Assembly: GCA_025456085.1 (NCBI GenBank)
Contig: JALOLF010000006.1
Location: forward strand, 1 to 64,000
From: Acidimicrobiales bacterium
GTDB taxonomy: Bacteria > Actinomycetota > Acidimicrobiia > Acidimicrobiales > Acidimicrobilacustridaceae
Direction: 5' to 3'
Length of the DNA stretch: 64,000 bases
A program made the translations under genes and the position numbers. Positions 1-64,000 of this stretch are shown here, piece after piece; positions within the stretch are counted from its first letter, which is position 1, and the number at the start of each line of letters is the position of its first letter. Below the pieces are notes generated by a model. It made no database searches and was not told the origin of the DNA. It worked only from the letters and a program-made list of their open reading frames with translations.

Positions 1-17
1 GCGCGCCGGGCGGTGGT

Positions 18-3000
18 GTGGCGTCGGGTCGACCCGAACCGCCCCCGCCGGGTGCCGACGGTGGTGACAGCCCGGCCTGGTCTCGTCGCCGCCCGTCGTA
101 CGAGGCCCCGCCGTTGGTGCGCCGGGTCGGCTCCGTGCCCTATGCCGAGCTGCACTGCCACTCCAACTTCAGCTTCCTCGACGGGGCCTCCCATCCCGAG
201 GCCCTCGTCGAGGAAGCGGCTCGCCTCGGCCTCGAATCCCTCGCCCTCACCGACCACGACGGGTTCTACGGCGTGGTCCGCTTCGCCGAGGCGGCCCGTG
301 CCCTGGGGCTGCCCACGGTGTTCGGAGCCGAGCTGACCCTCGGGCGTGTCGCGCCCCAGATCGGGGTGGCCGATCCCGGCGTGCCCGACGACCGGGCCGG
401 CCGGTTCGACGGCACGCTCGACGAGACGCACCTGGTGGTGCTGGCCCGCGACCCCCGCGGCTACGCCCTGCTCGGTCGGGCCATCAGCGAAGCCCAGCTC
501 CGGGGAGAGAAGGGCGCGCCACGCTGCTGCCTGGCCGACCTGGCCGCCCTCGGCGGCGTCGGCGCCGCCTCGGTCGACCAGGGCCACTGGCAGATCCTCA
601 CCGGGTGTCGCAAGGGGGCCGTGCCCCGGGCACTGGTCGCCGACGGCCCTGCTGCGGCCGAGCGGGAGCTGGCCCGACTGGTGGCGGCGTTCGGGCAGGC
701 GAACGTGGCCGTCGAGTTGTGGGATCACGGCGACCCGCTCGACTCGGCCCGCAACGATGCACTCGCCCACATCGCACTGCGGGCCGGGGTCGACCTCGTC
801 GCCACCAACAACGTGCACTACGCCACCCCGGCCGCCCGACCCCTGGCCACGGCACTGGCCGCGGTGCGGGCCCGGCGCTGCCTCGACGAGCTCGACGGCT
901 GGCTCCCGGCGGCCAGCGCCGCCCACCTGCGCGCCGGGGCCGAGCAGGCCCGGCGCTTCGCCCGGTACCCGGGTGTGGTCGAACGGGCCGCGGAGCTGGG
1001 TCGGTCCTGCGCCTTCGACCTGTCGCTGGTGGCACCCCACCTGCCGCCGTTCCCGTGCCCCGCCGGCCACGACGAGATGTCCTGGCTGCGCGAGCTCGTC
1101 GAACGGGGCGCCACCCACCGCTACGGACCGCGGGGCGCCGAACGGGTGCCCGGCGCCTATGCCCAGCTCGACCACGAGCTGGCCCTCGTCGAGCAGCTCG
1201 GCTTCCCCGGCTACTTCCTCGTCGTGTGGGATCTGGTCGAGTTCTGCCGCCGCTCGAACATCTTCTGCCAGGGGCGGGGTTCCGCGGCCAACTCGGCGGT
1301 CTGCTACGCCCTCGGCATCACCAACGCCGACGCCGTGTCGCTGGGCCTGCTGTTCGAGCGCTTCCTCTCCCCCGAGCGCGACGGCCCACCCGACATCGAC
1401 ATCGACATCGAGAGCGACCGCCGTGAGGAGGTCATCCAGTACGTCTACGAGCGCCACGGTCGCCACAACGCCGCCCAGGTGGCCAACGTCATCACCTACC
1501 GGGCGCGCTCGGCCGTGCGCGACATGGCCCGGGCGTTGGGCTATGCCCCCGGCCAGCAGGACGCCTGGGCCAAGCAGGTCGACCGCTGGAGCGGCCTCGC
1601 CTCGTCCGGGGCCTCCGACGTGCGGGGCCCCGCACCCGAGCCGGCGGCGGGCGGCGATCCCTTCGAGGGCATCCCCCGACCGGTGCTCGACCTGGCCGCC
1701 CTGGTGGAGCACTTCCCCCGCCACCTCGGCATCCACTCCGGCGGCATGGTCATCTGCGACCGGCCCGTGATCGAGGTGTGCCCGGTGGAGTGGGCCCGCA
1801 TGGCGGGCCGCAGCGTCCTGCAGTGGGACAAGGACGACTGCGCCGCGGCCGGTCTGGTGAAGTTCGACCTGCTCGGTCTGGGCATGCTCAGCGCCCTGCA
1901 CGGCGCCGTCGACCTGGTGCGCGAGCACCACGGCGTCGAGCTCGACCTGGCCCTGCTCCCCCAGGACGACGCCGTCTACGACATGCTCTGCCGAGCCGAC
2001 TCGGTGGGGGTGTTCCAGGTCGAGAGCCGCGCCCAGATGGCGACCCTGCCCCGCCTGCAGCCCCGGTGCTTCTACGACCTCGTGGTCGAGGTGGCGCTCA
2101 TCCGTCCCGGGCCCATCCAGGGCGGGTCGGTGCACCCCTACATCCGGCGCCGCAACGGCCAGGAGGCCGTCACCTACCTGCACCCGCTGCTCGAGAAGTC
2201 GCTGGCCAAGACCCTCGGCGTGCCGCTGTTCCAGGAGCAGCTCATGCAGATGGCCATCGACGTGGCCGGGTTCACGCCGGCCGAGGCCGATCAGCTCCGC
2301 CAGGCCATGGGGGCCAAGCGCAGCCGGGAGCGCATGGAGCAGCTGCGGGCCCGGCTGTACGCCGGCATGGCCGAGCGGGGCATCACGGGCGAGGTGGCCG
2401 ACCAGATCTTCGACAAGCTCGCCGCCTTCGCCAACTACGGCTTCCCCGAGAGCCACTCGGTGTCGTTCTCCTACCTGGTCTACGCCAGCTCCTGGATCAA
2501 GTGGCACTACCCGGCCGCGTTCTGCGCCGCCCTGCTGAACGCCCAGCCCATGGGCTTCTACTCACCGCACTCCCTGGTGCAGGACGCCCGCCGTCACGGC
2601 GTCGACGTGCACACGCCCGATCTCAACGCCTCGGGCACGGGAGCCACCCTGGCCTGGTCCGCCGTCCCCGCATCCGCCGTCCCCGCATCCGCCGGTGCCG
2701 CACGCCTCGAGGGCGAGGGTCATCCCGCCGGGCATCACCCGAGCGAGGGGGACTGCGTCCGTCGTGTCGGTGACGCCCAGCGGGTCGGGTGCGAGACGGG
2801 TCGTCCCGACGCCCGTGACCGGCACCCGGCACGGGTGTTGCCCACGGCCGGGCTGGCGCAGCCCGCGGTGCGCCTGGGGCTGTCCTCGGTCCGCCACGTC
2901 TCCGACGACCTGGCCGAGCGCATCGTGGGTGATCGCACGGCGCGGGGCCCCTACACCTCGATGGAAGACCTCGAGCGACGGGTGAGCGGCTGCTCGCTCG

Positions 3001-3584
3001 ACATCCTCGAGGCCCTCGCCACCGCCGGCGCCTTCGACTCGTTGCGCGACCCGGACGGCAGCCCGCTCGACCGACGGCGGGCGCTGTGGGCGGCGGGGGC
3101 CGTGGTCCAGTCCGGTCCCGACCGTCTGCGCGGGGTGGTGACGGGCGTGCACGCCCCGCAGCTACCGGGCATGACCCCGGCGGAGGAGTCCGCCGCCGAT
3201 CTGTGGGCCACCGGCGTGTCGCCCGAGGGTCATCCCACCCGGTTCGCGCGCCAGGCGCTCGACGCCCTGGGAGTGGTGCCGGCCGCGGCGTTGCACGAGC
3301 TCGCCGACGGTGACCGGGTGGTGGTGGGCGGTGTGGTCACCCACCGCCAGCGCCCGGCGACGGCCGGGGGCACCACGTTCATCAACCTCGAGGACGAGAC
3401 CGGCTTCGTCAACGTGATCTGCTCCCAGGGCTGCTGGGCGCGCTACCACAGAGTCGCCAGATCATCACCGGCCCTGCTGATCCGGGGTCGGGTGCGCAGC
3501 GCAGAGGGGGTGGTCAACGTCGAGGCGGAGAAGCTGGAGCCCCTCCCGGTCGGTGCCGTCGCCGGCTCCCGCGACTTCCGTTGA
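18..3584 (+). CDS. dnaE2: Error-prone DNA polymerase III alpha subunit DnaE2 (ImuC), possibly 5'-truncated
   Basis: Translesion C-family polymerase that acts with ImuA'/ImuB in SOS mutagenesis in this family. The PHP domain opens with ELHCHSNFSFLDGAS (HCH at residues 46-48). The polymerase aspartates are in PDIDIDIE near residue 458. Fingers run to about 870, then an HhH segment (LGLSSVRHVSDDLAERIV) and a C-terminal OB fold ending GRVRSAEGVVNVE. The short C-terminus and PAWSRRR lead-in are typical of DnaE2, not DnaE1. The frame is open to the left edge, and family members usually have about 30 more N-terminal residues, so GTG at 18 may be internal. Residues ~880-945 are an in-frame, low-similarity insertion containing a 15-bp tandem repeat. 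Confidence 0.93.
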   Translation: MASGRPEPPPPGADGGDSPAWSRRRPSYEAPPLVRRVGSVPYAELHCHSNFSFLDGASHPEALVEEAARLGLESLALTDHDGFYGVVRFAEAARALGLPTVFGAELTLGRVAPQIGVADPGVPDDRAGRFDGTLDETHLVVLARDPRGYALLGRAISEAQLRGEKGAPRCCLADLAALGGVGAASVDQGHWQILTGCRKGAVPRALVADGPAAAERELARLVAAFGQANVAVELWDHGDPLDSARNDALAHIALRAGVDLVATNNVHYATPAARPLATALAAVRARRCLDELDGWLPAASAAHLRAGAEQARRFARYPGVVERAAELGRSCAFDLSLVAPHLPPFPCPAGHDEMSWLRELVERGATHRYGPRGAERVPGAYAQLDHELALVEQLGFPGYFLVVWDLVEFCRRSNIFCQGRGSAANSAVCYALGITNADAVSLGLLFERFLSPERDGPPDIDIDIESDRREEVIQYVYERHGRHNAAQVANVITYRARSAVRDMARALGYAPGQQDAWAKQVDRWSGLASSGASDVRGPAPEPAAGGDPFEGIPRPVLDLAALVEHFPRHLGIHSGGMVICDRPVIEVCPVEWARMAGRSVLQWDKDDCAAAGLVKFDLLGLGMLSALHGAVDLVREHHGVELDLALLPQDDAVYDMLCRADSVGVFQVESRAQMATLPRLQPRCFYDLVVEVALIRPGPIQGGSVHPYIRRRNGQEAVTYLHPLLEKSLAKTLGVPLFQEQLMQMAIDVAGFTPAEADQLRQAMGAKRSRERMEQLRARLYAGMAERGITGEVADQIFDKLAAFANYGFPESHSVSFSYLVYASSWIKWHYPAAFCAALLNAQPMGFYSPHSLVQDARRHGVDVHTPDLNASGTGATLAWSAVPASAVPASAGAARLEGEGHPAGHHPSEGDCVRRVGDAQRVGCETGRPDARDRHPARVLPTAGLAQPAVRLGLSSVRHVSDDLAERIVGDRTARGPYTSMEDLERRVSGCSLDILEALATAGAFDSLRDPDGSPLDRRRALWAAGAVVQSGPDRLRGVVTGVHAPQLPGMTPAEESAADLWATGVSPEGHPTRFARQALDALGVVPAAALHELADGDRVVVGGVVTHRQRPATAGGTTFINLEDETGFVNVICSQGCWARYHRVARSSPALLIRGRVRSAEGVVNVEAEKLEPLPVGAVAGSRDFR
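2661..2690 (+). repeat. 15-bp perfect tandem repeat inside dnaE2
   Basis: Two adjacent copies of GCCGTCCCCGCATCC (2661-2675 and 2676-2690), encoding AVPASAVPAS. They sit at the start of the extra segment that separates the polymerase fingers from the HhH region. An imperfect palindrome (GGGTCATCCCGC...GGGCATCACCC) follows at about 2729-2752. Confidence 0.8.
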
Positions 3585-3620
3585 GCCGTGGTCGCCCCGG
3601 GTGTCGCCGATGCAGCGCGC

Positions 3621-4547
3621 TCAGGCTCGTCGGCGGTACGGCTCGGAGTGGGCCCAGTCGGCGAGCAGCGTGCGCAGCGCGGTGAGCAGGATCAACGGCT
3701 GGTCGAGCATGGCGTGGTGACCGGCCTCGGGGATCTCGATCACCGGGGTGACCCGCCCCAGCCGCTCGTACATGTTCTGGCCGATGTCGGCCGTGACCAG
3801 CCCGCACTCCGAGCGCAGCAGTGCCAGGCGACAGGTCACCCCCGGCAGGTAGGGGAGGGCGATCGATCGCATCCCGCCCGCGAACTGGGCGAAGATCCGG
3901 TGGTCGAACTTCCACTGCCAGCCGCCCTGGGTCTGCTCCAGCGAGCGACGGGCCACGTGGTCCATCACGTAGTCGAGGTAGTGGTCCTGTGCCGGCACCG
4001 TGCGGAACCGCTGCACGGCCTCGTCCACGGATGGGTACACGCGGCGTTTCCCGAACGCCTCCTTCAGGTTGTAGGCGCCGATCTCGGGGTCGGGCTCGGT
4101 CACGGGTGAGTCGCACACGATGGCGCCGTCGAAGCGGTCGGCGTGCAACGCCGCGGTGGCGATGGTGACGAAGCCGCCCATGCTGTGGCCGATGACAACC
4201 GGCCGGCCAGCGATGTCGCCCGCGTCGGCGACGGCCACGACCTCCGCCGTCCACTGCTCGAGGTCGTAGCTGGCGCGGTGTGCGCTGTCGCCGTGCCCGG
4301 ACAGGTCGACGGCCAGCACCCGGTAGTCGTGTGCGAACGTCGCCGCCACGTGGGTCCACCAGTGGGCGTGCGCGCCGCCGCCGTGCACGAACACCAGGCC
4401 CCGTCGCCCCGGTTCGCCCCAGCTGAGGGCGTGCACCCGGCACCCGTCGACGTCCACCCACAGGTCCCGGAACGGCACGGCCAGGGCCCGCACGAACCAG
4501 GCGGGGGAGTGGGGGAGCGGGATCGGGTCCTCGGTGCGCACGATCAC
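3621..4547 (-). CDS. Alpha/beta-fold hydrolase
   Basis: 308 residues. An oxyanion-hole HGGG at 55-58, the nucleophile elbow GHSMGG with Ser122, and a C-terminal AGHHAML histidine give the full alpha/beta-hydrolase triad layout. The substrate cannot be read from sequence. It is convergent with dnaE2 (36 bp apart) and divergent from the SnoaL-like gene. A TAGGGT box at 4551-4556 lies 3 nt before this GTG and 9 nt before the in-frame GTG at 4541, so the protein may begin two codons later. Confidence 0.85.
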   Translation of the reverse strand: MIVRTEDPIPLPHSPAWFVRALAVPFRDLWVDVDGCRVHALSWGEPGRRGLVFVHGGGAHAHWWTHVAATFAHDYRVLAVDLSGHGDSAHRASYDLEQWTAEVVAVADAGDIAGRPVVIGHSMGGFVTIATAALHADRFDGAIVCDSPVTEPDPEIGAYNLKEAFGKRRVYPSVDEAVQRFRTVPAQDHYLDYVMDHVARRSLEQTQGGWQWKFDHRIFAQFAGGMRSIALPYLPGVTCRLALLRSECGLVTADIGQNMYERLGRVTPVIEIPEAGHHAMLDQPLILLTALRTLLADWAHSEPYRRRA

Positions 4548-4627
4548 GGGACCCTACCGGGTGTCGCCGCGTCGGGATCACGGGTCGCCCGCTAACGTGC
4601 GGCCACGGAACCGCCGGGGGAGGCACC

Positions 4628-5140
4628 ATGACCGATCAGACCGCACTGCCGCTGACCGCCGACCTGCTCGTCGAGCTGGAGCGGATCAAGCGCCTCAAGT
4701 ACCACTACATGCGCTGCGTGGACCTGAAGTTGTGGGACGACCTCGTCGACATCTTCACGCCGGACGCCACGGCCAGCTACAGCGGCGGCAACCACAGCTT
4801 CGAGGGGCGGGACGCGATCATCGGGTTCCTGCGCGACTCCATGAGCGCGGACGGCTTCCACTCGAGCCACCGGGTCCACCACCCCGAGATCGACTTCCTG
4901 AGCGAGACCGAGGCCGTGGGGCGCTGGGCGCTCGACGATCGGGTGATCATCGAGGACTTCGACGTCACCGTGCGGGGCTCGGCCTACTACGAGGATCGCT
5001 ACGTCAGGACCGACGCCGGCTGGCGCCTGGCCCACACGGGCTATCTGCGCATCTACGAGGAGATCCAGTCTCGTGAGGGCGTGCCCGGTCTCCGCCTGAC
5101 CGCCAGCCTGTGGAGAACCGGAGGTCGCAGCGAGCTGTGA
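4628..5140 (+). CDS. SnoaL/NTF2-like domain protein
   Basis: 170 residues. It reads as a single alpha+beta barrel of the SnoaL_4 type: an N-terminal helix pair (ELERIKRLKYHYMRCVDLKLWDDL), DIFTPDATASY, a central RVHHPEIDFLSETEA strand region, then YEDRYVRTDAGWRLAHTGYLRIYEE. Family members are small dehydratases, isomerases or ligand-binding proteins. The active-site histidine and aspartate seen in dehydratase members cannot be assigned with certainty. The start is fixed by GGGGGAGG 7 nt upstream. A TAACGT box at 4592-4597 is a likely -10, so this gene is leadered. Confidence 0.85.
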   Translation: MTDQTALPLTADLLVELERIKRLKYHYMRCVDLKLWDDLVDIFTPDATASYSGGNHSFEGRDAIIGFLRDSMSADGFHSSHRVHHPEIDFLSETEAVGRWALDDRVIIEDFDVTVRGSAYYEDRYVRTDAGWRLAHTGYLRIYEEIQSREGVPGLRLTASLWRTGGRSEL

Positions 5141-5194
5141 CGACACCGGTGCGTCGGCGCCGCCGACCGGGCCGGCGTCCGGGGCGGACCGGCG

Positions 5195-5668
5195 TCATCG
5201 ACGCAGGTCGGGCTGGGTCGGTCGTCGGCTGCGCATCTGGAGCGCGGCGAGTGCCCGGAGCTGACCCGCGGCGTCGGACAGGGCGCGCGCCACGGCCAAC
5301 TCCGACACGACCTCGCGTGGCTCGGGCGGGTCCCGGTGGTGCTCGGCGTGACCGGATCCGGTGATCTCGAGCGACCGCATCCGCACGCTGACCAGGGCCT
5401 CGGCCCATCGACCGGTGTCGTCGATCCACACCTCCAGCGACGCCCTGCCCCGGGTCTCGTCGCGGAGATCGATCTCCGGGACCTGACCGACTGGCTCCAC
5501 CGTCCACGTCTCGTCGGGGAACAGGATCGTCTCGGCTCCCGTGTCCCACTGCACGCGGTAGTGTTTGCCGGCCGCGCCGCTGAACACGTCGATCACCTCA
5601 CCGGCGCGGGCGCGCTCGCCGGCCCACTCGGTGTCCTGGCGGATCCGATCTCCGACCCGTACCTGCAT
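5195..5668 (-). CDS. DUF1918-DUF1876 fusion protein
   Basis: 157 residues. The N-terminal ~55 residues (MQVRVGDRI..., GKHYRVQWDTG, ETILFPDETW) match the small SH3-like DUF1918 proteins of actinobacteria. The C-terminal ~85 residues (LEVWIDDTGRWAEALVS, ITGSGHAEHHRDPPEP, SELAVARALSDAAGQL) match DUF1876, a dsRNA-binding-like fold. The two are usually separate genes, sometimes near stress genes, and neither has an established function. The ATG at 5668 was chosen because the DUF1918 signature begins exactly there; the frame runs open upstream into non-homologous sequence. It is divergent from the acidic repeat protein at 5838. Confidence 0.82.
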   Translation of the reverse strand: MQVRVGDRIRQDTEWAGERARAGEVIDVFSGAAGKHYRVQWDTGAETILFPDETWTVEPVGQVPEIDLRDETRGRASLEVWIDDTGRWAEALVSVRMRSLEITGSGHAEHHRDPPEPREVVSELAVARALSDAAGQLRALAALQMRSRRPTQPDLRR

Positions 5669-5837
5669 CGGGCCCCCTCGCCGTGGTGGCGGCCGGACGT
5701 CGTGCCACCGTGGCTGTGCTGTGGCCACGGTACGCCCGTCAGGGAGCCGAGGGAAGAGGGCGCGTTGGACCGGCCCCCCGATGCGGTGGCTACGCTGCGG
5801 CACGGCCCGAGCCGTGCCCGGATCACGAGAAGAGACG

Positions 5838-6665
5838 ATGAGCGACCACGACAACGACGAGATCCCCGCCGGGGAAGCTGCAGCCGGCGAGCCGGCAACG
5901 ACCGCTGAGGTCGTGGCGGAGCCGCCCGCTGTCGAGGAGTCGGCCGTGGTCGAGGGGCTGCCCGCTGGCGGGGAGCTGCCCGCTGTCGAGGAGCTGCCCG
6001 CTGTCGAGGAGACTCGGCGATCGCCTGCGGTCGCATCGAGCTCGGCACCGGCGTCGGCGCGCGCCCGTGCCGGTGGTCGCCCGGGTGGCGGGGGCGCTGG
6101 ACGCCGTCGCCGTGGCGGAGGTCGCGCCGCGCCGGTGCTGACCGACTTCAGCGGGCTCCCCGTGCCCGACGACCTGGTGCGGTTCAACGCCCTGCTCGCT
6201 GCGGAGAAGGAGGCCGAGGCGGTCGCACGTCGGGTGGCCAAGGCCGAGCAGGCCAAGTCCAGGGCCGCGGCCAAGGTCAAGGAGCTGGGCGAGGATCCGA
6301 AGGCCTCCGCCGAGGACCGCGCCGCGGCGGAGGAGGCCTACCGCCAGGCGCTGGGCACGTGGCAGACCCTGCGCGACGGCGGCGAGCCGGCGCCGGCGGT
6401 GGAGGCCGAGGAGCCTGCACCGGCCGAGGAGCCGACCGCCGAGGAGCCTGCACCGGCCGAGGAGCCGACCGCCGAGGAGCCGGTTGCGGCCGAGGAGCCG
6501 GTCGCGGCCGAGGGGCCAGCACCGGCCGAGGAGCCGGTTGCGGCCGAGGAGCCGGTCGCAGCCGAGGGGCCAGCACCGGCCGAGGAGCCGACCGCCGAGG
6601 AGCCGGTTGCGGCCGAGGAGCCGGCACCGGCCCAGGGTGTCGCGGAAGCGCCCGCCGAGGACTGA
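5838..6665 (+). CDS. Acidic, Ala/Glu/Pro-repeat protein with central coiled coil
   Basis: 275 residues, not recognised as a named family. An acidic N-terminus (~1-60) is followed by an Arg/Gly patch (~75-97), then a folded or coiled-coil core (~105-180: [22 protein letters not shown] and an Ala/Lys/Glu-rich helix). The final ~85 residues are built from [17 protein letters not shown] repeats. There is no signal peptide or membrane segment. ATG at 5838 follows an AGAAGAGA ribosome-binding site. Two nt separate its stop from yceH, so the two are probably cotranscribed. The repeats may vary in number between strains. Confidence 0.75.
6405..6632 (+). repeat. Degenerate tandem repeat encoding the EEPxxA tail
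   Basis: About 15 copies of a 12-18 bp unit (variants of GCCGAGGAGCCGACC, GCCGAGGAGCCGGTT and GCCGAGGGGCCAGCA). Some 60-bp blocks recur almost identically, which suggests recent slippage or unequal exchange. Confidence 0.85.
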
Positions 6666-6667
6666 GC

Positions 6668-7357
6668 GTGACGGACCTGCCGCAGGGGTCCGGGGACCAC
6701 GAGGCGGCGTCGAGCGGCTACGACCTCTCGGCCGAGGAGGTTCGGGTCCTCGGTTGCCTCGTCGAGAAGGACCGCACCACGCCGCAGAACTACCCGCTCA
6801 CCCTGAACGCGCTGCGACTGGCCTGCAACCAGACCACCAATCGGGAACCGGTCGTCGACTACGACGACGCCACCGTCGAACAGGCCCTCGCGCTGCTGCG
6901 TGGCCGCGGTCTGACACGGGTCGTGTACAGCACCTCCAACCGGGCCACCAAGTACCGCCATGTCCTCGACGAGGCCCTCGCGCTCGTCGACGCGGAGGTC
7001 GCCGCCCTGTGCGTGCTGGCGCTGCGGGGCCCGCAGACCGCAGGCGAGGTGAAGGGTCGCTCCGAGCGGCTCCACGCCTTCACGGATCTCGGCGAGGTGC
7101 AGACCACGCTCGACGGCCTCGCCGATCGGGACCCGCCGCTCGCGGTGCGACTCGAGCGTCGTCCCGGTCAGAAGGACGCCCGCTACGCGCACCTCCTGGC
7201 CGGTCCGGTCGTCGACGACCCGGCGCCGCCGGCGGAGCGGCGCCCGGCTCCGTCGTCGCCGAGCGGGTTCGACTCGGTGCGCGCCGAGCTCGAGGACCTG
7301 CGGGCAGAGCTGGCGACGCTGCGGGCCGAGTTCGACGCCTTCCGCTCCCAGTTCTGA
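6668..7357 (+). CDS. YceH/DUF480 family protein
   Basis: 229 residues. The N-terminal winged-helix pair contains the DUF480 hallmarks [29 protein letters not shown] and TNREPV. The second winged helix contains [27 protein letters not shown]-terminal coiled coil ends the protein ([25 protein letters not shown] region). E. coli YceH is a conserved protein of unclear role; the fold suggests DNA or protein binding. GTG at 6668 lies 2 nt after the previous stop. Confidence 0.9.
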
Positions 7358-7390
7358 CGCCGTGCCCGGCGCAGTGGCGGCGTGCGCCGG

Positions 7391-7681
7391 TCAGCGGAGC
7401 GCCTGGGCCATGGCGCCGATGGCCGCGGCGATGGCCAGGTGTGCAGACGGGTCCTCCAGGCCCGACGCCCGGTCGTTCACCTGTTCGGCCAGCAGGCGTA
7501 GGTTCGTCGCCACCGACTCGCACTCCGAGCGCGTCACGCTGTCGCGGTCGGTGCGTAGGAGCCCCGTGATCTGCTCGGCCTGCAGCTGCACGGCGGCGGC
7601 GCCCTCCTCGGGCGAGATGCGCTCGTCCAGCACCGCACGGGCGGTCTCCACCACGAACGTCACACGATCCGCAGGGTTCAT
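7391..7681 (-). CDS. Small helical hypothetical protein
   Basis: 96 residues, not recognised. It is predicted all-helical, mildly acidic and soluble (MNPADRVTFVVETARAVL, GAAAVQLQAEQITGLL, ATNLRLLAEQVNDRA, AIAAAIGAMAQAL), without signal peptide or transmembrane segment. The ATG at 7681 is preferred over the upstream in-frame ATG at 7699, which adds only six unusual residues. It is divergent from the channel-like gene with 46 bp between starts. Confidence 0.6.
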   Translation of the reverse strand: MNPADRVTFVVETARAVLDERISPEEGAAAVQLQAEQITGLLRTDRDSVTRSECESVATNLRLLAEQVNDRASGLEDPSAHLAIAAAIGAMAQALR

Positions 7682-7727
7682 GGCGCCACAGCTTGGCACG
7701 TGGAGGTGCCGCTAGGCTCCGGCGCCG

Positions 7728-8843
7728 ATGGTGGTCGCACGGATGGTGGCGTTCATCGCCGGCGTGGCGATCGTGCAGGCCGTCGTGCGCTCCGCCATCC
7801 ACACCGTGGTCATCCCCCAGGGGGAGCGGTCACGCCTCGGACGCATCGTGTTCCGGGCGCTGCGCCCGCTGTACGAGTGGCGGGCCCGCCGGGCCCGGTC
7901 GTTCGAGGACGGCCAGCGCCTGTTGGCCCGCTTCGCCCCCATGAGCCTCGTCGCGCTCGCCGCGTCGTGGGCCGTGCTCGTGATCGTGGGCTACGTGCCG
8001 ATGTTCTGGGCCGTGGGGGAGCACAGCCTCGTCGAGTCCGTGCAGATCTCGGGCTCGTCGCTCACGACCCTCGGCTTCGTCGCCGCCGACGGGCTGCCCG
8101 AGACGCTGCTGGCGGTGTCCGAGGCCCTGCTCGGCCTGGGCCTCGTCGCGCTGCTCATCAGCTTCCTGCCCACCCTCTACCAGTTGTTCTCCCGTCGGGA
8201 GGCCCAGGTGGTGAAGCTCGAGGTGCGGGCAGGCAGCCCGCCCACGGCGCGCGAGATGCTGCTGCGCTACCACCGCATCGGCTGGGACCGGACGCTGGAC
8301 GCCACGTGGGCCGAGTGGGAGCAGTGGTTCGTGGAGCTGGAGGAGAGCCACTCCACCCATCCCTCCCTGGTCTTCTTCCGGTCCCAGCGACCGTCGAGCA
8401 ACTGGGTCACGAGCTGCGGCGCCGTCCTCGACGCGGCCGCGGTGTCGTTGGCGGCGTTGCAGTCCGACGCCGGCCCCCAGGCATCGGTGACGATCCGATC
8501 CGGGTTCCTCGCGCTGCGGGCCATCGCCGGCTTCTACGGCATCCCGTTCGACCCCGAGCCCCGCCCCGACGATCCCATCTCCATCCGACGCGAGGAGTTC
8601 GACGCCCTGTGCGACGAGCTGCGCGACGACGGCCTGGCGGTCCGCGACGATCGCGAGGCCGCCTGGCGGGCCTTCGCTGGCTGGCGGGTCAACTACGACG
8701 CGCCGCTGCTCGGCCTGTGCGCGCTGGTGGACGCGCCGCCCACGCCGTGGTCGTCGGACCGAATGCACCGCTACCGGCGGCCACGCGGGCTCGGGCGGTG
8801 GCGCTGGCAGGTCGAGGCGCTGGACGCCCCGCGGTCGTGGTGA
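7728..8843 (+). CDS. K+-channel-like membrane protein
   Basis: 371 residues. Three hydrophobic segments lie at about 7-25, 73-92 and 125-150. Between the last two is a re-entrant-looking loop with SGSSLTTLGFVA, which resembles a K+-channel selectivity filter (TxGF/TVGYG type) in an M1-P-M2 module. The remaining ~210 residues are cytosolic and unrecognised, with ATWAEWEQWFVELEESHSTHPSLVFFRS-like helices. Two genes away a PhoU/RCK_C protein is encoded, compatible with K+ handling. A TAGGCT box at 7713-7718 places transcription almost at the ATG. Channel function is inferred from the loop only. Confidence 0.68.
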   Translation: MVVARMVAFIAGVAIVQAVVRSAIHTVVIPQGERSRLGRIVFRALRPLYEWRARRARSFEDGQRLLARFAPMSLVALAASWAVLVIVGYVPMFWAVGEHSLVESVQISGSSLTTLGFVAADGLPETLLAVSEALLGLGLVALLISFLPTLYQLFSRREAQVVKLEVRAGSPPTAREMLLRYHRIGWDRTLDATWAEWEQWFVELEESHSTHPSLVFFRSQRPSSNWVTSCGAVLDAAAVSLAALQSDAGPQASVTIRSGFLALRAIAGFYGIPFDPEPRPDDPISIRREEFDALCDELRDDGLAVRDDREAAWRAFAGWRVNYDAPLLGLCALVDAPPTPWSSDRMHRYRRPRGLGRWRWQVEALDAPRSW

Positions 8844-8852
8844 GCCGGCTCC

Positions 8853-9422
8853 CTAACGCTCCGGGCCGAAGTCGACCGACGGGGGCGTCGCCGCCATCTC
8901 GTCGATCTCGAAGTACGCCGCCTCCCGGAAGCCGAAGGCCCTGGCGACCAGGTTCGACGGAACGGTCTGCACCCTGGTGTTCAGCGACCGGACGTTGTTG
9001 TTGTAGAAGCGCCGGGCGGCCTGGATGCGGTTCTCCGTGGCGACCAGCTCCTGCTGCAGCGACAGGTACTGCGTGTCGGCCTGCAGCGCCGGGTAGGCCT
9101 CCGACACCGCCAGCAGCTGGCGCAGCGCGCCGACGAGCAGGTTCTCGTCGCCGGCCTGCGCTGCCGCGTCGCCGTGGTTGGCCACCGCCGTCGCCCGTGC
9201 CCGGGTGACCGCCTCGAAGGTGGCCCGCTCGTGGGCGGCGTAGCCCTTCACCGTCTCCACCAGGTTCGGCACGAGGTCGTAGCGCCGGCGCAGCTCGGTC
9301 TCCACGTTCGCCCACGCGTTGGCCACCAGCTGGCGCTGGCGCACGAACCGGTTGTACATGGACAGCACCACGATCGCCGTCACCAGCACCGCGCCGAGCA
9401 CGACCACCACGACGACGACCAC
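8853..9422 (-). CDS. lemA: LemA family membrane protein
   Basis: 189 residues. One N-terminal transmembrane helix (a run of valines followed by LGAVLVTAIVVLSMYN) is followed by the LemA coiled-coil body: QRQLVANAWANVETELRRRYDLVPNLVE, KGYAAHE, AYPALQADTQYLSLQQEL, ENRIQAARRFYNNNVRSLN, and the FGFREAAYFE end. LemA proteins have an extracytoplasmic helical domain and no settled biochemical role. GTG at 9422 is the first start after the upstream stop (9431) and retains the whole membrane helix. It is probably translationally coupled to the PEBP lipoprotein gene. Confidence 0.9.
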   Translation of the reverse strand: MVVVVVVVLGAVLVTAIVVLSMYNRFVRQRQLVANAWANVETELRRRYDLVPNLVETVKGYAAHERATFEAVTRARATAVANHGDAAAQAGDENLLVGALRQLLAVSEAYPALQADTQYLSLQQELVATENRIQAARRFYNNNVRSLNTRVQTVPSNLVARAFGFREAAYFEIDEMAATPPSVDFGPER

Positions 9423-9430
9423 GCCGGGGC

Positions 9431-10084
9431 TCAGTCCCGCTCGTAGGTGCCGAAGAACCCGGACTGCGCGGCGCCGGGCCGACCCGAGGTCTTGGCTGCC
9501 AGGAACTGCTCGTCGATGGCGCGCACCTGCTCCCGTGGCGGCAGGGACGGGTCCGCCACCACCGGGTCGGGCAGCGCGTAGAGCGTGAAGTCGTACTGGT
9601 GGGGCCCGTCGCCCTCCGGCGGGCAGGGCCCGAACCACCCGGTCTCCCCGGTGTCGTTGGCCTGCTCGACGCCGCCCTGGGGCGCGGCGCCCTCGGACAC
9701 CGCGCCGGGCTGGGGCGGGATGCCGGTGACGAGCCAGTGCACGAAGCCGTCGGCGTTCGGGTCGTCGACCACCAGCACCAGCTCGACCGCGCCGACGGGC
9801 ACGTTGACCCAGTCCAGGTCCGGCGACGGGCCGTCGCAGGTGTAGCGCTCGGGGACGGCCTCGCCGGGACGGAACGCCGTGGTGGCGAAGGCGAACTGGT
9901 TCTGCTCCTGGGTGGACGGGGTCCCCAGCGTCGTGGAGGTGGACGTCGGTCGGCTGGGGCTCGGCGTGGCCTCGTCCGGCTGGCGCAGGTCACGGCCGCT
10001 GGAGCCGCAGGCGGTGGCGATGGAGCACAGCGCCAGGAGTGCGACGGTGGCGGCGCTGCCGGTCGGAGAGCGTCGTCGGGCCAT
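9431..10084 (-). CDS. PEBP (YbhB/YbcL-like) lipoprotein
   Basis: 217 residues. It has a lipoprotein signal peptide with lipobox IATAC (Cys26), a Ser/Thr/Pro linker (~40-60), and then a phosphatidylethanolamine-binding-like domain: PERYTCDGPSPDLDWVNVP, LVLVVDDPNADGFVHWLVTGIPP, WFGPCPPEGDGPHQYDFTLYAL. The DPD/DDPN, HW and GPxPPxGxHxYxF elements of the ligand pocket are present in bacterial form. It would sit on the outer face of the membrane; its ligand is unknown. The lemA-like gene follows 8 bp downstream. Confidence 0.9.
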   Translation of the reverse strand: MARRRSPTGSAATVALLALCSIATACGSSGRDLRQPDEATPSPSRPTSTSTTLGTPSTQEQNQFAFATTAFRPGEAVPERYTCDGPSPDLDWVNVPVGAVELVLVVDDPNADGFVHWLVTGIPPQPGAVSEGAAPQGGVEQANDTGETGWFGPCPPEGDGPHQYDFTLYALPDPVVADPSLPPREQVRAIDEQFLAAKTSGRPGAAQSGFFGTYERD

Positions 10085-10091
10085 GCCGTGC

Positions 10092-10097
10092 AGGCTA
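10092..10097 (-). promoter_or_regulatory. -10 box TAGCCT for PEBP lipoprotein gene
   Basis: TAGCCT (minus strand) ends 7 nt before the ATG at 10084. That spacing puts the transcription start at or next to the start codon, suggesting a leaderless transcript. Confidence 0.5.
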
Positions 10098-10208
10098 GGG
10101 CAGCCGCCAGCTCCCGCTGGCGCGCCCGGCGCGGCCTACACTGAGTGCCACCCACAGCCGGCCCGGTGCGATCACCGACCCGCGGCCGGCCGGCACCGCC
10201 CGCACCTG

Positions 10209-11498
10209 ATGGACGACAGACCCCGCAACCTGCGCACGATGCTCTCGGAGGCGGTCGACACCTCCGAGCTGATGGTCGACCTCGCCTACGCCGCCCTGTA
10301 CTTCGGGGATCCCGACATGGCCGAGGAGGTGACCGAGCTCGAGGAGCGCATGAACGACCTCGTGCACGACATGCGCGCCACCTGTGTGCTCGCCGCCCGC
10401 AACCCCCGCGACGCCGAGGCCATGTCCTCGGTCCTGCAGGTCATCGGGGCCATCGAGCGCATCGCCAACGACGCGGTGGACATCGGTCGCATCGTGACCC
10501 ATCGCCTCGGCATCCCCCGGGAGCTGGTGGCCGACCTGTCCGACGCCGAGGAGGTCTCGCACCGGGTGCTGGTGCGCGACGGGTCCCACATGGCCCGTCG
10601 GCCCCTGTCGGCGCTGGAGCTGCCCACGGTCACCGGCATGCGGGTCGTGGCCATCCGCCGTGACCGCGACTGGGTGACCGACGTCGAGGGCGACGAGGTC
10701 CTCCTGCCCGGCGACGTGCTGTTCCTGCAGGGCCCGCCGGCGGGCATCGACCGACTCCGGGAACTGGCGGCGGCGCCGCCCTGGGAACCGCCGACGGCCC
10801 CGGAGGACGGGGCGATCACCGACCTCGACCGCGCCGTCGACACGCTGGTGGAGATGAAGAACATCTCCGAGGTGGCGGTGGGCCTCGCCTACTCGGCGCT
10901 GGTGTTCCGCGACCTGGGTCTGGCGGCGGAGGTGCGCCACCTCGAGGATCGCCTCGACGAGATGAAGGACCGGCTCGAGCTGTGGGTGCTGCGAGCGGGT
11001 GCCGACGACCTCGATCCCTCGCCGCTGCGGGGGCTGCTGCACCTGTCCCAGGCCGCCGAGGACATCGGCGACGCCGCCCAGCAGATGGTGTGGCTCGTGG
11101 AGCAGCACGAGGCCATCCATCCCATCCTGTCCATCGCGCTGGGGGAGACCGACGAGGTCGTGGTCCGCATGCCGGTGTCGCGTGGCTCCCGGGCCGACGG
11201 CGCGTCGCTGGCCGAGCTGCAGCTGGACATCGAGCCCGGCTTCAACGTCCTCGCGGTGCGGCGGGGCGGGCGCTACTTCTACCGGCCCCGACGCACCGTC
11301 ACCCTGCACGGTGACGACGAGCTCATCGCCAGCGGTCCCGACGAGGGGCGGGAGCTGCTGGCCGAGCTGCTCGGCTGGCACCTCTCCGAGGACGAGGAGA
11401 CCGGCGAGATCGAGCTGCTCCCCCTCCGGGGCCGGGCCGAGGTGCCCGCCTGGGATCCCGACCGTCTCGGCGAGGTGGTGAGCGGCCACCGCAGCTGA
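10209..11498 (+). CDS. Duplicated PhoU-RCK_C (TrkA-C) protein, probable potassium channel/transport regulator
   Basis: 429 residues arranged as PhoU-like helices (~8-95), RCK_C/TrkA-C (~105-190, ending GDEVLLPGDVLFLQGPP), PhoU-like (~205-305) and RCK_C (~315-395, ending GDDELIASGPDEG). The two halves align: TSELMVDLAYAALYFGD with ISEVAVGLAYSALVFRD, and ELEERMNDLVHDMR with HLEDRLDEMKDRL. RCK_C domains bind small ligands and gate K+ channels and transporters; PhoU-like helices bind partner transporters. There is no membrane segment, so a cytosolic subunit is expected. A natural partner is the channel-like protein encoded at 7728-8843, but that is inferred from proximity. Confidence 0.85.
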   Translation: MDDRPRNLRTMLSEAVDTSELMVDLAYAALYFGDPDMAEEVTELEERMNDLVHDMRATCVLAARNPRDAEAMSSVLQVIGAIERIANDAVDIGRIVTHRLGIPRELVADLSDAEEVSHRVLVRDGSHMARRPLSALELPTVTGMRVVAIRRDRDWVTDVEGDEVLLPGDVLFLQGPPAGIDRLRELAAAPPWEPPTAPEDGAITDLDRAVDTLVEMKNISEVAVGLAYSALVFRDLGLAAEVRHLEDRLDEMKDRLELWVLRAGADDLDPSPLRGLLHLSQAAEDIGDAAQQMVWLVEQHEAIHPILSIALGETDEVVVRMPVSRGSRADGASLAELQLDIEPGFNVLAVRRGGRYFYRPRRTVTLHGDDELIASGPDEGRELLAELLGWHLSEDEETGEIELLPLRGRAEVPAWDPDRLGEVVSGHRS

Positions 11499-11542
11499 GG
11501 GGCCGCCACCCGATCGCTCGACACGGCGGGCGGCTCCCCCGG

Positions 11543-11548
11543 TAGCGT
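11543..11548 (+). promoter_or_regulatory. -10 box TAGCGT for the deacetylase operon
   Basis: TAGCGT ends 7 nt before the ATG at 11556 and there is no Shine-Dalgarno sequence, which suggests a leaderless transcript. Confidence 0.5.
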
Positions 11549-11555
11549 CGGGCCC

Positions 11556-12437
11556 ATGTCCCCGACCCCGGATCCCCTCACGACCGGCGATCGGTTGTGC
11601 CTGCTGACCGTGCACGCGCACCCCGACGACGAGGCCTCGAAGGGCGCGGGCTCGGTGGCCCGCTACGACCACGAGGGCTTGCGCACCGTGCTGGTGTGCT
11701 GCACCGGCGGCGAGGAGGGGGACATCCTGAACCCCGCCATGGACCGACCCGAGGTGCGTGCCGATCTGGCCGCCGTGCGCCGCGAGGAGCTGGCCAAGGC
11801 GGCGGCGGCCATCGGCTACCACGAGGTGGTGCTGCTCGGCTACCGCGATTCGGGCATGCCCGGCAGCGAGGCCAACACCCGGCCGGACTGCTTCGCCAAC
11901 GTCGACCTCGACGAGGCCGTGGGTCGGCTGGTGGAGGTGATCCGGCGGGAACGCCCACAGGTGATCGTCACCTACAACGACGACCAGTCCGGCTACCCCC
12001 ACCCCGACCACCTGCGGGTGCACGACATCTCGCTGCCGGCGTTCCGACTGGCCGGCGACCCCGCCGCCTTCCCCGAGCTGGGCCCGGTGTGGCAGCCCTC
12101 GAAGCTCTACTACACGGTCTGGTCCCGGGTCCGCCTCGAGGAGATCCACGCCACGTTCCTGGAGCTGGGCCTCGAGTCGCCCTTCAGCCCCGAGTGGTTC
12201 GAGCGGCCGAGCCAGGACCACCGCGTCACGACCCGGGTGGAGATCAGCCGGTGGTGGGACGCCCGCAGGGAGGCACTGCTGGCCCACGCCACCCAGGTCG
12301 ACCCGACCTCGGCGTTCTGGTTCGGCCTCCCCGACGACGTCGCGCGCACCGTGCACCCCTTCGACGACTACATCCTGGCCGAGAGCCTCGTCGAGACGAC
12401 CATCCCCGAGGACGATCTCTTCGCCGGGCTGCGTTGA
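11556..12437 (+). CDS. PIG-L/MshB-Mca family deacetylase, likely mycothiol S-conjugate amidase
   Basis: 293 residues. It is a zinc-dependent LmbE-fold enzyme: AHPDDEASKG (zinc ligands His22, Asp25) and PHPDHLRVH (third zinc ligand region, ~148-155). The sequence around CTGGEEGDILNPAMD and FWFGLPDDVARTVHPFDDYILA is closer to mycothiol conjugate amidase (Mca) than to MshB. Mca cleaves mycothiol S-conjugates to mercapturic acids and glucosaminyl inositol during detoxification. The tandem GNAT gene follows 5 bp downstream and is probably in the same operon. MshB activity cannot be excluded. Confidence 0.83.
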   Translation: MSPTPDPLTTGDRLCLLTVHAHPDDEASKGAGSVARYDHEGLRTVLVCCTGGEEGDILNPAMDRPEVRADLAAVRREELAKAAAAIGYHEVVLLGYRDSGMPGSEANTRPDCFANVDLDEAVGRLVEVIRRERPQVIVTYNDDQSGYPHPDHLRVHDISLPAFRLAGDPAAFPELGPVWQPSKLYYTVWSRVRLEEIHATFLELGLESPFSPEWFERPSQDHRVTTRVEISRWWDARREALLAHATQVDPTSAFWFGLPDDVARTVHPFDDYILAESLVETTIPEDDLFAGLR

Positions 12438-12442
12438 CCGGG

Positions 12443-13315
12443 ATGGCCGGCGGCGCGACGTCCCCGGAGGGCTCGACGCTGCAGTGCTGGGACCGCACGC
12501 GCCTCGGTGACGTGGTGGCGCTGGTGGACGCGGCCCTGCCCGGCGAGGGGCTCGGTGCCGACGACCTCGAGGGGGTGCTGTTCGAACCCGACGGTGTGGT
12601 GCTCGGCTCGCCGGACGGCTCGGGGGTGGTGGCGGTGAGCGTCCGGGAGCGCTTCGGCTCGACGCAGGCCGCCGTGCAGCTGGTGGCGGTGCATCCCGAG
12701 GCGCGCCGTCTCGGATGGGGCGGCCGGTTGCTGGCCGCCGCCGAGTCGTGGGCGGCCGGGCGCGGCGCACCGTCCCTCACCGTCGGCGGCGGTGCGCCCT
12801 TCTACCTGTGGCCGGGCGTCGACGCGGCGTGCACCGCGCTGTTGTGCCTGCTCGAGCAGCGGGGCTACGTGCGCACGGGGGCCGAGCTCGACATGTCGCT
12901 GCCCACCTCCTTCCGGGCCCCGGTGCCGGCCGGCGTGCGCATCGTGCGGGTGCTCGACGAGCCGGCGGCGGGAGGTGTCGTGCGCTTCACCGAGCGCTGC
13001 CACCCGTGGTGGACCGACGAGGTCGTGCGCGCCGTCGAGCACGCCTGCTGTCTGGTCGCCGAGGCGGTCGACGGCTCGGTGGTCGGCTTCGTGTGCCACT
13101 CGGTGAACCGGGCCGGGTGGATCGGTCCCATGGCCACCGATCCCGACCACGGGCGGCGGGGCACCGGCCATGCGCTGCTGTCGGCCGCCTGCCAGGACCT
13201 GATGGTTGCCGGCTACCGGGATGCCGAGGTGGTCTGGGTCGGTCCGGTGGGGTTCTACGCCAAGGCCGGTGCGCGGGTGTCGCGCGCCTTCCTCACCTAT
13301 GACAAGACCCTGTGA
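12443..13315 (+). CDS. Tandem GNAT-fold acetyltransferase
   Basis: 290 residues with two GNAT units. In the first (~10-145), QLVAVHPEARRLGWGGRLLAAAE forms the acetyl-CoA loop. In the second (~155-290), WIGPMATDPDHGRRGTGHALLSAACQDL forms an equivalent loop. The signature GGAPFYLWPGVDAACTALLCLLEQRGY is shared with a small actinobacterial subgroup. Tandem GNATs include mycothiol synthase MshD, and the upstream Mca-like gene makes a thiol link tempting. The diagnostic MshD substrate residues are not evident, so the acceptor is unknown. ATG at 12443 is 5 nt after the previous stop. Confidence 0.8.
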   Translation: MAGGATSPEGSTLQCWDRTRLGDVVALVDAALPGEGLGADDLEGVLFEPDGVVLGSPDGSGVVAVSVRERFGSTQAAVQLVAVHPEARRLGWGGRLLAAAESWAAGRGAPSLTVGGGAPFYLWPGVDAACTALLCLLEQRGYVRTGAELDMSLPTSFRAPVPAGVRIVRVLDEPAAGGVVRFTERCHPWWTDEVVRAVEHACCLVAEAVDGSVVGFVCHSVNRAGWIGPMATDPDHGRRGTGHALLSAACQDLMVAGYRDAEVVWVGPVGFYAKAGARVSRAFLTYDKTL

Positions 13316-13339
13316 ACGCGGGATCGGGGGTCGGCGTCC

Positions 13340-14173
13340 TCACCCGGCTCGCATGACGTCGCGCAGCTCGCGGAACCCGATCGGCACCGCACCGCTGCGG
13401 TGCAGCATCGTGCGCAGGCCGCTGTCGTGCACGACCAGGTGGTAGTCGTCGACCCGGCTGGCCCAGTCCGGCGCGATGGCCCGCAGCTCGGCGGTGTCGG
13501 CCGCGGGGTGGACGTACAGCTCGGTGACGCCGGGGCGTAGGTCGAACAGGGTCCGTTCGATGGCACGTCGGCTACCGACCCCGTTGACGTGGACGAAGTT
13601 GTCGGGGAACACCACGCCCTCCTCCGCGGCGAGACGCCGGAAGGGGAACCCGATGAGCGGTTCGGTGGCTGCGCCGGACAGCCGCAGGGGGAGCTGGAAC
13701 TCGATGGCCAGCTCCAGGTAGACGTCGAAGAACTCCGGTCGGAGCTGCAGCGTGCCCATGTGGGAGTCGAGGTGGCTCACGTCGAAGCCCCACAGGATGG
13801 CTCGCTCGATCTGGGCCCGCAGCTCACGAGCCACCTCGTCGAGGTCGGCGTGCTCCCACACGTCCTGCACGGTGCGGGGGAAGCCGCCGTCGCCGTCGAG
13901 CAGTGACGGCGCCCGGGTGATGGGGCCCCACCGGTAGAGGTCGTACTCGGCGTTCAGCGTGAGGTGCACCCCGACGTCCTCGCCGAGGTACGACGCCGCG
14001 GCTTCGCGGGCCCACGGGCACGGGACCATGAGGCTGGCCGACGTGGCGACGCCTTCGCGGAGGCTCTCGTAGACGCCCAGGTTGGTGGCGTGACAGGCGC
14101 CGAGGTCGTCGCAGTTGAGGATCACCAGGCGGGTGTCGGCGTCGTGGCCCAGGCGTTCGGCGAGCGTCGTCAC
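13340..14173 (-). CDS. ChbG/YdjC-family polysaccharide deacetylase-like protein
   Basis: 277 residues. It has the TIM-barrel-like YdjC fold with NCDDLGACHATN (Asp22/Asp23, metal site), GVHLTLNAEYD, DVSHLDSHMGT (metal histidines) and TELYVHPAADT. Family members remove N-acetyl groups from chito-oligosaccharides; the substrate here is unproven. GTG at 14173 is set by a TACCGT box 7 nt upstream. The nuclease lipoprotein gene ends 20 bp upstream on the same strand. Confidence 0.87.
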   Translation of the reverse strand: MTTLAERLGHDADTRLVILNCDDLGACHATNLGVYESLREGVATSASLMVPCPWAREAAASYLGEDVGVHLTLNAEYDLYRWGPITRAPSLLDGDGGFPRTVQDVWEHADLDEVARELRAQIERAILWGFDVSHLDSHMGTLQLRPEFFDVYLELAIEFQLPLRLSGAATEPLIGFPFRRLAAEEGVVFPDNFVHVNGVGSRRAIERTLFDLRPGVTELYVHPAADTAELRAIAPDWASRVDDYHLVVHDSGLRTMLHRSGAVPIGFRELRDVMRAG

Positions 14174-14180
14174 GGGAGCA

Positions 14181-14186
14181 ACGGTA
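14181..14186 (-). promoter_or_regulatory. -10 box TACCGT for the YdjC-family gene
   Basis: TACCGT (minus strand) ends 7 nt before the GTG at 14173. It lies in the 20-bp gap after the nuclease lipoprotein gene, so the deacetylase may have its own leaderless promoter. Confidence 0.45.
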
Positions 14187-14193
14187 CCGGGCC

Positions 14194-14775
14194 TCACCCG
14201 GCCTCGTGCGGCCCACCACAGGACGACCACAGCCCGCGGCCGGCCTCCCGGGCCGCGACCTGCGCGTCGGAGAACAGGTCGGCGTAGGCCACGTTGGGGG
14301 GCACGGTCAGCTGCGCGGCATAGCCGTCGGCCACCATGGCCTCGTTCACGAACAGGCCGTCGTCGACGCGGAACAGGTAGGCCAGCAGCCGGTCGTAGCG
14401 GTCGAGGTCCTCGACGTCGCGCTCGAGACGCACCGCGGTGCCGGGCGGCACGAGCTCGGTGAGGTGGGCGGTCGCCTCCTTGGCGAAGCACTCGACCGGC
14501 GTGTTCGGCTTGACGCTCTCGGGGGTGTCGATGCCGATGAGGCGAACCTTGGCGTCGTCGTCGTCGCCGGGGGCGAAGGACACGACGAGCGTGTCGCCGT
14601 CGACGATGCGCACGACCTCGGCCGCGCCCTCGACCGACGCCGTCGTGTCGCCGTCCTCGGTGCCCGTTGTCGACGGGCCGGGGTCACCGCAGGCGGCGGT
14701 GACCAGGAGGACGGCCAGGACGCCGGTCACGAGCCGGGCCGGGTGTCGGGGTCTGGTGGTGGGAACCGGTGCCAC
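14194..14775 (-). CDS. Staphylococcal-nuclease-like (SNase) lipoprotein
   Basis: 193 residues. It has a signal peptide with lipobox VTAAC, an acidic/Thr linker, then an SNase OB fold: VVRIVDGDTLVVSF, VRLIGIDTPES, CFAKEATAHL, VRLERDVEDLDRYDRLLAYLF and VNEAMVADGYA. The Asp-Gly-Asp, Ile-Asp-Thr-Pro-Glu and Arg residues of thermonuclease are kept, so a Ca2+-dependent extracellular nuclease is likely. GTG at 14775 is the first start giving a usable signal peptide (VAPVPTTRPRHPARLVTG). It was possibly named after an open frame that continues upstream, but nothing upstream resembles protein. Confidence 0.88.
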   Translation of the reverse strand: MAPVPTTRPRHPARLVTGVLAVLLVTAACGDPGPSTTGTEDGDTTASVEGAAEVVRIVDGDTLVVSFAPGDDDDAKVRLIGIDTPESVKPNTPVECFAKEATAHLTELVPPGTAVRLERDVEDLDRYDRLLAYLFRVDDGLFVNEAMVADGYAAQLTVPPNVAYADLFSDAQVAAREAGRGLWSSCGGPHEAG

Positions 14776-14929
14776 GCGTCGGGACTCCTCCAGCGGTGGG
14801 GCAACGGGTGGCGCAGGCCACGATGGGACCCGCCGCGGGCCCGTGCCGGTGGGCGGTCTCGGGAGGTCGGACCCAGTGTGGCGGGTGGCGGTGCCGAGGG
14901 CAACGTCGCACGGGGATCGACCCCGGACG

Positions 14930-14963
14930 CGGAGCGGGGAGGCGTGCACGCCTCCCCGCTCCG
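14930..14963. terminator. Perfect 34-nt palindrome downstream of thiolase
   Basis: CGGAGCGGGGAGGCGTG followed directly by its exact reverse complement. It lies 24 bp past the thiolase stop. It is a strong GC hairpin without a U-tract, as is common for actinobacterial terminators. Confidence 0.7.
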
Positions 14964-14987
14964 GCTGGTCGATGGGTCCGGCTGCGC

Positions 14988-16181
14988 TCAGAGGCGCTGG
15001 ACGATGGTGCCGGTCCCCAGTCCGCCGCCGCAGCACATCGTCACGAGGGCGTTGGTCTTGTCGGCCCGGTGCAGCTCGTGCACGGCCTTGGTGAGCAGGA
15101 TGGCGCCGGTGCCCCCCAGGGGATGGCCCAGGGCGATGGCCCCGCCGTTGGGGTTGACGCTCTCCATGTCGGGGTCGAGCTCCCGTGCCCAGGACAGCAC
15201 GACCGAGGCGAAGGCCTCGTTGATCTCCACCACGTCGATGTCGCCCATGGTCATGCCCGTGCGGCCCAGGAGGTGGTGGGTGGCGTCGATGGGGCCGGTC
15301 AGCATGAGCACCGGGTCGACGCCCACCAGGCAGGTGTCGACCACCCGGGCCATCGGCGTCAAGCCGAGCGCCTGGGCCTTCTCGGCGGTCATCATCAGCA
15401 CGGCACCGGAGCCGTCGGAGATCTGGGAGGAGTTGCCGGCGGTGTGGACGCCGTTCTCGCGGGCCACCGCCTTGAGGTTGGCCAGCGCCTCCAGCGTGGT
15501 GTCGCGCATGCCCTCGTCGCGCTCGACCCGGTGGGTGCTGCCGGTGGGCTTGCCGTCCTCGCCGAGGTCGGGCGCATCGATGGGCACGATCTGGGTGGCG
15601 AAGCGGTCCTCGGCCCAGGCCCGGGCCGCCCGCTGCTGGGACTGCAGGCCGAAGGCGTCGGTCTCGTCCCGGGTGATGCCCCACTTGTCGGCGATGCGCT
15701 CGGCGCCCTCGAACTGCGAGGTGAACTCGTAGGCGGCGAAGTAGCTCTTGGGCACGGCGTTGCCGTACATCGCCTTCTTGGTCTCGGGGTTGCGGGGGAT
15801 GTTGGCCCCCATCGGGACCTGGCTCATGATCTCCACGCCGCAGGCGATCGCCACGTCGACCACGCCGGACTGCACCAGCGAGGTGGCCAGGTTGGTGGCC
15901 TGCTGGGACGAGCCGCACTGGGTGTCGACGGTGGTGGCCGCCACCGAGATGGGCAGCCCGGCGGTGAGCCACGCGGTGCGGGCCACGTTGAACCCCTGCA
16001 TGCCGACCTGACTCACGCACCCCCCGACCACCTGCCCGACTTCGGCCGGGTCGATCCCCGATCGGTCGACGAGCTCCTTCAGCACCGTTGCCAGCAGGTC
16101 GGCGGAGTGCAGGGTGGACAGGCCACCGCCGCGTCGGCCGATGGGCGAACGGACTGCATCTACGATCACCACGTCACGCAT
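14988..16181 (-). CDS. Thiolase (acetyl-CoA C-acyltransferase)
   Basis: 397 residues. It cleaves 3-ketoacyl-CoA, or condenses acetyl-CoA, through a Cys-His-Cys centre: Cys89 in DTQCGSSQQA, GHPLGG His about 353, and VTMCCGGGLGTG Cys about 383-384. The sequence resembles actinobacterial FadA-type thiolases used in fatty-acid and steroid breakdown. The N-terminus MRDVVIVDAVRSPIG is canonical. A TAGGCT box 6 nt before the ATG implies a leaderless mRNA. No beta-oxidation partner is adjacent; FadD, SDR and FadE genes lie about 27-38 kb away. Confidence 0.93.
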   Translation of the reverse strand: MRDVVIVDAVRSPIGRRGGGLSTLHSADLLATVLKELVDRSGIDPAEVGQVVGGCVSQVGMQGFNVARTAWLTAGLPISVAATTVDTQCGSSQQATNLATSLVQSGVVDVAIACGVEIMSQVPMGANIPRNPETKKAMYGNAVPKSYFAAYEFTSQFEGAERIADKWGITRDETDAFGLQSQQRAARAWAEDRFATQIVPIDAPDLGEDGKPTGSTHRVERDEGMRDTTLEALANLKAVARENGVHTAGNSSQISDGSGAVLMMTAEKAQALGLTPMARVVDTCLVGVDPVLMLTGPIDATHHLLGRTGMTMGDIDVVEINEAFASVVLSWARELDPDMESVNPNGGAIALGHPLGGTGAILLTKAVHELHRADKTNALVTMCCGGGLGTGTIVQRL

Positions 16182-16187
16182 GCAGCG

Positions 16188-16193
16188 AGCCTA
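16188..16193 (-). promoter_or_regulatory. -10 box TAGGCT for thiolase
   Basis: TAGGCT (minus strand) ends 6 nt before the ATG at 16181, with no room for a ribosome-binding site. Confidence 0.5.
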
Positions 16194-16236
16194 AACGCCG
16201 TGCGCGGCGCCCGCTATTTGCGCTGGTGCGGCTGCG

Positions 16237-16458
16237 TCAGGCGGCGCAGTGCCCGCCGTGGTCGTCCTGCTGGCGCCGGCGGGCCGCCGCCGCCAGCTCG
16301 GCCCGGGCGTGGGCGACCCCGCGGCGCCCCACCGACCGGGTGCGCTCGTCGAGCGCCCAGTCGCGCGGGGCGGGGTGGGGATCGACGAACTCGCCGTCGG
16401 CCTCGGGCTCGAAGTGGCTGCGTGGTGTGGTGTCGAGCAGTCGTAGCTGCGCTTCCAT
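16237..16458 (-). CDS. Small hypothetical protein (73 aa)
   Basis: 73 residues: a QLRLLD start, acidic middle, then APRDWALDERTRSVGRRGVAHARAELAAAARRR-type helix (residues ~31-63) and a His/Cys tail. Short proteins with a WxLDERTRxVGRxGxAxAR motif recur in Acidimicrobiia genomes to my recollection; the function is unknown. ATG at 16458 is preceded by CATACT six nt upstream, a plausible leaderless -10. Codon use fits this frame better than the overlapping alternatives. Confidence 0.6.
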   Translation of the reverse strand: MEAQLRLLDTTPRSHFEPEADGEFVDPHPAPRDWALDERTRSVGRRGVAHARAELAAAARRRQQDDHGGHCAA

Positions 16459-16566
16459 GGTTCCAGTATGCGGAGGGGGTGTGACAACCTGCCCGGGTCG
16501 AACGTCGCGTCGGGATGGGACATCGGTCACCCCGGGCCCGGGAGGCGCCGGCATGGGGCGATCAGA

Positions 16567-19149
16567 TCAGCTGAACCGCTCGCTGACCACGTCCACGAGC
16601 CGTCGGCCGGACTCGAGGGGTCCCGAGTCGGTGCGCTCCATGGCGATGCCGGCGCCCAGCAGCGCCACGCCGCCGGCGGCCAGCCAGGCCCACGTGGGCA
16701 CACCGGCCGTCACGGCGAGGGTCTCGTAGCCGGCGACGCACACCACCAGGACCGTGCCGGCGACGAGCGGGCCGACGAGGCGGCGGGCCCCTCCCACGGC
16801 GACGCCGAGCAGGCCCACGGCGCCGGCCACCACGGCGTGGATCCCGGCGCCGCCCGCGACGCGCTCGGCCAGGGCCGGGACCCCGAGCAGCAGGAGCGCC
16901 GGGGTGTAGGCGACCCAGGAGGTGGTCGGCCGTTCGCCGGCGCGGGCCGCGGTTCGGCGCACCCGGGCCCCGGCCACCACCAGGCCCACCGCGACGGGGG
17001 CGACGTAGGGCTCGCTGACCGCCACGTCGGCTGCGTCGAGCGTCAGCCACGCCCCGACGGTGGCCGCCGTCCACCCGCCGGCCACCACCGGCCAGCTCCT
17101 TCGCAGCAGGCCCGCGCCGGCGAGGCTCGCGCCGAGCAGCATCGTCGTCACGCCGAGACCGGTCTCGTCGTGCTGCGCCAGGGCGATGGCGGCCGCGGCG
17201 CTGACCACGGCGCCCAGGCGAACCGGCAGCTGCCAGGACCGGTGCGTCGGAGCAGCCAGCCACTCGAGCAGGCCGTCGAGGGCCAGCGCGCCGGCGGCGA
17301 CGAGCGCAAGCAGGACGGCGAGCTGCGATGGGCCGGCGCCGTGGGCGGCGGCTGTCGCGGCGACGGCGGTGGGCGTGGCGAGCGCGCTGACCACGGCGAT
17401 GACGGGCTGGTCGCGCCGCAGGGCGTCCACCAGGGCGAGCACGGCCAGCAACGTCGCCAGCCAGGCCAGCTCCGACCAGGCCAGCACGGGCACGCCGACC
17501 AGTGCCAGGAGGCCCCCGACGCGTGCGATGGCGCCGAGCTCCGTGGTCGCAGGTGAGCGCTCACCCCGGTCGAGCACCGCGGCGAGGCCCCAGCAGCCGA
17601 CGACCCAGCCGCCGAGCAGCGCCAGCGGGGCCGCCACGTCCGCGACCGACGCGGCGCCGATCAGGGCCGGGACGAGTGCGGCCAGCGCCAGCAGCCAGAT
17701 CGGCGTGGCCTGGGCCTCGGTGGTGGTCGCCGTGCAGCGCCGTGTGGCCGACCAGGCGACGAGCAGCGCACCGGCACCGCCCAGGGACGAACCGATCCAC
17801 GGGTGGCCCAGTGCCAGCAACGGGGCGCACGACGCCAGCGCCACCGTGAGGGCGGCGCCGACGCGTCGCGTCGCCGTGCCGGCCACGGCAACGGCCAGTG
17901 CCGTCGCCGCGCCCGCCACCGGGGCCACGCCACCCACCGCCGCGGCGACCGTCGCTGTGGCCATGGCCCACGACGCCGGTGGCCAGGGCCGGCCGTGGAC
18001 GGCGAGCTCCACGATGCCGCGGTCGTTCGGGTCCGAGACCCGCCGCAGGTCCGCGACGTACCACCCGACGGCGAGCAGCAGCGCGGTCCCGGCGAACCAG
18101 CCGTCGGGCGTCGCGGGATCGAGGCCGGTCACGTCGCCCAGCGTGCGCGCCGCCGCGGCGACGGCGAGCAGGGCCGTGGCGAGCGCGGCGCCGATCTCGG
18201 TGGGCACGGCCAGGCCGGCGGTGATGCCACCCCAGAACCGGTCCCGCCGCAGCGCCAGCGCAGCGAGCTCCACGGCGACGACGAGGGCCGCCAGGCCGGT
18301 GGCGTCGGCGTCGCCGCCCGGCTCGAGCACGAGCCAGGCGTCGACGATCCCCACGACGAGGGCGCCGATCGCCACCAACGCCAGCGCCGGGTCGGCGCGT
18401 CGTGACGCGTTGCGGGCCAGCACGCCGGCCGAGGCGACCCCGACGGCCAGCGCCACCAGCCGGCCGCTCTGCGCCGTGCTCTCCAGACGGGCGAGCAGGC
18501 TGTCCGGCTCGCCGAGGGGGGCGAGCGCGTGGGTGGCCAACGACGCCACCGGTCCCAGCCCGGCCACCGCGGCCCAGGCGATGGCCGCCCCGTGCCGGCT
18601 GCGGACCTCCGCAGCGACCGCCGCGGCGACCAGCGCCACCGATGCCGGCACCGGCGTGGTGGCCCCGATCCCGAGCGCCAGCGTGACCACGGCGGCCGCG
18701 GTGGCCCAGGACAGCACCACCGAGCCCAGACCCCGGTTGATCGTCGCCCAGGAGGCGGTGGCCAGCGCGGAGGTGGCCAGCAGCAGCGCGGGCCACGTGA
18801 GCTGCAGGTGCACGCCGATGGCGGCGCCCACCACCGCCACGAGGAAGGCCCCGAGGTGCTCGAGGGCGCTGGCGGTGGCCGGCAGGTCGGGGCGCAGCCG
18901 CCGCCCGGCGAGCAGCGAGGCGCCGCAGGCGGTCCCCGCCACGGCCAGCTTCACGACCTCGGGGATCTGCTCCCAACGGACCGCGACGAACACCGCTGCG
19001 GCACAGAAGAGCAGGAAGGCACCGGTGCCGGTGACCCACACGGCGCCGGCCCTCGAGCGGTCGGCGGCCGCCTCGGCGGGCTCGGGCTCCGGCGGTCGCG
19101 GCGGTCGGGTCGGCGGGAACGGCGGCGGCGGGAGCAGTGGCGCGGTCAT
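16567..19149 (-). CDS. Large polytopic membrane protein (DUF2157/DUF2339-like)
   Basis: 860 residues. A proline-rich cytosolic N-terminus (1-30) is followed by some 25 hydrophobic segments spread over the rest. The first pair (VTGTGAFLLFCAAAVFVAV, then RWEQIPEVVKLAVAGTACGASL) has the WExIPxxxKLA pattern of DUF2157-type proteins. There is no recognisable catalytic domain and the function is unknown. It precedes the two-component genes on the same strand but is 128 bp away, with its own GGAGGA ribosome-binding site upstream of the ATG. Confidence 0.8.
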   Translation of the reverse strand: MTAPLLPPPPFPPTRPPRPPEPEPAEAAADRSRAGAVWVTGTGAFLLFCAAAVFVAVRWEQIPEVVKLAVAGTACGASLLAGRRLRPDLPATASALEHLGAFLVAVVGAAIGVHLQLTWPALLLATSALATASWATINRGLGSVVLSWATAAAVVTLALGIGATTPVPASVALVAAAVAAEVRSRHGAAIAWAAVAGLGPVASLATHALAPLGEPDSLLARLESTAQSGRLVALAVGVASAGVLARNASRRADPALALVAIGALVVGIVDAWLVLEPGGDADATGLAALVVAVELAALALRRDRFWGGITAGLAVPTEIGAALATALLAVAAAARTLGDVTGLDPATPDGWFAGTALLLAVGWYVADLRRVSDPNDRGIVELAVHGRPWPPASWAMATATVAAAVGGVAPVAGAATALAVAVAGTATRRVGAALTVALASCAPLLALGHPWIGSSLGGAGALLVAWSATRRCTATTTEAQATPIWLLALAALVPALIGAASVADVAAPLALLGGWVVGCWGLAAVLDRGERSPATTELGAIARVGGLLALVGVPVLAWSELAWLATLLAVLALVDALRRDQPVIAVVSALATPTAVAATAAAHGAGPSQLAVLLALVAAGALALDGLLEWLAAPTHRSWQLPVRLGAVVSAAAAIALAQHDETGLGVTTMLLGASLAGAGLLRRSWPVVAGGWTAATVGAWLTLDAADVAVSEPYVAPVAVGLVVAGARVRRTAARAGERPTTSWVAYTPALLLLGVPALAERVAGGAGIHAVVAGAVGLLGVAVGGARRLVGPLVAGTVLVVCVAGYETLAVTAGVPTWAWLAAGGVALLGAGIAMERTDSGPLESGRRLVDVVSERFS

Positions 19150-19277
19150 GACGCAACCGTCCTCCCGTGTGGGCCCCGCGCCTATCCGGGTTTGCCCCTA
19201 TCGGCGGTGGGGGATCCCCTCATCCGCGTCCCCGTCGGCGGCGAGCGGGCCGGTCGGGCAGGGCGGTCGCCGGGTCG

Positions 19278-19919
19278 TCACTCGATGCCGTGTTCGAGCG
19301 CGTAGCGGATGAGCTCCTGTCTGCGGTTGAGGTGGAGCTTGTCGAGGATGTTGCGCACGTGGTTCTCGACGGTTCGGGTCGAGATGAACAACTGCTCGCC
19401 GATCTCGCGGTAGCTGTGGCCCCGGGCCACGTACTGCAGCACCTCGCGCTCACGCGCCGAGAGCGGCTCGGCGGGACCGGCGCTCTGGCGGAGCCTGCGG
19501 AACTCGCCCAGCACCAGCGCGGCCAGGGCAGGCGAGAAGACGGGCTCGCCCTGCGCGGCCCGCAGCAGGTGCTCGCGCAGCTCGTCCGGCGCGGTCGACT
19601 TCAGCAGGTAGCCCAGCGCGCCGGCGGCGACGGCGTCGAGGAGGTCGCGCTCGGTCTCCGACACCGTCAGCATGACGACCCGGGTGTGCTCGGCCGTGGC
19701 GCGGGCCACTCGCAGGCCACCGCCGCCGGGCATCGACAGGTCGCACACCACGAGGTCCGGTGTCGTCCGGCGGATCAGCGCGATCGCGGCCTCGGCGTCG
19801 CCCGCCTCGCCGACGACCTCGAAGGCCGGCCCGAGGTCGGCGCGCACGCCCGAGCGCCAGATGGGGTGGTCGTCCACCAGCACGACACGGATCGGTCGGG
19901 TGGTGTTCGTGGCGCTCAC
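19278..19919 (-). CDS. NarL/LuxR-family response regulator
   Basis: 213 residues. The receiver domain has VVLVDDHPIWR, phospho-acceptor Asp60 in DLVVCDLSMPG, MLTVSE and the K switch in GYLLKSTAPDEL. The C-terminal LuxR helix-turn-helix is LSAREREVLQYVARGHSYREIGEQLFIS...VENHVRNIL. GTG at 19919 overlaps the histidine kinase stop by 4 nt (GTGA), so the two are translationally coupled and almost certainly a cognate pair. The target genes are unknown. Confidence 0.93.
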   Translation of the reverse strand: MSATNTTRPIRVVLVDDHPIWRSGVRADLGPAFEVVGEAGDAEAAIALIRRTTPDLVVCDLSMPGGGGLRVARATAEHTRVVMLTVSETERDLLDAVAAGALGYLLKSTAPDELREHLLRAAQGEPVFSPALAALVLGEFRRLRQSAGPAEPLSAREREVLQYVARGHSYREIGEQLFISTRTVENHVRNILDKLHLNRRQELIRYALEHGIE

Positions 19920-21028
19920 GGCACCCACAGTCGCACCTCGGTCCCGCGGTCGGGGCGACCGTCGATCTCGACCCGGCCACCGACCTCGACCACCCGGGCC
20001 CGGATGGAGCGGCGGATCCCCTCGCCCTCCACGACCGAGGTGGGGTCGAAGCCCCGTCCGTCGTCCTTCACCGAGCAGAAGACCGTGCCGTCGTCGTCCT
20101 GCTCGACGTAGACCGTGGCGGTCGCGGCACCGCCGTGCTTCGCGGCGTTGGTGAGCGCCTCCGCCACCGCACCCACGACGGCGGTGGTCGTCGCCGGCGA
20201 GGTGCGGGGGTCGTCGGCCAGCACCACCTGGGCCCGCAGCCCGTGGTGGCGCTCGGCCCGGGAGGCGACCTGGCGCAGCCCGGAGCCCAGTCCGGTGGGT
20301 CGGGCATCGGCCCCGAAGAGGTAGTCGCGCAGCTCGCGCTCCTGGTCGCGTGCCAGCGACACCAGATCGGGATCGTCGGAGCGGCGCTGCACCACCGCGA
20401 GGGTCTGCAGCACCCCGTCGTGCAGCGTGCGGGCCACCTCCTCGCGGGCGCGGGCCGCCGCGATGCGGCGTTCGGCGTCGCGCAGCCGTGCCGCCGCGAA
20501 CCCGGCCACCGCCCCCGTGAGGCCGAACAGGACCACCGAGCCCCACGCGGCCAGCGTGCGATCCCCGCTCCAGCGTCCGGGCTCGAACCACAGCTCGCCC
20601 AGCCATCGCAGCACGCCCAGGAGCAGTCCGGCCGTCGCGCCCCCCGGGGCGCCGAGCACGAGGCCGATGCTCATGACCGCGGCCAGGGGCCAGGCCGAGC
20701 CCAGCGACTGCGAGTGGGCGCTGCCGTAGGCCCAGTGGTCCGCGAAGACCAGGCTCCCCGCCACGGCCAGCTCGGTGGCGAGGGCCGGTGGGCGCAGCAG
20801 GACGGCCGGTCCGGTGCGCACCATCACCGTCGCCCACGCCGTGAAGGCCAGCGCGGCCAGCACGAGCGCGGTGGCGACGGGGAGGTGGACCAACGAGTCG
20901 TTGCGGGCGTCGATCACCAGCACGACGGCCATCCACGCCCAGGTCCACCAGCGGAAGGCGGCGATGGCGGCGAGCAGGCCGCGTTCGAGCGCGATCTCGT
21001 TCTCGGCCCGTACCGGCGTCGCCTCCAC
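19916..21028 (-). CDS. Membrane histidine kinase (HisKA_3 type)
   Basis: 370 residues. The N-terminal half has about six hydrophobic segments (residues ~15-180). It is followed by a linker helix, the phospho-acceptor box ARTLHDGVLQTLAVVQRR, and a GHKL ATPase domain (EALTNAAKHGGA N-box, DDGRGFD, GTEVRLWVP end). This is the DesK/NarX-like architecture with a membrane sensor. GTG at 21028 is chosen because a TAGCAT box ends 7 nt upstream. The gene is divergent from the thioesterase-like gene; the two -10 boxes are only about 30 bp apart. Confidence 0.9.
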   Translation of the reverse strand: MEATPVRAENEIALERGLLAAIAAFRWWTWAWMAVVLVIDARNDSLVHLPVATALVLAALAFTAWATVMVRTGPAVLLRPPALATELAVAGSLVFADHWAYGSAHSQSLGSAWPLAAVMSIGLVLGAPGGATAGLLLGVLRWLGELWFEPGRWSGDRTLAAWGSVVLFGLTGAVAGFAAARLRDAERRIAAARAREEVARTLHDGVLQTLAVVQRRSDDPDLVSLARDQERELRDYLFGADARPTGLGSGLRQVASRAERHHGLRAQVVLADDPRTSPATTTAVVGAVAEALTNAAKHGGAATATVYVEQDDDGTVFCSVKDDGRGFDPTSVVEGEGIRRSIRARVVEVGGRVEIDGRPDRGTEVRLWVP

Positions 21029-21035
21029 GACCCCG

Positions 21036-21041
21036 ATGCTA
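21036..21041 (-). promoter_or_regulatory. -10 box TAGCAT for the two-component operon
   Basis: TAGCAT (minus strand) ends 7 nt before the GTG at 21028; back-to-back with the plus-strand box at 21073. Confidence 0.5.
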
Positions 21042-21072
21042 GGAGCGGCACGGCGGGGCGTCCGGGGAGCGC

Positions 21073-21078
21073 TAGCTT
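21073..21078 (+). promoter_or_regulatory. -10 box TAGCTT for the thioesterase-like gene
   Basis: TAGCTT ends 8 nt before the ATG at 21087, consistent with a leaderless transcript. Confidence 0.45.
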
Positions 21079-21086
21079 CGCCCGCG

Positions 21087-21902
21087 ATGGATGCACGCGC
21101 CTGGCTGGGCCTCCAGCCGACCCACAACCCCATGCGGTGGTACCTGCCCGTCGTGCCCGGCATCTCCACCGGTGGCGGGTTCCTCTTCGGTGGGTGCGCC
21201 CTCGGGGCCGCGATCTCCGCCATGGAAGGCAGCACCGGCCGACCCGTCGTGTGGGCGACCGCCCAGTACCTCTCCTTCGCGCATCCCGGCTCGGTGCTCG
21301 ACATCGACGTCACCGTCGCCGCCAGCGGCAGGGCCACCACCCAGGCCCGGGCCATCGGCCACGTGGGTGTCACGGAGATCCTCACGGTCAACGCCGCCCT
21401 GGGTGAGCGGACGTTCCCCCAGTCGGGCCAGTGGGCCGAGATGCCGGTCGTGCCGCCGCCCGCCGAGTGCCCCCGTCGCGAGCCCCGTTGGAACACCACC
21501 AACTCCATCCTCAACCGGCTCGACCAGCGGTGGGCCGACCAGGGGTCGGGCAACGGGCGGTGCTCGGTGTGGAGCCGGATGCCCGACCTGCTGGGGGTGT
21601 CGGCGCCTGCGCTCGCCGTCCTGGGCGACTACGTCCCACTGGGGCTGGGCGTGACCATCGACCACGAGATCCACTCCAACAGCCTCGACAACACCATCCG
21701 GGTCGCGAACGTGGTCCCCACGGAGTGGGTGCTCGTCGACATCCGCGTCGACGCCGTGGCGCACGGCTTCGGGCACGGCACCGTCCACCTCTGGGCCGAG
21801 GACGGCACCCTCATGGCCACGGCCAGCCAGTCGGCGCTCATCCGACTCTGGGAGGGTGAGGGCTACCGCCCGGCCACCCCTGCGGAGGGGGACGCCTCCT
21901 GA
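21087..21902 (+). CDS. TesB-like double hot-dog acyl-CoA thioesterase family protein
   Basis: 271 residues. The two hot-dog halves are recognisable: FLFGGCALGAAISAMEGSTGRPVVWATAQYLSF-type core with strands DIDVTVAASGRATTQARAIGH in the first, and YVPLGLGVTIDHEIHSNSLDNTIRVANV followed by WVLVDIRVDAVAHGFGHGTVHLWAEDGTLMATASQSALIR in the second. The GG-G...A helix and the HSNSLD region match the actinobacterial thioesterase-like superfamily. It probably hydrolyses acyl-CoAs or acts in steroid/fatty-acid turnover; the catalytic residues are not certain. It is convergent with the M20 peptidase gene (22 bp). Confidence 0.82.
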   Translation: MDARAWLGLQPTHNPMRWYLPVVPGISTGGGFLFGGCALGAAISAMEGSTGRPVVWATAQYLSFAHPGSVLDIDVTVAASGRATTQARAIGHVGVTEILTVNAALGERTFPQSGQWAEMPVVPPPAECPRREPRWNTTNSILNRLDQRWADQGSGNGRCSVWSRMPDLLGVSAPALAVLGDYVPLGLGVTIDHEIHSNSLDNTIRVANVVPTEWVLVDIRVDAVAHGFGHGTVHLWAEDGTLMATASQSALIRLWEGEGYRPATPAEGDAS

Positions 21903-21924
21903 CCGGCCCGGTCGTCGGCCGTCG

Positions 21925-23352
21925 TCACCGACCTCGTCGGGCGTGCGCGTCGAGCACCAGGGCGACCGCGGCGGTCACGTTGCGAGCGGTGGGCAGGTGG
22001 AGGAACTCGTTGGGTCCGTGGGCGTTCGATCCGGGCACGAGCACGCCCACGATCAGGAACTGCGCCGCCGGGAACCGCTCGCCGAGCATGGCCATGAAGG
22101 GGATGCTCCCTCCCTCGCCGGTCACGCGTGCCGGCCCCCCGAAGGTGGCGCGGGATGCGACGTCCACGGCCTCGGCCAGCCAGGGGGCCGTCGGCGGCGC
22201 CTCCCAGCCGTCCTCGGCGCCGTGCACCTCGACCTGCACCTGCGCGCCGTAGGGGGGCGCGCTCGTGAGCCGCTCGGTCAGCGCCGCAGCAGCGGCCCGG
22301 GCGTCCACGCGCGGCGGCACCCTGATGGCCAGGTCGAGCGACGTCCACGGTCGCAGCACGTTGCCGCCCTGGCCGGTGCCGGGAAGGCCGCCGGCCCCGA
22401 TGACGGCGAGGCTGGCGCCCCACCAGTTGGCCTCGAGCAGCTCGGCGGTCGTGGCGTGCTGGGGCCGCATGCCGGCCACGAAGGGTTGCTCGGCCGCGAT
22501 GTCGCCGAGCAGGTCGGCCGTCTCCGCGATCTGGCGCCGGCGCTCCTCGGGCACCGTGGTGTGCAGTTCGGGCAGGAGGAGCTCGCCGGTGTCGGCGTCC
22601 TCGATGCGGTCCAGCAGGGTGCGCAGCACCCGGAACGACGAGGGCACGATCCCGCCGGCGCTGCCGGAGTGCACGCCGTCGCGCAGCACCTGGACGCGCA
22701 GGGTGGCGTGGATGAGGCCCCGCAACGAGGCCGTGACCCACAGGTGGCGGTCGTCGTTGGACCCCGAGTCGAGGCACACCACGAGGCTTGGCGAACCGAT
22801 CCGGTCCCCCAGGTGGTCGATGTAGGGGGGTAGGTCGGGGCTGCCGCTCTCCTCGCTCGCCTCGATCAACACCACACACCGGGCGTGCGCGCCACCGGCG
22901 GAGCGCACGGCGTCGATCGCCGTCAGCGCCGCGAACGCGGCGTAGCCGTCGTCGCCGCCGCCCCGGCCGTAGAGCCGGTCTCCCGCCACCACGGGGGTCC
23001 AGGGACCGAGTCCCTCCCGCCAGCCCTCCATGGGGGGCTGCTTGTCGAGGTGCCCGTAGAGCAGCACCGTGTCGTCGGTGGCACCCACTCCCGTCGGGGG
23101 TACGTCGACGAGCAGGACCGGGGTGCGGCCGGGGAGCCGCACCTCCTCGACGGTGGCCCCGTCGGGGGCTCGGGCGGCGAGCCAGTCGCGGATCAGGGCC
23201 ACCGCCCGATCCATGTGGCCGGCGTCGGCCCACGTGGGGTCGAAGGCAGGGGAGACGTTGGGGATCCGGATGTAGTCCTGCAGCGCCGGGAGGATGTCGC
23301 GCTCCCAGCGGTCGGCGCACCGCGACGTCGTGGCGGCGGGGTCGAGCGTCAT
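21925..23352 (-). CDS. M20 family metallopeptidase (dipeptidase)
   Basis: 475 residues. It is a di-zinc exopeptidase of the CNDP/PepV-like branch: LLYGHLDKQPP (His, Asp), LYGRGGGDDGYA bridging Asp, IEASEESGS (catalytic Glu-Glu), VCLDSGSN, and HGPNEFLHL (last His). The lid/dimerisation domain spans ~215-370. It is likely a cytosolic di- or oligopeptidase. ATG at 23352 is supported by a TAGACT box 7 nt upstream. Confidence 0.92.
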   Translation of the reverse strand: MTLDPAATTSRCADRWERDILPALQDYIRIPNVSPAFDPTWADAGHMDRAVALIRDWLAARAPDGATVEEVRLPGRTPVLLVDVPPTGVGATDDTVLLYGHLDKQPPMEGWREGLGPWTPVVAGDRLYGRGGGDDGYAAFAALTAIDAVRSAGGAHARCVVLIEASEESGSPDLPPYIDHLGDRIGSPSLVVCLDSGSNDDRHLWVTASLRGLIHATLRVQVLRDGVHSGSAGGIVPSSFRVLRTLLDRIEDADTGELLLPELHTTVPEERRRQIAETADLLGDIAAEQPFVAGMRPQHATTAELLEANWWGASLAVIGAGGLPGTGQGGNVLRPWTSLDLAIRVPPRVDARAAAAALTERLTSAPPYGAQVQVEVHGAEDGWEAPPTAPWLAEAVDVASRATFGGPARVTGEGGSIPFMAMLGERFPAAQFLIVGVLVPGSNAHGPNEFLHLPTARNVTAAVALVLDAHARRGR

Positions 23353-23359
23353 GGCCGGG

Positions 23360-23365
23360 AGTCTA
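23360..23365 (-). promoter_or_regulatory. -10 box TAGACT for the M20 peptidase
   Basis: TAGACT (minus strand) ends 7 nt before the ATG at 23352. Its first base touches the terminator stem of the upstream yceI gene. Confidence 0.45.
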
Positions 23366-23397
23366 CGGGGCCCCGGGAGCGGCTCCCGGGGCCCCGT
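23365..23397. terminator. GC-rich hairpin after yceI
   Basis: A 15-bp perfect stem (ACGGGGCCCCGGGAG paired with CTCCCGGGGCCCCGT) with a 3-nt CGG loop, 47 bp beyond the yceI stop. It separates yceI from the M20 peptidase gene. Confidence 0.75.
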
Positions 23398-23444
23398 CGC
23401 GGGCACGCCGACGCGTCGTCGTGGCCGCGCGTGGAGGGTGGTCG

Positions 23445-24026
23445 TCAGGCCTGGCGGACGCCCTGGCCCTCGATCTCGATCTTCACCTTCCTGCCGACCA
23501 GCACGCCGCCGGTCTCGAGGGCGACGTTCCAGGTGAGGCCGAACTCCTCGCGGTCGATCTCGGTCTCCGCGGAGAAGGCGAGGCGCTCGTTGCCCCACGG
23601 GTCCCGCACGATGCCGTCGATCTCGAGCTCGAGCTGCACCGGACGGGTGACGCCCCGCACGGTGAGCTCGCCGGCGACGACCCAGTCGTCGCCCTTGACG
23701 TGGGTGACCCCGGTCGAACGGAAAGCCAGCGTGGGGAAGGACTCCACGTCGAGGAAGTCCGCCGAACGCAGGTGGGCGTCGCGATCGGCCTCACGGGTGT
23801 CGATGCTGGCGGCGTCGATGCTCACCGCCACCGAGGAGGCGAGCGGCTCCTCGGCCACGACGATGGAGCCTTCGAAGGCGGTGAAGCGGCCGCGCACCTT
23901 GGTCACCATGAGATGCCGGGCCACGAACCCGACGGTCGTGTGGGAGGGGTCGATGGCGAAGCTGCCGGGAGCGGGGATCGGCTCGCCCTCGAAGGTGCGG
24001 GTGCCGGGGGTCTCGGTGACGGACAT
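23445..24026 (-). CDS. yceI: YceI family lipid-binding protein
   Basis: 193 residues. It has the YceI lipocalin-like barrel: GSFAIDPSHTTVGFVARHLMVTKVRGRF, IDAASIDTREADRDAHLRSADFLDVESFPTLAFRST, GELTVRGVTRPV, FGLTWNVALETGGVLVGRKVKIEIE. Members bind isoprenoid-like ligands; this one has no signal peptide and is probably cytosolic. GAGGAGAA lies 7 nt before the ATG. A TTGCAT-N16-TATACT promoter (minus strand, 24103-24076) overlaps the operator in the divergent region, so the neighbouring MarR protein probably represses it. Confidence 0.93.
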   Translation of the reverse strand: MSVTETPGTRTFEGEPIPAPGSFAIDPSHTTVGFVARHLMVTKVRGRFTAFEGSIVVAEEPLASSVAVSIDAASIDTREADRDAHLRSADFLDVESFPTLAFRSTGVTHVKGDDWVVAGELTVRGVTRPVQLELEIDGIVRDPWGNERLAFSAETEIDREEFGLTWNVALETGGVLVGRKVKIEIEGQGVRQA

Positions 24027-24046
24027 GGCGGTTCTCCTCGGGTAGG

Positions 24047-24107
24047 TACTTGCTGAGTGAATAGTTGTAAGCGCAAGTATATAGGTAGAGCTTGCGAATG
24101 CAACAAG
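24047..24107. promoter_or_regulatory. AT-rich divergent promoter/operator of yceI and marR
   Basis: It contains TACTTGC (24047-24053) and its exact complement GCAAGTA (24073-24079), then CTTGCGAATGCAACAAG (24091-24107), which nests TTGC-GAAT-GCAA and CTTG/CAAG arms. The leftward promoter TTGCAT (24103-24098) and TATACT (24081-24076) overlaps these sites. This is the layout expected for a MarR operator. Confidence 0.65.
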
Positions 24108-24113
24108 TTCGGC

Positions 24114-24119
24114 TAGGTT
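24114..24119 (+). promoter_or_regulatory. -10 box TAGGTT for marR
   Basis: TAGGTT ends 6 nt before the GTG at 24126, implying a leaderless marR transcript that starts inside or next to the operator. Confidence 0.5.
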
Positions 24120-24125
24120 CTCCTC

Positions 24126-24653
24126 GTGGCCGCAGAACCCGCAACCGCCGACGCGGTCGAGGACGCGCTGGTCGATGACCCGCTGCTCGCCGACGATCGG
24201 ATCACGGCCGTGGGCCTGCTGTTCGAGGCCAGCGCGCTGGTGGCGCGGGAGCTGGAGCACGGCCTGGTCGATCGGGCCGGTCTCACCTCGCCGTGGTGGG
24301 AGGTGCTGATCCGCCTCGGTCGCACGCCCGGTCACCGGCTGCGCATGAGCGAGCTGGCCCACGCCATGGCCAGCATCACCCCCAGCGGACTCACCCGGCT
24401 GGTCGACCGCATGGAGGAGGCCGGCCTCGTCGAGCGCCAGACGTGCGCGGAGGATCGCCGCGGCGCCTTCGCGGCGCTCACCCCGGCCGGGCAGGCGCAA
24501 CTGCTCGCCGCGCTCCCCGATCACCTGGCCGACATCGACCGCGTCCTGGTGGGCGTGCTGTCGTCTCGGGATCTCGCCGCCCTGGAGCGGTGCCTGCGAC
24601 TGGTGCGCGACCGCCTGCAGGCGCCGGTCGGGGAGGCCGACGCCGGCCACTGA
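24126..24653 (+). CDS. MarR-family transcriptional regulator
   Basis: 175 residues. Winged-helix MarR fold: LVDRAGLTSPWWEVLIRLG, RLRMSELAHAMASITPSGLTRLVDRMEEAGLVER (recognition helix), the wing AEDRRGAFAALTPAGQAQ, and a C-terminal dimerisation helix. It is divergent from yceI and most likely autoregulates through the TTGC/GCAA sites between them. The ligand is unknown. The next gene, an LLM oxidoreductase, begins 78 bp downstream on the same strand. Confidence 0.9.
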   Translation: MAAEPATADAVEDALVDDPLLADDRITAVGLLFEASALVARELEHGLVDRAGLTSPWWEVLIRLGRTPGHRLRMSELAHAMASITPSGLTRLVDRMEEAGLVERQTCAEDRRGAFAALTPAGQAQLLAALPDHLADIDRVLVGVLSSRDLAALERCLRLVRDRLQAPVGEADAGH

Positions 24654-24731
24654 GGTCGCTGAGCCGAAGTAGGGTGCGCCCTCGCAGGAGGTGCCGACGC
24701 GCCGTCGGGCATCGTCAGGAGGGGAGCTGCC

Positions 24732-25691
24732 GTGCAGCGCTGGGGGATGACCGTTCCGTTCGACAACGTCGCGCTGCACGCCCAGCGGGAGTGGTTCGAG
24801 GAGCTCGTCGAGCTCGGGTACACCGACGTCTGGTCGGCCGAGGCGATGGGCCACGACGCCTTCACGCCGCTCGCCCTGGCGTCGGTGTGGGCGCCGGAGC
24901 TGCGCCTCGGCACGGCCATCGTGCCCGCCTTCACCCGGGGACCGGCGTGCCTCGCGCAGTCGGTGGCCTCGCTCGCCGACGCCGCCCCGGGTCGCTTCGT
25001 GCTGGGGATCGGCACCTCGTCGGACGTGATCGTGGGACGCTGGAACGGGATCCCCTTCGAGCAGCCCTACCAGCGGGTGCGCGACACGGTGCGCTTCCTG
25101 CGCGCCGCGCTGGCGGGCGAGAAGATCACCGCCGACTACGACACCTTCTCGGTCAAGGGGTTCCGCCTGGGTGTGCGACTCGAGCAGCAACCGCCCATCC
25201 TCGTCGCCGCCCTGCGCGAGGGCATGCTCAAGCTGGCCGGCCGCGAGGGCGACGGCGCCATCATCAACTGGCTCTCGGCCGACGACGTGGCCCGTGTGGC
25301 GCCCATCGTGCGGGCCCAGGGCGACGACAAGGAGATCGTGGCCCGCATCTTCGTGGCCCCGTCGGAGGACCGCGACAGCGTGCTGGCCATGGGAAAGTTC
25401 GCCATCGCCGCCTACCTGACGGTGCCGGTCTACGCCGAGTTCCACCGCTGGCTGGGCCGGGGCCCGCAGCTCCAGGGGCTGTGGGACCACTGGGCCGCGG
25501 GCGACCGCCAGGCCGCCACCGCCGCGATCCCGGACGAGGTCGTGGACCAGCTCATCGTGCACGGCTCCCCCGAGCAGTGCCGGGCCCACATCCAGCGCTA
25601 CGTCGACAACGGCGTCACCACACCGGCCCTGGCCATCCTGCCCTTCCCCGGCGTCGACCAACGGCAGGCCCTGCGCGACCTGGCCCGCTGA
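24732..25691 (+). CDS. LLM-class F420-dependent oxidoreductase
   Basis: 319 residues with a bacterial-luciferase-like TIM barrel: TVPFDN, ELGYTDVWSAEAMGHDAFTPLALAS, LRLGTAIVPAFTRGPACLAQSVASLADAAPGRFVLGIGTSS, FRLGVRLEQQPPILVAALREGMLKLAG, and the GSPEQCRAHIQRYVDNGV end. These are hallmarks of F420-using LLM enzymes in actinobacteria; the hydride acceptor is unknown. GTG at 24732 follows a GGAGGGGAG ribosome-binding site. It is a close architectural relative of the gene at 33426 (shared FRLGVRL and LKLAG/LRLAG blocks). Confidence 0.9.
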   Translation: MQRWGMTVPFDNVALHAQREWFEELVELGYTDVWSAEAMGHDAFTPLALASVWAPELRLGTAIVPAFTRGPACLAQSVASLADAAPGRFVLGIGTSSDVIVGRWNGIPFEQPYQRVRDTVRFLRAALAGEKITADYDTFSVKGFRLGVRLEQQPPILVAALREGMLKLAGREGDGAIINWLSADDVARVAPIVRAQGDDKEIVARIFVAPSEDRDSVLAMGKFAIAAYLTVPVYAEFHRWLGRGPQLQGLWDHWAAGDRQAATAAIPDEVVDQLIVHGSPEQCRAHIQRYVDNGVTTPALAILPFPGVDQRQALRDLAR

Positions 25692-25712
25692 GGCGCCGCC
25701 CCGGGGCGGGGC

Positions 25713-27197
25713 TCACAGCTCGCCCGCGTCCAGCGCCGCCAGGACGTCGCCGGCACGTGCCCGGACGGCCTCGAGGTCGCGCAGCCGACGGAGGGACGCG
25801 AGCTGGTTGCCCATGCGGTGGTTCGACGCGAACCGGTCCCGGTGCCGGTCGAGGAAGTCCCAGTAGAGCGTCGTGAACGGGCAGGCGTCGGCGCCGACCC
25901 GGCGCCTGGGGTCGTAGCGGCATCCCCGGCAGTGGTCGCTCATGCGGTTGAGGTAGGCGCCCCCGGCGGCGTAGGGCTTGGTCGCCATCCGTCCACCGTC
26001 GGCGTGCAGGGCCATGCCCACCACGTTGGGCAGCATCACCCACTCGCCCCCGTCGACGTAGCTGGCCCACATCCACTCGTTCAGGGCCTGCGGCTCGACA
26101 CCGGCCAGCAGCGCCAGGTTGCCGATGACCATCAGCCGCTCGATGTGGTGGTTCCAGCCCCGCTCCCGCAGGCCGGCCACGGTGTGGGCCACGCAGGCCA
26201 TCTCGGTCGTGCCGTCGCGCAGCGCCGGCGGGAGCGGCCGGTGCGCGTCCAGGGCGTTCGCGGACCGGTAGTCGTCGACTCGGAGCCAGTAGCTGCCGTA
26301 GACGTACTCCCGCCAGCCCAGCACCTGGCGCAGGAAGCCCTCGGCCGACGCGACGGGCACCGTGCCGGCGTCCCACGCCGCCTGCACGGCCTCGCACACC
26401 TCCCGGGGGTGCAGCAGACCCAGGTTCAGCGCCGGGCTGAGCAGCGAATGGGCCAGGTGCCAGCTGTCGCGCAGCATGGCGTCCTCGTGGGGACCGAAGC
26501 GGGGCAGGACCTCGGCCACGGCATGGTCGAGTCGGGCCAGGGCCCCGGCCCGGTCGGTGGCCCACCAACCGACGGGGTCGGCACCCCAGGCGGTCGCGGG
26601 CAGGTCGGCCAGCACCGCGGCATCGAGGGCGTCGAGCGGGGTGCGCACCGGTGTCGGCCAGCTCCGTCCGTCACGGGGTGGTGGTTCTCGGTTCTCGGCG
26701 TCGAAGTTCCACCGCCCGCCCACCGGCTGGTCGCCCTCCATCAGATAGCCCAGTCGGGTGCGCTGCCAGCGGTAGAAGTCCTCCAGGCGCAGTCGGGTGC
26801 GCCCCGAGGCCCAGGCGGCGAACTCGTGGCGGTCGCACAGCAGCTGGTCGTTGGGCACGACCTCCACGCCCAGCCCGGCGAGCAGGCGGGCGCCGGGTTC
26901 GCTCAGCGGTTCCATGGCCCGCACCGACGACGGATCGCAGGCGGCCCGGTGCGCGGCCAGGCCGGCGGCCATCGTCGGTGCCCGGCGGTTGTCCACGTCG
27001 AATCCCTCGGCGCGCAGCTCGTCGCCGAAGCGCCGCATGGCGGTGAGCACGAGGTGCAGGCGCTGGCGGTGCCAGCGCTTCGAGGCCAGCTTGGCCTCGC
27101 TCTCGACCAGCAGCACCCGCGTGTCGGCGGGGGAGGCGTCGGTCAGGCTGGCGACGTCGCGGTGGAGCTGGTCACCGAGGATCCAGACGGTGCGCAC
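25713..27197 (-). CDS. Cryptochrome/photolyase-related protein with Fe-S cluster (FeS-BCP/PhrB type)
   Basis: 494 residues. The N-terminal Rossmann domain (VWILGDQLHRDVASL) belongs to the 'photolyase-related' DUF523-like branch. The helical FAD domain contains FLRQVLGWREYVYGSYWLR, NHHIERLMVIGNLALLAGV and LNEWMWASYVDGGEWVMLPNVVGMALHADGG. The 4Fe-4S ligands are in DHCRGCRYDPRRRVGADACPF. Members repair (6-4) photoproducts or act as blue-light sensors. The protein lies 12 bp after a Tat-exported repeat protein gene and is probably cotranscribed with it, without an obvious functional link. Confidence 0.9.
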   Translation of the reverse strand: MRTVWILGDQLHRDVASLTDASPADTRVLLVESEAKLASKRWHRQRLHLVLTAMRRFGDELRAEGFDVDNRRAPTMAAGLAAHRAACDPSSVRAMEPLSEPGARLLAGLGVEVVPNDQLLCDRHEFAAWASGRTRLRLEDFYRWQRTRLGYLMEGDQPVGGRWNFDAENREPPPRDGRSWPTPVRTPLDALDAAVLADLPATAWGADPVGWWATDRAGALARLDHAVAEVLPRFGPHEDAMLRDSWHLAHSLLSPALNLGLLHPREVCEAVQAAWDAGTVPVASAEGFLRQVLGWREYVYGSYWLRVDDYRSANALDAHRPLPPALRDGTTEMACVAHTVAGLRERGWNHHIERLMVIGNLALLAGVEPQALNEWMWASYVDGGEWVMLPNVVGMALHADGGRMATKPYAAGGAYLNRMSDHCRGCRYDPRRRVGADACPFTTLYWDFLDRHRDRFASNHRMGNQLASLRRLRDLEAVRARAGDVLAALDAGEL

Positions 27198-27209
27198 GAC
27201 GCGTCGTGC

Positions 27210-28508
27210 TCAGCGGTGGTAGCCGAGCACTTCCACCACGACGTTGGTGGCGACGTTGGCGAACAGGTTGCACAGCCCGTTGGTGTCGAGGGCCGTGAGC
27301 GTGGTGACGGCCACGGTCTGACCCGGTCCGGACCAGTTCAGGCTGGACGTGCCGGGCCAGACGATGCCGTTGCGGTAGACCGAGAGGAAGCCGCCGGTGG
27401 CACCCGTGGTGTTGGTGGCCACCAGGCTCACCAGCGCCGCGGTCGCGCCGGCGGGTACCCCCGAGCCGTTCGCCTTCAGGTCGCACGGGCGCGCCTGGCC
27501 GGCCACCAGCGGCGACTTGATGCCGACGGCGGGCGGGAACCCGGCTCGGGAGTCGTAGACCCGGACGGGGGTGTCGAGCGCGTGGAAGGCGCCGGCCGTC
27601 GACGGGCCCGAGAGCTTGCGCCAGGTCCCGGGGACGCCGCTGGCGACACACCACCACAGGTCGTTGTTGGCGTCGCGCACCACGGACCCCGCCAGGCGGA
27701 GAACGCCGGACGCCGGCGGCGCCACGGGACCGCCGCCGTCCATGGCGAGCACCAGGTGCGTCCCCGAGGAGGCGACCGTGGCCGTGACGGCCCGGCCCGA
27801 GAACGAGCCCGCCCAGACACCGGCGCCGTTGCTGGAGAAGCCGTTCACGCCGGTGCCGGAGGTGGAGTTCCCGTCGACGGCCACGCCGCTGGGGCTCGAG
27901 CCCGACACGCCCGTGCCGGAGGTGGACTCGCCCCGTACCCCGGTCCCGCTGCTGGCGGCGACGCCCTTCACCGCGGTGCCGAACGCGCCGCTGTTGCCGA
28001 GCACGCCGGTGCCGGAGACCGTGGTGCCGCGCACCGCAGCGTTGCTCTCCGATCCGGACGAGACCCCGATGCCGCTGGTGGCGGAGGCCAGCACGCCGAT
28101 CCCGTTGCTGGTGATGGCCTCGAGCCCGATCCCCGCGGTCGAGCCGGCCCGGACGGCGGTGCCGAAGTTCGGCGACGCCTGCGCGACGAGTGCCGGGTTG
28201 CCGTCGAAGGTACCCGCCGCGGCCGCAGCCGGGGTCGCCTGGCCCAGGGCCAGGGCCGCGCCACCGGCCACGGCGCCGGCCGCCGCCGTGGCGGCACGGG
28301 TGAGCAGTTGGCGTCGGTCGCTGACGGCCGTCGTCGCGGGTGCGGCGTCGGTCGGCCCGGTCGAGGCTGGCGGCGCCGCCGACCCCTCGAGCCGGGCCAG
28401 GCGCGCCTCGAGGCTCGCCATCACCTCGCGCTGCGTCGCCAGCGCGGCGCGCAGCGCCCGGAGCTCGGTGTCGGTGTCCGCAGCGTCGGCGCCGTCGGGG
28501 TCCGTCAC
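27210..28508 (-). CDS. Tat-exported protein with 10-residue Gly/Ser repeats and C-terminal VRxxDSRxG module
   Basis: 432 residues. There is a short coiled coil (~13-45), a twin-arginine signal (SDRRQLLTRAATAAAGAVAGGAALA, ~83-118), then about a dozen ~10-residue units such as SGTGVRGEST, SGTGVSGSSP and SGTGVNGFSS (~135-240). Next is a WWCVASGVPGTWRKL segment (tail-fibre-like). The last ~110 residues (VRVYDSRAG to VVVEVLGYH) resemble the repeated domain of the M23 protein encoded at 50976-53030. It is likely an extracellular beta-solenoid structural or adhesive protein. GTG at 28508 follows GGAGGAGG. The cytosolic coiled coil before the Tat motif is unusual. Confidence 0.72.
   Translation of the reverse strand: MTDPDGADAADTDTELRALRAALATQREVMASLEARLARLEGSAAPPASTGPTDAAPATTAVSDRRQLLTRAATAAAGAVAGGAALALGQATPAAAAAGTFDGNPALVAQASPNFGTAVRAGSTAGIGLEAITSNGIGVLASATSGIGVSSGSESNAAVRGTTVSGTGVLGNSGAFGTAVKGVAASSGTGVRGESTSGTGVSGSSPSGVAVDGNSTSGTGVNGFSSNGAGVWAGSFSGRAVTATVASSGTHLVLAMDGGGPVAPPASGVLRLAGSVVRDANNDLWWCVASGVPGTWRKLSGPSTAGAFHALDTPVRVYDSRAGFPPAVGIKSPLVAGQARPCDLKANGSGVPAGATAALVSLVATNTTGATGGFLSVYRNGIVWPGTSSLNWSGPGQTVAVTTLTALDTNGLCNLFANVATNVVVEVLGYHR
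27790..28150 (-). repeat. Ten-residue GxGVxGxS coding repeats
   Basis: Tandem 30-bp-period units on the minus strand with consensus SGTGVxGxSx, diverging toward both ends. The regular period suggests a beta-solenoid. Confidence 0.7.
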
Positions 28509-28553
28509 GGGTCCTCCTCCACCGGTGTTCGTGCGGGTCGTGCCCCGGCCCGT

Positions 28554-29543
28554 CTACTCGGCCAGCCCCACGGGGGAGCCGTCGACGATCTGGTCGAGGT
28601 ACTCCGACCAGCCGTAGCCGACGCGGCCGTCGGCCAGGGTCCACTGCGTGAGGCCCTCGGAGATGCGGGTCACGCGGCCCTCCCGGCGGTTGCGCAGGGG
28701 GATCAGGTTCAGCACCTCGCCGCGCACGGTCCACTCCTCGCCGTCGACGGCGCGCAGGCGAACGTCGAGGGAGCGGTGGTACCGGTCGTCGCCTTCCCAG
28801 CCGGTGGTGATGCGCACGTCGTCGCACAGGCGCAGCCGTTCGCCGTCCCACACGAACCCCGACCTCGTGCCCTCGCTGTCGGCCCGGGCGATGCGCGACC
28901 CCATGAAGCCGAACGAGTCGCCCATGTTGGCGGTGAGCCACCGGTAGTACCACGGGGCCTGCCAGGTGCGGGGGCCCCACGAGTGGTCGCGCAGCCCGTA
29001 GCCGGCGATCGGCCACGCCTGGTCCCCGACGGCGATCGAGCCGGTGGCCGCCACGAGCTGCTCGTAGTGGCCGCGTGCGAACTCCTCACCCGGCTTCTCG
29101 TGCGACTCCTCGGGCTCGCCGCCGAACATGTCGCTCACCCGGGTGTAGGTCAACGACGCCGAGCACGACTCGTAGGGGTTCTCGGTGAACGCCCTGCGGG
29201 GGTCGGCCATCTCGAGCGGGTCGTCGAGCAGCACCACCCGGCCCTCGTAGCGCACCGTGAGCTCCTCGAAGGGCTCGACGACGTCGAAGCGCAGGCCCGC
29301 GGCGTCGAAGGCGTCGTTGTGCGCGATCTCCGGGCGCTGGAACAGGAAGGCCACGCGCCCGTCGGGCAGGTACACGCACACCGTCATCTCGGCGTAGCCC
29401 TCGTTGGCCCGGTTGCCGACCCGGAAGAACGCCCCCAGCCCGACCGTCGGGTCGTAGACGTTGAAGTACATGCTCTCGTTGAAGGTCGACTCGGGGCCGA
29501 GGGGGTGGAGGTACTCGTCCTGGGGCTCGAGGCGTACGCGCAT
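28554..29543 (-). CDS. Lipocalin-like (CrtC/DUF7064-7065-type) protein
   Basis: 329 residues, mostly beta. Recognisable blocks are FNESMYFNVYDP, AEMTVCVYLPDGRVAFLFQRP, GYGLRDHSWGPRTWQAPWYYRWLTANMG and RSLDVRLRAVDGEEWTVRG. The YGxRDHSWGPR motif is shared by hydroxyneurosporene-synthase/tocopherol-cyclase-like double-calycin proteins that are frequent in steroid and terpenoid gene sets of actinobacteria. Enzymatic activity is unproven. A TAGCGT box lies 6 nt before the ATG. Confidence 0.75.
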   Translation of the reverse strand: MRVRLEPQDEYLHPLGPESTFNESMYFNVYDPTVGLGAFFRVGNRANEGYAEMTVCVYLPDGRVAFLFQRPEIAHNDAFDAAGLRFDVVEPFEELTVRYEGRVVLLDDPLEMADPRRAFTENPYESCSASLTYTRVSDMFGGEPEESHEKPGEEFARGHYEQLVAATGSIAVGDQAWPIAGYGLRDHSWGPRTWQAPWYYRWLTANMGDSFGFMGSRIARADSEGTRSGFVWDGERLRLCDDVRITTGWEGDDRYHRSLDVRLRAVDGEEWTVRGEVLNLIPLRNRREGRVTRISEGLTQWTLADGRVGYGWSEYLDQIVDGSPVGLAE

Positions 29544-29549
29544 CGCATC

Positions 29550-29555
29550 ACGCTA
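29550..29555 (-). promoter_or_regulatory. -10 box TAGCGT for the lipocalin-like gene
   Basis: TAGCGT (minus strand) ends 6 nt before the ATG at 29543; leaderless geometry. Confidence 0.5.
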
Positions 29556-29652
29556 GTGGGGTCCCGTGGGTCGGTGTCGGTCCGGTTGCTACGGTTGGCC
29601 GGCCACGGGGATCCGTGGGCTCGGCCACGGGCGAGCGAAGGGGAGGACGACG

Positions 29653-32403
29653 GTGCAGCGTGGGACGGGGAGCGCGCCGCGGCGCGCGGTGTTGGCGGCC
29701 GTCGCCGCCGTGGTGCTCGCAGTGCCGCTCACCCCGGTCGCGTCGCCGCAAGTCGGCGCGACCGGCACCTTCAGCGCCGGCGGCAGCGTCGAGCAGGTGC
29801 ACACCTCCGGCCACGCCCCGGGGGTCACCGTCGAGCTCGTCGACGCCGGCGACGTCGTGGTCGCCACCGGGGTGACCGACGCCCAGGGCGCCTTCCTCTT
29901 CCGGGAGGTGGCCCCGGGTGCCGGCTACGGCGTGCGCCGGGGCGCCGAGGAGGTCGACGGCCTGGACGTCCTCGCCCCGCGCGACCACCCCGACGCGTCC
30001 TTCTACGACGGTGTCGTGATCAGCGAGGGCTACGGCTACGTGCCGACCCGAGACGGCACCCTGCTCGCCGTGAACGTCACCTTCCCCACCAACGGGGCGC
30101 CACCACCGTGGCCCGTGGTGGTGGACTACTCGGGCTACGACCCGGCCCAGCCCGGCGGCGCCCCGGCCGAAGCGGCGCTGTTCCCGTTCCTGGGCTACGT
30201 CACGGTCGGGGTCAACATGCGGGGCACCGGCTGCTCCGGTGGCGCCTTCGACCTGTTCGAGACGCTCCAGAGCCTCGACGGGTACGACGTGATCGAAGCG
30301 CTCGCCGCCCAGGACTGGTCCAACGGCGACGTCGGCATGGTCGGCATCTCGTATCCGGGGATCAGTCAGCTCTTCGTCGCCGCCACCCGGCCGCCGCACC
30401 TGCGGGCCATCACCCCGCTGTCGACGCTGGCCGACCTGCCCCGGGGCATCGCCTACCCGGGTGGCATCCGCAACATCGGGTTCCCCCTCGAGTGGCTGGA
30501 GGCCCGGGACCAGGCGGCACGACCGGCGGCCGCGGGCTGGGCGCAGCAGCGCATCGCCGACGGGGACGTGGTGTGCGCCGACAACCAGGTCCTGCGGCTC
30601 CAGAGCCGCGACTTCACCGACGAGCTCCAACCGGACCGGCTCTACGATCCCGCCTTCGACTACCTCGTGCCCGACCTGTTCGTGGATCGCATCGCGGTGC
30701 CGACCTACCTCTCCGGCGCCTTCCAGGACGAGCAGACGGGAGGGTACTGGGCGACCATGGTGCCCCGGTTCGGCGACGGCCTGCCCCTGCGGGTGACCCT
30801 GACCAACGGCACCCACGTCGAAGGCCTCGGCCCCGACCAACTCCAGCACCTGGCGGAGTTCGTGGACTTCTACGTCGGTCGGCGGGTCCCGGTGCTGCCA
30901 CCCCTCGTGCGGGTGGGCGCGTCGCTGCTGTACCAGGACCTGTTCGGCACGGCCGGTGTCACGTTCCCGCCCGATCGCTTCGCCGGCTACGGGTCCTACG
31001 GCGAGGCGCTCGCCGCCTACGAGGCGGAGCCTCCGGTGCGGGTGCTGTGGGAGAACGGCGCCGGGCGCAACCCGGGTGAGCCGTTCGCCACGGTCGAGCA
31101 GCGCTACGGCGACTACCCGATCCCGGGGACGACGGCGCAGGCCTGGTACCTGCAGCCCGACGGGGAGCTGGCGGGGCAGCCGTCGACGGTGACCGACGAC
31201 GCCCACCGGGGGCGCACGACCTACCGCTACGAGCCCCAGGCCAAGGTGCCCCGCACCTTCGCGGGCAGCACCGAGGCCATCTGGAAGCCCCTGCCGGCGC
31301 TGGACTGGCGGGCGCTGGAGGAGGGGACGGCGGCGAGCTTCGTGACGCCGGCGTTCACGCAGGACACGGCGTACGCCGGTTCGGGCAGCGTCGACCTGTG
31401 GATCCGCCCCGGCGGTGTCGACGACATCGACCTGGAGGTGACCATCACCGAGGTGCGCCCCGACGGCCGGGAGACCTACATCCAGAGCGGCTGGTTGCGG
31501 GCCAGCCGCCGGGACCTCGATCCCGACCGCTCGACCGATCTGCGACCCGTGCACCCGGGCACGACGGCCCTGCCCCTCGCCGACGGCGTGCCCACCCTGG
31601 TGCGGGTCGAGCTCTTCCCCTTCGCCCACGTGTTCCGGCCCGGCTCCCGTCTGCGCCTCAACGTCGAGGTGCCCGGCGGCAACCGTCCGTTCTGGGTGGC
31701 CGAACCCCTCGTGTTCCCCGGCCCGGTCACCAACGAGGTCCTCCACACCGCGGCCTACCCGTCCCGGGTCGTGCTGCCGCTGCTGGACGCCGCCTCGACG
31801 CCCGACGTGCCGGACGCGTTGCCCGCCTGTCCCGGCCTGCGCGGCCAGGCCTGTCGCGACTACCGCCCGGCACGCATCCCGACCGCGGTCACGGCCACGA
31901 GCGTGGAGGGTGCCATCGAGGTCACCTGGCGGCCACCGCCGACCGACGAGCCGGTGCTCGAGTACCTCGTCGACGTGCTGGGCGGCGGTGCGGTCATCAC
32001 CGTGCCCGGGGACACGACGACCCTGCGGTACACGGCGGCATCCCCGGGCGCGCTCTACCACTTCCAGGTCTCGGCCCGCTTCGCCGACGGCAGGGCGCCG
32101 GCCTCCAACCCGTCGCTGGGTGTGTGGGGCCCCGACCCCGCCAGCGTCACGACGACCACCACGGTGCCGCCGGCCCCGGCTCCCGCCCCGCCGTCGAGCT
32201 CGGGTGCGGTCCCGGCGACGGCTGCTCCGGCGGCGGCCACGGCCACCGGCACGTTGCCGTCCACGGGGAGCGACCCTCGCGGCACGGCCGTGGTCGCGGT
32301 GCTGCTCGTCGGCCTCGGGGTCGCGGCGTCGATGCTGGCGCAGGTCACCCGGCGCGGTCGGCGAGCACCGCGGCGGCCCGCAGGTGGTCGGTCAGCGCCG
32401 TGA
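29653..32403 (+). CDS. Cell-wall-anchored CocE/NonD (X-Pro dipeptidyl-peptidase S15) family hydrolase
   Basis: 916 residues. Signal peptide (~8-36), a small carboxypeptidase-regulatory-like beta domain (~40-95: VTVELVDAGDVVVATGVTDAQGAFLF), then an S15 alpha/beta hydrolase with GMVGISYPGISQ (nucleophile Ser) and NGTHVEGL (His). A jelly-roll domain follows (~560-740), then an FN3 domain (~750-835: AVTATSVEGAIEVTWRPPP) and a Pro/Thr linker. The tail is LPSTG, a hydrophobic helix (VVAVLLVGLGVAASMLA) and a basic end. That order is a sortase sorting signal. GTG at 29653 follows GGGGAGGAC. The 3' end overlaps the convergent glycosylase gene by 59 bp. Confidence 0.88.
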   Translation: MQRGTGSAPRRAVLAAVAAVVLAVPLTPVASPQVGATGTFSAGGSVEQVHTSGHAPGVTVELVDAGDVVVATGVTDAQGAFLFREVAPGAGYGVRRGAEEVDGLDVLAPRDHPDASFYDGVVISEGYGYVPTRDGTLLAVNVTFPTNGAPPPWPVVVDYSGYDPAQPGGAPAEAALFPFLGYVTVGVNMRGTGCSGGAFDLFETLQSLDGYDVIEALAAQDWSNGDVGMVGISYPGISQLFVAATRPPHLRAITPLSTLADLPRGIAYPGGIRNIGFPLEWLEARDQAARPAAAGWAQQRIADGDVVCADNQVLRLQSRDFTDELQPDRLYDPAFDYLVPDLFVDRIAVPTYLSGAFQDEQTGGYWATMVPRFGDGLPLRVTLTNGTHVEGLGPDQLQHLAEFVDFYVGRRVPVLPPLVRVGASLLYQDLFGTAGVTFPPDRFAGYGSYGEALAAYEAEPPVRVLWENGAGRNPGEPFATVEQRYGDYPIPGTTAQAWYLQPDGELAGQPSTVTDDAHRGRTTYRYEPQAKVPRTFAGSTEAIWKPLPALDWRALEEGTAASFVTPAFTQDTAYAGSGSVDLWIRPGGVDDIDLEVTITEVRPDGRETYIQSGWLRASRRDLDPDRSTDLRPVHPGTTALPLADGVPTLVRVELFPFAHVFRPGSRLRLNVEVPGGNRPFWVAEPLVFPGPVTNEVLHTAAYPSRVVLPLLDAASTPDVPDALPACPGLRGQACRDYRPARIPTAVTATSVEGAIEVTWRPPPTDEPVLEYLVDVLGGGAVITVPGDTTTLRYTAASPGALYHFQVSARFADGRAPASNPSLGVWGPDPASVTTTTTVPPAPAPAPPSSSGAVPATAAPAAATATGTLPSTGSDPRGTAVVAVLLVGLGVAASMLAQVTRRGRRAPRRPAGGRSAP

Positions 32404-33121
32404 GCGAGGCGTGGGCGTTCAGCCCGCTCGTGGAGGGCATGACGTAGGCGGGTCGTCCGCCGACGGTGCGGGACTGCACGCCGGCCCGGGCCCGCCGGTC
32501 CACCGCCTCCCGCCAGCCGGCCAGGCCGACGAAGCACACCGCACGGGGTGCGAGCCAGCCGGCCAGCCACTCCAGCCGGGCCATGCCCGCGGCCAGCTCA
32601 CCGGGCTCGAGCTGGTCCGCCCGGTCGGTGGCACGCTTGGCCAGGTCCGTCAGGCCCACGCCGTGGTGCGCGAGGGCGTGGGAGGCGTCACGGTCGCGGC
32701 TCACCAGACCGGCGGCGAGGGCGGCGGGCCAGAACCGGTTCCCTGGCCGGGCGTAGCCCACGCCGGCCGCAGCGGCGTAGCGGCTCGGGTTCAGCCCGCA
32801 CACCAGCAACCGCATGTCGGGGCCGACCGTGTCGGGGAGGGTGTCGGCGCGGGTGGCCCGCACCAGCACCCGGCGCGCCTCGTCGTGACGCGACGGTGGC
32901 ACGACCTCGACGGTGAGGTCGCGGAAGCCGGCACCGACGACCAGGTGCTCGGCGTCGCGTGCCGTCGCCGTCGGGACGCGGCCCGGGATCGGTGCGGGCA
33001 GCTCGATCGCCGCCGCGACGTCCGGGGTCAGCTCGCGGTGCAGCCCGGCCAGCGCGAGCGGCAGGGCGTCACCGGCCAGGTGCCGGAAGCTGTGTGGTGC
33101 GGCGGGATCCACGGCGCTCAC
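32345..33121 (-). CDS. Mismatch-specific uracil/thymine-DNA glycosylase (MUG/TDG-like)
   Basis: 258 residues. The C-terminal ~165 residues carry the family-2 UDG core: RLLVCGLNPSRYAAAAGVGYARPGNRFWPALAA (GLNPS motif 1 and the NRFWPA turn), GVGLTDLAKRATDRADQL, and the YVMPSTSGLNAH motif 2 with the intercalating region. It removes uracil or thymine from G mismatches in the known family. The N-terminal ~95 residues are unrecognised and contain ELPAPIPGRVP. GTG at 33121 overlaps the upstream stop by 4 nt. Confidence 0.85.
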   Translation of the reverse strand: MSAVDPAAPHSFRHLAGDALPLALAGLHRELTPDVAAAIELPAPIPGRVPTATARDAEHLVVGAGFRDLTVEVVPPSRHDEARRVLVRATRADTLPDTVGPDMRLLVCGLNPSRYAAAAGVGYARPGNRFWPAALAAGLVSRDRDASHALAHHGVGLTDLAKRATDRADQLEPGELAAGMARLEWLAGWLAPRAVCFVGLAGWREAVDRRARAGVQSRTVGGRPAYVMPSTSGLNAHASLTALTDHLRAAAVLADRAG

Positions 33122-33429
33122 AGGAGGCGGAGCTGTTCGGTGCGGGCCACGCGCTCGCCGAGCGGTTCCCAGGCACGCCCGCCGCGTGGTCCGGTGACCG
33201 CGACCTCGATCTGCTCGACGGGGATGGCACGCGCCGCGCCCCGGGTGTCGCGCAGGCCGACGCTGCCGTCGCGTTCGCGGCGTTCGACGGTGGCCGACTT
33301 CCAGCGTTCGCCGTCCTGACGACGGAAGCGCACGGCCTCGCCGGGTGCCAGGCCCAGTTCGGCCAGACCGGTCTCGGGCCAGGGATCCCGGGGCGCCGCC
33401 GACTTGCGGGTCCGGCGGGGTGGGCTCAC
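33118..33429 (-). CDS. Small basic hypothetical protein (103 aa)
   Basis: 103 residues, basic, with an SH3-like or Tudor-like feel (GEAVRFRRQDGERWKSATVERRERDGSVGLRDTRG). The family is not recognised. GTGA overlaps join it to the LLM gene upstream and the glycosylase downstream, so all three are translated from one mRNA. A nucleic-acid-binding role next to a DNA glycosylase is conceivable but is inference only. Confidence 0.7.
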   Translation of the reverse strand: MSPPRRTRKSAAPRDPWPETGLAELGLAPGEAVRFRRQDGERWKSATVERRERDGSVGLRDTRGAARAIPVEQIEVAVTGPRGGRAWEPLGERVARTEQLRLL

Positions 33430-34430
33430 CGGCCGGCGGCGGCCCGGATCGTGTCCCGCACGACCGCGGCGCGGTCCGGACCCCACGGCAGGGGCATGAC
33501 GACGGGAACCTCCACGCCGGCGTCGACGTACGCCGCGACGGCGTCGCGGACGTGGTCGGCGTCGCCGACGATGTCGATGGCGTCCACCATGCGGTCCGAC
33601 ACGGCGGCGACCGCGCCCTCCCGGTCCCGGGCGGCGTGGCGTTCCCGGATGTCGGCCACCTCGTCGGCGAAGCCCGCCCGCTCGAAGGCTGCGGCGTAGG
33701 CATCCACGACGGCGTAGGAGAAGAGGTCCTTGCGGCCCGCGGACAGCGCCGCCTGCCGGTCGCCCACCCCGACGTGGACGTAGGCGTACACGGTGGCGTC
33801 CCCGCCGGCGCGGACCTGCTCCACCGCCCACGGCACGGCGGTGGCGGGGAGGTAGTTGAGCAGCACGCCGTCGGCCACCTCGCCGGCGAGGCGCAGCATG
33901 CCCGCGTTCAGCGCGCCGACCACGATGCGGGGCCGTCGCTCCCCGAGGCGCACACCCAGTCGGAACCGCCGCACGTCGTAGAAGTCGCCCTGGAACGTGA
34001 CGGCCTCGCCGGACAGGCAGGCCCGCAACACCTCGACGTACTCCCGCACCCGGGCCAGGGGACGCTCGCCGTAGGGCACGCCGTGCCACTGCTGGGTGAC
34101 CACCGGCGAGGAGATGCCCACCCCCAGGAGGATGTCCCGGTCGGGGTGCAGCGCCTGCAGGGTGGCACCGGCCATGGCCACCACCATGGGCGTGCGGATC
34201 TGCAGGGCCAGCACGCCGGTGCCCAGATCCAGCCCGGGAGCGGTGGCGCCCGCGGCGGCGAGCACGGTGAAGGCCTCGAGCCCGACGGTCTCGGCCGTCC
34301 AGAAGGAGCGGTAGCCGGCCTCCCTGGCCCAGCCCGCCACCTGCGCCACGCCAGCGGCGCCCAACGCCGGCAGCGAGGCATAGGTGACGCCGAGGGCGTC
34401 CAGGCCGGTGGTGGGGGCCGTGTCGCTCAT
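33426..34430 (-). CDS. LLM-class F420-dependent oxidoreductase
   Basis: 334 residues. Luciferase-like barrel with WAREAGYRSFWTAETVGLEAFTVLA, LDLGTGVLALQIRTPMVVAMAGATLQAL, DILLGVGISSP, FRLGVRLGERRPRIVVGALNAGMLRLAGEVADG and the IDIVGDADHVRDAVAAYVDAGVE end. It is the same subfamily as the gene at 24732. The substrate is unknown. It heads a three-gene cluster with 4-nt overlaps. A TAGGGT box ends 8 nt before the ATG. Confidence 0.88.
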   Translation of the reverse strand: MSDTAPTTGLDALGVTYASLPALGAAGVAQVAGWAREAGYRSFWTAETVGLEAFTVLAAAGATAPGLDLGTGVLALQIRTPMVVAMAGATLQALHPDRDILLGVGISSPVVTQQWHGVPYGERPLARVREYVEVLRACLSGEAVTFQGDFYDVRRFRLGVRLGERRPRIVVGALNAGMLRLAGEVADGVLLNYLPATAVPWAVEQVRAGGDATVYAYVHVGVGDRQAALSAGRKDLFSYAVVDAYAAAFERAGFADEVADIRERHAARDREGAVAAVSDRMVDAIDIVGDADHVRDAVAAYVDAGVEVPVVMPLPWGPDRAAVVRDTIRAAAGR

Positions 34431-34438
34431 GGGCCGCG

Positions 34439-34444
34439 ACCCTA
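34439..34444 (-). promoter_or_regulatory. -10 box TAGGGT for the LLM/glycosylase operon
   Basis: TAGGGT (minus strand) ends 8 nt before the ATG at 34430. Confidence 0.45.
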
Positions 34445-34490
34445 CCGGGCGGGTCCGGCTCCGGGCACGAGGTCGCTGCGGTACGGGGTG

Positions 34491-35918
34491 CTAGTAGGAG
34501 CCGGCGATCTCGAGGCGGTACGTGTCGGCGGTGCGCGCCTCGCCCGCCCAGCTCACCCGGAGCTGCAGCTCGGTGCTGTCGTCGCCGAGGCATTCCGGCT
34601 CCGTCAGCGACACGGTCGACCCGACGCCGTCCGTGCTGGTCGTGGAGGCCAGGATGGCGCCGCCCTCGAGCACGTCGAGGCGCATGGACGCCCCGGCCGG
34701 CGCGGTGAGCCGGATCGTCACGGTGCCGTCGCAGCTGAAGTGGAAGTCGTCCTCCACCGCGAGGGGATAGCGGTCGATGTCGTCGAGCGGCACCAGGTTG
34801 GCCTCGAGGGTGTCGTCCGGCAACGAGCCGTCGAGGTCGTCGGGCTCCGCCTCGCAGCCGTTGGTCCTGTCGCCGTCGTAGTCGGCGTGCTCGGCGGTGC
34901 AGTCGGTGCCATCGGTGAAAGGGGCGACGGGTTCGCCGCAGGCCTGGTAGGGCAGGGGGGTGCACGGCACCGTCGACGGTGCCGTCGTGTCCACGGGCTC
35001 CGCCGCGGCCCGGTCGCCGTCGGTCGTCGTGTCGTCGGGCCAGGTCGCCACCGCGGTCGCCGCGCCGGCCAGCACCACGACCGCCGCCGCGGCCACGGCG
35101 ATCGCGGGCCAGCGCCGCCGTGGCGGCGTGAGCAGCGCCGTGCCCGCCGGTCCGCCGACGAGCGCCGCCGCCGTGGGCCGTCGGTCCGGGTTGCGGGCCA
35201 ACATGGCGACGAGGAGGCGGTCGAGCGCCGGCGGCAGATCGGCCGGGAGCCGCACCGTCCGGCCCTGTGACGCCCGCAGGAGCAGGGCGCGCGGATCCCC
35301 CCGGCCCCACGGGCCGCTGCCCGTCAACGCGTACAGCAGCGTCGCTCCCAGCGCGAACACGTCACAGGCTGCGTCGGCCTGCTCACCCCGGGCCTGCTCC
35401 GGAGCCATGAACTCCGGGGTCCCCATGATCATGCCCGTGGCGGTGAGCCCCGGGGTGGTGTCGCGCAGGGTGGCGATGCCGAAGTCGGTGAGATACGGCC
35501 GACCGTCGGCGTCGAACAGGATGTTGGCCGGCTTGAGGTCCCGATGGACGATGCCCTGGCGGTGCGCGGCCGCCAGTCCCTCGAGCAGGGGTCCGGCGAT
35601 GGCCAGGACCTGCCCGGGGGTCAGCCGACCGTGCTCGCGCACCTGGTCGGCGAGGGTACCCCCCGACAGGTAGGGCATCACCAGCACGACCTCGTCGGCC
35701 TCGTCGACGAGGTCGAGCAGGGGCATCACGTTGGGGTGTCGCACCCGCCCGAGCGCCTCGGCCTCCCGTCGCAGCCGCAGGCGGGCGCGGGCCATGTCGT
35801 GGACGCTGCCGTGCAGCTCCACGCGCTTGACGGCGACGACGCGTCCGGCGTCGTCGACGGCGAGGTCCACGACGCCCATGCCGCCGCGCCCCAGTCGATG
35901 CTGCAGGAGGTACGTCAC
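34491..35918 (-). CDS. PknB-type serine/threonine protein kinase with extracellular domain
   Basis: 475 residues. The kinase domain (~5-255) has GRGGMGVV, Lys31 in VAVKRVEL, IVHRDLKPANIL (Asp127), DFG (145-147) and MGTPEFMAPEQ. A transmembrane helix lies at ~268-290 (PAIAVAAAAVVVLAGAATAVATW). The extracytoplasmic part starts with a short Cys-containing, Asp-rich segment (DYDGDRTNGCEAEPDDLDG), then a beta domain of ~110 residues resembling pre-peptidase C-terminal domains (FHFSCDGTVTIRLTAP, LDVLEGG). It is not the PASTA type. GTG at 35918 lies 9 nt after a TAGCCT box. Confidence 0.9.
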   Translation of the reverse strand: MTYLLQHRLGRGGMGVVDLAVDDAGRVVAVKRVELHGSVHDMARARLRLRREAEALGRVRHPNVMPLLDLVDEADEVVLVMPYLSGGTLADQVREHGRLTPGQVLAIAGPLLEGLAAAHRQGIVHRDLKPANILFDADGRPYLTDFGIATLRDTTPGLTATGMIMGTPEFMAPEQARGEQADAACDVFALGATLLYALTGSGPWGRGDPRALLLRASQGRTVRLPADLPPALDRLLVAMLARNPDRRPTAAALVGGPAGTALLTPPRRRWPAIAVAAAAVVVLAGAATAVATWPDDTTTDGDRAAAEPVDTTAPSTVPCTPLPYQACGEPVAPFTDGTDCTAEHADYDGDRTNGCEAEPDDLDGSLPDDTLEANLVPLDDIDRYPLAVEDDFHFSCDGTVTIRLTAPAGASMRLDVLEGGAILASTTSTDGVGSTVSLTEPECLGDDSTELQLRVSWAGEARTADTYRLEIAGSY

Positions 35919-36231
35919 CGTGGACCGAGGCTACAAGGCGTCGGTGCCGCCTCGGCCGCGCCCCGGGTGCGACCGACACCGCCTGCGTCCGGCCGGCACG
36001 GCGTGCAGCCCGACCCGGGCTGTGCCACGCTCTTCTCCACGTAGAAACATTCTGTTCACGAACGCTCGCTAGGGTGGCACAGGAAATGAAGTGGTCAGCG
36101 ACCGGGCGCCTGTCAGGATGTGCGGGCAGCACCCGGTGACGGGGTTCACGGCCCCTTTCGGGAACAAACGGAATGCGCCGCCGCATCCAAACGGTTGGTA
36201 ACGCGAGTAGACCCTCCAAGGAGACGACGAC
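35919..36231. other. 313-bp intergenic region between kinase and 58-aa gene
   Basis: No convincing ORF. It holds the leftward TAGCCT box of the kinase gene, a locally AT-richer stretch around 36029-36062 with TAGGGT at 36070-36075, and the GGGAACA...TCCAA promoter candidate at 36160-36190. The remainder (35950-36028) is plain GC-rich sequence. Confidence 0.6.
36160..36190 (+). promoter_or_regulatory. Putative ECF-sigma promoter for the 58-aa gene
   Basis: GGGAACA (36160-36166), 19 nt, then TCCAA (36186-36190) within GCATCCAA. The same GCATCCAA follows a GGGAACA element in front of the GrpE-like gene at 56512; here the spacer is one base longer. The predicted transcription start would be about 36 nt upstream of the ATG, leaving room for the AAGGAGA site. 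Confidence 0.45.
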
Positions 36232-36408
36232 ATGACGACCCAGACCCGGGATCGGGACGAGATGATCGCCGAGATCCTCCAGTTGATCGACCGGGGCCTC
36301 GGTGAGATGACCCATCGGGAGCTCGTGTCGACCGACGAGGTCGCCGACCTCCTCCTCGACGTGCGCTCGCTCCTGCTCGGCGACCCTTCGGCCGTCTCCG
36401 AGAACTGA
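36232..36408 (+). CDS. 58-residue acidic helical protein
   Basis: 58 residues, too short for usual ORF cut-offs. ATG at 36232 has CAAGGAGACGACGAC upstream, a near-perfect ribosome-binding site. The protein is all-helical and acidic (RDEMIAEILQLIDRGLGEMTHRELVSTDEVADLLLDVRSLLLG) and ends SEN; no Cys or membrane segment. The family is not recognised. A stable hairpin follows 31 bp after the stop, so it forms its own transcription unit. The ECF-type element upstream suggests co-regulation with the 55.7-64 kb locus. Confidence 0.75.
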   Translation: MTTQTRDRDEMIAEILQLIDRGLGEMTHRELVSTDEVADLLLDVRSLLLGDPSAVSEN

Positions 36409-36439
36409 CCACGACCGCCGACCCACGTTCCAGACCGAC

Positions 36440-36466
36440 CGGAGCCCCGCCACGAGCGGGGCTCCG
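36440..36466 (+). terminator. Terminator hairpin after the 58-aa gene
   Basis: 11-bp perfect stem CGGAGCCCCGC / GCGGGGCTCCG with a 5-nt CACGA loop, 31 bp downstream of the stop. It would also serve the convergent WS/DGAT gene only if read through (that gene ends at 36521). Confidence 0.75.
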
Positions 36467-36520
36467 TCGTATCCGCCGTGCGGCGCCGGCCGTCAGCGGA
36501 GCGCCGCCCCCGGTCGGCCG

Positions 36521-37978
36521 TCAGGTGGAGGTCCCGGCGACCGCCAACTCGGCGAAGGCCCGGGCCAGCGCCTCCCGCAGCAGCTCGGGTTCGGTCACGG
36601 CGCCGGTGTCGATGTTGAGCCCCATGTCGAGGCGACCCCGGTACGACATGAGCGTGAGGTTGAACGCCGTGCCGGCCAGCGGGCCGATCGGGTAGGTCGC
36701 CACGATCGAGGCGCCGGCGATGAACAGCTCGAAGGGCGCGGCGCGCACGTTCGACGTGGCGAAGTCGACCCCTGCGACCTGCTGACGTGCGAAGCGCACC
36801 AGCACCGCCGTCGGCAGGAGGTTGGCGAGACCGGCCACCGATCCGAGGATGCCCACCACCTGGCTGCGCCTGGCGTCGGTGAGCAGGCGGTGCGTGGCCC
36901 GGAAGCGTTCGATCGGGTCCTCGATCCCGGTCGGCACGGTCACCCGGGTCGGTACGAAGGAGTTGCCGGCGGCGGAGCGGTCGGCCCGGGTGCTCACGGG
37001 CATGGCCATGCGCAGCGTCGCCACGGGTGCGCCCATCATCCGGTGGTAGTCGCCCGCCGCCCCCGCGGTCGCCGTGACGAACAGGTCGTTGAGGCTGCCA
37101 CCGAGGCGCTTCGCGGCCGCGTAGGCCTGGTCGAAGTCCACCTCGAGCACCTCGAGGCGCCGCTGCAGGGAACGCTCACGCCACAGGGGCGACGCGCCGT
37201 GGGTGGAGGGGGTGAGCTGGCGGATCGTGCCGAGGGCCGTGCCGGTGACGTCACCGGGTACGTGGACGAGTCGGCCGGGGTGACGGGCCAGGCTGCCGGC
37301 TTCGCCCAGGGAGCGCTGGGTCAGGTCCACCGTGCGGCGTACGGCATGGCCCGCGGTCTGGGACGCCGTGCCCCACAGGCTGTCCCCCGGCGGTTCGCTG
37401 GCGACGATGGTGACCGGCTCCACGTCGGGCGCGTCGCGGGACACGTCGATGAACTGCTCCGACATGCGCACCCCGCCCACCCCGTCGGTGATGGTGTGGT
37501 GCATCTTCTGGATCAGCGCCGCGCGACCGTCGGGCAGGCCCTCGACGACGGTGTGCTCCCACAGCGGTCGGGTCCGGTCGAAGGGGTCGGCCACGATCCG
37601 GCTGGCGAGGTCGTACAGGTCGCGCTCGCTGCTGCCGGCCGGCAGGGCCACGTGGCGCAGGTGGTAGTCGATGTCGAACTCCGGGTCGTCGAGCCACTCC
37701 GGCGGGGCGAGGCGCCCGAAGCCGTGGGACACCTTCTGGTGCAGACGAGGGATGCGCGAGACCATCCGCAGGAGGCGGTTGCGCAGCCGTGCCAGGTCGG
37801 GCACCCGGTCGAGGACGGTGACGCTGCCGAAGGTGGAGGACAGGAAGGGGTCCTTCTCGATCGTCCACATGAGTGCCTCGAGGTCGCTCATGCGTCTCGA
37901 GCTGCGCACCTCACGTTCCCGGCGTGGCGTCCCGTCGGCGCGAAGACCTGTCGCCGGCTCCGTCGTGGGCTCCGTCAT
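36521..37978 (-). CDS. WS/DGAT-family O-acyltransferase
   Basis: 485 residues. It transfers acyl groups from acyl-CoA to diacylglycerol or fatty alcohols (triacylglycerol/wax ester storage). The catalytic HHTITDG is at 160-166, with the upstream PLWEHTVVEGLPDGRAALIQKMHH context. The C-terminal domain has FATSNVRAAPFELFIAGASIVATYPIGPLAGTAFNLTLMSYRGRLDMGLNIDTGAV, typical of the family. ATG at 37978 is preferred to GTG at 37984 because a TAGCCT box ends 6 nt before the ATG and directly abuts the GTG. Confidence 0.93.
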   Translation of the reverse strand: MTEPTTEPATGLRADGTPRREREVRSSRRMSDLEALMWTIEKDPFLSSTFGSVTVLDRVPDLARLRNRLLRMVSRIPRLHQKVSHGFGRLAPPEWLDDPEFDIDYHLRHVALPAGSSERDLYDLASRIVADPFDRTRPLWEHTVVEGLPDGRAALIQKMHHTITDGVGGVRMSEQFIDVSRDAPDVEPVTIVASEPPGDSLWGTASQTAGHAVRRTVDLTQRSLGEAGSLARHPGRLVHVPGDVTGTALGTIRQLTPSTHGASPLWRERSLQRRLEVLEVDFDQAYAAAKRLGGSLNDLFVTATAGAAGDYHRMMGAPVATLRMAMPVSTRADRSAAGNSFVPTRVTVPTGIEDPIERFRATHRLLTDARRSQVVGILGSVAGLANLLPTAVLVRFARQQVAGVDFATSNVRAAPFELFIAGASIVATYPIGPLAGTAFNLTLMSYRGRLDMGLNIDTGAVTEPELLREALARAFAELAVAGTST

Positions 37979-37984
37979 GGCCAC

Positions 37985-37990
37985 AGGCTA
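37985..37990 (-). promoter_or_regulatory. -10 box TAGCCT for WS/DGAT
   Basis: TAGCCT (minus strand) ends 6 nt before the ATG at 37978. It rules against the GTG at 37984, which would start inside the melted promoter region. Confidence 0.55.
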
Positions 37991-38003
37991 GGACGTGGCG
38001 GAC

Positions 38004-38639
38004 TCAGTGGGGGATGGACGTGTGCTTGAACTCGTTGAGGGACGGCCAGCCGGCCGTCATGGCGACCAGGCGCTCGATGGTGGTACGCGACGCCGCGGGG
38101 TCGCCGGTGGCGCCGTGCATGAGCCGGACGAACACCGCGTCCTCGCCCACGAGGAACGTCGGCACCCCCCACACGTGGTGGTCGCTCGCCGCGGCCTCGT
38201 GCTCCTTGCGGATGGTGTCGAGGGGGCCGCCCTCGTCGATGGCCGCGAACACCGCGTCGGCGTCGATGCCGTGGTCGTCCAGCACGCCCCGCAGCAGGGA
38301 CGCGTCGCGCAGGTCCCGCCCCCGCTCGTGGCGCAGGGCGAACAGGTCGCGGTGCACGGCCGGGAACCGGGCCGGCTCCTGGTCGCGCACCGCCACGCCC
38401 ACCTGCAGGGCGAGCAGGCCCGAATCGCGCAGCGGGTCGTCCCACACGTCGGTCTCGCCGTCGGCCACGTGGGCCTGGCTCAGGGAGAAGGGCACGAAGC
38501 GCAGGTCCCAGTCCGGGTCGGTGTCGAGGGCCTCCACGAGCAGCGAGTGGACGTTGCGGGCGAAGGGGCAGCGGTAGTCCCAGGTGACGGCGAAGGAGAG
38601 GGGCACGCCAGCCCCAACCGCGGTGGGATCAGCGGGCAT
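38004..38639 (-). CDS. DsbA-family (FrnE/mycothiol-dependent type) thioredoxin-fold protein
   Basis: 211 residues. Thioredoxin fold with helical insertion: WDYRCPFARN gives a single active-site Cys (CPFA instead of CxxC), and VWGVPTFLVGEDAVF holds the cis-proline. Loss of the second Cys is usual for monothiol DsbA-like nitroreductase or isomerase relatives in actinobacteria that use mycothiol. There is no signal peptide, so it is cytosolic. The N-terminus overlaps the PAP2 gene end by 11 bp, implying cotranscription. Confidence 0.85.
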   Translation of the reverse strand: MPADPTAVGAGVPLSFAVTWDYRCPFARNVHSLLVEALDTDPDWDLRFVPFSLSQAHVADGETDVWDDPLRDSGLLALQVGVAVRDQEPARFPAVHRDLFALRHERGRDLRDASLLRGVLDDHGIDADAVFAAIDEGGPLDTIRKEHEAAASDHHVWGVPTFLVGEDAVFVRLMHGATGDPAASRTTIERLVAMTAGWPSLNEFKHTSIPH

Positions 38640-39258
38640 TCCCGCGGTGGCGCACGTAGCGGCGCAGGCCGCGCACGAACAGACCCAGACCGGTTCCCAG
38701 CACGACCCCGGCGGCGACGTCGCTGGGGTGGTGGATGCGGACGTAGGCGCGGCTGGTCGACACCGCCGCCGCGACCACGACGTAGAGCGGCCAGGCCGGG
38801 TCGTCCCGGCTCAACACGATCGTGGACATGAGCGCCGAGGAGGAGTGGCCGCTGGGGAAGCTGCTGGTGAGCGGGGTGCGGATCCGGTAGGGGCGCTCGA
38901 AGTCGGGGACCGGTCGCTCCCGGCCGAACAGGCGCTTGATCCCCTGGTTCACCACCAGGGACTCGACGGCCAGGGACCCGCTCAGCCACACGGCGTCCTC
39001 GAAGCGGCGCGGGTCGTACAGGGCGCGGCTCCAGGCGAGGAGGTGCCAGATGAGCCCGAAGTCACCGAGCTCGGTGGCGCCGTACAGCAACCGATCGGCC
39101 ACGGGGTTGCCGCGCAGCCGGTCGAGCGCCTCGTCCACCGCCGCGTCGAAGGGCGCCAGTCGTTCGTGGATCTGGTGGACGGGAGAGGTGTCCGGCTCGT
39201 CGAGCGCGACGAGACCCTCGCCGAGTGCGTCGGATCCGGACGGTGCAGCGGTGGTCAC
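38629..39258 (-). CDS. PAP2-superfamily membrane phosphatase
   Basis: 209 residues. The three acid-phosphatase motifs are intact: KRLFGRERP (KxxxxxxRP), PSGHSSS, and SRAYVRIHHPSDVAAG (SRxxxxxHxxxD). Several hydrophobic helices flank them. It likely dephosphorylates a lipid phosphate such as phosphatidate or polyprenyl diphosphate on the outer membrane face. It is upstream of and overlapping the DsbA-like gene. A TAGCAT box ends 6 nt before the GTG. Confidence 0.92.
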   Translation of the reverse strand: MTTAAPSGSDALGEGLVALDEPDTSPVHQIHERLAPFDAAVDEALDRLRGNPVADRLLYGATELGDFGLIWHLLAWSRALYDPRRFEDAVWLSGSLAVESLVVNQGIKRLFGRERPVPDFERPYRIRTPLTSSFPSGHSSSALMSTIVLSRDDPAWPLYVVVAAAVSTSRAYVRIHHPSDVAAGVVLGTGLGLFVRGLRRYVRHRGNAR

Positions 39259-39264
39259 GGCCGG

Positions 39265-39270
39265 ATGCTA
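39265..39270 (-). promoter_or_regulatory. -10 box TAGCAT for the PAP2 gene
   Basis: TAGCAT (minus strand) ends 6 nt before the GTG at 39258 and overlaps the stop codon of the upstream nuclease gene. Confidence 0.5.
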
Positions 39271-40110
39271 CGTGCTGGGCGGCCCACCGGCCGACCCGTC
39301 GGGCTCCGCCGGCGGACGGTGCGCGGCGCGGGCCGTCGACGGATCCCCGCCCCAGACCGGGCAGAAGACCCGGAACGCGCACCAGTCGCACAGCCGGGAC
39401 CGGCGCGGTCGGAAGTCCTCCTGCTCGCAGGCCCGCTCCACCGCCCGCCACACGGCGCCGACCTTGCGCAGCAGGGCGCGGGTGGACTGCTCGGTCGGCG
39501 TGGTCACCAGCGCCACCGGATCGCCGAGGTACAGCAGCTGCACCCGGGCCGGCCGTCGCCCGAAGACCCGCTCGCACAGCAGGGCGTAGAAGTGGACCCC
39601 GGTCATCCGCTCCTGCTCGTGGTCGACCCGGGGTGCGGCGCCGCTCTTGTAGTCGGTCACGACCAGCTCGCCCGCGTCGTCGAGCTCCAGCCGGTCGATG
39701 ACGCCCACGAGGCGGAGTCCGTCCACCTCGGTCTCGAGGCGCAGCTCCAGGCCGATGGGTCGCACCCGGGTCGGGTCCTCCAGCTCGAAGGAGCGCTGCA
39801 CGAGCACGTCTGCCTCGGCGAGCAGCTCCTGCTCGGCGGCGGCGTCGAGGCCGAGACCGGCGAGGTCGGGCTCGTCGCGCAGCGCCGTGGACGCGTCGGC
39901 GAGGCAGCGTCGGGCGGCGTCGCGGGTGCGCTGCTCGGGGACCAGGCCGAACAGCCGCTCGAGCGCGGCGTGCACGAGGGTGCCCCGGGTGGCGGGCAGC
40001 GACGGGGGTTCGGGCAGACGGTCGATGGCCGAGAACCGGAACGCCAGCGCGCAGTCGGTGAAGGTGGTGACCTTCGACGGGGACAGGGCGTGGGGCAGGG
40101 GGAGCGCCAC
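39268..40110 (-). CDS. RecB/Cas4-like PD-(D/E)XK nuclease with probable Fe-S cluster
   Basis: 280 residues. The nuclease motifs are LSPSKVTTFTDCALAFRF, TRGTLVHAALERLF, GVIDRLELDDAGELVVTDYKSG (Asp and D-Y-K-S catalytic strand) and VHFYALLCERV (QxxxY-like helix). The first Cys (TDCAL) and three Cys near the end (RLCDWCAFRVFCPVW) are the AddB/Cas4-type 4Fe-4S staple. There is no helicase or cas gene nearby; it resembles stand-alone actinobacterial RecB-like exonucleases. It is followed closely by PAP2 and lies 4 bp after the hydrolase gene. Confidence 0.9.
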   Translation of the reverse strand: MALPLPHALSPSKVTTFTDCALAFRFSAIDRLPEPPSLPATRGTLVHAALERLFGLVPEQRTRDAARRCLADASTALRDEPDLAGLGLDAAAEQELLAEADVLVQRSFELEDPTRVRPIGLELRLETEVDGLRLVGVIDRLELDDAGELVVTDYKSGAAPRVDHEQERMTGVHFYALLCERVFGRRPARVQLLYLGDPVALVTTPTEQSTRALLRKVGAVWRAVERACEQEDFRPRRSRLCDWCAFRVFCPVWGGDPSTARAAHRPPAEPDGSAGGPPST

Positions 40111-40114
40111 GGCC

Positions 40115-41050
40115 TCAGCCGGCCCCGGGGTCCGCGCTGGGAGTCGCCGCGCCGAACGCCTCTCGCACCGCGGCGGCCAACCGGGCCGGTGCCTCCAGCG
40201 GCCCGAAGTGGCCCAGGTCGGGGTACTCCACGAAGCGTCCCTGCGGCAACGCTTCGGCGATGCGCTCGGCCACCGCGGCCGGACCGAATCCCGACACGGC
40301 TCCCCGGGCCACGGTGGTGGGGCAGCGGACCTCGCCGAGGTGGGCGAAGCCGTCGTGGGTGACGCCCATGCGGTACACCTGTGCCTCCACCTCGGGACGG
40401 CACTTCAACGCCACGCCGTCGGCGGCGCGCACGAACCCGTGCTCGACGTAGGCCCGCAACACCGCCGGGTCCAGCACGTCGAAGGGTGGCTTCGACGCGA
40501 AGTGGTCGACGGCCTCCTCGACGGAGCCGAACACGTCGCGCCGCCGCAGCGCTCCCACCGCCAGGGGATGCTCCTCGGGGAGGTCGACGGGTCGCACCGT
40601 CGGGAACACGACGGGTTCGTACAGCCACAGCCCGGCGAAGGTGCCCGGTCGGCGTTGCTCGGCCAGCAGCAGCGCCGCCCCGCCCTTGGAGTGGCCGATC
40701 CCGACCGGTCGGTCCAGCCCGAGCGCGTCGACGACGGCCAGCACGTCGTCGGCGAACCCGTTCCAGGCCATGGTCAGGGGCTCGGGCGCGGTGCTGTCGC
40801 CGTGGCCGCGCAGATCCGGTGCCCAGCGTCGGAAGCCGGTCAGGCCCGCCGCGAGGGGCGACCACACCCAGCCGTGGAACCCGGTGGCGTGGCACAGCAG
40901 TGCCGGAGAGCCGTCGCCGCCGAGGTCGTGCACGGCCAGGACCACGCCGTCGGTCGAGGCCACGTGCCGGTCGGGGCGCGGGCCCGAGGGTGCAGCACCC
41001 GGCGCGCCGTCGTTCAGCACGCCTCCGAGGTCATCTGCTCCGGCGACCAC
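40115..41050 (-). CDS. Alpha/beta-fold hydrolase
   Basis: 311 residues. HATGFHGWVW oxyanion region, DLRGHGDS, nucleophile GHSKGGAALLLAE, and a C-terminal PDLGHFGPLE histidine. Substrate unknown. The assigned GTG at 41050 overlaps the upstream gene by 37 bp; an in-frame GTG at 41020 would reduce the overlap to 7 bp and is a fair alternative. The first ~30 residues are not conserved-looking. Confidence 0.85.
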   Translation of the reverse strand: MVAGADDLGGVLNDGAPGAAPSGPRPDRHVASTDGVVLAVHDLGGDGSPALLCHATGFHGWVWSPLAAGLTGFRRWAPDLRGHGDSTAPEPLTMAWNGFADDVLAVVDALGLDRPVGIGHSKGGAALLLAEQRRPGTFAGLWLYEPVVFPTVRPVDLPEEHPLAVGALRRRDVFGSVEEAVDHFASKPPFDVLDPAVLRAYVEHGFVRAADGVALKCRPEVEAQVYRMGVTHDGFAHLGEVRCPTTVARGAVSGFGPAAVAERIAEALPQGRFVEYPDLGHFGPLEAPARLAAAVREAFGAATPSADPGAG

Positions 41051-41493
41051 CGGCCCATCTTGTCATCGTGGTCGGTCACGGCCCGCCAGTCGTCCAACGA
41101 CCCGTCCACGACGAGTCGGGCCAGGACGTCGAGGGTGCTGTCGCTCACCACGGTCGGACCCTCGACCAGGATCCGGCGGAGCAGGTCGAGGGGCACCACC
41201 GTGGTCGGCGCCTCCGTGACGACCCAGACCGGCGACCACACGGGGGAGACCACGATCGGGCTCACGAAGGGTACGAGGGGTAGGTGCTCGGCCAGCACCG
41301 CACGGATGCGGGAGGCGAGGGCGAGCAGTCGGTCGGCCTTGTGGCCCTCGGTGTCCTGCTCGTCGGCGACGAGGAACGCGCCGTTCGGGCCGGCCACGAA
41401 GCGCAACGTCTGCCGCGCGGCCACGACGTGGGACTCGGGCAGGTCGCGCAGGACCTCGTCGACGTCGGCCGGAGGCGACCGGAACGCGATCAC
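41014..41493 (-). CDS. Hypothetical protein (159 aa)
   Basis: 159 residues, family not recognised. Begins VIAFRSPPADVDEVLRDLPESHVVAARQTLRFVAGPNGAFLVADEQDTEGHKADRL-like sequence, then VVSPVWSPVWVVTEAPTTVVPLDLLRRILVEG and SLDDWRAVTDHDDKMGRWSPEQMTSEAC. It is soluble with mixed alpha/beta character. GTG at 41493 was chosen as the start of the compact sequence; no Shine-Dalgarno site is obvious. It is divergent from the SnoaL-like gene at 41599. Confidence 0.6.
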   Translation of the reverse strand: MIAFRSPPADVDEVLRDLPESHVVAARQTLRFVAGPNGAFLVADEQDTEGHKADRLLALASRIRAVLAEHLPLVPFVSPIVVSPVWSPVWVVTEAPTTVVPLDLLRRILVEGPTVVSDSTLDVLARLVVDGSLDDWRAVTDHDDKMGRWSPEQMTSEAC

Positions 41494-41584
41494 GGTGGAT
41501 CCATCGACACGTGGAGCATGGGTCTTTAGGCCCAGGCGTAGTCCGTTCGGCCCAGAGGGTGCCGATAGGCTCCCCGGGCGAGGC

Positions 41585-41593
41585 GGGAGGAGG
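41585..41593 (+). promoter_or_regulatory. Strong ribosome-binding site GGGAGGAGG
   Basis: Nine-base purine run complementary to the 16S 3' end, 5 nt before an ATC codon and with no ATG, GTG or TTG at a suitable in-frame position. A TAGGCT box at 41566-41571 lies upstream. Confidence 0.55.
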
Positions 41594-41598
41594 TCGTC

Positions 41599-41991
41599 AT
41601 CGACATCGACGACGTACGTGCGGACCAGGAGCAGCTGCTGCGGGCCAACCGGTCCTTCTACGAGGCCTTCGAGGCCCGGGACCTCGGGGCGATGAGCGAT
41701 CTGTGGGAGCACAGCGAACGGGTGAGCTGCACCCACCCCGGTTGGCCGCCGCTGCACGGGTGGTCCAAGGTCGTGTCGAGCTGGTTCAGCCTGTTCCAGG
41801 GTCCCCAGCAGCTGCAGTTCATCCTCACCGGCGAGCACGCCCACGTGGCCGGCGACGTGGGCTGGGTGAGCGTGGAGGAGAACATCCTCGACGTCGGCCA
41901 GAGCGGCACCGTGGCCGCGCTCAACCTCTTCGTGCGGGCGCCGGAGGGGTGGCGGCTGGTCGCCCATCACGGCTCGCCGGTGTCGGGCTGA
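41599..41991 (+). CDS. SnoaL-like (NTF2-fold) protein, apparent ATC start
   Basis: 130 residues. Typical SnoaL_3-like order: LLRANRSFYEAFEARDLGAMSDLWEHSERVSCTHPGWPPLHG, VVSSWFSLFQGPQQLQFILTGE, VAGDVGWVSVEENI, TVAALNLFVRAPEGWRLVAHHGSPV. The first helix is encoded upstream of the first in-frame ATG (41692), so the gene must start earlier. The only candidate well placed behind GGGAGGAGG is ATC at 41599 (or GTC at 41596). An annotator demanding ATG/GTG would cut the first helix. Confidence 0.7.
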   Translation: MDIDDVRADQEQLLRANRSFYEAFEARDLGAMSDLWEHSERVSCTHPGWPPLHGWSKVVSSWFSLFQGPQQLQFILTGEHAHVAGDVGWVSVEENILDVGQSGTVAALNLFVRAPEGWRLVAHHGSPVSG

Positions 41992-42018
41992 CCCGAGCCG
42001 GCGGCGCCGCCCGGCGCG

Positions 42019-42024
42019 TAGGGT
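42019..42024 (+). promoter_or_regulatory. -10 box TAGGGT for the AhpD-like gene
   Basis: TAGGGT ends 6 nt before ATG 42031 and abuts the competing GTG at 42025, favouring the ATG and a leaderless mRNA. Confidence 0.55.
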
Positions 42025-42030
42025 GTGGGC

Positions 42031-42906
42031 ATGTCCGCCTCCGCCGTCGCCGGGACCGGCCGGCAGCTGTGGCCGTGGTTGGGCGAGCTGGCGCGGGTCC
42101 CGTCCGGCATCGTCGGGGCCTATCTGCCCGGCTCGGCCGGGGTGGCCGGCCGCACCCGCGAGCAGCTGGCGCTGGTGGTCGCCGACCGCTGCGGCTCCCG
42201 GGTCACGGTGTGGATCCACCGCAGCTGGCTGGAGTTCCTCGGTCGGCGCGACCTCGACGACGCGCTGGCGCCGCTGGTCGACTACGCCGCCGCCTGCGCC
42301 GCCGAGGGGCGGCCGCTCGACGCCACGACGCTGCGGGCCGTCTACCCCGACGCGGTGGTGCGCTCCGTGCGCGCCACGGTGGCCCTGGTGGGGCTGACCG
42401 TGGTGGGCGACGAGGCACGCTCCCAGCTCCTGGGCCGACTCCGCCGTCCGCTGCCCCCACGGCCGCTGGCCGACCTCGGTGCGTTGGCGGCCACGGCGGT
42501 GACCTCCCCCGTGGTGCTCGCCGGCACGGCGGCTGCGGCCGCCATGCGGGTCGGGCTCGGCGTCGCTCCCTCGATGCCCGAACCCGAGCTGCCGGAAGGC
42601 GACGAGGCCAACCTGGTGGCCCATCTGCTGGCCGAGGCCGCGCCGGCGTTGCTGGCGCACGCCCTGATCCGCACCGCGGTGCTGTGGTCGCCGGTCACCC
42701 TGGCCGTCGCCGCCCGCATGGAGGGCGCGTCGGCCACGCTGCGGCTGGGTCGGGGCCGTGTCGTGGTGCGCAACGGCGTGCAGCCCGACGCCCTCCTGGT
42801 GGTGGAGGGCGCGCTGGAGCCGTTGGTGCAGCTGGTGTCGGGGTCGGTGGGGCGACGGCTGGCCGACGCGGCGCAGGGGGATCCGGAGCCGCCCGAGCTC
42901 AGCTGA
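42031..42906 (+). CDS. Degenerate AhpD-like protein with SCP2-like C-terminus
   Basis: 291 residues. The N-terminal ~100 residues (REQLALVVADRCGSRVTVWIHRSWLEFLG) look like a carboxymuconolactone-decarboxylase/AhpD helix pair but with only one Cys (no CxxC). The middle is Ala-rich helical. The C-terminal ~75 residues (ASATLRLGRGRVVVRNGVQPDALLVVEGALEPLVQLVSGSVG) resemble an SCP2 sterol-carrier fold. Both assignments are tentative. The 3' end overlaps the convergent acyl-CoA dehydrogenase gene by 8 bp. Confidence 0.65.
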   Translation: MSASAVAGTGRQLWPWLGELARVPSGIVGAYLPGSAGVAGRTREQLALVVADRCGSRVTVWIHRSWLEFLGRRDLDDALAPLVDYAAACAAEGRPLDATTLRAVYPDAVVRSVRATVALVGLTVVGDEARSQLLGRLRRPLPPRPLADLGALAATAVTSPVVLAGTAAAAAMRVGLGVAPSMPEPELPEGDEANLVAHLLAEAAPALLAHALIRTAVLWSPVTLAVAARMEGASATLRLGRGRVVVRNGVQPDALLVVEGALEPLVQLVSGSVGRRLADAAQGDPEPPELS

Positions 42907-44107
42907 AGGCGTTCAGCCCGGTGATGGCCTGGCCCAGCACCAGGGTGTGGATCTCGTTGGTGCCCTCGTAGGTGGAGACGGACTCCAGGTTGTTCAGGTG
43001 GCGGATCACCGGGTACTCCAGGGTGATGCCGTTGGCGCCCAGCACCGAGCGGGCCTCCCGGGCCACCCACAGCGCCTCGCGCACGTTGTCGAGCTTGCCG
43101 AAGCTGACCTGGGCGGAGCTGAGCGCGCCGGCGTCCTTGCGTCGACCCAGGTGCAGGGCGAGCAGCGTGGCCTTGTTGACCCGCACCATCATCTCCACCA
43201 GCTTGCGCTGGGTGAGCTGGAACGAGGCGATGGGCACCCCGAACTGCACCCGCTCCCCGGCGTAGTCGAGCGCCGCCTCGTAGCAGGCCCGGGCGCTGCC
43301 TGCCGCCCCCCACAGGATCCCGTAGCGGGCTTCGTTGAGGCACGACAGCGGCCCGCGCATCGTCGCCACACCGGGCAGGCGGGCGGCGTCGGGCAGGCGG
43401 ACGCCGTCGAGCACCAGCTCGCTGGTGACCGAGGCCCGCAGCGAGAGCTTGCGGTGGATGTCGTGGGCGCTGAATCCCGGTGTGTCGGTGGGCACGACGA
43501 ACCCGCCGTAGCCGCCGCCGTCCTCGTCGGGGATGCGGGCCCAGATCACGGCCACGTCGGCGATCCCGCCGTTGGTGATCCACATCTTGGTGCCGTCGAG
43601 CACCCAGTCGCCGCCCGAACGTCGGGCCGTGGTGCGCATGCTGGCCGGGTCGCTGCCCGAGTCCGGTTCGGTCAGGCCGAAGCAGCCGATCGCCTCGCCG
43701 GCGGCCAGGCGCGGCAGCCACTCCTGCTTCTGCTCCTCGGAGCCGAAGCGCCAGATGGGGAACATGGCGAGCGAGCCCTGCACGGACACGAAGCTGCGGG
43801 CGCCGCTGTCGCCGGCCTCGAGCTCCAGGCAGGCCAGGCCGTAGGCCACGGCGCTGGTGCCGGCGCAGCCGTAGCCCTCCAGGTGCATGCCCAGCAGGCC
43901 CAGGGCACCCATCTCCCGGCCGAGCTCCTTCGGGAAGGTGCCGGCCTCGAACCAGTCGCCCACGTCGGGCAGGACGCGGTAGCGCGCGAAGCGGCGCACC
44001 GTGTCGCGCAGCAGCCGCTCGTCGTCGTCGAGGAGGGCGTCGATGCCCAGGAAGTCGTGGGCGTCGCCCTCGCCGAAGCGTTGCGGCGGGTCGTGTGCTG
44101 CACTCAT
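42899..44107 (-). CDS. Acyl-CoA dehydrogenase, glutaryl-CoA dehydrogenase-like
   Basis: 402 residues. FAD-dependent ACAD fold with GCFGLTEPDSGSDPASMRT, WITNGGIADVAVIWAR, LSLRASVTSELVLDGVRLP, GPLSCLNEARYGILWGAAGSARACYE and STYEGTNEIHTLVLGQAITG, whose Glu is the catalytic base in the glutaryl-CoA branch. The CLNxARYGIxWG block is the best pointer to glutaryl-CoA dehydrogenase (lysine/aromatic catabolism), though substrate is not proven. ATG at 44107 is preceded by GGAGGGAGAG. The open frame continuing upstream is antisense to the next gene and not coding. Confidence 0.92.
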   Translation of the reverse strand: MSAAHDPPQRFGEGDAHDFLGIDALLDDDERLLRDTVRRFARYRVLPDVGDWFEAGTFPKELGREMGALGLLGMHLEGYGCAGTSAVAYGLACLELEAGDSGARSFVSVQGSLAMFPIWRFGSEEQKQEWLPRLAAGEAIGCFGLTEPDSGSDPASMRTTARRSGGDWVLDGTKMWITNGGIADVAVIWARIPDEDGGGYGGFVVPTDTPGFSAHDIHRKLSLRASVTSELVLDGVRLPDAARLPGVATMRGPLSCLNEARYGILWGAAGSARACYEAALDYAGERVQFGVPIASFQLTQRKLVEMMVRVNKATLLALHLGRRKDAGALSSAQVSFGKLDNVREALWVAREARSVLGANGITLEYPVIRHLNNLESVSTYEGTNEIHTLVLGQAITGLNAFS

Positions 44108-44202
44108 GGAGCTCTCCCTCCAGCGGCCTGTCGTGGATTGTGCCGCGCCCGCTCCGCGCGCACCACCGCAGGGATCACCGGGAGCAGTCGCGGTGGCACG
44201 GT

Positions 44203-44208
44203 TAGCGT
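44203..44208 (+). promoter_or_regulatory. -10 box TAGCGT for the phosphodiesterase gene
   Basis: TAGCGT ends 7 nt before the ATG at 44216; leaderless geometry, although GGAGGG also lies in the interval. Confidence 0.45.
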
Positions 44209-44215
44209 GGAGGGC

Positions 44216-45766
44216 ATGGCCGTCGTCGACCCCCTCTACCGCCCCGACTCCGACGAGCACCTCGAGGCCGTGGCCCGTGCCGAGGCCGCGCTGCTCGACC
44301 CCGCCATGGGCCACATCGTGGACATGGTGCTGCGCGTCGACGGCGACGCCTACGAGGCCGCCTCCGTGGAGGGCCGGGTGCGCGTCCGACGCGAGGCCGA
44401 CGGCACCGGCTGGCGCTACGTGGAGGAGTCGGTCGAGGGGCGCAACCCCCTCGCGAACCAGGACGCCGACCGGTTCGTGCCGCTGGCGGAGGAGCGGGCC
44501 AACCCGTATCCCGACCGCCGTGCCAACGCCTACCCCTTCGCCTACGACCAGCTCGGCCAGCTCTTCGACGCGCCGACGGCCCCCGATCTCATCGCCATCC
44601 ACACCGCGGCGCACAACTGGCAGGACCAGGGCGGCCACCTCGGCGAGCACGGCTCCATCGGCGTGGTGCAGGCCCGGGCCCCGTTCGTGTTGTCCGGCGC
44701 CGGCGTGCGCCGCGACGGGTTCGTGCCCGGCGCGGCGCGCCTGGTCGACATCGCACCCACGGTGCTGGCGCTGCTCGGCGCCGAGCCGGGTCGGGGCGTC
44801 GGTGCCAACGGCGAGACCCGTCACGACGCCCTGCTGGCCCGCCAGGACGGCGAGGTGCTCGAGCACCTGCTCGACGACCGGGTCGCGCCGCCCGAGCACG
44901 TGGTCGGCTTCCTGCTCGACGGCGCCAACGCCAACGTGGTGTACGACCTGGTGCGTCGCGGTGAGCTGCCCCACATCGGGCGTCTGCTGGCCGAGGGGGT
45001 GGCGCTCGAGCACGGCGCCATGTCGTCGCTGCCCACGGTCACCCTGGCCAACCACACCTCGATCCTCACCGGCGCCCACCCCGGCCACCACGGCATCCTG
45101 CACAACGCCTGGTGGGACCGGGCCCGCCGGGAGCAGGTCATCACCAACTCCCAGACCACCTGGCTGACCGCCATGACCCACCTCTCGCCGGAGGTCGAGA
45201 CGCTGTTCGACGCCGTCAAGCGGCACCGGCCGGGCTCGCTGGCGGTGTCCATGAACGAGCCGTGCGACACCGGCGCCGACTGGTCGGTGTTCGACCTCAT
45301 GCGCCGCGGGGAGCGCCTCCTGGACCTGCCCCCGGCCGAGGCGCTGCCCGACTCGACCCAGCGCTTCGTGCGGCCCTCCAAGGACTACGCCTGGTCCTCC
45401 CAGGTCGACCACCTGGCCACCGTGCAGGCCGAGGGCATCTGGGGCGGCGAGTTCTGGGGCCGGGTCTGGCCCGCCCCCCGGTTCTGCTGGGTGAACTTCT
45501 CGCTCACCGACGCCGCCTTCCACGAGGGCGGGCCCTACTCGGAGATGGCCGCGGCCAGCCTGCGCGACACCGACGCCCGCATCGGCCGGGTGCTCGAGGC
45601 CGTGGAGCGGGCGGGACGCCTCGAGCGCACCGCGTTCTTCCTCACCGCCGATCACGGCATGGAGGAGTCGAACCCCGAGGTCCGGGGGAACTGGGCCGAC
45701 GCGCTCGACGACTCGGGGGTCTCGTACCGGGACGAGGGCTACAGCTTCATCTACGTGAACCCCTGA
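44216..45766 (+). CDS. Alkaline-phosphatase-superfamily phosphodiesterase, apparently circularly permuted
   Basis: 516 residues. The catalytic half begins at about residue 235: HVVGFLLDGANANVVYDLV (metal Asp), SLPTVTLANHTSILTGAHPGHHG (Thr nucleophile), NFSLTDAAFHEGGP (Asp/His) and FFLTADHGMEE (Asp-His) near the end. The remaining family element, the last metal His with the strand leading to VDIAPTVLALLG, is found before this, at residues ~135-195 (GEHGS, ARAPFVLSGAGV). The order is therefore [C-part]-[N-part] relative to nucleotide pyrophosphatases. All metal ligands appear present, so an active phosphodiesterase is expected; it has no signal peptide. Confidence 0.8.
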   Translation: MAVVDPLYRPDSDEHLEAVARAEAALLDPAMGHIVDMVLRVDGDAYEAASVEGRVRVRREADGTGWRYVEESVEGRNPLANQDADRFVPLAEERANPYPDRRANAYPFAYDQLGQLFDAPTAPDLIAIHTAAHNWQDQGGHLGEHGSIGVVQARAPFVLSGAGVRRDGFVPGAARLVDIAPTVLALLGAEPGRGVGANGETRHDALLARQDGEVLEHLLDDRVAPPEHVVGFLLDGANANVVYDLVRRGELPHIGRLLAEGVALEHGAMSSLPTVTLANHTSILTGAHPGHHGILHNAWWDRARREQVITNSQTTWLTAMTHLSPEVETLFDAVKRHRPGSLAVSMNEPCDTGADWSVFDLMRRGERLLDLPPAEALPDSTQRFVRPSKDYAWSSQVDHLATVQAEGIWGGEFWGRVWPAPRFCWVNFSLTDAAFHEGGPYSEMAAASLRDTDARIGRVLEAVERAGRLERTAFFLTADHGMEESNPEVRGNWADALDDSGVSYRDEGYSFIYVNP

Positions 45767-45788
45767 GTCCGCGCCGACGCGGGAACAC

Positions 45789-45818
45789 CACCTAGGTGTA
45801 GCACGTGTGTGACGTGTG
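45789..45818. promoter_or_regulatory. Possible VapBC operator
   Basis: A perfect palindrome CACCTAGGTG (45789-45798) is followed by two direct copies of ACGTGTG (45803-45809 and 45812-45818), 13 bp before the antitoxin start. Antitoxin-DNA autoregulation sites are usually placed here. Confidence 0.45.
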
Positions 45819-45830
45819 CATCCTTCGTCC

Positions 45831-46055
45831 GTGGCCCGTACGAACATCGACATCGACGACGAACGGCTGGCCATCGTCATGCGCCGCTACGGCGTCCACA
45901 CCAAGACCGAGGCGGTCGACCTGGCGCTGCGGCACCTCGCAGGGCAGCCGATGACGATCGAGGAGGCGCTGGCCATGCGCGGTGCCCGAGCCATCGAGGT
46001 CGTACCCGACGATGCCGGTCCCGCCGGGTCCGGCGACCCGTCCGAGCGCCCGTGA
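45831..46055 (+). CDS. VapB-family antitoxin
   Basis: 74 residues. The N-terminal ribbon-helix-helix-type sequence ARTNIDIDDERLAIVMRRYGVHTKTEAVDLALRHLA matches VapB antitoxins; the rest (PMTIEEALAMRGARAIEVVPDD) is the toxin-binding tail. GTG at 45831 matches family N-termini. An upstream ATG at 45816 would add five residues. The stop overlaps the toxin start by 4 nt. Confidence 0.87.
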   Translation: MARTNIDIDDERLAIVMRRYGVHTKTEAVDLALRHLAGQPMTIEEALAMRGARAIEVVPDDAGPAGSGDPSERP

Positions 46056-46450
46056 TCCTGGTCGACACCTCGGCCTGGGTGGAGTACGACCGGGCATCCG
46101 GCTCGTCGGTGGAGCGCCGACTGACGGAGCTGATCACGACCGCCGGGCCCATCGCCGCCAGCGAGCCGGTGCTCGTGGAGGTGCTGGCCGGGGCCCGTGA
46201 TCCCCGGCGGGAGCGTCAGCTCCGTCGCCTCCTCACCTCGTTCGGTTGGCTGCCCGTCGACCCGGTCGCGGACTTCGAGGGAGCGGCGTCCGTGTACCGC
46301 GCCTGCCGGCGTGCCGGGGTCACCCCGCGAGGGCTCGTCGACTGTCTGATCGTGAACGTGGCGCTGCGCCACGACGTCGAGCTCCTGGCGGTCGACGGAG
46401 ACTTCACCCGGATCGCCGGGGTGCTGCCGTTGCGGCTCGCGCCCCACTGA
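46052..46450 (+). CDS. vapC: VapC-family PIN-domain toxin
   Basis: 132 residues. PIN ribonuclease with the acidic residues in ILVDTSAWVEYDR (Asp5), SEPVLVEVLAG (Glu), GLVDCLIVNVALRH (Asp) and LAVDGDFTRIA (Asp). It would cleave tRNA or other RNA when freed from VapB. GTG at 46052 overlaps the antitoxin stop (GTGA), ensuring coupled synthesis. No mobile element flanks the pair. Confidence 0.92.
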   Translation: MILVDTSAWVEYDRASGSSVERRLTELITTAGPIAASEPVLVEVLAGARDPRRERQLRRLLTSFGWLPVDPVADFEGAASVYRACRRAGVTPRGLVDCLIVNVALRHDVELLAVDGDFTRIAGVLPLRLAPH

Positions 46451-46475
46451 TCGCGGTCGGCGCCGGGCCCTCGTC

Positions 46476-46481
46476 TAGCGT
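46476..46481 (+). promoter_or_regulatory. -10 box TAGCGT for the ABC exporter
   Basis: TAGCGT ends 7 nt before GTG 46489 and fixes that start; the open frame extending back into vapC is not used. Confidence 0.5.
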
Positions 46482-46488
46482 CCGGTGG

Positions 46489-47214
46489 GTGCCGTCGAGC
46501 GACGCCGCAGCGATCGAGGTGGCCGACCTGCGCGTCGTGCGCGGCGACGTGCAGGCGCTGCGCGGGCTCACGTTCCGAGTGGCCCGCGGGCAGGTCGTGG
46601 GCGTGCTCGGCCCCAGCGGGAGCGGCAAGTCCACCCTCATGCGGGCCCTGGTCGGCGTGCAGGACAACGTGGCGGGCCGCTGCGAGGTGCTCGGCCACCC
46701 GGCCGGGCACCCGGCGCTGCGGCGGCGCCTCGGCTACGTCACCCAGGTGGCCGCGGTGTACGACGACCTCACCGTGCGGGAGAACCTGCGCTACTTCGCC
46801 GCCGTGATCGGCGCACCCCGCGGTGACGTCGAGCGGGTGGTCGACCAGGTCGGCCTCGGCGGGGAGGTCGACCGGTTGGCCCGCTCGCTCTCCGGCGGCC
46901 AGCACAACCGGGTCTCGCTCGCCGTGGCGCTGTTGGGCACGCCCGAGGTGCTGGTGCTCGACGAGCCCACCGTCGGTCTGGACCCGGTGCTACGCCGCGG
47001 CATCTGGCAGGTCATCCACGATCTCGCCGCCGGCGGGGCCACCGTGCTGGTGTCGAGCCACGTCATGGACGAGGCCCGCCAGTGCCAGCGCCTGCTGCTG
47101 TTGCGGGAGGGGCGGCTGCTGGCCGACGACACCGAGGCCGGGCTGCTGGCCCGCACGCACACCGACGACGTGGGCGACGCCTTCCTGGCCCTCATCGACG
47201 GAGCGGACACGTGA
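46489..47214 (+). CDS. ABC transporter ATP-binding protein
   Basis: 241 residues. Walker A GPSGSGKST, Q-loop VTQVAAVYDDLTVRENL, signature LSGGQHNRVSLAVALL, Walker B VLVLDEPTVGLDP and H-loop VSSHVMDEA. It is the DrrA/CcmA-like exporter class, partnered with the permease starting 10 bp downstream. The cargo (drug, lipid or other) cannot be inferred. Confidence 0.93.
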   Translation: MPSSDAAAIEVADLRVVRGDVQALRGLTFRVARGQVVGVLGPSGSGKSTLMRALVGVQDNVAGRCEVLGHPAGHPALRRRLGYVTQVAAVYDDLTVRENLRYFAAVIGAPRGDVERVVDQVGLGGEVDRLARSLSGGQHNRVSLAVALLGTPEVLVLDEPTVGLDPVLRRGIWQVIHDLAAGGATVLVSSHVMDEARQCQRLLLLREGRLLADDTEAGLLARTHTDDVGDAFLALIDGADT

Positions 47215-47224
47215 GGACCCCGCC

Positions 47225-47962
47225 GTGAACCTCGCCGTGCTGCTGGCCACCTCGGGGCGCGTCTTGCGCCAGCTCCGCCACGACCCGCGCACCGTCGCCC
47301 TGCTGCTGGTGGTGCCGGTGGGTCTGACGGGCCTGCTGGCGTGGATCCTCTCCGGCAACCCGGGGGCGTTCGACCGGTGGGGCGCGGTGCTCGTCGGCAT
47401 CTTCCCGCTGATGGTCATGTTCCTGGTCACGTCGGTGGCGACGCTGCGCGAGCGCACCGGCGGCACCCTCGAGCGGCTCATGACCATGCCGCTCGGCAAG
47501 GGGGATTTCCTCGGCGGCTACGCCCTGGCCTTCGGTGCCGCGGCCACGGTGCAGGCCCTGGTGGTGAGCGTGTTCACCTTCGGTCTGTTCGGCCTCGACG
47601 TCGCCGGTGCCCGCTGGGCCGTGCTGGTGGTGGCGGTGCTCGACGCCGTGCTGGGCACGGCGCTCGGCCTGTCGCTCAGCGCCTTCGCCCGCACGGAGTT
47701 CCAGGCGGTGCAGTTCTTCCCGGCGGTGCTGCTGCCCCAGTTGCTGCTGTGCGGGCTCATCGCGCCCCGCTCGACGCTGCCCGGGCCGCTCGAGGCGGTG
47801 TCGGCGGTGCTGCCCTTGAGCTACGCGGTGGACGCCATGCAGCGCCTCACCGTGGAGCCGGGGGTGTCGGCTGCGGTGTGGCGGGACCTGGCCGTGCTGG
47901 TGGCGTTCATCGTGGGCCTGCTGGCCTTCGGCGCCACCACCCTGCGCCGCCGCACGCCGTAG
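47225..47962 (+). CDS. ABC-2 type transporter permease
   Basis: 245 residues with six predicted membrane helices: VALLLVVPVGLTGLLAWIL, VGIFPLMVMFLVTSVATLRERTGGTLERLMTMPLGKGDFLGGYALA (ABC-2 signature), VLVVAVLDAVLGTALGLSLS, AVLLPQLLLCGLIAPRSTLPG, and LAVLVAFIVGLLAFGA. It pairs with the adjacent ATPase. A strong bidirectional terminator follows 53 bp downstream. Confidence 0.92.
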   Translation: MNLAVLLATSGRVLRQLRHDPRTVALLLVVPVGLTGLLAWILSGNPGAFDRWGAVLVGIFPLMVMFLVTSVATLRERTGGTLERLMTMPLGKGDFLGGYALAFGAAATVQALVVSVFTFGLFGLDVAGARWAVLVVAVLDAVLGTALGLSLSAFARTEFQAVQFFPAVLLPQLLLCGLIAPRSTLPGPLEAVSAVLPLSYAVDAMQRLTVEPGVSAAVWRDLAVLVAFIVGLLAFGATTLRRRTP

Positions 47963-48015
47963 GAGTCGCATCCCACCCGACAGGCCGTGCGTATCCCACC
48001 GACTCGCCACGAACG

Positions 48016-48064
48016 GAAATCGGGTCCTCCGGCACCGGAGACCGACGCCGGAGGACCCGATTTC
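48016..48064. terminator. Bidirectional terminator, 18-bp perfect stem
   Basis: GAAATCGGGTCCTCCGGC (48016-48033), 13-nt loop, and its exact complement at 48047-48064. It sits between the convergent ABC permease and SDR genes. The outer AAAT/ATTT gives T-rich 3' ends in both directions, the classic intrinsic form. Confidence 0.88.
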
Positions 48065-48095
48065 GTCGAGCAGGGCAGTGGAGCGGGCGCCGGGG

Positions 48096-49001
48096 TCAGC
48101 CCTTGTTGCCGCTCAGGATCTCGAACAGCTTCTTGAGCTCGTCGTTCGGCCCCTCGGGCACGAGGTAGCCGGTCTCGTCGCGCACCTGGTCCCAGTGGTC
48201 GCGCACGTCCTCGACGGTCAGGTCGGGGTTGAAGTAGCCCTCGGTCAGACCGATGAAGAACCGGGCGATCACGCCACCGGCGGCCGAGTAGACCTCGCCC
48301 GTGGTGGGGCACTCCTGCGAGGCCAGCCACACCACCAGGGGGGTCACCTTCTCGGGGTCGAGCATGTCGCCCACCGGGCCGAGCAGCTCCTCGGTCATGC
48401 GGGTCTTCGCCACGGGGGCGATGGCGTTGGCGTGGATGTTGTACTTGCGGCCCTCGTTGGCCAGCACCCGGGTGAAGCCGACCAGCCCCATCTTGGCGGC
48501 GCCGTAGTTGGCCTGTCCGAAGTTGCCCAGGATGCCCGAGTTCGACGAGGTGTTGATGACCCGGCCGTAGGAGTTCTCGCGCATGATCTTCCAGGCGGGG
48601 ATGGTCACGTAGAAGGCGCCCAGCAGGTGCACGTCGATGACCGGCTCGAGGAGCTCCTGGGTCATGTTGTGGAAGGTCTTGTCGCGCAGGATGCCGGCGT
48701 TGTTGACCACGATGTCCACGGTGCCGAAGGCGTCGACGGCCGTCTTGACGATGGCCTCGCCGCCTTCGGGGGTGGCGACGCTGTTGTTGTCGGCCACGGC
48801 CTCGCCGCCGAGGTCGCGGATCTCCTGCGCCACGGTCTCGGCGGGGCCCTTGTCGCCGCCCTCACCGGACACCGAGCCGCCCAGGTCGTTGATCACGACG
48901 CGAGCGCCGCGGCGGGCGAACTCGAGCGCATGGCAGCGGCCCAGGCCGCCGCCTGCGCCGGTGATGATCGCGACCTTGCCGTCGAAGCCGATGTCAGCCA
49001 T
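48096..49001 (-). CDS. SDR, peroxisomal MFE-2-type 3-hydroxyacyl-CoA/17-beta-hydroxysteroid dehydrogenase
   Basis: 301 residues. NAD(P)-binding TGAGGGLG, NNAGILRDKTF, catalytic Ser in VINTSSNSG, YGAAKMG (Tyr/Lys). The INDLGGSVSGEG and SVATPEGGEAIV segments and the C-terminal extension (IGLTEGYFNPDLTVEDVRDHW...) are typical of actinobacterial MFE-2-like hydroxyacyl/steroid dehydrogenases. With thiolase, FadD and FadE genes in this window it fits beta-oxidation of fatty acids or sterol side chains. AAGGGGTAG precedes the ATG at 49001. Confidence 0.92.
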   Translation of the reverse strand: MADIGFDGKVAIITGAGGGLGRCHALEFARRGARVVINDLGGSVSGEGGDKGPAETVAQEIRDLGGEAVADNNSVATPEGGEAIVKTAVDAFGTVDIVVNNAGILRDKTFHNMTQELLEPVIDVHLLGAFYVTIPAWKIMRENSYGRVINTSSNSGILGNFGQANYGAAKMGLVGFTRVLANEGRKYNIHANAIAPVAKTRMTEELLGPVGDMLDPEKVTPLVVWLASQECPTTGEVYSAAGGVIARFFIGLTEGYFNPDLTVEDVRDHWDQVRDETGYLVPEGPNDELKKLFEILSGNKG

Positions 49002-49125
49002 TGCTACCCCTTGCTCCTCCGCCGGCTCCGGGCGCGGCGGCGTTGGACTCGAACGGCCGGAGCGTAGCGACCTGCCGCCCGCGCGCCGCAATCGGCACCG
49101 GGGGGCGGGTCAGGACAGGGGCGGG

Positions 49126-50742
49126 TCAGGACAGGGGGATGCCGAGGTGCTCGGCGGCGTAGCCCTTCATGCGCTTGTAGTCGACCTTGCCGTTGGGCGC
49201 CCGGCCGATGGTCTCGATGGTCACCACGTGCTTGGGCGCCTTGTAGTGCGCCAGCTTGGACTTCACGTGCGCCACCAGCTCCCCGGGATCGGCCGAGTGC
49301 CCGTCGCGGAACTCCACCACCGCGTTCACCGTCTCGCCGAAGCGGTCGTCGGGCAGACCCACCGCCACGGCGTCGAGCACCGCGGGGTGCAGCTTGAGCG
49401 CCTCCTCGACCTCCTCGGGGAAGACCTTCTCACCACCGGTGTTGATGCACACCGAACCCCGGCCCAGCAGGCTGAGCGTGCCGTCGGCCTCCACCTGGGC
49501 GAAGTCGCCCGGCATGGAGTACGTCTCGCCGTCGATGGTGACGAACGTGGCCGCCGTCTTCTCCGGGTCCTTGTAGTAGCCGATGGGCTGGTAGCCCCGG
49601 ACCGCCACCCGGCCGATCTCCCCGGAACCGGGCGCCACGTCGCGGCCGTCCTCGGTGATGACCCGGGCGTTCTCGCCGAGCAGGAACTTGGCGGTGGAAG
49701 CGGCGGACCCGGCGGTCGACACCGACTGACCCATGCCCAGCGCCTCGCTGGAGGAGAAGGCGTCGATGAGCATCATGGTCGGGTTGTGGGCGAGTAGGCC
49801 GTCCTTGACCGACTGGCTCCACATGACACCCGAGGAGGTCATGGCCATCAGGCTGGAGAGATCCCAGCGGCCCGGGTGCTCCTCCAACGCCCGCAGGATG
49901 GGCTTGCCGAAGGCGTCGCCCACGATGACCAGGATGTTCACCTTCTCCCGCTCGACGGTGTCGAGCAGCTCCTCCACGTCGAAGTGCCGACCGGGCAGCG
50001 TCACCACGCTGCCCCCCTGCACGAGCGACATGAGGGCGGTGAACAGACCGGTGCCGTGCATGAGCGGGCAGCCCGGCAGCAGCACGCCGCCGGGGGCCGC
50101 GAGCCGGGCGCGGGCCGCCTCCCAGTCGGGGTCCTCGCGGTAGAAGGGGTCGAGCGCTCCCGGGACGCCGCGGATGTGGGTGTCCTGACGCCACATCACA
50201 CCCTTGGGCATGCCGGTGGTGCCGCCGGTGTAGAGCATGAAGATGTCGTCGTCGCCTCGGCCCCAGGGGGCCACGACCCGCTCGGTGGGGGTGGCCGCGG
50301 CCTGCTCGTAGGGCACGGCCCAGTCCGGGCAGGGGCCCGAGCCGTCGTCGACCCACAGCCAGGTGCGCACCTTGGGCAGCTGGGTGCGGATGTGCTCGAT
50401 GTGGTCGACGAAGGCGCCGTGGAACACGACCGCCACGGCGTCGGCGTTGTCCCACAGGTAGAGCAGCTCGTCGTCGGCGTAGCGGTAGTTGGTGTTGACG
50501 GGGACCAGGCCCGCCTTGAAGCACCCGAAGATGCTCTCGAGGTACTCGGGGCAGTTGTGGAGGTACTGCGCCACCTTGTCCTGGTGCTGCGCGCCGGCGT
50601 CGAGCAGGGTCCGGGCGATGCCGTCGGCGCGGCGGTCGAACTCGCCCCACGTCACCCGGCGGTCGCCCTGGACCTGGGCGACGGCATCGGGCAGGTTGTC
50701 GGCGACGATCTCCCACGTCGTGGCGTAGTTCCAGGCCCCCAT
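49126..50742 (-). CDS. Acyl-CoA synthetase (FadD/AMP-dependent ligase)
   Basis: 538 residues. Adenylate-forming enzyme: P-loop MLYTGGTTGMPKGVMW, VDAFSSSE-like A5 region (LIDAFSSSEALGMGQS), GDFAQVEADGTLSLLGRGSVCINTGGEKVFPEEVE (A7-A8), and the catalytic Lys near the end in RAPNGKVDYKRMK. It activates a carboxylate as acyl-CoA, resembling steroid side-chain/fatty acid FadDs. ATG at 50742 follows CGGAGGGAG; the longer frame upstream adds unrelated sequence. The SDR gene lies 124 bp downstream on the same strand. Confidence 0.93.
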   Translation of the reverse strand: MGAWNYATTWEIVADNLPDAVAQVQGDRRVTWGEFDRRADGIARTLLDAGAQHQDKVAQYLHNCPEYLESIFGCFKAGLVPVNTNYRYADDELLYLWDNADAVAVVFHGAFVDHIEHIRTQLPKVRTWLWVDDGSGPCPDWAVPYEQAAATPTERVVAPWGRGDDDIFMLYTGGTTGMPKGVMWRQDTHIRGVPGALDPFYREDPDWEAARARLAAPGGVLLPGCPLMHGTGLFTALMSLVQGGSVVTLPGRHFDVEELLDTVEREKVNILVIVGDAFGKPILRALEEHPGRWDLSSLMAMTSSGVMWSQSVKDGLLAHNPTMMLIDAFSSSEALGMGQSVSTAGSAASTAKFLLGENARVITEDGRDVAPGSGEIGRVAVRGYQPIGYYKDPEKTAATFVTIDGETYSMPGDFAQVEADGTLSLLGRGSVCINTGGEKVFPEEVEEALKLHPAVLDAVAVGLPDDRFGETVNAVVEFRDGHSADPGELVAHVKSKLAHYKAPKHVVTIETIGRAPNGKVDYKRMKGYAAEHLGIPLS

Positions 50743-50975
50743 CGATGACTCCCTCCGGTCCGTGGCGGTGCGACAGCGGCGGAGTCTAGGCACCGTGTCG
50801 GTCCACCCGCCGGCTGCTGCGGGCCCGTACCGTTCCGGGTGGCGCGGGCAGGGGAGCCGGCGCGCGACGGCCGCTCGGGTTGCCGGGAGGTCGCTGCGTC
50901 TGCTGTTTTGTTACGTTCATGTGTCGACCCGCGGCGCCGATGGAGATCCGGGCGGCGGGACAGGAGGAACACCAC

Positions 50976-53030
50976 GTGCGACCACGGCAACGGGCCGCGA
51001 TCCCTTCTCTGCTGTCCGTCCTGGTGCTCGTCTGCGCCGTCGTGACCGGCCTGCTACCCGTCGGTCCCCCCTCGACGGCGGGCCTCGGGACGTCCCCTGC
51101 GGCTGCCGCCGCGGAGGGCCCGGACTGGGCGCCGTGGGTGGGCAACAGCTCCTCGATCTACCTGACCTGCTCGATGGGCAACCCGAGCTCCACGGGCATC
51201 TGCGACAACTACCACCCGTACCCGGCGCTCGACATCTACATGCCGGTCGGGACGAAGATCGTGGCCGCCGGGGCCGGCACCGTGTCCGCCGTGGCCAACG
51301 ACGTGGGACGCGGCGGCCTCTACGTGGCGGTGCTGCACCCCAACGGGTACACGTCGTACTACATGCACCTGTCGCGTCAGGACGTGACCGTCGGCCAGCA
51401 GGTCACCCGGGGCCAGCAGCTCGGGCTCTCGGGCCAGACCGGCAACGCGGTGATCCCGCACCTGCACTACCACGAGGTGCTGCCCGGCGGCGGCTACGTC
51501 CGGGTCGACCCGGGCCCCATGCAGGCCCGCCACGGCGACGTCGTCGTCACCTACCCCGACGTCACCGGGGTGACCTCCTGGTGGCAGGTGCCCTACGGCC
51601 GGGTGCTGCGCAACGACGGCTCGGTGGTGCTCCCCGGTGCGCCGACCGGGGTCACGGCAGCGCCGGGCAGTGGCCAGGCGGTGGTGACGTGGACGCCCCC
51701 GACCTCCGACGGCGGCGCGCCCATCACCAACTACCGCGTCACCGTCTCGCCGGGCGGCGTGGTGCGCGACACCGGGACGGCCACCAGCGCCACCGTCACC
51801 GGCCTCACCAACGGCACCGCCTACACCTTCACCGTGACGGCCACGACCGCTGCGGGCACCGGTCCCGCCTCGGCGCCGTCGCCAGCCGTGACCCCCAGCA
51901 CCGCCTACGCGTCCGGCTTCCACCCCCGCACCCCGGTGCGCATCCTCGACACCCGTGACGGCACCGGCGGCTTCACCACCCCGTTCGGGCCCGGTGTGGC
52001 ACGGGAGGTCCAGGTCACGGGCACCGCGGTCCCGGCCGGGGCCAGCGCGGTGGTCATGAACGTGACCGTCACGGGCGGGACCGGGGCGTCGCACCTCACC
52101 GTGTGGCCGACCGGGAACGCCCTGCCCACCGCCTCGAACCTGAACTTCGTGGCCGGGCAGACGGTGCCCAACCTGGTCGTGTCGAAGCTGAGCGGCACCG
52201 GCAGAGCGTCGATCTTCAACAACGCCGGCAACGTGCACGTGATCGCGGACGTGGTCGGGTGGTTCGAGCCGGCGGCCACCAACCCGACCGGCGACGGCAT
52301 CGTGGGGGTCACCCCGACCCGAATCCTCGACACCCGCGACGGCACCGGCGGCCAGATCACGCCCTACGGTCCGGGCGAGTCCCGCGACCTCGCCGTCGCC
52401 GGGCTGGCGGGTGTGCCGGCGAACGCCACGGCGGTCGTGATGAACGTCACCGCCACGGGCGCCTCGGCCCCGACCCACCTGACCATCTGGCCGGCCGGCG
52501 AGGGTCAGCCGACCGCGTCCAACCTCAACCTGGCGGCGGGGCAGACCGTGCCCAACCTGGTCGTGGCGAAGCTGGGCGTCGGCGGGCAGGTGTCGGTGTT
52601 CAACAACGCCGGTGACGTGGACGTGCTGGCCGACGTCGTCGGGTACTACGTGGAGGGCGGCGGCGGGCGCTACACGCCGCTGGTGCCCGCACGCATCCTC
52701 GACACCCGCGACGGAACCGGTGCCCCGGCGGGCAAGTTGGGCGCGGCGTCGTCGCTGCACCTCGAGATCGCCGGCCGTGGCGGGGTGCCGGCCACCGGAG
52801 CGACGGCGGTGGTGCTGAACGTGACCGTCACCGCGCCCGACGCGCCCAGCCACCTCACCGTGTGGCCCGCCCACGACGCGATGCCCCTCGCCTCGAACCT
52901 GAACTTCGTGGCGGGTCAGACCGTGCCCAACCTGGTGACCCTGAAGCTGGACACCGACGGCCACGCCGAGCTGTTCAACAACGCGGGGTCCACCCACGTC
53001 ATCGCCGATGTGGTGGGCTGGTACGGCTGA
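50976..53030 (+). CDS. Secreted M23 (LytM-like) peptidase with FN3 and three extracellular repeats
   Basis: 684 residues. Signal peptide (~5-45), M23 metallopeptidase domain (~50-195) with CDNYHPYPALDIYMPVGT (His and Asp zinc ligands) and IPHLHYHEV (HxH), then an FN3 domain (~222-310), and three ~117-residue repeats each starting VRILDTRDGTG and ending VIADVVGWF/VLADVVGYY. It may cut peptidoglycan cross-links and attach by its repeats. GTG at 50976 follows ACAGGAGGAAC. An AT-rich patch at 50898-50922 with TACGTT may be the promoter. Confidence 0.88.
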   Translation: MRPRQRAAIPSLLSVLVLVCAVVTGLLPVGPPSTAGLGTSPAAAAAEGPDWAPWVGNSSSIYLTCSMGNPSSTGICDNYHPYPALDIYMPVGTKIVAAGAGTVSAVANDVGRGGLYVAVLHPNGYTSYYMHLSRQDVTVGQQVTRGQQLGLSGQTGNAVIPHLHYHEVLPGGGYVRVDPGPMQARHGDVVVTYPDVTGVTSWWQVPYGRVLRNDGSVVLPGAPTGVTAAPGSGQAVVTWTPPTSDGGAPITNYRVTVSPGGVVRDTGTATSATVTGLTNGTAYTFTVTATTAAGTGPASAPSPAVTPSTAYASGFHPRTPVRILDTRDGTGGFTTPFGPGVAREVQVTGTAVPAGASAVVMNVTVTGGTGASHLTVWPTGNALPTASNLNFVAGQTVPNLVVSKLSGTGRASIFNNAGNVHVIADVVGWFEPAATNPTGDGIVGVTPTRILDTRDGTGGQITPYGPGESRDLAVAGLAGVPANATAVVMNVTATGASAPTHLTIWPAGEGQPTASNLNLAAGQTVPNLVVAKLGVGGQVSVFNNAGDVDVLADVVGYYVEGGGGRYTPLVPARILDTRDGTGAPAGKLGAASSLHLEIAGRGGVPATGATAVVLNVTVTAPDAPSHLTVWPAHDAMPLASNLNFVAGQTVPNLVTLKLDTDGHAELFNNAGSTHVIADVVGWYG
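51920..53027 (+). repeat. Three ~350-bp coding repeats in the M23 protein
   Basis: Units at about 51920-52268, 52308-52651 and 52674-53027, each encoding RxLDTRDGTG, AVVMNVT(V/A)T, HLT(V/I)WP, SNLN and GQTVPNLV blocks, and a closing ADVVG(W/Y)(F/Y). A fourth, more divergent copy of this module ends the protein encoded at 27210-28508. Confidence 0.8.
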
Positions 53031-53057
53031 GCCGACCGGACCCGACCAGGGAGCGCC

Positions 53058-54263
53058 ATGGACTTCGAACTGCCTGCCGAGGACGATCCGCGCCGCAGTG
53101 CCGTGCGCGCCTGGCTGGCCGAGCACCCGGCGCCCACCGGGCGCGAGCTTGCCGAAGCCGGCTACGTGGCACCGCACTGGCCGGCGCCGTGGGGGCTCGG
53201 CGCCGATCCCATCCACCAGCTCGTCATCGACGACGAGCTGCGTCGGGCCGGGGTGCGGCGCCCCCAGAACATGATCGGCATCGGCTGGGCCGGCCCCACG
53301 ATCCTGCACGCGGGCAGCGACGCCCAGAAGGACCGCTACCTGTTCCCGCTGCTCGCCGGCGAGGAGATCTGGTGCCAGCTCTTCAGCGAGCCCGGCGCGG
53401 GCAGCGACCTGGCCAACCTCGCCACCCGGGCGGTGCGCGACGGCGACGTGTACGTGGTGAACGGCCAGAAGATCTGGACCTCGCTCGCCCAGTACGCCAG
53501 CCACGGGATCCTGCTGGCCCGCACGGACCCCGACGCACCGAAGCACCAGGGCGTGTCGTACTTCATCTGCCCCATGGACGCCGAGGGCGTCGAGATCCGG
53601 CCCATCATCGAGATGACCGGCGGGCACACCTTCAACGAGGTGTTCCTGACCGACGTACGCATCCCGGCCGAGAACCTCGTGGGGGAGGAGCACCGGGGCT
53701 GGTCGCTGGCCAAGGTCACGTTGGGCAACGAGCGGGTGTCGCTGTCGGGTGGGGGTGCCCTGTGGGGCAACGGCCCCAGCGCCTCGGACCTGTTCGACCT
53801 GGTGCGCGGCGCCGGCGGCGTCACCGATCCGCACCACCGCCAGCGTCTGGCCCAGCTCTGGATCGAGGCCGAGATCCTGCGCCTCATCCGCCTGCGCACC
53901 GTGACCGCGGCCGTGCGGGGCGAGCAGCCCGGCGCCGAGGCCTCGGTGCGCAAGATCCTCGCCGACGAGCACGGCCAGCACCTGATGACCCTGGCCCGGG
54001 ACCTGACCGGCACCGCCGGGCTCCTCGCGGCCGGCGACGCGGACCTCGACGACAGCGTGCTGCAGGCCGACGGTGCCGCCTGGGCGGACCCCGCCTTCTG
54101 GTACTACGGGTTCCTGTTCTCCCAGGCGCTCACCATCGGAGGTGGCACGGGGGACGTCCAACGGAACATCATTGCGGAGCGGGTCCTGGGTCTGCCCCAC
54201 GACATCGACGTGGAGGCCGGCCTCGCCTGGTCCGAAGCCCGGCACCTGGCTGCGGCCCGCTAG
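53058..54263 (+). CDS. Acyl-CoA dehydrogenase (FadE type)
   Basis: 401 residues. ACAD fold: CQLFSEPGAGSDLANLATRAVRDGD (FAD/substrate), GQKIWTSLAQYASHGILLARTD, FFICPMDAEGVEIRP-like region, TFNEVFLTDVRIPAENLVGEE, and the GGGTGDVQRNIIAERVLGLP end. No obvious catalytic Glu in the glutaryl/medium-chain position, as in one chain of the heteromeric alpha2-beta2 FadE enzymes used for sterol side chains; a partner is not adjacent. ATG at 53058 follows CAGGGAG. The C-terminal Ala-rich end runs into a 45-bp gap before a small gene. Confidence 0.9.
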   Translation: MDFELPAEDDPRRSAVRAWLAEHPAPTGRELAEAGYVAPHWPAPWGLGADPIHQLVIDDELRRAGVRRPQNMIGIGWAGPTILHAGSDAQKDRYLFPLLAGEEIWCQLFSEPGAGSDLANLATRAVRDGDVYVVNGQKIWTSLAQYASHGILLARTDPDAPKHQGVSYFICPMDAEGVEIRPIIEMTGGHTFNEVFLTDVRIPAENLVGEEHRGWSLAKVTLGNERVSLSGGGALWGNGPSASDLFDLVRGAGGVTDPHHRQRLAQLWIEAEILRLIRLRTVTAAVRGEQPGAEASVRKILADEHGQHLMTLARDLTGTAGLLAAGDADLDDSVLQADGAAWADPAFWYYGFLFSQALTIGGGTGDVQRNIIAERVLGLPHDIDVEAGLAWSEARHLAAAR

Positions 54264-54308
54264 CCCCCGCGAAGCGCCCCCACCCCGACCGGAGCACAGG
54301 AACCCGAC

Positions 54309-54572
54309 ATGGCCCGCAAGACCAGCGATACCCAGACGTTCAAGCGCCACGCCAAGGTGGTGGCGGCCGTGGAGCTGCCCGGGGTGCCGGTGGGCACGCC
54401 CGGCAAGGTGCTCTACGTCGCCGGGCTGCGGTGGTTCCGCTACCACGTGCGCTTCGACAACGACGTCTTCCGCAGCTCGGTGGACGGCAACGACCTCGTC
54501 GCCCGCGACGAGTGGGAGCTGCAGCAGGAGGAGGCCCGGCGCGTCGCCCGCCAGGCCGTCGCCGCCGGCTGA
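54309..54572 (+). CDS. Small hypothetical protein (87 aa)
   Basis: 87 residues, not recognised. Begins basic (MARKTSDTQTFKRHAKV), then a compact beta part resembling an SH3-like barrel (GVPVGTPGKVLYVAGLRWFRYHVRFDNDV), ends in a charged helix. An AGGAACC site precedes the ATG. It lies between a FadE and an LLM gene on the same strand and may be cotranscribed with them. Confidence 0.7.
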   Translation: MARKTSDTQTFKRHAKVVAAVELPGVPVGTPGKVLYVAGLRWFRYHVRFDNDVFRSSVDGNDLVARDEWELQQEEARRVARQAVAAG

Positions 54573-54627
54573 CGGACACCCCGCCGGTGTGCGCTACCGT
54601 GCGGCGCCGAGTCACAGGGGGAGCACC

Positions 54628-55662
54628 GTGAAGATCTCCATGCAGTTGCAGTACGCCGGCGGGTTCAAGGAGTCCGCGGCGCAGGTCGTGGCCTACGAGA
54701 AGGCCGGCCTGGACATCGTGTGGGTGGCCGAGGCCTACGGCTTCGACGCCCCCAGCTTCATGGGCTACCTCGCGGCCCGGACCGAGACGGTGCAGATCGC
54801 GTCGGGCATCCTGCCCATCTACACCCGCACGCCCGCTCTGCTGGCCATGACGGCCGCCGGCGTCGACGCCATGTCCGACGGTCGCTGCATCCTGGGCCTG
54901 GGCGCCTCGGGCCCGCAGGTGATCGAGGGGTGGCACGGCCTGGCCTACGACGCCCCCATCGGGCGCACCCGCGAGATCATCGAGATCTGCCGTCTCATCT
55001 GGAAGCGCGAGGCGCCGGTCTCCTACGACGGCCGCTACTACACGCTGCCCCTGCCGCCCGAACGGGGCACGGGCCTGGGCAAGCCGCTGAAGATCATCGC
55101 CCACCCGGTGCGCGACCGCATCCCGATCCACGTCGCGTCGCTCGGCGAGAAGAACGTGCGCCTCACCGCGGAGCTGGCCGACGGGTGGCTGCCGATCTTC
55201 TACCTGCCCGAGCGGGCCGACGAGGTGTGGGGCCCCGACCTGCGTGCCGGCGCCGCCAAGCGACCCGCGGAGCTCGGTGCGCTCGACGTGGTCGCCGGCG
55301 GCGTGGTGTGCATCACCGACGACCCGACCCCGATCCTCGACTTCGGCCGGGGGATGGCCGCCCTCTACATCGGGGGCATGGGCGCCCGCGACCGCAACTT
55401 CTACAACCAGCTCGCGTGTCGCTACGGCTACGAGGCCGAGGCCCGCAAGGTGCAGGACCTCTACCTCGACGGCCACAAGAAGGAGGCCGCCGCCGCCATC
55501 CCCGCCGAGTTCCTCGAGCTCACCAACCTGGTGGGCCCCGAGAGCTGGGTGAAGGAGCGCATCGCCGCCTACAAGGCCTCCGGGGTCACCACCCTCAACA
55601 TCACCCCGCTCGGCGACGACCCCGTGGCCCTGCTGGCCAAGGTGAAGGAGTGGGCCTCCTGA
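54628..55662 (+). CDS. LLM-class F420-dependent oxidoreductase
   Basis: 344 residues. Luciferase-like barrel with KAGLDIVWVAEAYGFDAPSFMGYLAARTETVQIASGILPIYTRTPALLAMTAAGVDAMSDGRCILGLGASGPQVIEGWHG blocks, PLKIIAHPVRDRIPIHVASLGEKNVRLTAELADGWLP, and GPESWVKERIAAYKASGVTTLNI. It is a different subgroup from the LLM genes at 24732 and 33426, nearer to F420-dependent enzymes linked to lipid/steroid gene sets. GTG at 54628 follows AGGGGGAG. Confidence 0.9.
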   Translation: MKISMQLQYAGGFKESAAQVVAYEKAGLDIVWVAEAYGFDAPSFMGYLAARTETVQIASGILPIYTRTPALLAMTAAGVDAMSDGRCILGLGASGPQVIEGWHGLAYDAPIGRTREIIEICRLIWKREAPVSYDGRYYTLPLPPERGTGLGKPLKIIAHPVRDRIPIHVASLGEKNVRLTAELADGWLPIFYLPERADEVWGPDLRAGAAKRPAELGALDVVAGGVVCITDDPTPILDFGRGMAALYIGGMGARDRNFYNQLACRYGYEAEARKVQDLYLDGHKKEAAAAIPAEFLELTNLVGPESWVKERIAAYKASGVTTLNITPLGDDPVALLAKVKEWAS

Positions 55663-55681
55663 CGAGGCATGGGCCGCACCG

Positions 55682-56512
55682 TCACTGCGGCCGGTAGACG
55701 ATCACCTCGGGCAGGCGCAGCGTCGTGGCGCCGTCCACGTAACCCGGCCGCTCGGTCGTGGCGACCGTGTTGACCTGCGCGGGGTCGGCCGTCGGCGTGG
55801 TGTCCACGGCCCGGTGCCACTGGGGATCGAACGGCTGTCCCGGCTCCACGGTGAGCTCCCGCACCCCCACGTCCTGCAGGGCCCGCCCGAGGCGCTCGCG
55901 GAGGGCCTCGCTGGGCACGCTGTCGCGCACCTCGATGACGGCGGCGACCAGCGCGGCGCGTTGCCCGTCGCCGGGGGTGGCGACGGCAGGCACCGCAGCG
56001 ACCGGCACCGACGTCGACGACCCCCGGCGCAGCAGCGCCATGGCGCCGGCGCCGACGGCCGCCCCGCCGAGCAGTCCGACCAGCAGGCCGAGCACCAGCG
56101 CGCCGCCCTTGCCGTCGTCGTCGGAGCCGGCGTCGTCGCTCTCGCTGACCGGCGTGACGTCGTCCTGCTCCGCCGGCTCGGTCGTCTCGGTGGTCGACGT
56201 CCGGTCGGTGCCTCCCTCGTCCTCGTCCTCCTCCGCCTGGTCGCGCGGGTCGTCGGCGTTCGACTTCTCCTCGGTCGTGGAGGTGGTCTCCTCGTCCTCG
56301 TCGGTGGTGGGCGTGGTCGGCCGCAGGCCGGCCTGTTCGTCGAGCTGGGGCAGGTCCCCGCCCACCTCGAGGTCGGGTCGTTCCGGGCCGTCGGACGCCG
56401 TGGCGGCGTGGACGGAGGTCGTGCCGGCGGCGAGGGCCCCCACCAGCGCGGTGGCGACCGCCATCGCGCCGACCATCGCTCGCAGCGAACGGGATCCGAT
56501 GCTGGCGGTCAC
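55682..56512 (-). CDS. Membrane-anchored GrpE-like protein
   Basis: 276 residues. N-terminal hydrophobic signal (~10-36), a long Glu/Asp/Thr-rich linker (~40-132), a transmembrane helix (~134-162, GALVLGLLVGLLGGAAVGAGAMALL), then ~90 residues that read as the GrpE beta-wing: LRERLGRALQDVGVRELTVEPGQPFDPQWHRAVDTTPT, TVATTERPGYVDGATTLRLPEVIVYRP. The FDPxxHxAV and GY-G-LRxPEVxVY pattern is the conserved GrpE surface that opens Hsp70 to release ADP. The GrpE dimerisation helix is replaced by linker and membrane helix. It probably serves the Hsp70-like protein encoded at 61750. GTG at 56512 follows GAAGGAAGGGAG. Confidence 0.78.
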   Translation of the reverse strand: MTASIGSRSLRAMVGAMAVATALVGALAAGTTSVHAATASDGPERPDLEVGGDLPQLDEQAGLRPTTPTTDEDEETTSTTEEKSNADDPRDQAEEDEDEGGTDRTSTTETTEPAEQDDVTPVSESDDAGSDDDGKGGALVLGLLVGLLGGAAVGAGAMALLRRGSSTSVPVAAVPAVATPGDGQRAALVAAVIEVRDSVPSEALRERLGRALQDVGVRELTVEPGQPFDPQWHRAVDTTPTADPAQVNTVATTERPGYVDGATTLRLPEVIVYRPQ

Positions 56513-56583
56513 TGCGCTGCTCCCTTCCTTCGTGCGGCTGGGTTCGTCCGTGTGGCTGCGACGACTCCGGCGCAGCCTGCGGG

Positions 56584-56613
56584 TTGGATGCCGATGGGGC
56601 CGGCGATGTTCCC
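56584..56613 (-). promoter_or_regulatory. Putative ECF-sigma promoter of the GrpE-like gene
   Basis: Minus strand GGGAACA (56613-56607), 18 nt, TCCAA (from 56588), in the context GCATCCAA. Same geometry as the element at 57271. It overlaps the sigma-factor stop region, so the GrpE-like gene may be transcribed with the sigma gene and from this site. Confidence 0.45.
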
Positions 56614-56618
56614 GCCGG

Positions 56619-57170
56619 TCAGTCCCGGTCGGCCAGCAGGACGGCGAGACCCTGCCGGGCCCGGGAGATGCGGGTCTTCACCGTCTCGACCTTGATGCCC
56701 TGCGCCTCGGCGATCTCCTGGTACGACAGGCCGCCGTACTCCCGGAGCACGAGGGCGGCCCGGAAGTCCTCCGGCAGCTTCGACAGCGCCCAGCGCACGG
56801 ACTGCACGTCGCCCACGGTCTCGTCGGCACCACGGGCGGTGCCCGCGGCCTGTTCGGCGAGCTCCCCCACGGGCTCGGGCCGGCGCTTGCGGATGGTGGC
56901 GAGCGCGGCGTTGTGCGCGATGCGGTAGAGCCAGGTCGAGAACTTCGACCGGTGCTCGAAGCGGCCGATGTGCTTCCACGCCGCGAGCAGCGCGGCCTGC
57001 GCCGCGTCCTGGGCGAGCTGCTCGTCGCCGGTGATGCGGTAGCAGATGGTCTGCAGCATCGTGCGGTAGCGGTTCACGAGCTGGCCGAAGGCGCGTTCGT
57101 CGCCCTCCTGGGCCCATGCGATGAGGTCGCGCTCGTCGGCGCCGCCGTACCTTCGCCGCTGCTGTGTCAT
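56619..57170 (-). CDS. ECF-type RNA polymerase sigma factor
   Basis: 183 residues. Region 2 (~18-90): DLIAWAQEGDERAFGQLVNRYRTML, GDEQLAQDAAQAALLAAWKHIGRF, FSTWLYRIAHNAALATIRKRR. Region 4 (~125-180): SKLPEDFRAALVLREYGGLSYQEIAEAQGIKVETVKTRISRARQGL. No anti-sigma gene with a zinc-binding CHCC motif is adjacent; the downstream GrpE-like protein is membrane-anchored and is a candidate in that position, though it lacks an anti-sigma domain. Divergent from the acidic-protein/dynamin operon. ATG at 57170 fits the family start; longer upstream starts are possible. Confidence 0.92.
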   Translation of the reverse strand: MTQQRRRYGGADERDLIAWAQEGDERAFGQLVNRYRTMLQTICYRITGDEQLAQDAAQAALLAAWKHIGRFEHRSKFSTWLYRIAHNAALATIRKRRPEPVGELAEQAAGTARGADETVGDVQSVRWALSKLPEDFRAALVLREYGGLSYQEIAEAQGIKVETVKTRISRARQGLAVLLADRD

Positions 57171-57270
57171 GGCTTCTCGTCCCCGGATCGGAGCCCCGTG
57201 CGCCGCAAGCCTACGGGAACCGAGCGCGGCGCGGGGCGGGCGGAGGCTCGCCGGGGAATTCGGCGCCGTC

Positions 57271-57300
57271 GGGAACCTTCGCCGCTCCGGCGGCATCGTA
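57271..57300 (+). promoter_or_regulatory. Putative ECF-sigma promoter of the acidic-protein/dynamin operon
   Basis: GGGAACC (57271-57277), 18 nt, TCGTA (57296-57300) within GCATCGTA. The -35 matches the GGAAC core of ECF promoters; the spacing equals that at 63520. It lies 121 bp before the ATG at 57421, in the 250-bp divergent region next to the sigma gene. Confidence 0.55.
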
Positions 57301-57420
57301 CGCAGCGAACGAGACCGCTCGACAGGGCGGCTGGACTCCGGTGGCTCTCGCCGGCACGTGGGGCCCTATGATCGGGCGCCACGGTCGAGCCGGCTGCCGC
57401 CCGGCACACGAGGACGCACG

Positions 57421-58074
57421 ATGGACCACCAGCCCGAGATCCGCTTCCAAGAAGACGGGACGCTCGACCTCTCCGTCTTCCCCGACGTCGACCCCGACGA
57501 GGCGCTCGACCCGTCGGACCTCGAGTCGCTGCACGACACCCTGGTGTCGGATCCCGTGCCCGAGCTCGACCAGGACGCCTGGACCGGCATGCTGGACGAG
57601 GTCTTCGCCAGCGAGGGCACCGACGTCGACGACGAGCTCGTCCCCGACGACGACCCCTTCGTCCACGACGAGGACCTCGGCTCCGGTCTGGGAGGCGCCG
57701 TCGGCGACCTGGCCGACGAGGACGCCGACCTCGACGACGACGCACCCGACGTCGACGACGACGGTCCCTTCACCTTCGACGACGAGGTCGACGACATCAC
57801 CGACCTGGTCGTCGACACCGCAGGGTCCGACGACCTCGCCGACGATGCCACCGTGGCCGATGACGCCTTCGCCGACGACGCCGACGAGTTGGCCGACGAG
57901 GAGCTCGGCGTCGAGGAGTTCGCGGACCTGGGGATGGGCACGCCCGAGTTCGAGGCCGACTACGCCTCGATGGACTTCGCCCCCGGCCTCGACGACACGT
58001 CGCTGTTCGCCGAGGCGGAACCGGAGCCCTACGAGTTGCCCGAGGACGGCATCGAAGACCTCGACTGGGAGTGA
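57421..58074 (+). CDS. Highly acidic Asp-rich protein
   Basis: 217 residues. More than a third of residues are Asp or Glu, with few Lys or Arg. Low-complexity runs DEDADLDDDAPDVDDDGP and DDLADDATVADDAFADDADE are separated by short hydrophobic spots (LDLSVFPDVDPDEALDPSDL, FADLGMGTPEFEADYASMDFAPG, DGIEDLDWE). No signal peptide or membrane helix; family not recognised. One base separates its stop from the dynamin start, so it is the first gene of the operon. Possible roles are a disordered Ca2+ or protein-binding partner; these are inference. Confidence 0.75.
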   Translation: MDHQPEIRFQEDGTLDLSVFPDVDPDEALDPSDLESLHDTLVSDPVPELDQDAWTGMLDEVFASEGTDVDDELVPDDDPFVHDEDLGSGLGGAVGDLADEDADLDDDAPDVDDDGPFTFDDEVDDITDLVVDTAGSDDLADDATVADDAFADDADELADEELGVEEFADLGMGTPEFEADYASMDFAPGLDDTSLFAEAEPEPYELPEDGIEDLDWE

Positions 58075-58075
58075 G

Positions 58076-59584
58076 ATGGCGGGACGGCTGACCTCCCAGG
58101 TGGTGGCGATCTGCGACGAGGCGCTGGGGCGCCTCCAGCCCGGTGAGGCGCGCACCATGATCGAAGGGGTGCGCGCCAAGCTCGTCGAGCCGCTGCGCGT
58201 CGCGGTGGCGGGCAGCGTCAGCTCCGGCAAGTCCACGCTGGTCAACGCCTTCCTGGGTCAGAAGATCGCGGCGGTCGACGCCGGCGAGTGCACCCGGGTC
58301 GTGACCTGGTTCCGCTACGACCCCTACGAGCGCATCGAGGTCGTGCTGCGCGACGGCGGCACCAAGACCGTGCAGTTCCTGCCCGGCCACCGCATGCCCG
58401 AGTCCTTCGGCGTGCCCGTCGAGCAGATCGGCCGGGTCGTCGTGTACCTGTCGAACGAGGCGCTGCGCAACGCGGCCATCATCGACACGCCCGGGCTCAA
58501 CACCGTCACCGCCGAGAACCAGGCCGCCACGGCCGACTTCCTCGGCCTGGCCGACGGCTCGAAGGAGTCGGTCGACTCCCGGTCGGCCATGACCCAGGCC
58601 GACGCCCTGGTGTTCCTGATGCCCCACGTGCGCACGACCGATGCCGACGTGCTCACGCAGTTCCGTTCGCTGTTCGGTGGGAGCGACCTGTCGGCGGTCA
58701 ACGCGGTGGGGGTGCTGTCCAAGATCGACAAGCTGGTGGCCGACGGCGATCCGTGGCCCACGGCCCGACGGTTGGCGGAGCGGGCCCGTGAGGAGCTCGG
58801 CGACCTCGTGGCCACCGTGATCCCGGTGAACGGCCTGTTGGCCGAGACCGCCAACTGCGACCAGTTCACCGAGGCCGACGCGGCGGCGCTGCGCCAGCTC
58901 GCGTCCCTGGACGAGATGGACCTCGAGGACATGGTCCTGTCCCAGACGGACTTCCTCGACTCGGACCTGTCCGAGCTGTCCCGGGAGCAGCGACACCGCC
59001 TGCTGGGCCGTCTGGACCTGCGCGGCATCCAGGTCGGGGTCCAGCTCGTCCAGCAGGGCGTGGTGGGTGCCGCGGCGCTGCTCCCGCGGTTCCGCACCGA
59101 GTCCGGCTTCGATCCCCTCGGCCAGGTCGTGCAGGACGTCTTCCTGCGTCGCTCCGACGCCCTGAAGGCCCACGTGGGCCTGTGCGACCTGCGGCGCCTC
59201 ACCTACCTGCGCTCCGACGGGCTGGCCGCGGACGAGCTCATGACCATGCGGGCCCCGCTCGAGCGGGTGGAGCTCGATCCGGGCCTGCACGACCTGCGCA
59301 TCGTCGACGCCCTCAACCGGGCCTATCGGGGCGACGTGTTCCTGCCCGAGGCGCTCCTGGGCGACCTGCGCCGCCTGGCGCTGGAGCCCACCGCCGCCCG
59401 TCGGGTCGGCCTGGGTGACGCGGCGATCCCGTCGGACGTGGCCAACGCCGCCGCGCAGCGGGCCCAGGCGTGGGCCGTGTACGAGAACGACTTCCGCCGC
59501 AGCCCCGACGAGCGTCGCCTGGCCGGCGACGTGCGCGAGGGCTTCGAGCTCCTGTGGGACCAGGCGGCCAGCGGCGTCGTGTGA
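58076..59584 (+). CDS. Dynamin-family GTPase (IniC-like)
   Basis: 502 residues. G1 GSVSSGKSTLVN (46-57), a Thr-containing switch region (DAGECTRVVTWFRY), G3 IIDTPGLNT (~138), G4 VLSKIDKL (~216). C-terminal helices follow (LSELSREQRHRLLGRLDLRGIQVGVQLVQQG and later helices). There is no strong membrane hairpin, as in mycobacterial IniC. Bacterial dynamins assemble on membranes and remodel or protect them. The upstream acidic gene's stop is 1 nt away and the second dynamin starts 42 bp downstream, as expected for a two-subunit dynamin. Confidence 0.9.
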   Translation: MAGRLTSQVVAICDEALGRLQPGEARTMIEGVRAKLVEPLRVAVAGSVSSGKSTLVNAFLGQKIAAVDAGECTRVVTWFRYDPYERIEVVLRDGGTKTVQFLPGHRMPESFGVPVEQIGRVVVYLSNEALRNAAIIDTPGLNTVTAENQAATADFLGLADGSKESVDSRSAMTQADALVFLMPHVRTTDADVLTQFRSLFGGSDLSAVNAVGVLSKIDKLVADGDPWPTARRLAERAREELGDLVATVIPVNGLLAETANCDQFTEADAAALRQLASLDEMDLEDMVLSQTDFLDSDLSELSREQRHRLLGRLDLRGIQVGVQLVQQGVVGAAALLPRFRTESGFDPLGQVVQDVFLRRSDALKAHVGLCDLRRLTYLRSDGLAADELMTMRAPLERVELDPGLHDLRIVDALNRAYRGDVFLPEALLGDLRRLALEPTAARRVGLGDAAIPSDVANAAAQRAQAWAVYENDFRRSPDERRLAGDVREGFELLWDQAASGVV

Positions 59585-59626
59585 ACGACAGCACACCGAG
59601 GCACACCACACCGAGGAGGGTCGCCA

Positions 59627-61687
59627 GTGAGCACAGCCGACGCCGCCGCACCAGCGGAGGACCCGAAGCCGTCGGGGGACGGGAAGGCGCAGGCGCCGCA
59701 GCTCGTGCCGGCCGTGCTCAAGTACGGCAACCGCCTCTACGGCTTCCTCAAGAACCTCGATCGTGACGAGCTCGCCCAGCGGATGGCCGACGAGGCCATG
59801 CGCTGGAAGGAGGACCGCACCTCCATCGTCGTGGCCGGCGAGATCAAGCGGGGCAAGACGAGCTTCATCAACGCCGTGCTGGGCCAGTCCCAGCTGCTGC
59901 CGGTGGACGCCGACGTGGCCACCAGCGTGCACCTGGCCGTCGGGTACGCGCCGCAGCTCGTCATCCGGGTCACCAAGAGCATCGACGACGAGGTCGATCA
60001 GTTCACGATCCGACCCGACCAGCTCGTCGACTACGGGTCGATGCTGGGCGATCCCGCCAAGCGTGAGGGGGTGGAGGTCATCGAGGTCGGCCTGCCGCAC
60101 CCCCTGCTCGAACGGGGGCTCGTGCTGATCGACACCCCGGGTGTGGGTGGCCTCACCCCCGGGCACCGCGACATCGCGCTGTCGGCGCTCGGACGGGCCG
60201 ACGCCCTGGTGTTCACCGTCTCCTCCCAGGAGCCGGTCCTGCGCTCGGAGCTGGACTTCCTGGCCGAGGCCAGCGAGCGCATCGACGAGGTCCTCTTCGT
60301 GCTGACCAAGGTCGACGCCAACGCCGACTGGGCGCGGATGCTCGACGAGAACCGCGACAAGATGCGCCAGTACCTGACCCAGCTCCAGGGGCGGGCGCAC
60401 GGCCCCGAGGCCACCGAGCACGACAAGGAGATCGTGCGTCGGTTCCCCCGCCTGCTCGAGGACCCCTTCATCCCCGTGAGCGCCCGCATGGCCGAGCGGG
60501 CCCGCGCCCGGGCGGAGGCCGGCCGGGTGGAGCAGGCCGCGGAGCTCCACGCCCGCAGCGGCTTCGCGCCCATCGAGGTGGAGCTGGACCGCATCCTGCG
60601 CTCCCGGGAGTACGTGCGGCTCAACAACATCCTCCGGCTGGGGTCGTCGCTGCTGTCCCGGGTGGAGGAGGAGGCGAACCAGCGCATCCGCATCATCGAC
60701 GGCGACCACACCGTCCAACAGGAGATGGCCGACAAGCAGGCCCTGCTCGAGGACCTGGTGTCCAAGCAGTCGCGCTGGCGGCAGCGCTTCGCCGGCAGCG
60801 TGCAGCGCATCCAGACCGAGACCAACCGCCGCGTGGGTCGGGAGCTGGGGCAGATCGAGCGCACGTACCGCCAGATCCTGAACGAGCACAAGCCGGAGGA
60901 GCTCGCCGACACCCTCCCCGAGGAGCTCGAGCGCTCGGTCTACGCGGCCTGGTTGAACCTCACCGGGTTCATGATCGCCGGGTTCGACGAGGCGCTCACC
61001 GAGCTGATGGGCAGCCTCGAGGTGGAGGGCCTCGACGTCGAGCTGGCCCAGATGTCGGTGCCGGGGGACATGCAGATCATCGGCATGCGGGACCGCACCA
61101 ACGCCGAGGTGGGCAAGGGCAGCTTCCTCGACGACGGCCTGCCCCTCATCACCTCGGCCAGCATCTTCTCCAGCATGATCACCAAGGCCATCGGCGCGTC
61201 GGCCATGGGGGGCATGGGCATGATGTTCCTGCCCGGCCTGTTGGTGGCCGGACCGGTCGCCTACCTGCGCTCCAAGAAGCGCAAGTCCATGCAGCAGCGC
61301 GCCGAGTACCTGCGGGTCATGAAGGAGCTCCTGGTGGAGGTGCGCCAGGAGTTCCAGAGCGAGCTCAGCCTCAAGGTGCTCGACGTGCGCGAGAAGCTCG
61401 AGACCATGATCGACGAGGCGCTCGGCAACCGGCGCAAGGAGCTCGAGCTCCAGCGCAAGGACCTGGCCGGCCTGTTGAAGGAGGACACGGCGCGCCGGGC
61501 CCAGCTTCGGGCCGAGGCCAAGGAGCTGGTGCAGAAGGTCCAGGCCCACCGCGCCGAGGCGGACAAGCTCCGGGTGGCCGTCGACCGGGCCTCCCAGGCC
61601 GCGCTGGCCGCCGCGCCGCGGGCCGCGGCATCGGCCGCTGCGACCGATGTCGCCGCCTCCGCCGCAGCCGCGCCGGCGACGACCTAA
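59627..61687 (+). CDS. Dynamin-family GTPase with membrane hairpin (IniA-like)
   Basis: 686 residues. G1 GEIKRGKTSFIN (71-82), switch VDADVATSVHLAVGY, G3 LIDTPGVGG, G4 VLTKVDANADW. Long coiled-coil stalk helices (~330-460 and ~555-650) flank a hydrophobic hairpin (~510-545: SASIFSSMITKAIGA, GGMGMMFLPGLLVAGPVAYLRSKKRK), the membrane insertion element of bacterial dynamins. The Ala-rich C-terminus is low complexity. GTG at 59627 follows GAGGAGGG. Together with the 58076 product it forms the expected membrane-active pair. Confidence 0.92.
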   Translation: MSTADAAAPAEDPKPSGDGKAQAPQLVPAVLKYGNRLYGFLKNLDRDELAQRMADEAMRWKEDRTSIVVAGEIKRGKTSFINAVLGQSQLLPVDADVATSVHLAVGYAPQLVIRVTKSIDDEVDQFTIRPDQLVDYGSMLGDPAKREGVEVIEVGLPHPLLERGLVLIDTPGVGGLTPGHRDIALSALGRADALVFTVSSQEPVLRSELDFLAEASERIDEVLFVLTKVDANADWARMLDENRDKMRQYLTQLQGRAHGPEATEHDKEIVRRFPRLLEDPFIPVSARMAERARARAEAGRVEQAAELHARSGFAPIEVELDRILRSREYVRLNNILRLGSSLLSRVEEEANQRIRIIDGDHTVQQEMADKQALLEDLVSKQSRWRQRFAGSVQRIQTETNRRVGRELGQIERTYRQILNEHKPEELADTLPEELERSVYAAWLNLTGFMIAGFDEALTELMGSLEVEGLDVELAQMSVPGDMQIIGMRDRTNAEVGKGSFLDDGLPLITSASIFSSMITKAIGASAMGGMGMMFLPGLLVAGPVAYLRSKKRKSMQQRAEYLRVMKELLVEVRQEFQSELSLKVLDVREKLETMIDEALGNRRKELELQRKDLAGLLKEDTARRAQLRAEAKELVQKVQAHRAEADKLRVAVDRASQAALAAAPRAAASAAATDVAASAAAAPATT

Positions 61688-61749
61688 CCTGTCGCCGTCC
61701 GTGCACCGCTCGGACCGAGCCTGACGAGCTGAGGAGACCGGCTTCCCCC

Positions 61750-63414
<1,665 letters not shown>

Positions 63415-63450
63415 GGCTCTGACGGTTCGAGAGAAAGGGGGGCGTGGCGG

Positions 63451-63480
63451 GTCGGGTGGGGGGATCCCCGCGGGCCCGAC
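63451..63480 (+). terminator. Possible operon-end hairpin
   Basis: Outer arms GTCGGG (63451-63456) and CCCGAC (63475-63480) with an inner GGGGATCCCC. It lies 37 bp after the Hsp70-like stop and before the next promoter candidate. The stem is interrupted, so this is tentative. Confidence 0.4.
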
Positions 63481-63519
63481 CGATGCGGCGGACCTCCGCG
63501 GCGGTTCACGGAGATTCCC

Positions 63520-63549
63520 GGGAACCTCGGCGGGGCGCCGGGACTCCTA
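63520..63549 (+). promoter_or_regulatory. Putative ECF-sigma promoter of the Asp-repeat gene
   Basis: GGGAACC (63520-63526), 18 nt, TCCTA (63545-63549). Identical -35 and spacing to the element at 57271, 109 bp before the ATG at 63658. Confidence 0.5.
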
Positions 63550-63657
63550 TGGGCAACGGTGCGCACGGCAGAGTCCGGGCCACCGGGGCTCCCGAGCCTC
63601 CGGGTGGGGAGCGACCCACCCACACGTCCAGCCCTACCGGGCGGAAAGGATCAACAG

Positions 63658-64000
63658 ATGTCCGAGTTCGAGATCGAGGGCGACTTCTTCTCCGTCGACG
63701 AAGATGTGGACGGCACCGACGACGCGATCGTCATGGACATGGACGGCGACGGGCTCTACGACGCCACGGCACTGGACCTCGACGACAACGGGACGATCGA
63801 CGAGATCGACTTCGACTCCGATGGCGACGGGATCGTCGACACCGTCCTGCTCGACACCGATGGTGACGGCCACGGCGAGACGGTGCTCTACGACGACAAC
63901 GAGGACGGCTACGTGGACGCCGAGGAGGTCGACTTCGACCGTGACGCCGACGTCGACGCCACCATCGTCGACGTCGACTACGACGGGTACGGCGACGTCG
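63658..64000 (+). CDS. Asp-rich Ca2+-binding-repeat protein (3' end beyond window)
   Basis: At least 114 residues, open at the window end. ATG at 63658 follows GGAAAGGATCAACAG. After MSEFEIEGDFFSVDED the sequence is repeated DxDGDGxxD loops: DMDGDGLYDATALDLDDNGTID, DFDSDGDGIVDTVLLDTDGDGHGE, DDNEDGYVDAEEVDFDRDAD, each spaced by about 12 residues. These loops match EF-hand-like or thrombospondin-type-3-like calcium motifs. No signal peptide is seen, so a cytosolic location is likely unless exported by another route. Placed after the dynamin/Hsp70 operon with its own ECF-type promoter candidate. Confidence 0.8.
   Translation, partial: MSEFEIEGDFFSVDEDVDGTDDAIVMDMDGDGLYDATALDLDDNGTIDEIDFDSDGDGIVDTVLLDTDGDGHGETVLYDDNEDGYVDAEEVDFDRDADVDATIVDVDYDGYGDV

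What the first reader, a model, noticed from the sequence alone, without database searches (positions are those of the whole stretch)
55682..64000. ECF sigma + membrane GrpE + acidic protein + two dynamins + membrane Hsp70 + Ca-repeat protein: a candidate undescribed system
Seen: seven genes in two divergent units with tight spacing (1, 42 and 62 bp inside the rightward operon). Known: IniA/IniC dynamins of mycobacteria are cell-wall-stress proteins; Hsp70 and GrpE normally work together on protein folding; ECF sigmas answer envelope stress. Inference: GrpE-like and Hsp70-like domains, both tethered to the membrane, form an ATP-driven switch that loads, remodels or recycles dynamin assemblies when the membrane is damaged, with acidic/Ca-binding proteins as sensors or partners. 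I know the pieces but not this combination as a characterised machine.
Basis: partly seen in the sequence, partly recalled or inferred. Interest (0 to 1): 0.87.

Follow-up and report, generated by a model that had tools for sequence, protein, structure and literature searches.

The report
Dynamin operon with chaperone switch parts
Many soil-type actinobacteria carry a set of genes, undescribed in the papers I could search, that pairs two membrane-shaping dynamin proteins with the ATP-switch parts of a chaperone (a stripped-down Hsp70, a short GrpE and sometimes a J-protein), which suggests an ATP-driven control device for dynamins.

Summary
All seven genes are where stated. The GrpE-like domain is a true GrpE head: it passes the Pfam cut-off, its predicted fold has Z 11, and only GrpE structures match well. 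The Hsp70 keeps only the ATPase domain plus two membrane helices; it has no substrate-binding domain. The two dynamins form a sister branch to mycobacterial IniC/IniA. A short GrpE of this family occurs in 81 of 299 sampled genomes of Amycolatopsis' order. In 38 of 38 loci examined it lies directly beside a dynamin gene, mostly dyn1-GrpE-dyn2-acidic or DxDxDG-repeat protein. Seven of the 38 also carry a J-domain gene and eight a stripped Hsp70. Genomes with the short GrpE also encode this Hsp70 subfamily far more often than others (60/81 versus 4/218). The mechanism stays inferred. These Hsp70s are shorter at the 'GrpE-signature' hairpin, and the window's copy also lacks both cleft salt bridges, so canonical GrpE action is doubtful. 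The only earlier mention found is one sentence on a dnaK-like gene beside iniR in M. smegmatis.

The parts
55682..56512 (-). membrane-anchored GrpE-head protein, 276 aa (possible start at 56476)
   Evidence: PF01025 above cut-off; AF2 model of the head pLDDT 86; Foldseek and VIA hits only to GrpE, Z up to 11.7; topology
56619..57170 (-). ECF sigma factor, 183 aa, divergent from the operon
   Evidence: Sigma70 regions 2 and 4; linked homologues score 215, 205 and 163 bits against 114 for the best own paralogue
57421..58074 (+). acidic protein, 217 aa, 38% D/E, no Pfam match
   Evidence: homologues in the same slot in G012 and G001 share the N-terminal motif DGxLDLxxFPxxDPD
58076..59584 (+). dynamin-like GTPase 1 (IniC-sized, 502 aa)
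   Evidence: Dynamin_N; tree of 45 homologues; GSVSSGKST and DTPG motifs read from sequence
59627..61687 (+). dynamin-like GTPase 2 (IniA-like, 686 aa)
   Evidence: Dynamin_N; IniA 6j72 at 9.2e-18 by sequence and top Foldseek hit at 3.6e-21
61750..63414 (+). membrane-anchored Hsp70 ATPase domain without substrate-binding domain, 554 aa
   Evidence: PF00012 1.8e-38 over residues 107-352; alignment; hydrophobic segments 487-505 and 522-540
63658..64000 (+). DxDxDG-repeat (likely calcium-binding) protein; continues to contig position 64065, second copy at contig 64251-64790
   Evidence: 8 and 10 DxDxDG motifs in 135 and 179 aa; homologues beside the dynamins in G012, Millisia and a Micromonosporaceae MAG

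Best explanation
The locus encodes a conserved actinobacterial system in which a pair of dynamin-like GTPases is controlled by an Hsp70-type nucleotide switch that has lost its substrate-binding domain. SHOWN by sequence, structure prediction and comparative genomics: the parts, their folds, their linkage and their joint presence across genomes. INFERRED: the dynamins remodel or mend the cell membrane, as IniA does in vitro. The Hsp70 ATPase domain, held at the membrane by its C-terminal helices, binds the dynamin pair in a nucleotide-dependent way. The GrpE head, encoded between or beside the dynamins, opens that ATPase domain and resets it (in some lineages a membrane J-protein would trigger hydrolysis), so that assembly or release of dynamin becomes ATP-driven. 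The acidic and DxDxDG proteins would be soluble regulators, and the ECF sigma would switch the genes on under envelope stress in those lineages that have it.
For: Short GrpE directly beside a dynamin gene in 38/38 loci, usually dyn1-GrpE-dyn2-(DxDxDG repeat 23, acidic 10). All parts on one strand in L164: Hsp70-dyn1-GrpE-dyn2-repeat-repeat; Hsp70-GrpE-dyn1 in G193/L121. J-domain protein downstream in 7 of the 38 (HPD present in all; predicted TM helices in 6) and in Glycomyces. Window-type Hsp70 at E<=1e-120 in 60/81 GrpE-positive and 4/218 GrpE-negative genomes. Non-DnaK Hsp70 within 6 kb of the dynamins in 42/61 loci, 33/40 with full flanks. Distance matrices of dyn1 and Hsp70 agree over 35 loci (Mantel r 0.71, p 0.0002; species signal not removed). 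GrpE fold. Every genome checked that has a strong short-GrpE match beside dynamins also keeps a separate GrpE-family hit, in this genome the ordinary GrpE beside DnaK, so the short one is an addition. IniA fission activity: PMC6715688.
Against: The Hsp70s lack the long subdomain-IIB hairpin that GrpE-dependent Hsp70s keep (18-21 residues against 26 between the markers where measurable; PMC10825016, PMC8215388). The window copy also has neither cleft salt bridge (K55 to A, R56 to N, E264 to A, E267 to R), as in HscA, which works without GrpE. The short GrpE lacks the long N-terminal helix. In 30 of 38 loci no Hsp70 gene is nearby. Part of the joint presence may be common descent. No interaction has been tested.
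Confidence: 0.42

Rival explanations
1. The GrpE head is mainly a structural adaptor or regulator of the dynamin pair (bridging dyn1 and dyn2 or anchoring them), and the Hsp70 is a separate ATPase partner not controlled by it.
For: GrpE is adjacent to a dynamin gene in 38/38 loci but has an Hsp70 nearby in only 8. Several GrpE copies have no membrane helix and may form a soluble complex with the dynamins. The Hsp70 lacks the GrpE-signature hairpin.
Against: Strong joint presence of GrpE and the window-type Hsp70 across 299 genomes even when unlinked; J-protein genes in the same operon subtype point to a whole Hsp70 cycle.
Confidence: 0.25
2. An ordinary envelope-stress operon: dynamins and chaperone-like proteins are only co-regulated parts of a stress response and form no common machine.
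For: The dynamins resemble IniA/IniC; a divergent ECF sigma is present in four loci; Boot 2017 noted a dnaK-like gene next to iniR.
Against: The stripped Hsp70 cannot fold proteins in the DnaK way. Tight gene order dyn1-GrpE-dyn2 and a dedicated short GrpE in addition to another GrpE point to a specific partnership.
Confidence: 0.22
3. In the window the GrpE-like protein is the membrane regulator (anti-sigma-like) of the ECF sigma next to it, not a partner of the Hsp70.
For: It follows the sigma gene on the same strand, in the usual anti-sigma position, and has an ectodomain, a membrane helix and a cytosolic head.
Against: In nearly all other loci the GrpE gene has no sigma nearby (0 of 38). 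In G001 it lies on the opposite strand to the sigma gene.
Confidence: 0.06
4. A phage-defence or other conflict system built on a dynamin pair.
For: PADLOC LeoA and LeoBC models match the two dynamins weakly (53 and 56 bits).
Against: The LeoA match is to part of the GTPase region; no other defence model matched; several loci keep the same flanking genes (e.g. mycobacteria).
Confidence: 0.05

Closest known systems
iniBAC operon with IniR (mycobacteria)
   Same: Two neighbouring dynamin-like GTPases with an accessory protein gene upstream; dyn2 has IniA as best structure match; iniAC-type loci often carry a non-DnaK Hsp70
   Different: Gene order reversed (dyn1 before dyn2), separate branch in the dyn1 tree, no IniB-like N-terminal domain or IniR; instead GrpE head, acidic and DxDxDG proteins, ECF sigma
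DnaK-DnaJ-GrpE chaperone system
   Same: Hsp70 ATPase domain with ATP-binding motifs, true GrpE head, and in some lineages a J-protein with HPD
   Different: No substrate-binding domain, no GrpE-signature hairpin, no long GrpE helix, membrane anchors, linked to dynamins; the ordinary DnaK/GrpE set exists separately
HscA
   Same: Shortened IIB hairpin and missing salt bridges; highest-scoring NCBIfam model for the window Hsp70 (2.9e-44, far below its cut-off)
   Different: HscA has a substrate-binding domain and an Fe-S role
LeoABC and CjDLP1/2 dynamin pairs
   Same: Paired bacterial dynamin-like GTPases
   Different: Only weak profile matches; no Hsp70-cycle parts known to me

Membership tests
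GrpE (PF01025) | Profile match above the curated cut-off | tested here: met
   34.6 bits vs 25.8 in the window; seven further members of the short family also above cut-off
GrpE (PF01025) | GrpE head fold (short helices plus beta domain) | tested here: met
   AF2 pLDDT 86; all Foldseek hits under 1e-3 are GrpE; Z 11.1 with rmsd 2.1 over 91 residues to GrpEL1 9bls_B
GrpE (PF01025) | Long N-terminal paired helix | tested here: not met
   Window protein has a signal/linker/TM region instead; match starts at profile position 98 of 165
GrpE (PF01025) | Nucleotide exchange on its Hsp70 | not testable with these tools
   needs biochemistry
Hsp70 chaperone (DnaK type) | ATPase domain with phosphate and adenosine motifs | tested here: met
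   DFGTT, YDLGGGTFD and GGSSRIP conserved
Hsp70 chaperone (DnaK type) | Substrate-binding domain | tested here: not met
   No match of own DnaK SBD to any linked non-DnaK Hsp70; true DnaKs in the same loci score 213-226 bits
Hsp70 chaperone (DnaK type) | Long IIB hairpin (GrpE signature) | tested here: not met
   8 residues shorter than own DnaK in the window; 18-21 vs 26 residues in those that could be measured
iniBAC | Adjacent pair of dynamin-like GTPases, one IniA-like | tested here: met
iniBAC | dyn1 within the IniC branch, order iniA then iniC | tested here: not met
   Outside the starred 31-row clade that holds mycobacteria, all dyn2>dyn1; window is dyn1>dyn2 (quick tree)
iniBAC | IniB-like protein and IniR | tested here: not met
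   None seen in the annotated flanks of the window locus
ECF sigma | Regions 2 and 4 only | tested here: met
ECF sigma | Cognate promoter upstream of the operon | tested here: inconclusive
   One GGAACC-N19-CGT at 57272; not found in G012 or G001
LeoABC defence dynamins | Match to LeoA/LeoBC models | tested here: inconclusive
   53 and 56 bits, LeoA match limited to part of the GTPase region

The most novel reading that the evidence does not exclude
A dedicated Hsp70 cycle (stripped Hsp70 ATPase, membrane or soluble GrpE head, J-protein in some lineages) drives assembly or recycling of a bacterial dynamin pair, a bacterial counterpart in principle to Hsc70/auxilin acting on clathrin coats.
Probability: 0.35. 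Interest if true: 0.88.

Novelty: new variant of a known kind. Interest (0 to 1): 0.74.

Why it matters
What controls bacterial dynamins is largely unknown. A GrpE gene that in every locus examined lies beside a dynamin gene, together with an Hsp70 ATPase freed of its client-binding domain, gives a concrete, testable partner set. It would also show an Hsp70 nucleotide cycle used as a pure switch rather than for folding, and it bears on how actinobacteria, including the iniBAC drug-stress response of mycobacteria, handle membrane stress.

Tried and rejected
Phage-defence reading: only weak Leo matches. Conserved ECF promoter across the divergent regions: not found. Idea that the GrpE arginine equivalent to Mtb R169 tracks with a neighbouring Hsp70: looked so in 8 sequences, but the wider set is mostly T, V or P, so dropped. 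Hsp70 profile at E<=1e-100 gives 79/81 against 33/218, but weaker hits include other Hsp70 subfamilies: the two I inspected lie beside type VII secretion genes (L186, L187), so the stricter threshold (60/81 vs 4/218) is the one claimed. Sequence search of the PDB with the full GrpE-like protein gave only E 0.067 to GrpE; the fold search was needed. The careful dyn1 tree did not finish; the quick tree with SH-aLRT is reported. Literature: no paper held the terms for IniA/dynamin plus Hsp70 plus GrpE; one sentence on a dnaK-like gene by iniR. Subscription papers and preprints were not searchable.

Full report
OBSERVATION. Pfam confirms GrpE (C-terminal part), ECF sigma, two Dynamin_N proteins and an Hsp70. 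The DxDxDG gene runs past the window's end to contig position 64065 and a second one follows. The GrpE-like protein has an N-terminal hydrophobic segment, an acidic segment, a membrane helix and a C-terminal GrpE head; the Hsp70 has the ATPase domain, a proline-rich linker and two hydrophobic segments. By the positive-inside rule both working domains should face the cytosol (inference).

FOLDS. The GrpE head was modelled with AlphaFold2 (pLDDT 86). Every Foldseek hit under 1e-3 is a GrpE. VIA-align gives Z 11.1 with rmsd 2.1 over 91 residues to GrpEL1 9bls_B, and the first non-GrpE row is at Z 4.2. dyn2 was modelled at pLDDT 78.5; its top PDB hit is IniA (3.6e-21), followed by BDLP, CjDLP and mitofusins. 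The window's Hsp70 has no substrate-binding domain, nor has any non-DnaK Hsp70 found near dynamins by a test with the genome's own DnaK SBD, while true DnaKs in the same set score over 200 bits.

NEIGHBOURHOODS FROM THE DYNAMIN SIDE. Homologues of dyn1 were collected by dynamin sequence only, from relatives, named genomes and the phylum, and their surroundings read with a simple gene caller and profiles. Of 61 loci, 42 have a non-DnaK Hsp70 within 6 kb of a dynamin gene; of 40 with 6 kb on both sides, 33 do. Three of the 61 (L123, L125, L126) came in through Hsp70 or GrpE searches and are not independent of them. Background: 3-11 Hsp70-family matches per genome, 8 in this 4.85-Mb genome, so a few per cent would be expected by chance. 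The set includes close relatives, so the count is not of independent events. Over 35 loci the dyn1 and Hsp70 distance matrices correlate (Mantel r 0.71, p 0.0002), with species signal not removed. The window's genome itself holds at least three more dynamin-pair clusters, two with Hsp70.

TWO BRANCHES. A quick maximum-likelihood tree of 45 dyn1 proteins separates a starred clade of 31, all in the order dyn2-dyn1 and including mycobacterial IniC, from the rest, which hold the window. Every locus in that tree with a short GrpE or a divergent sigma homologue lies outside the IniC clade (8 with GrpE; 4 with sigma). DxDxDG proteins recognised by similarity to the window's pair are also found only there among the 61 loci. 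The IniC-type loci instead often carry IniB-like N-terminal domains.

NEIGHBOURHOODS FROM THE GrpE SIDE. A profile of the short GrpEs finds 81 positive genomes among 299 of Amycolatopsis' order at E<=1e-18; in the phylum-wide draw only this genome and G193 stand clearly above ordinary GrpE. Forty of the 81 loci were fetched. In the 38 where the gene was called it is directly adjacent to a dynamin gene, in 37 both dynamins are present, 23 have a DxDxDG protein, 10 an acidic one, 8 an Hsp70 within five genes and none a sigma homologue. Seven have a J-domain gene with HPD, as does Glycomyces (Pfam DnaJ 4.2e-15). In L164 one strand reads Hsp70-dyn1-GrpE-dyn2-DxDxDG-DxDxDG; in G193 it reads Hsp70-GrpE-dyn1. 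The genomes checked that carry a strong short GrpE beside dynamins also have a second GrpE hit; in this genome it lies beside DnaK.

JOINT PRESENCE. In the same 299 genomes the window-type Hsp70 (E<=1e-120) is present in 60 of 81 GrpE-positive and 4 of 218 GrpE-negative genomes (Fisher 8e-40, phylogeny not corrected). The counts at looser thresholds are higher but mix in other Hsp70 subfamilies: the two weak hits inspected lie beside type VII secretion genes. Two of the five Hsp70-only genomes (counted at E<=1e-118), G493 and G754, still have dynamin genes next to the Hsp70.

MECHANISM AND ITS WEAK POINT. The data say that a dynamin pair, a GrpE head and a stripped Hsp70 belong together. The likeliest reading is a nucleotide switch on the dynamins, with GrpE as opener. 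Against the canonical version: GrpE-dependent Hsp70s keep a long beta-hairpin (DnaK 276-302) and HscA-like ones do not (PMC10825016; PMC8215388). The window Hsp70 is 8 residues short there and lacks both cleft salt bridges, so it may not need an exchange factor. GrpE may therefore act in a changed way or on the dynamins directly. I put 0.42 on the switch model, 0.25 on GrpE as dynamin adaptor and 0.22 on mere co-regulation.

WHAT IS KNOWN. IniA is a membrane-fission dynamin whose partner IniC is thought to assist (PMC6715688). Boot et al. 2017 note in one sentence a dnaK-like gene downstream of iniR in M. smegmatis (PMC5760070). No held paper combined dynamin, GrpE and Actinobacteria. Limits: the genomes are mostly anonymous drafts, the gene calls are my own, and no experiment was possible. 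The window's organism is probably an Acidimicrobiia-like actinobacterium (inference: an Acidimicrobiaceae MAG heads the named hits).

Noticed in passing
contig C261 74656-75484, beyond the window (L010:4656-5483): A second, truncated Hsp70 of the same subfamily (67% identical) at the contig end, just after a PknB-like membrane kinase gene.
   Followed up: partly
L036, L038, L056 (own genome C152, C87, C145): Three further dynamin-pair clusters in the same genome, two with a stripped Hsp70; the C87 cluster also sits near several similar single-TM proteins.
   Followed up: partly
L048:6832-9663: A Ser/Thr protein kinase domain fused to the dyn1 GTPase (Pfam Pkinase plus Dynamin_N).
   Followed up: no
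L078:3529-5415, L113, L115: The Hsp70-like protein beside mycobacterial iniBAC has a changed phosphate loop (e.g. LSIGATN instead of DLGTT) and may be a dead ATPase.
   Followed up: no
L186:7497-9701, L187:7787-9949: A stripped Hsp70 of a related type directly beside WXG100 and EccC-like type VII secretion genes.
   Followed up: no
L173, L175-L178: Where the window-type Hsp70 is not beside the dynamins it often sits next to recA and a short conserved gene of about 64 aa.
   Followed up: no
L059:14974-16239 and L131, L134-L137, L143, L162: A J-domain protein with HPD (predicted membrane helices in most) downstream of the dyn1-GrpE-dyn2-acidic operon.
   Followed up: yes
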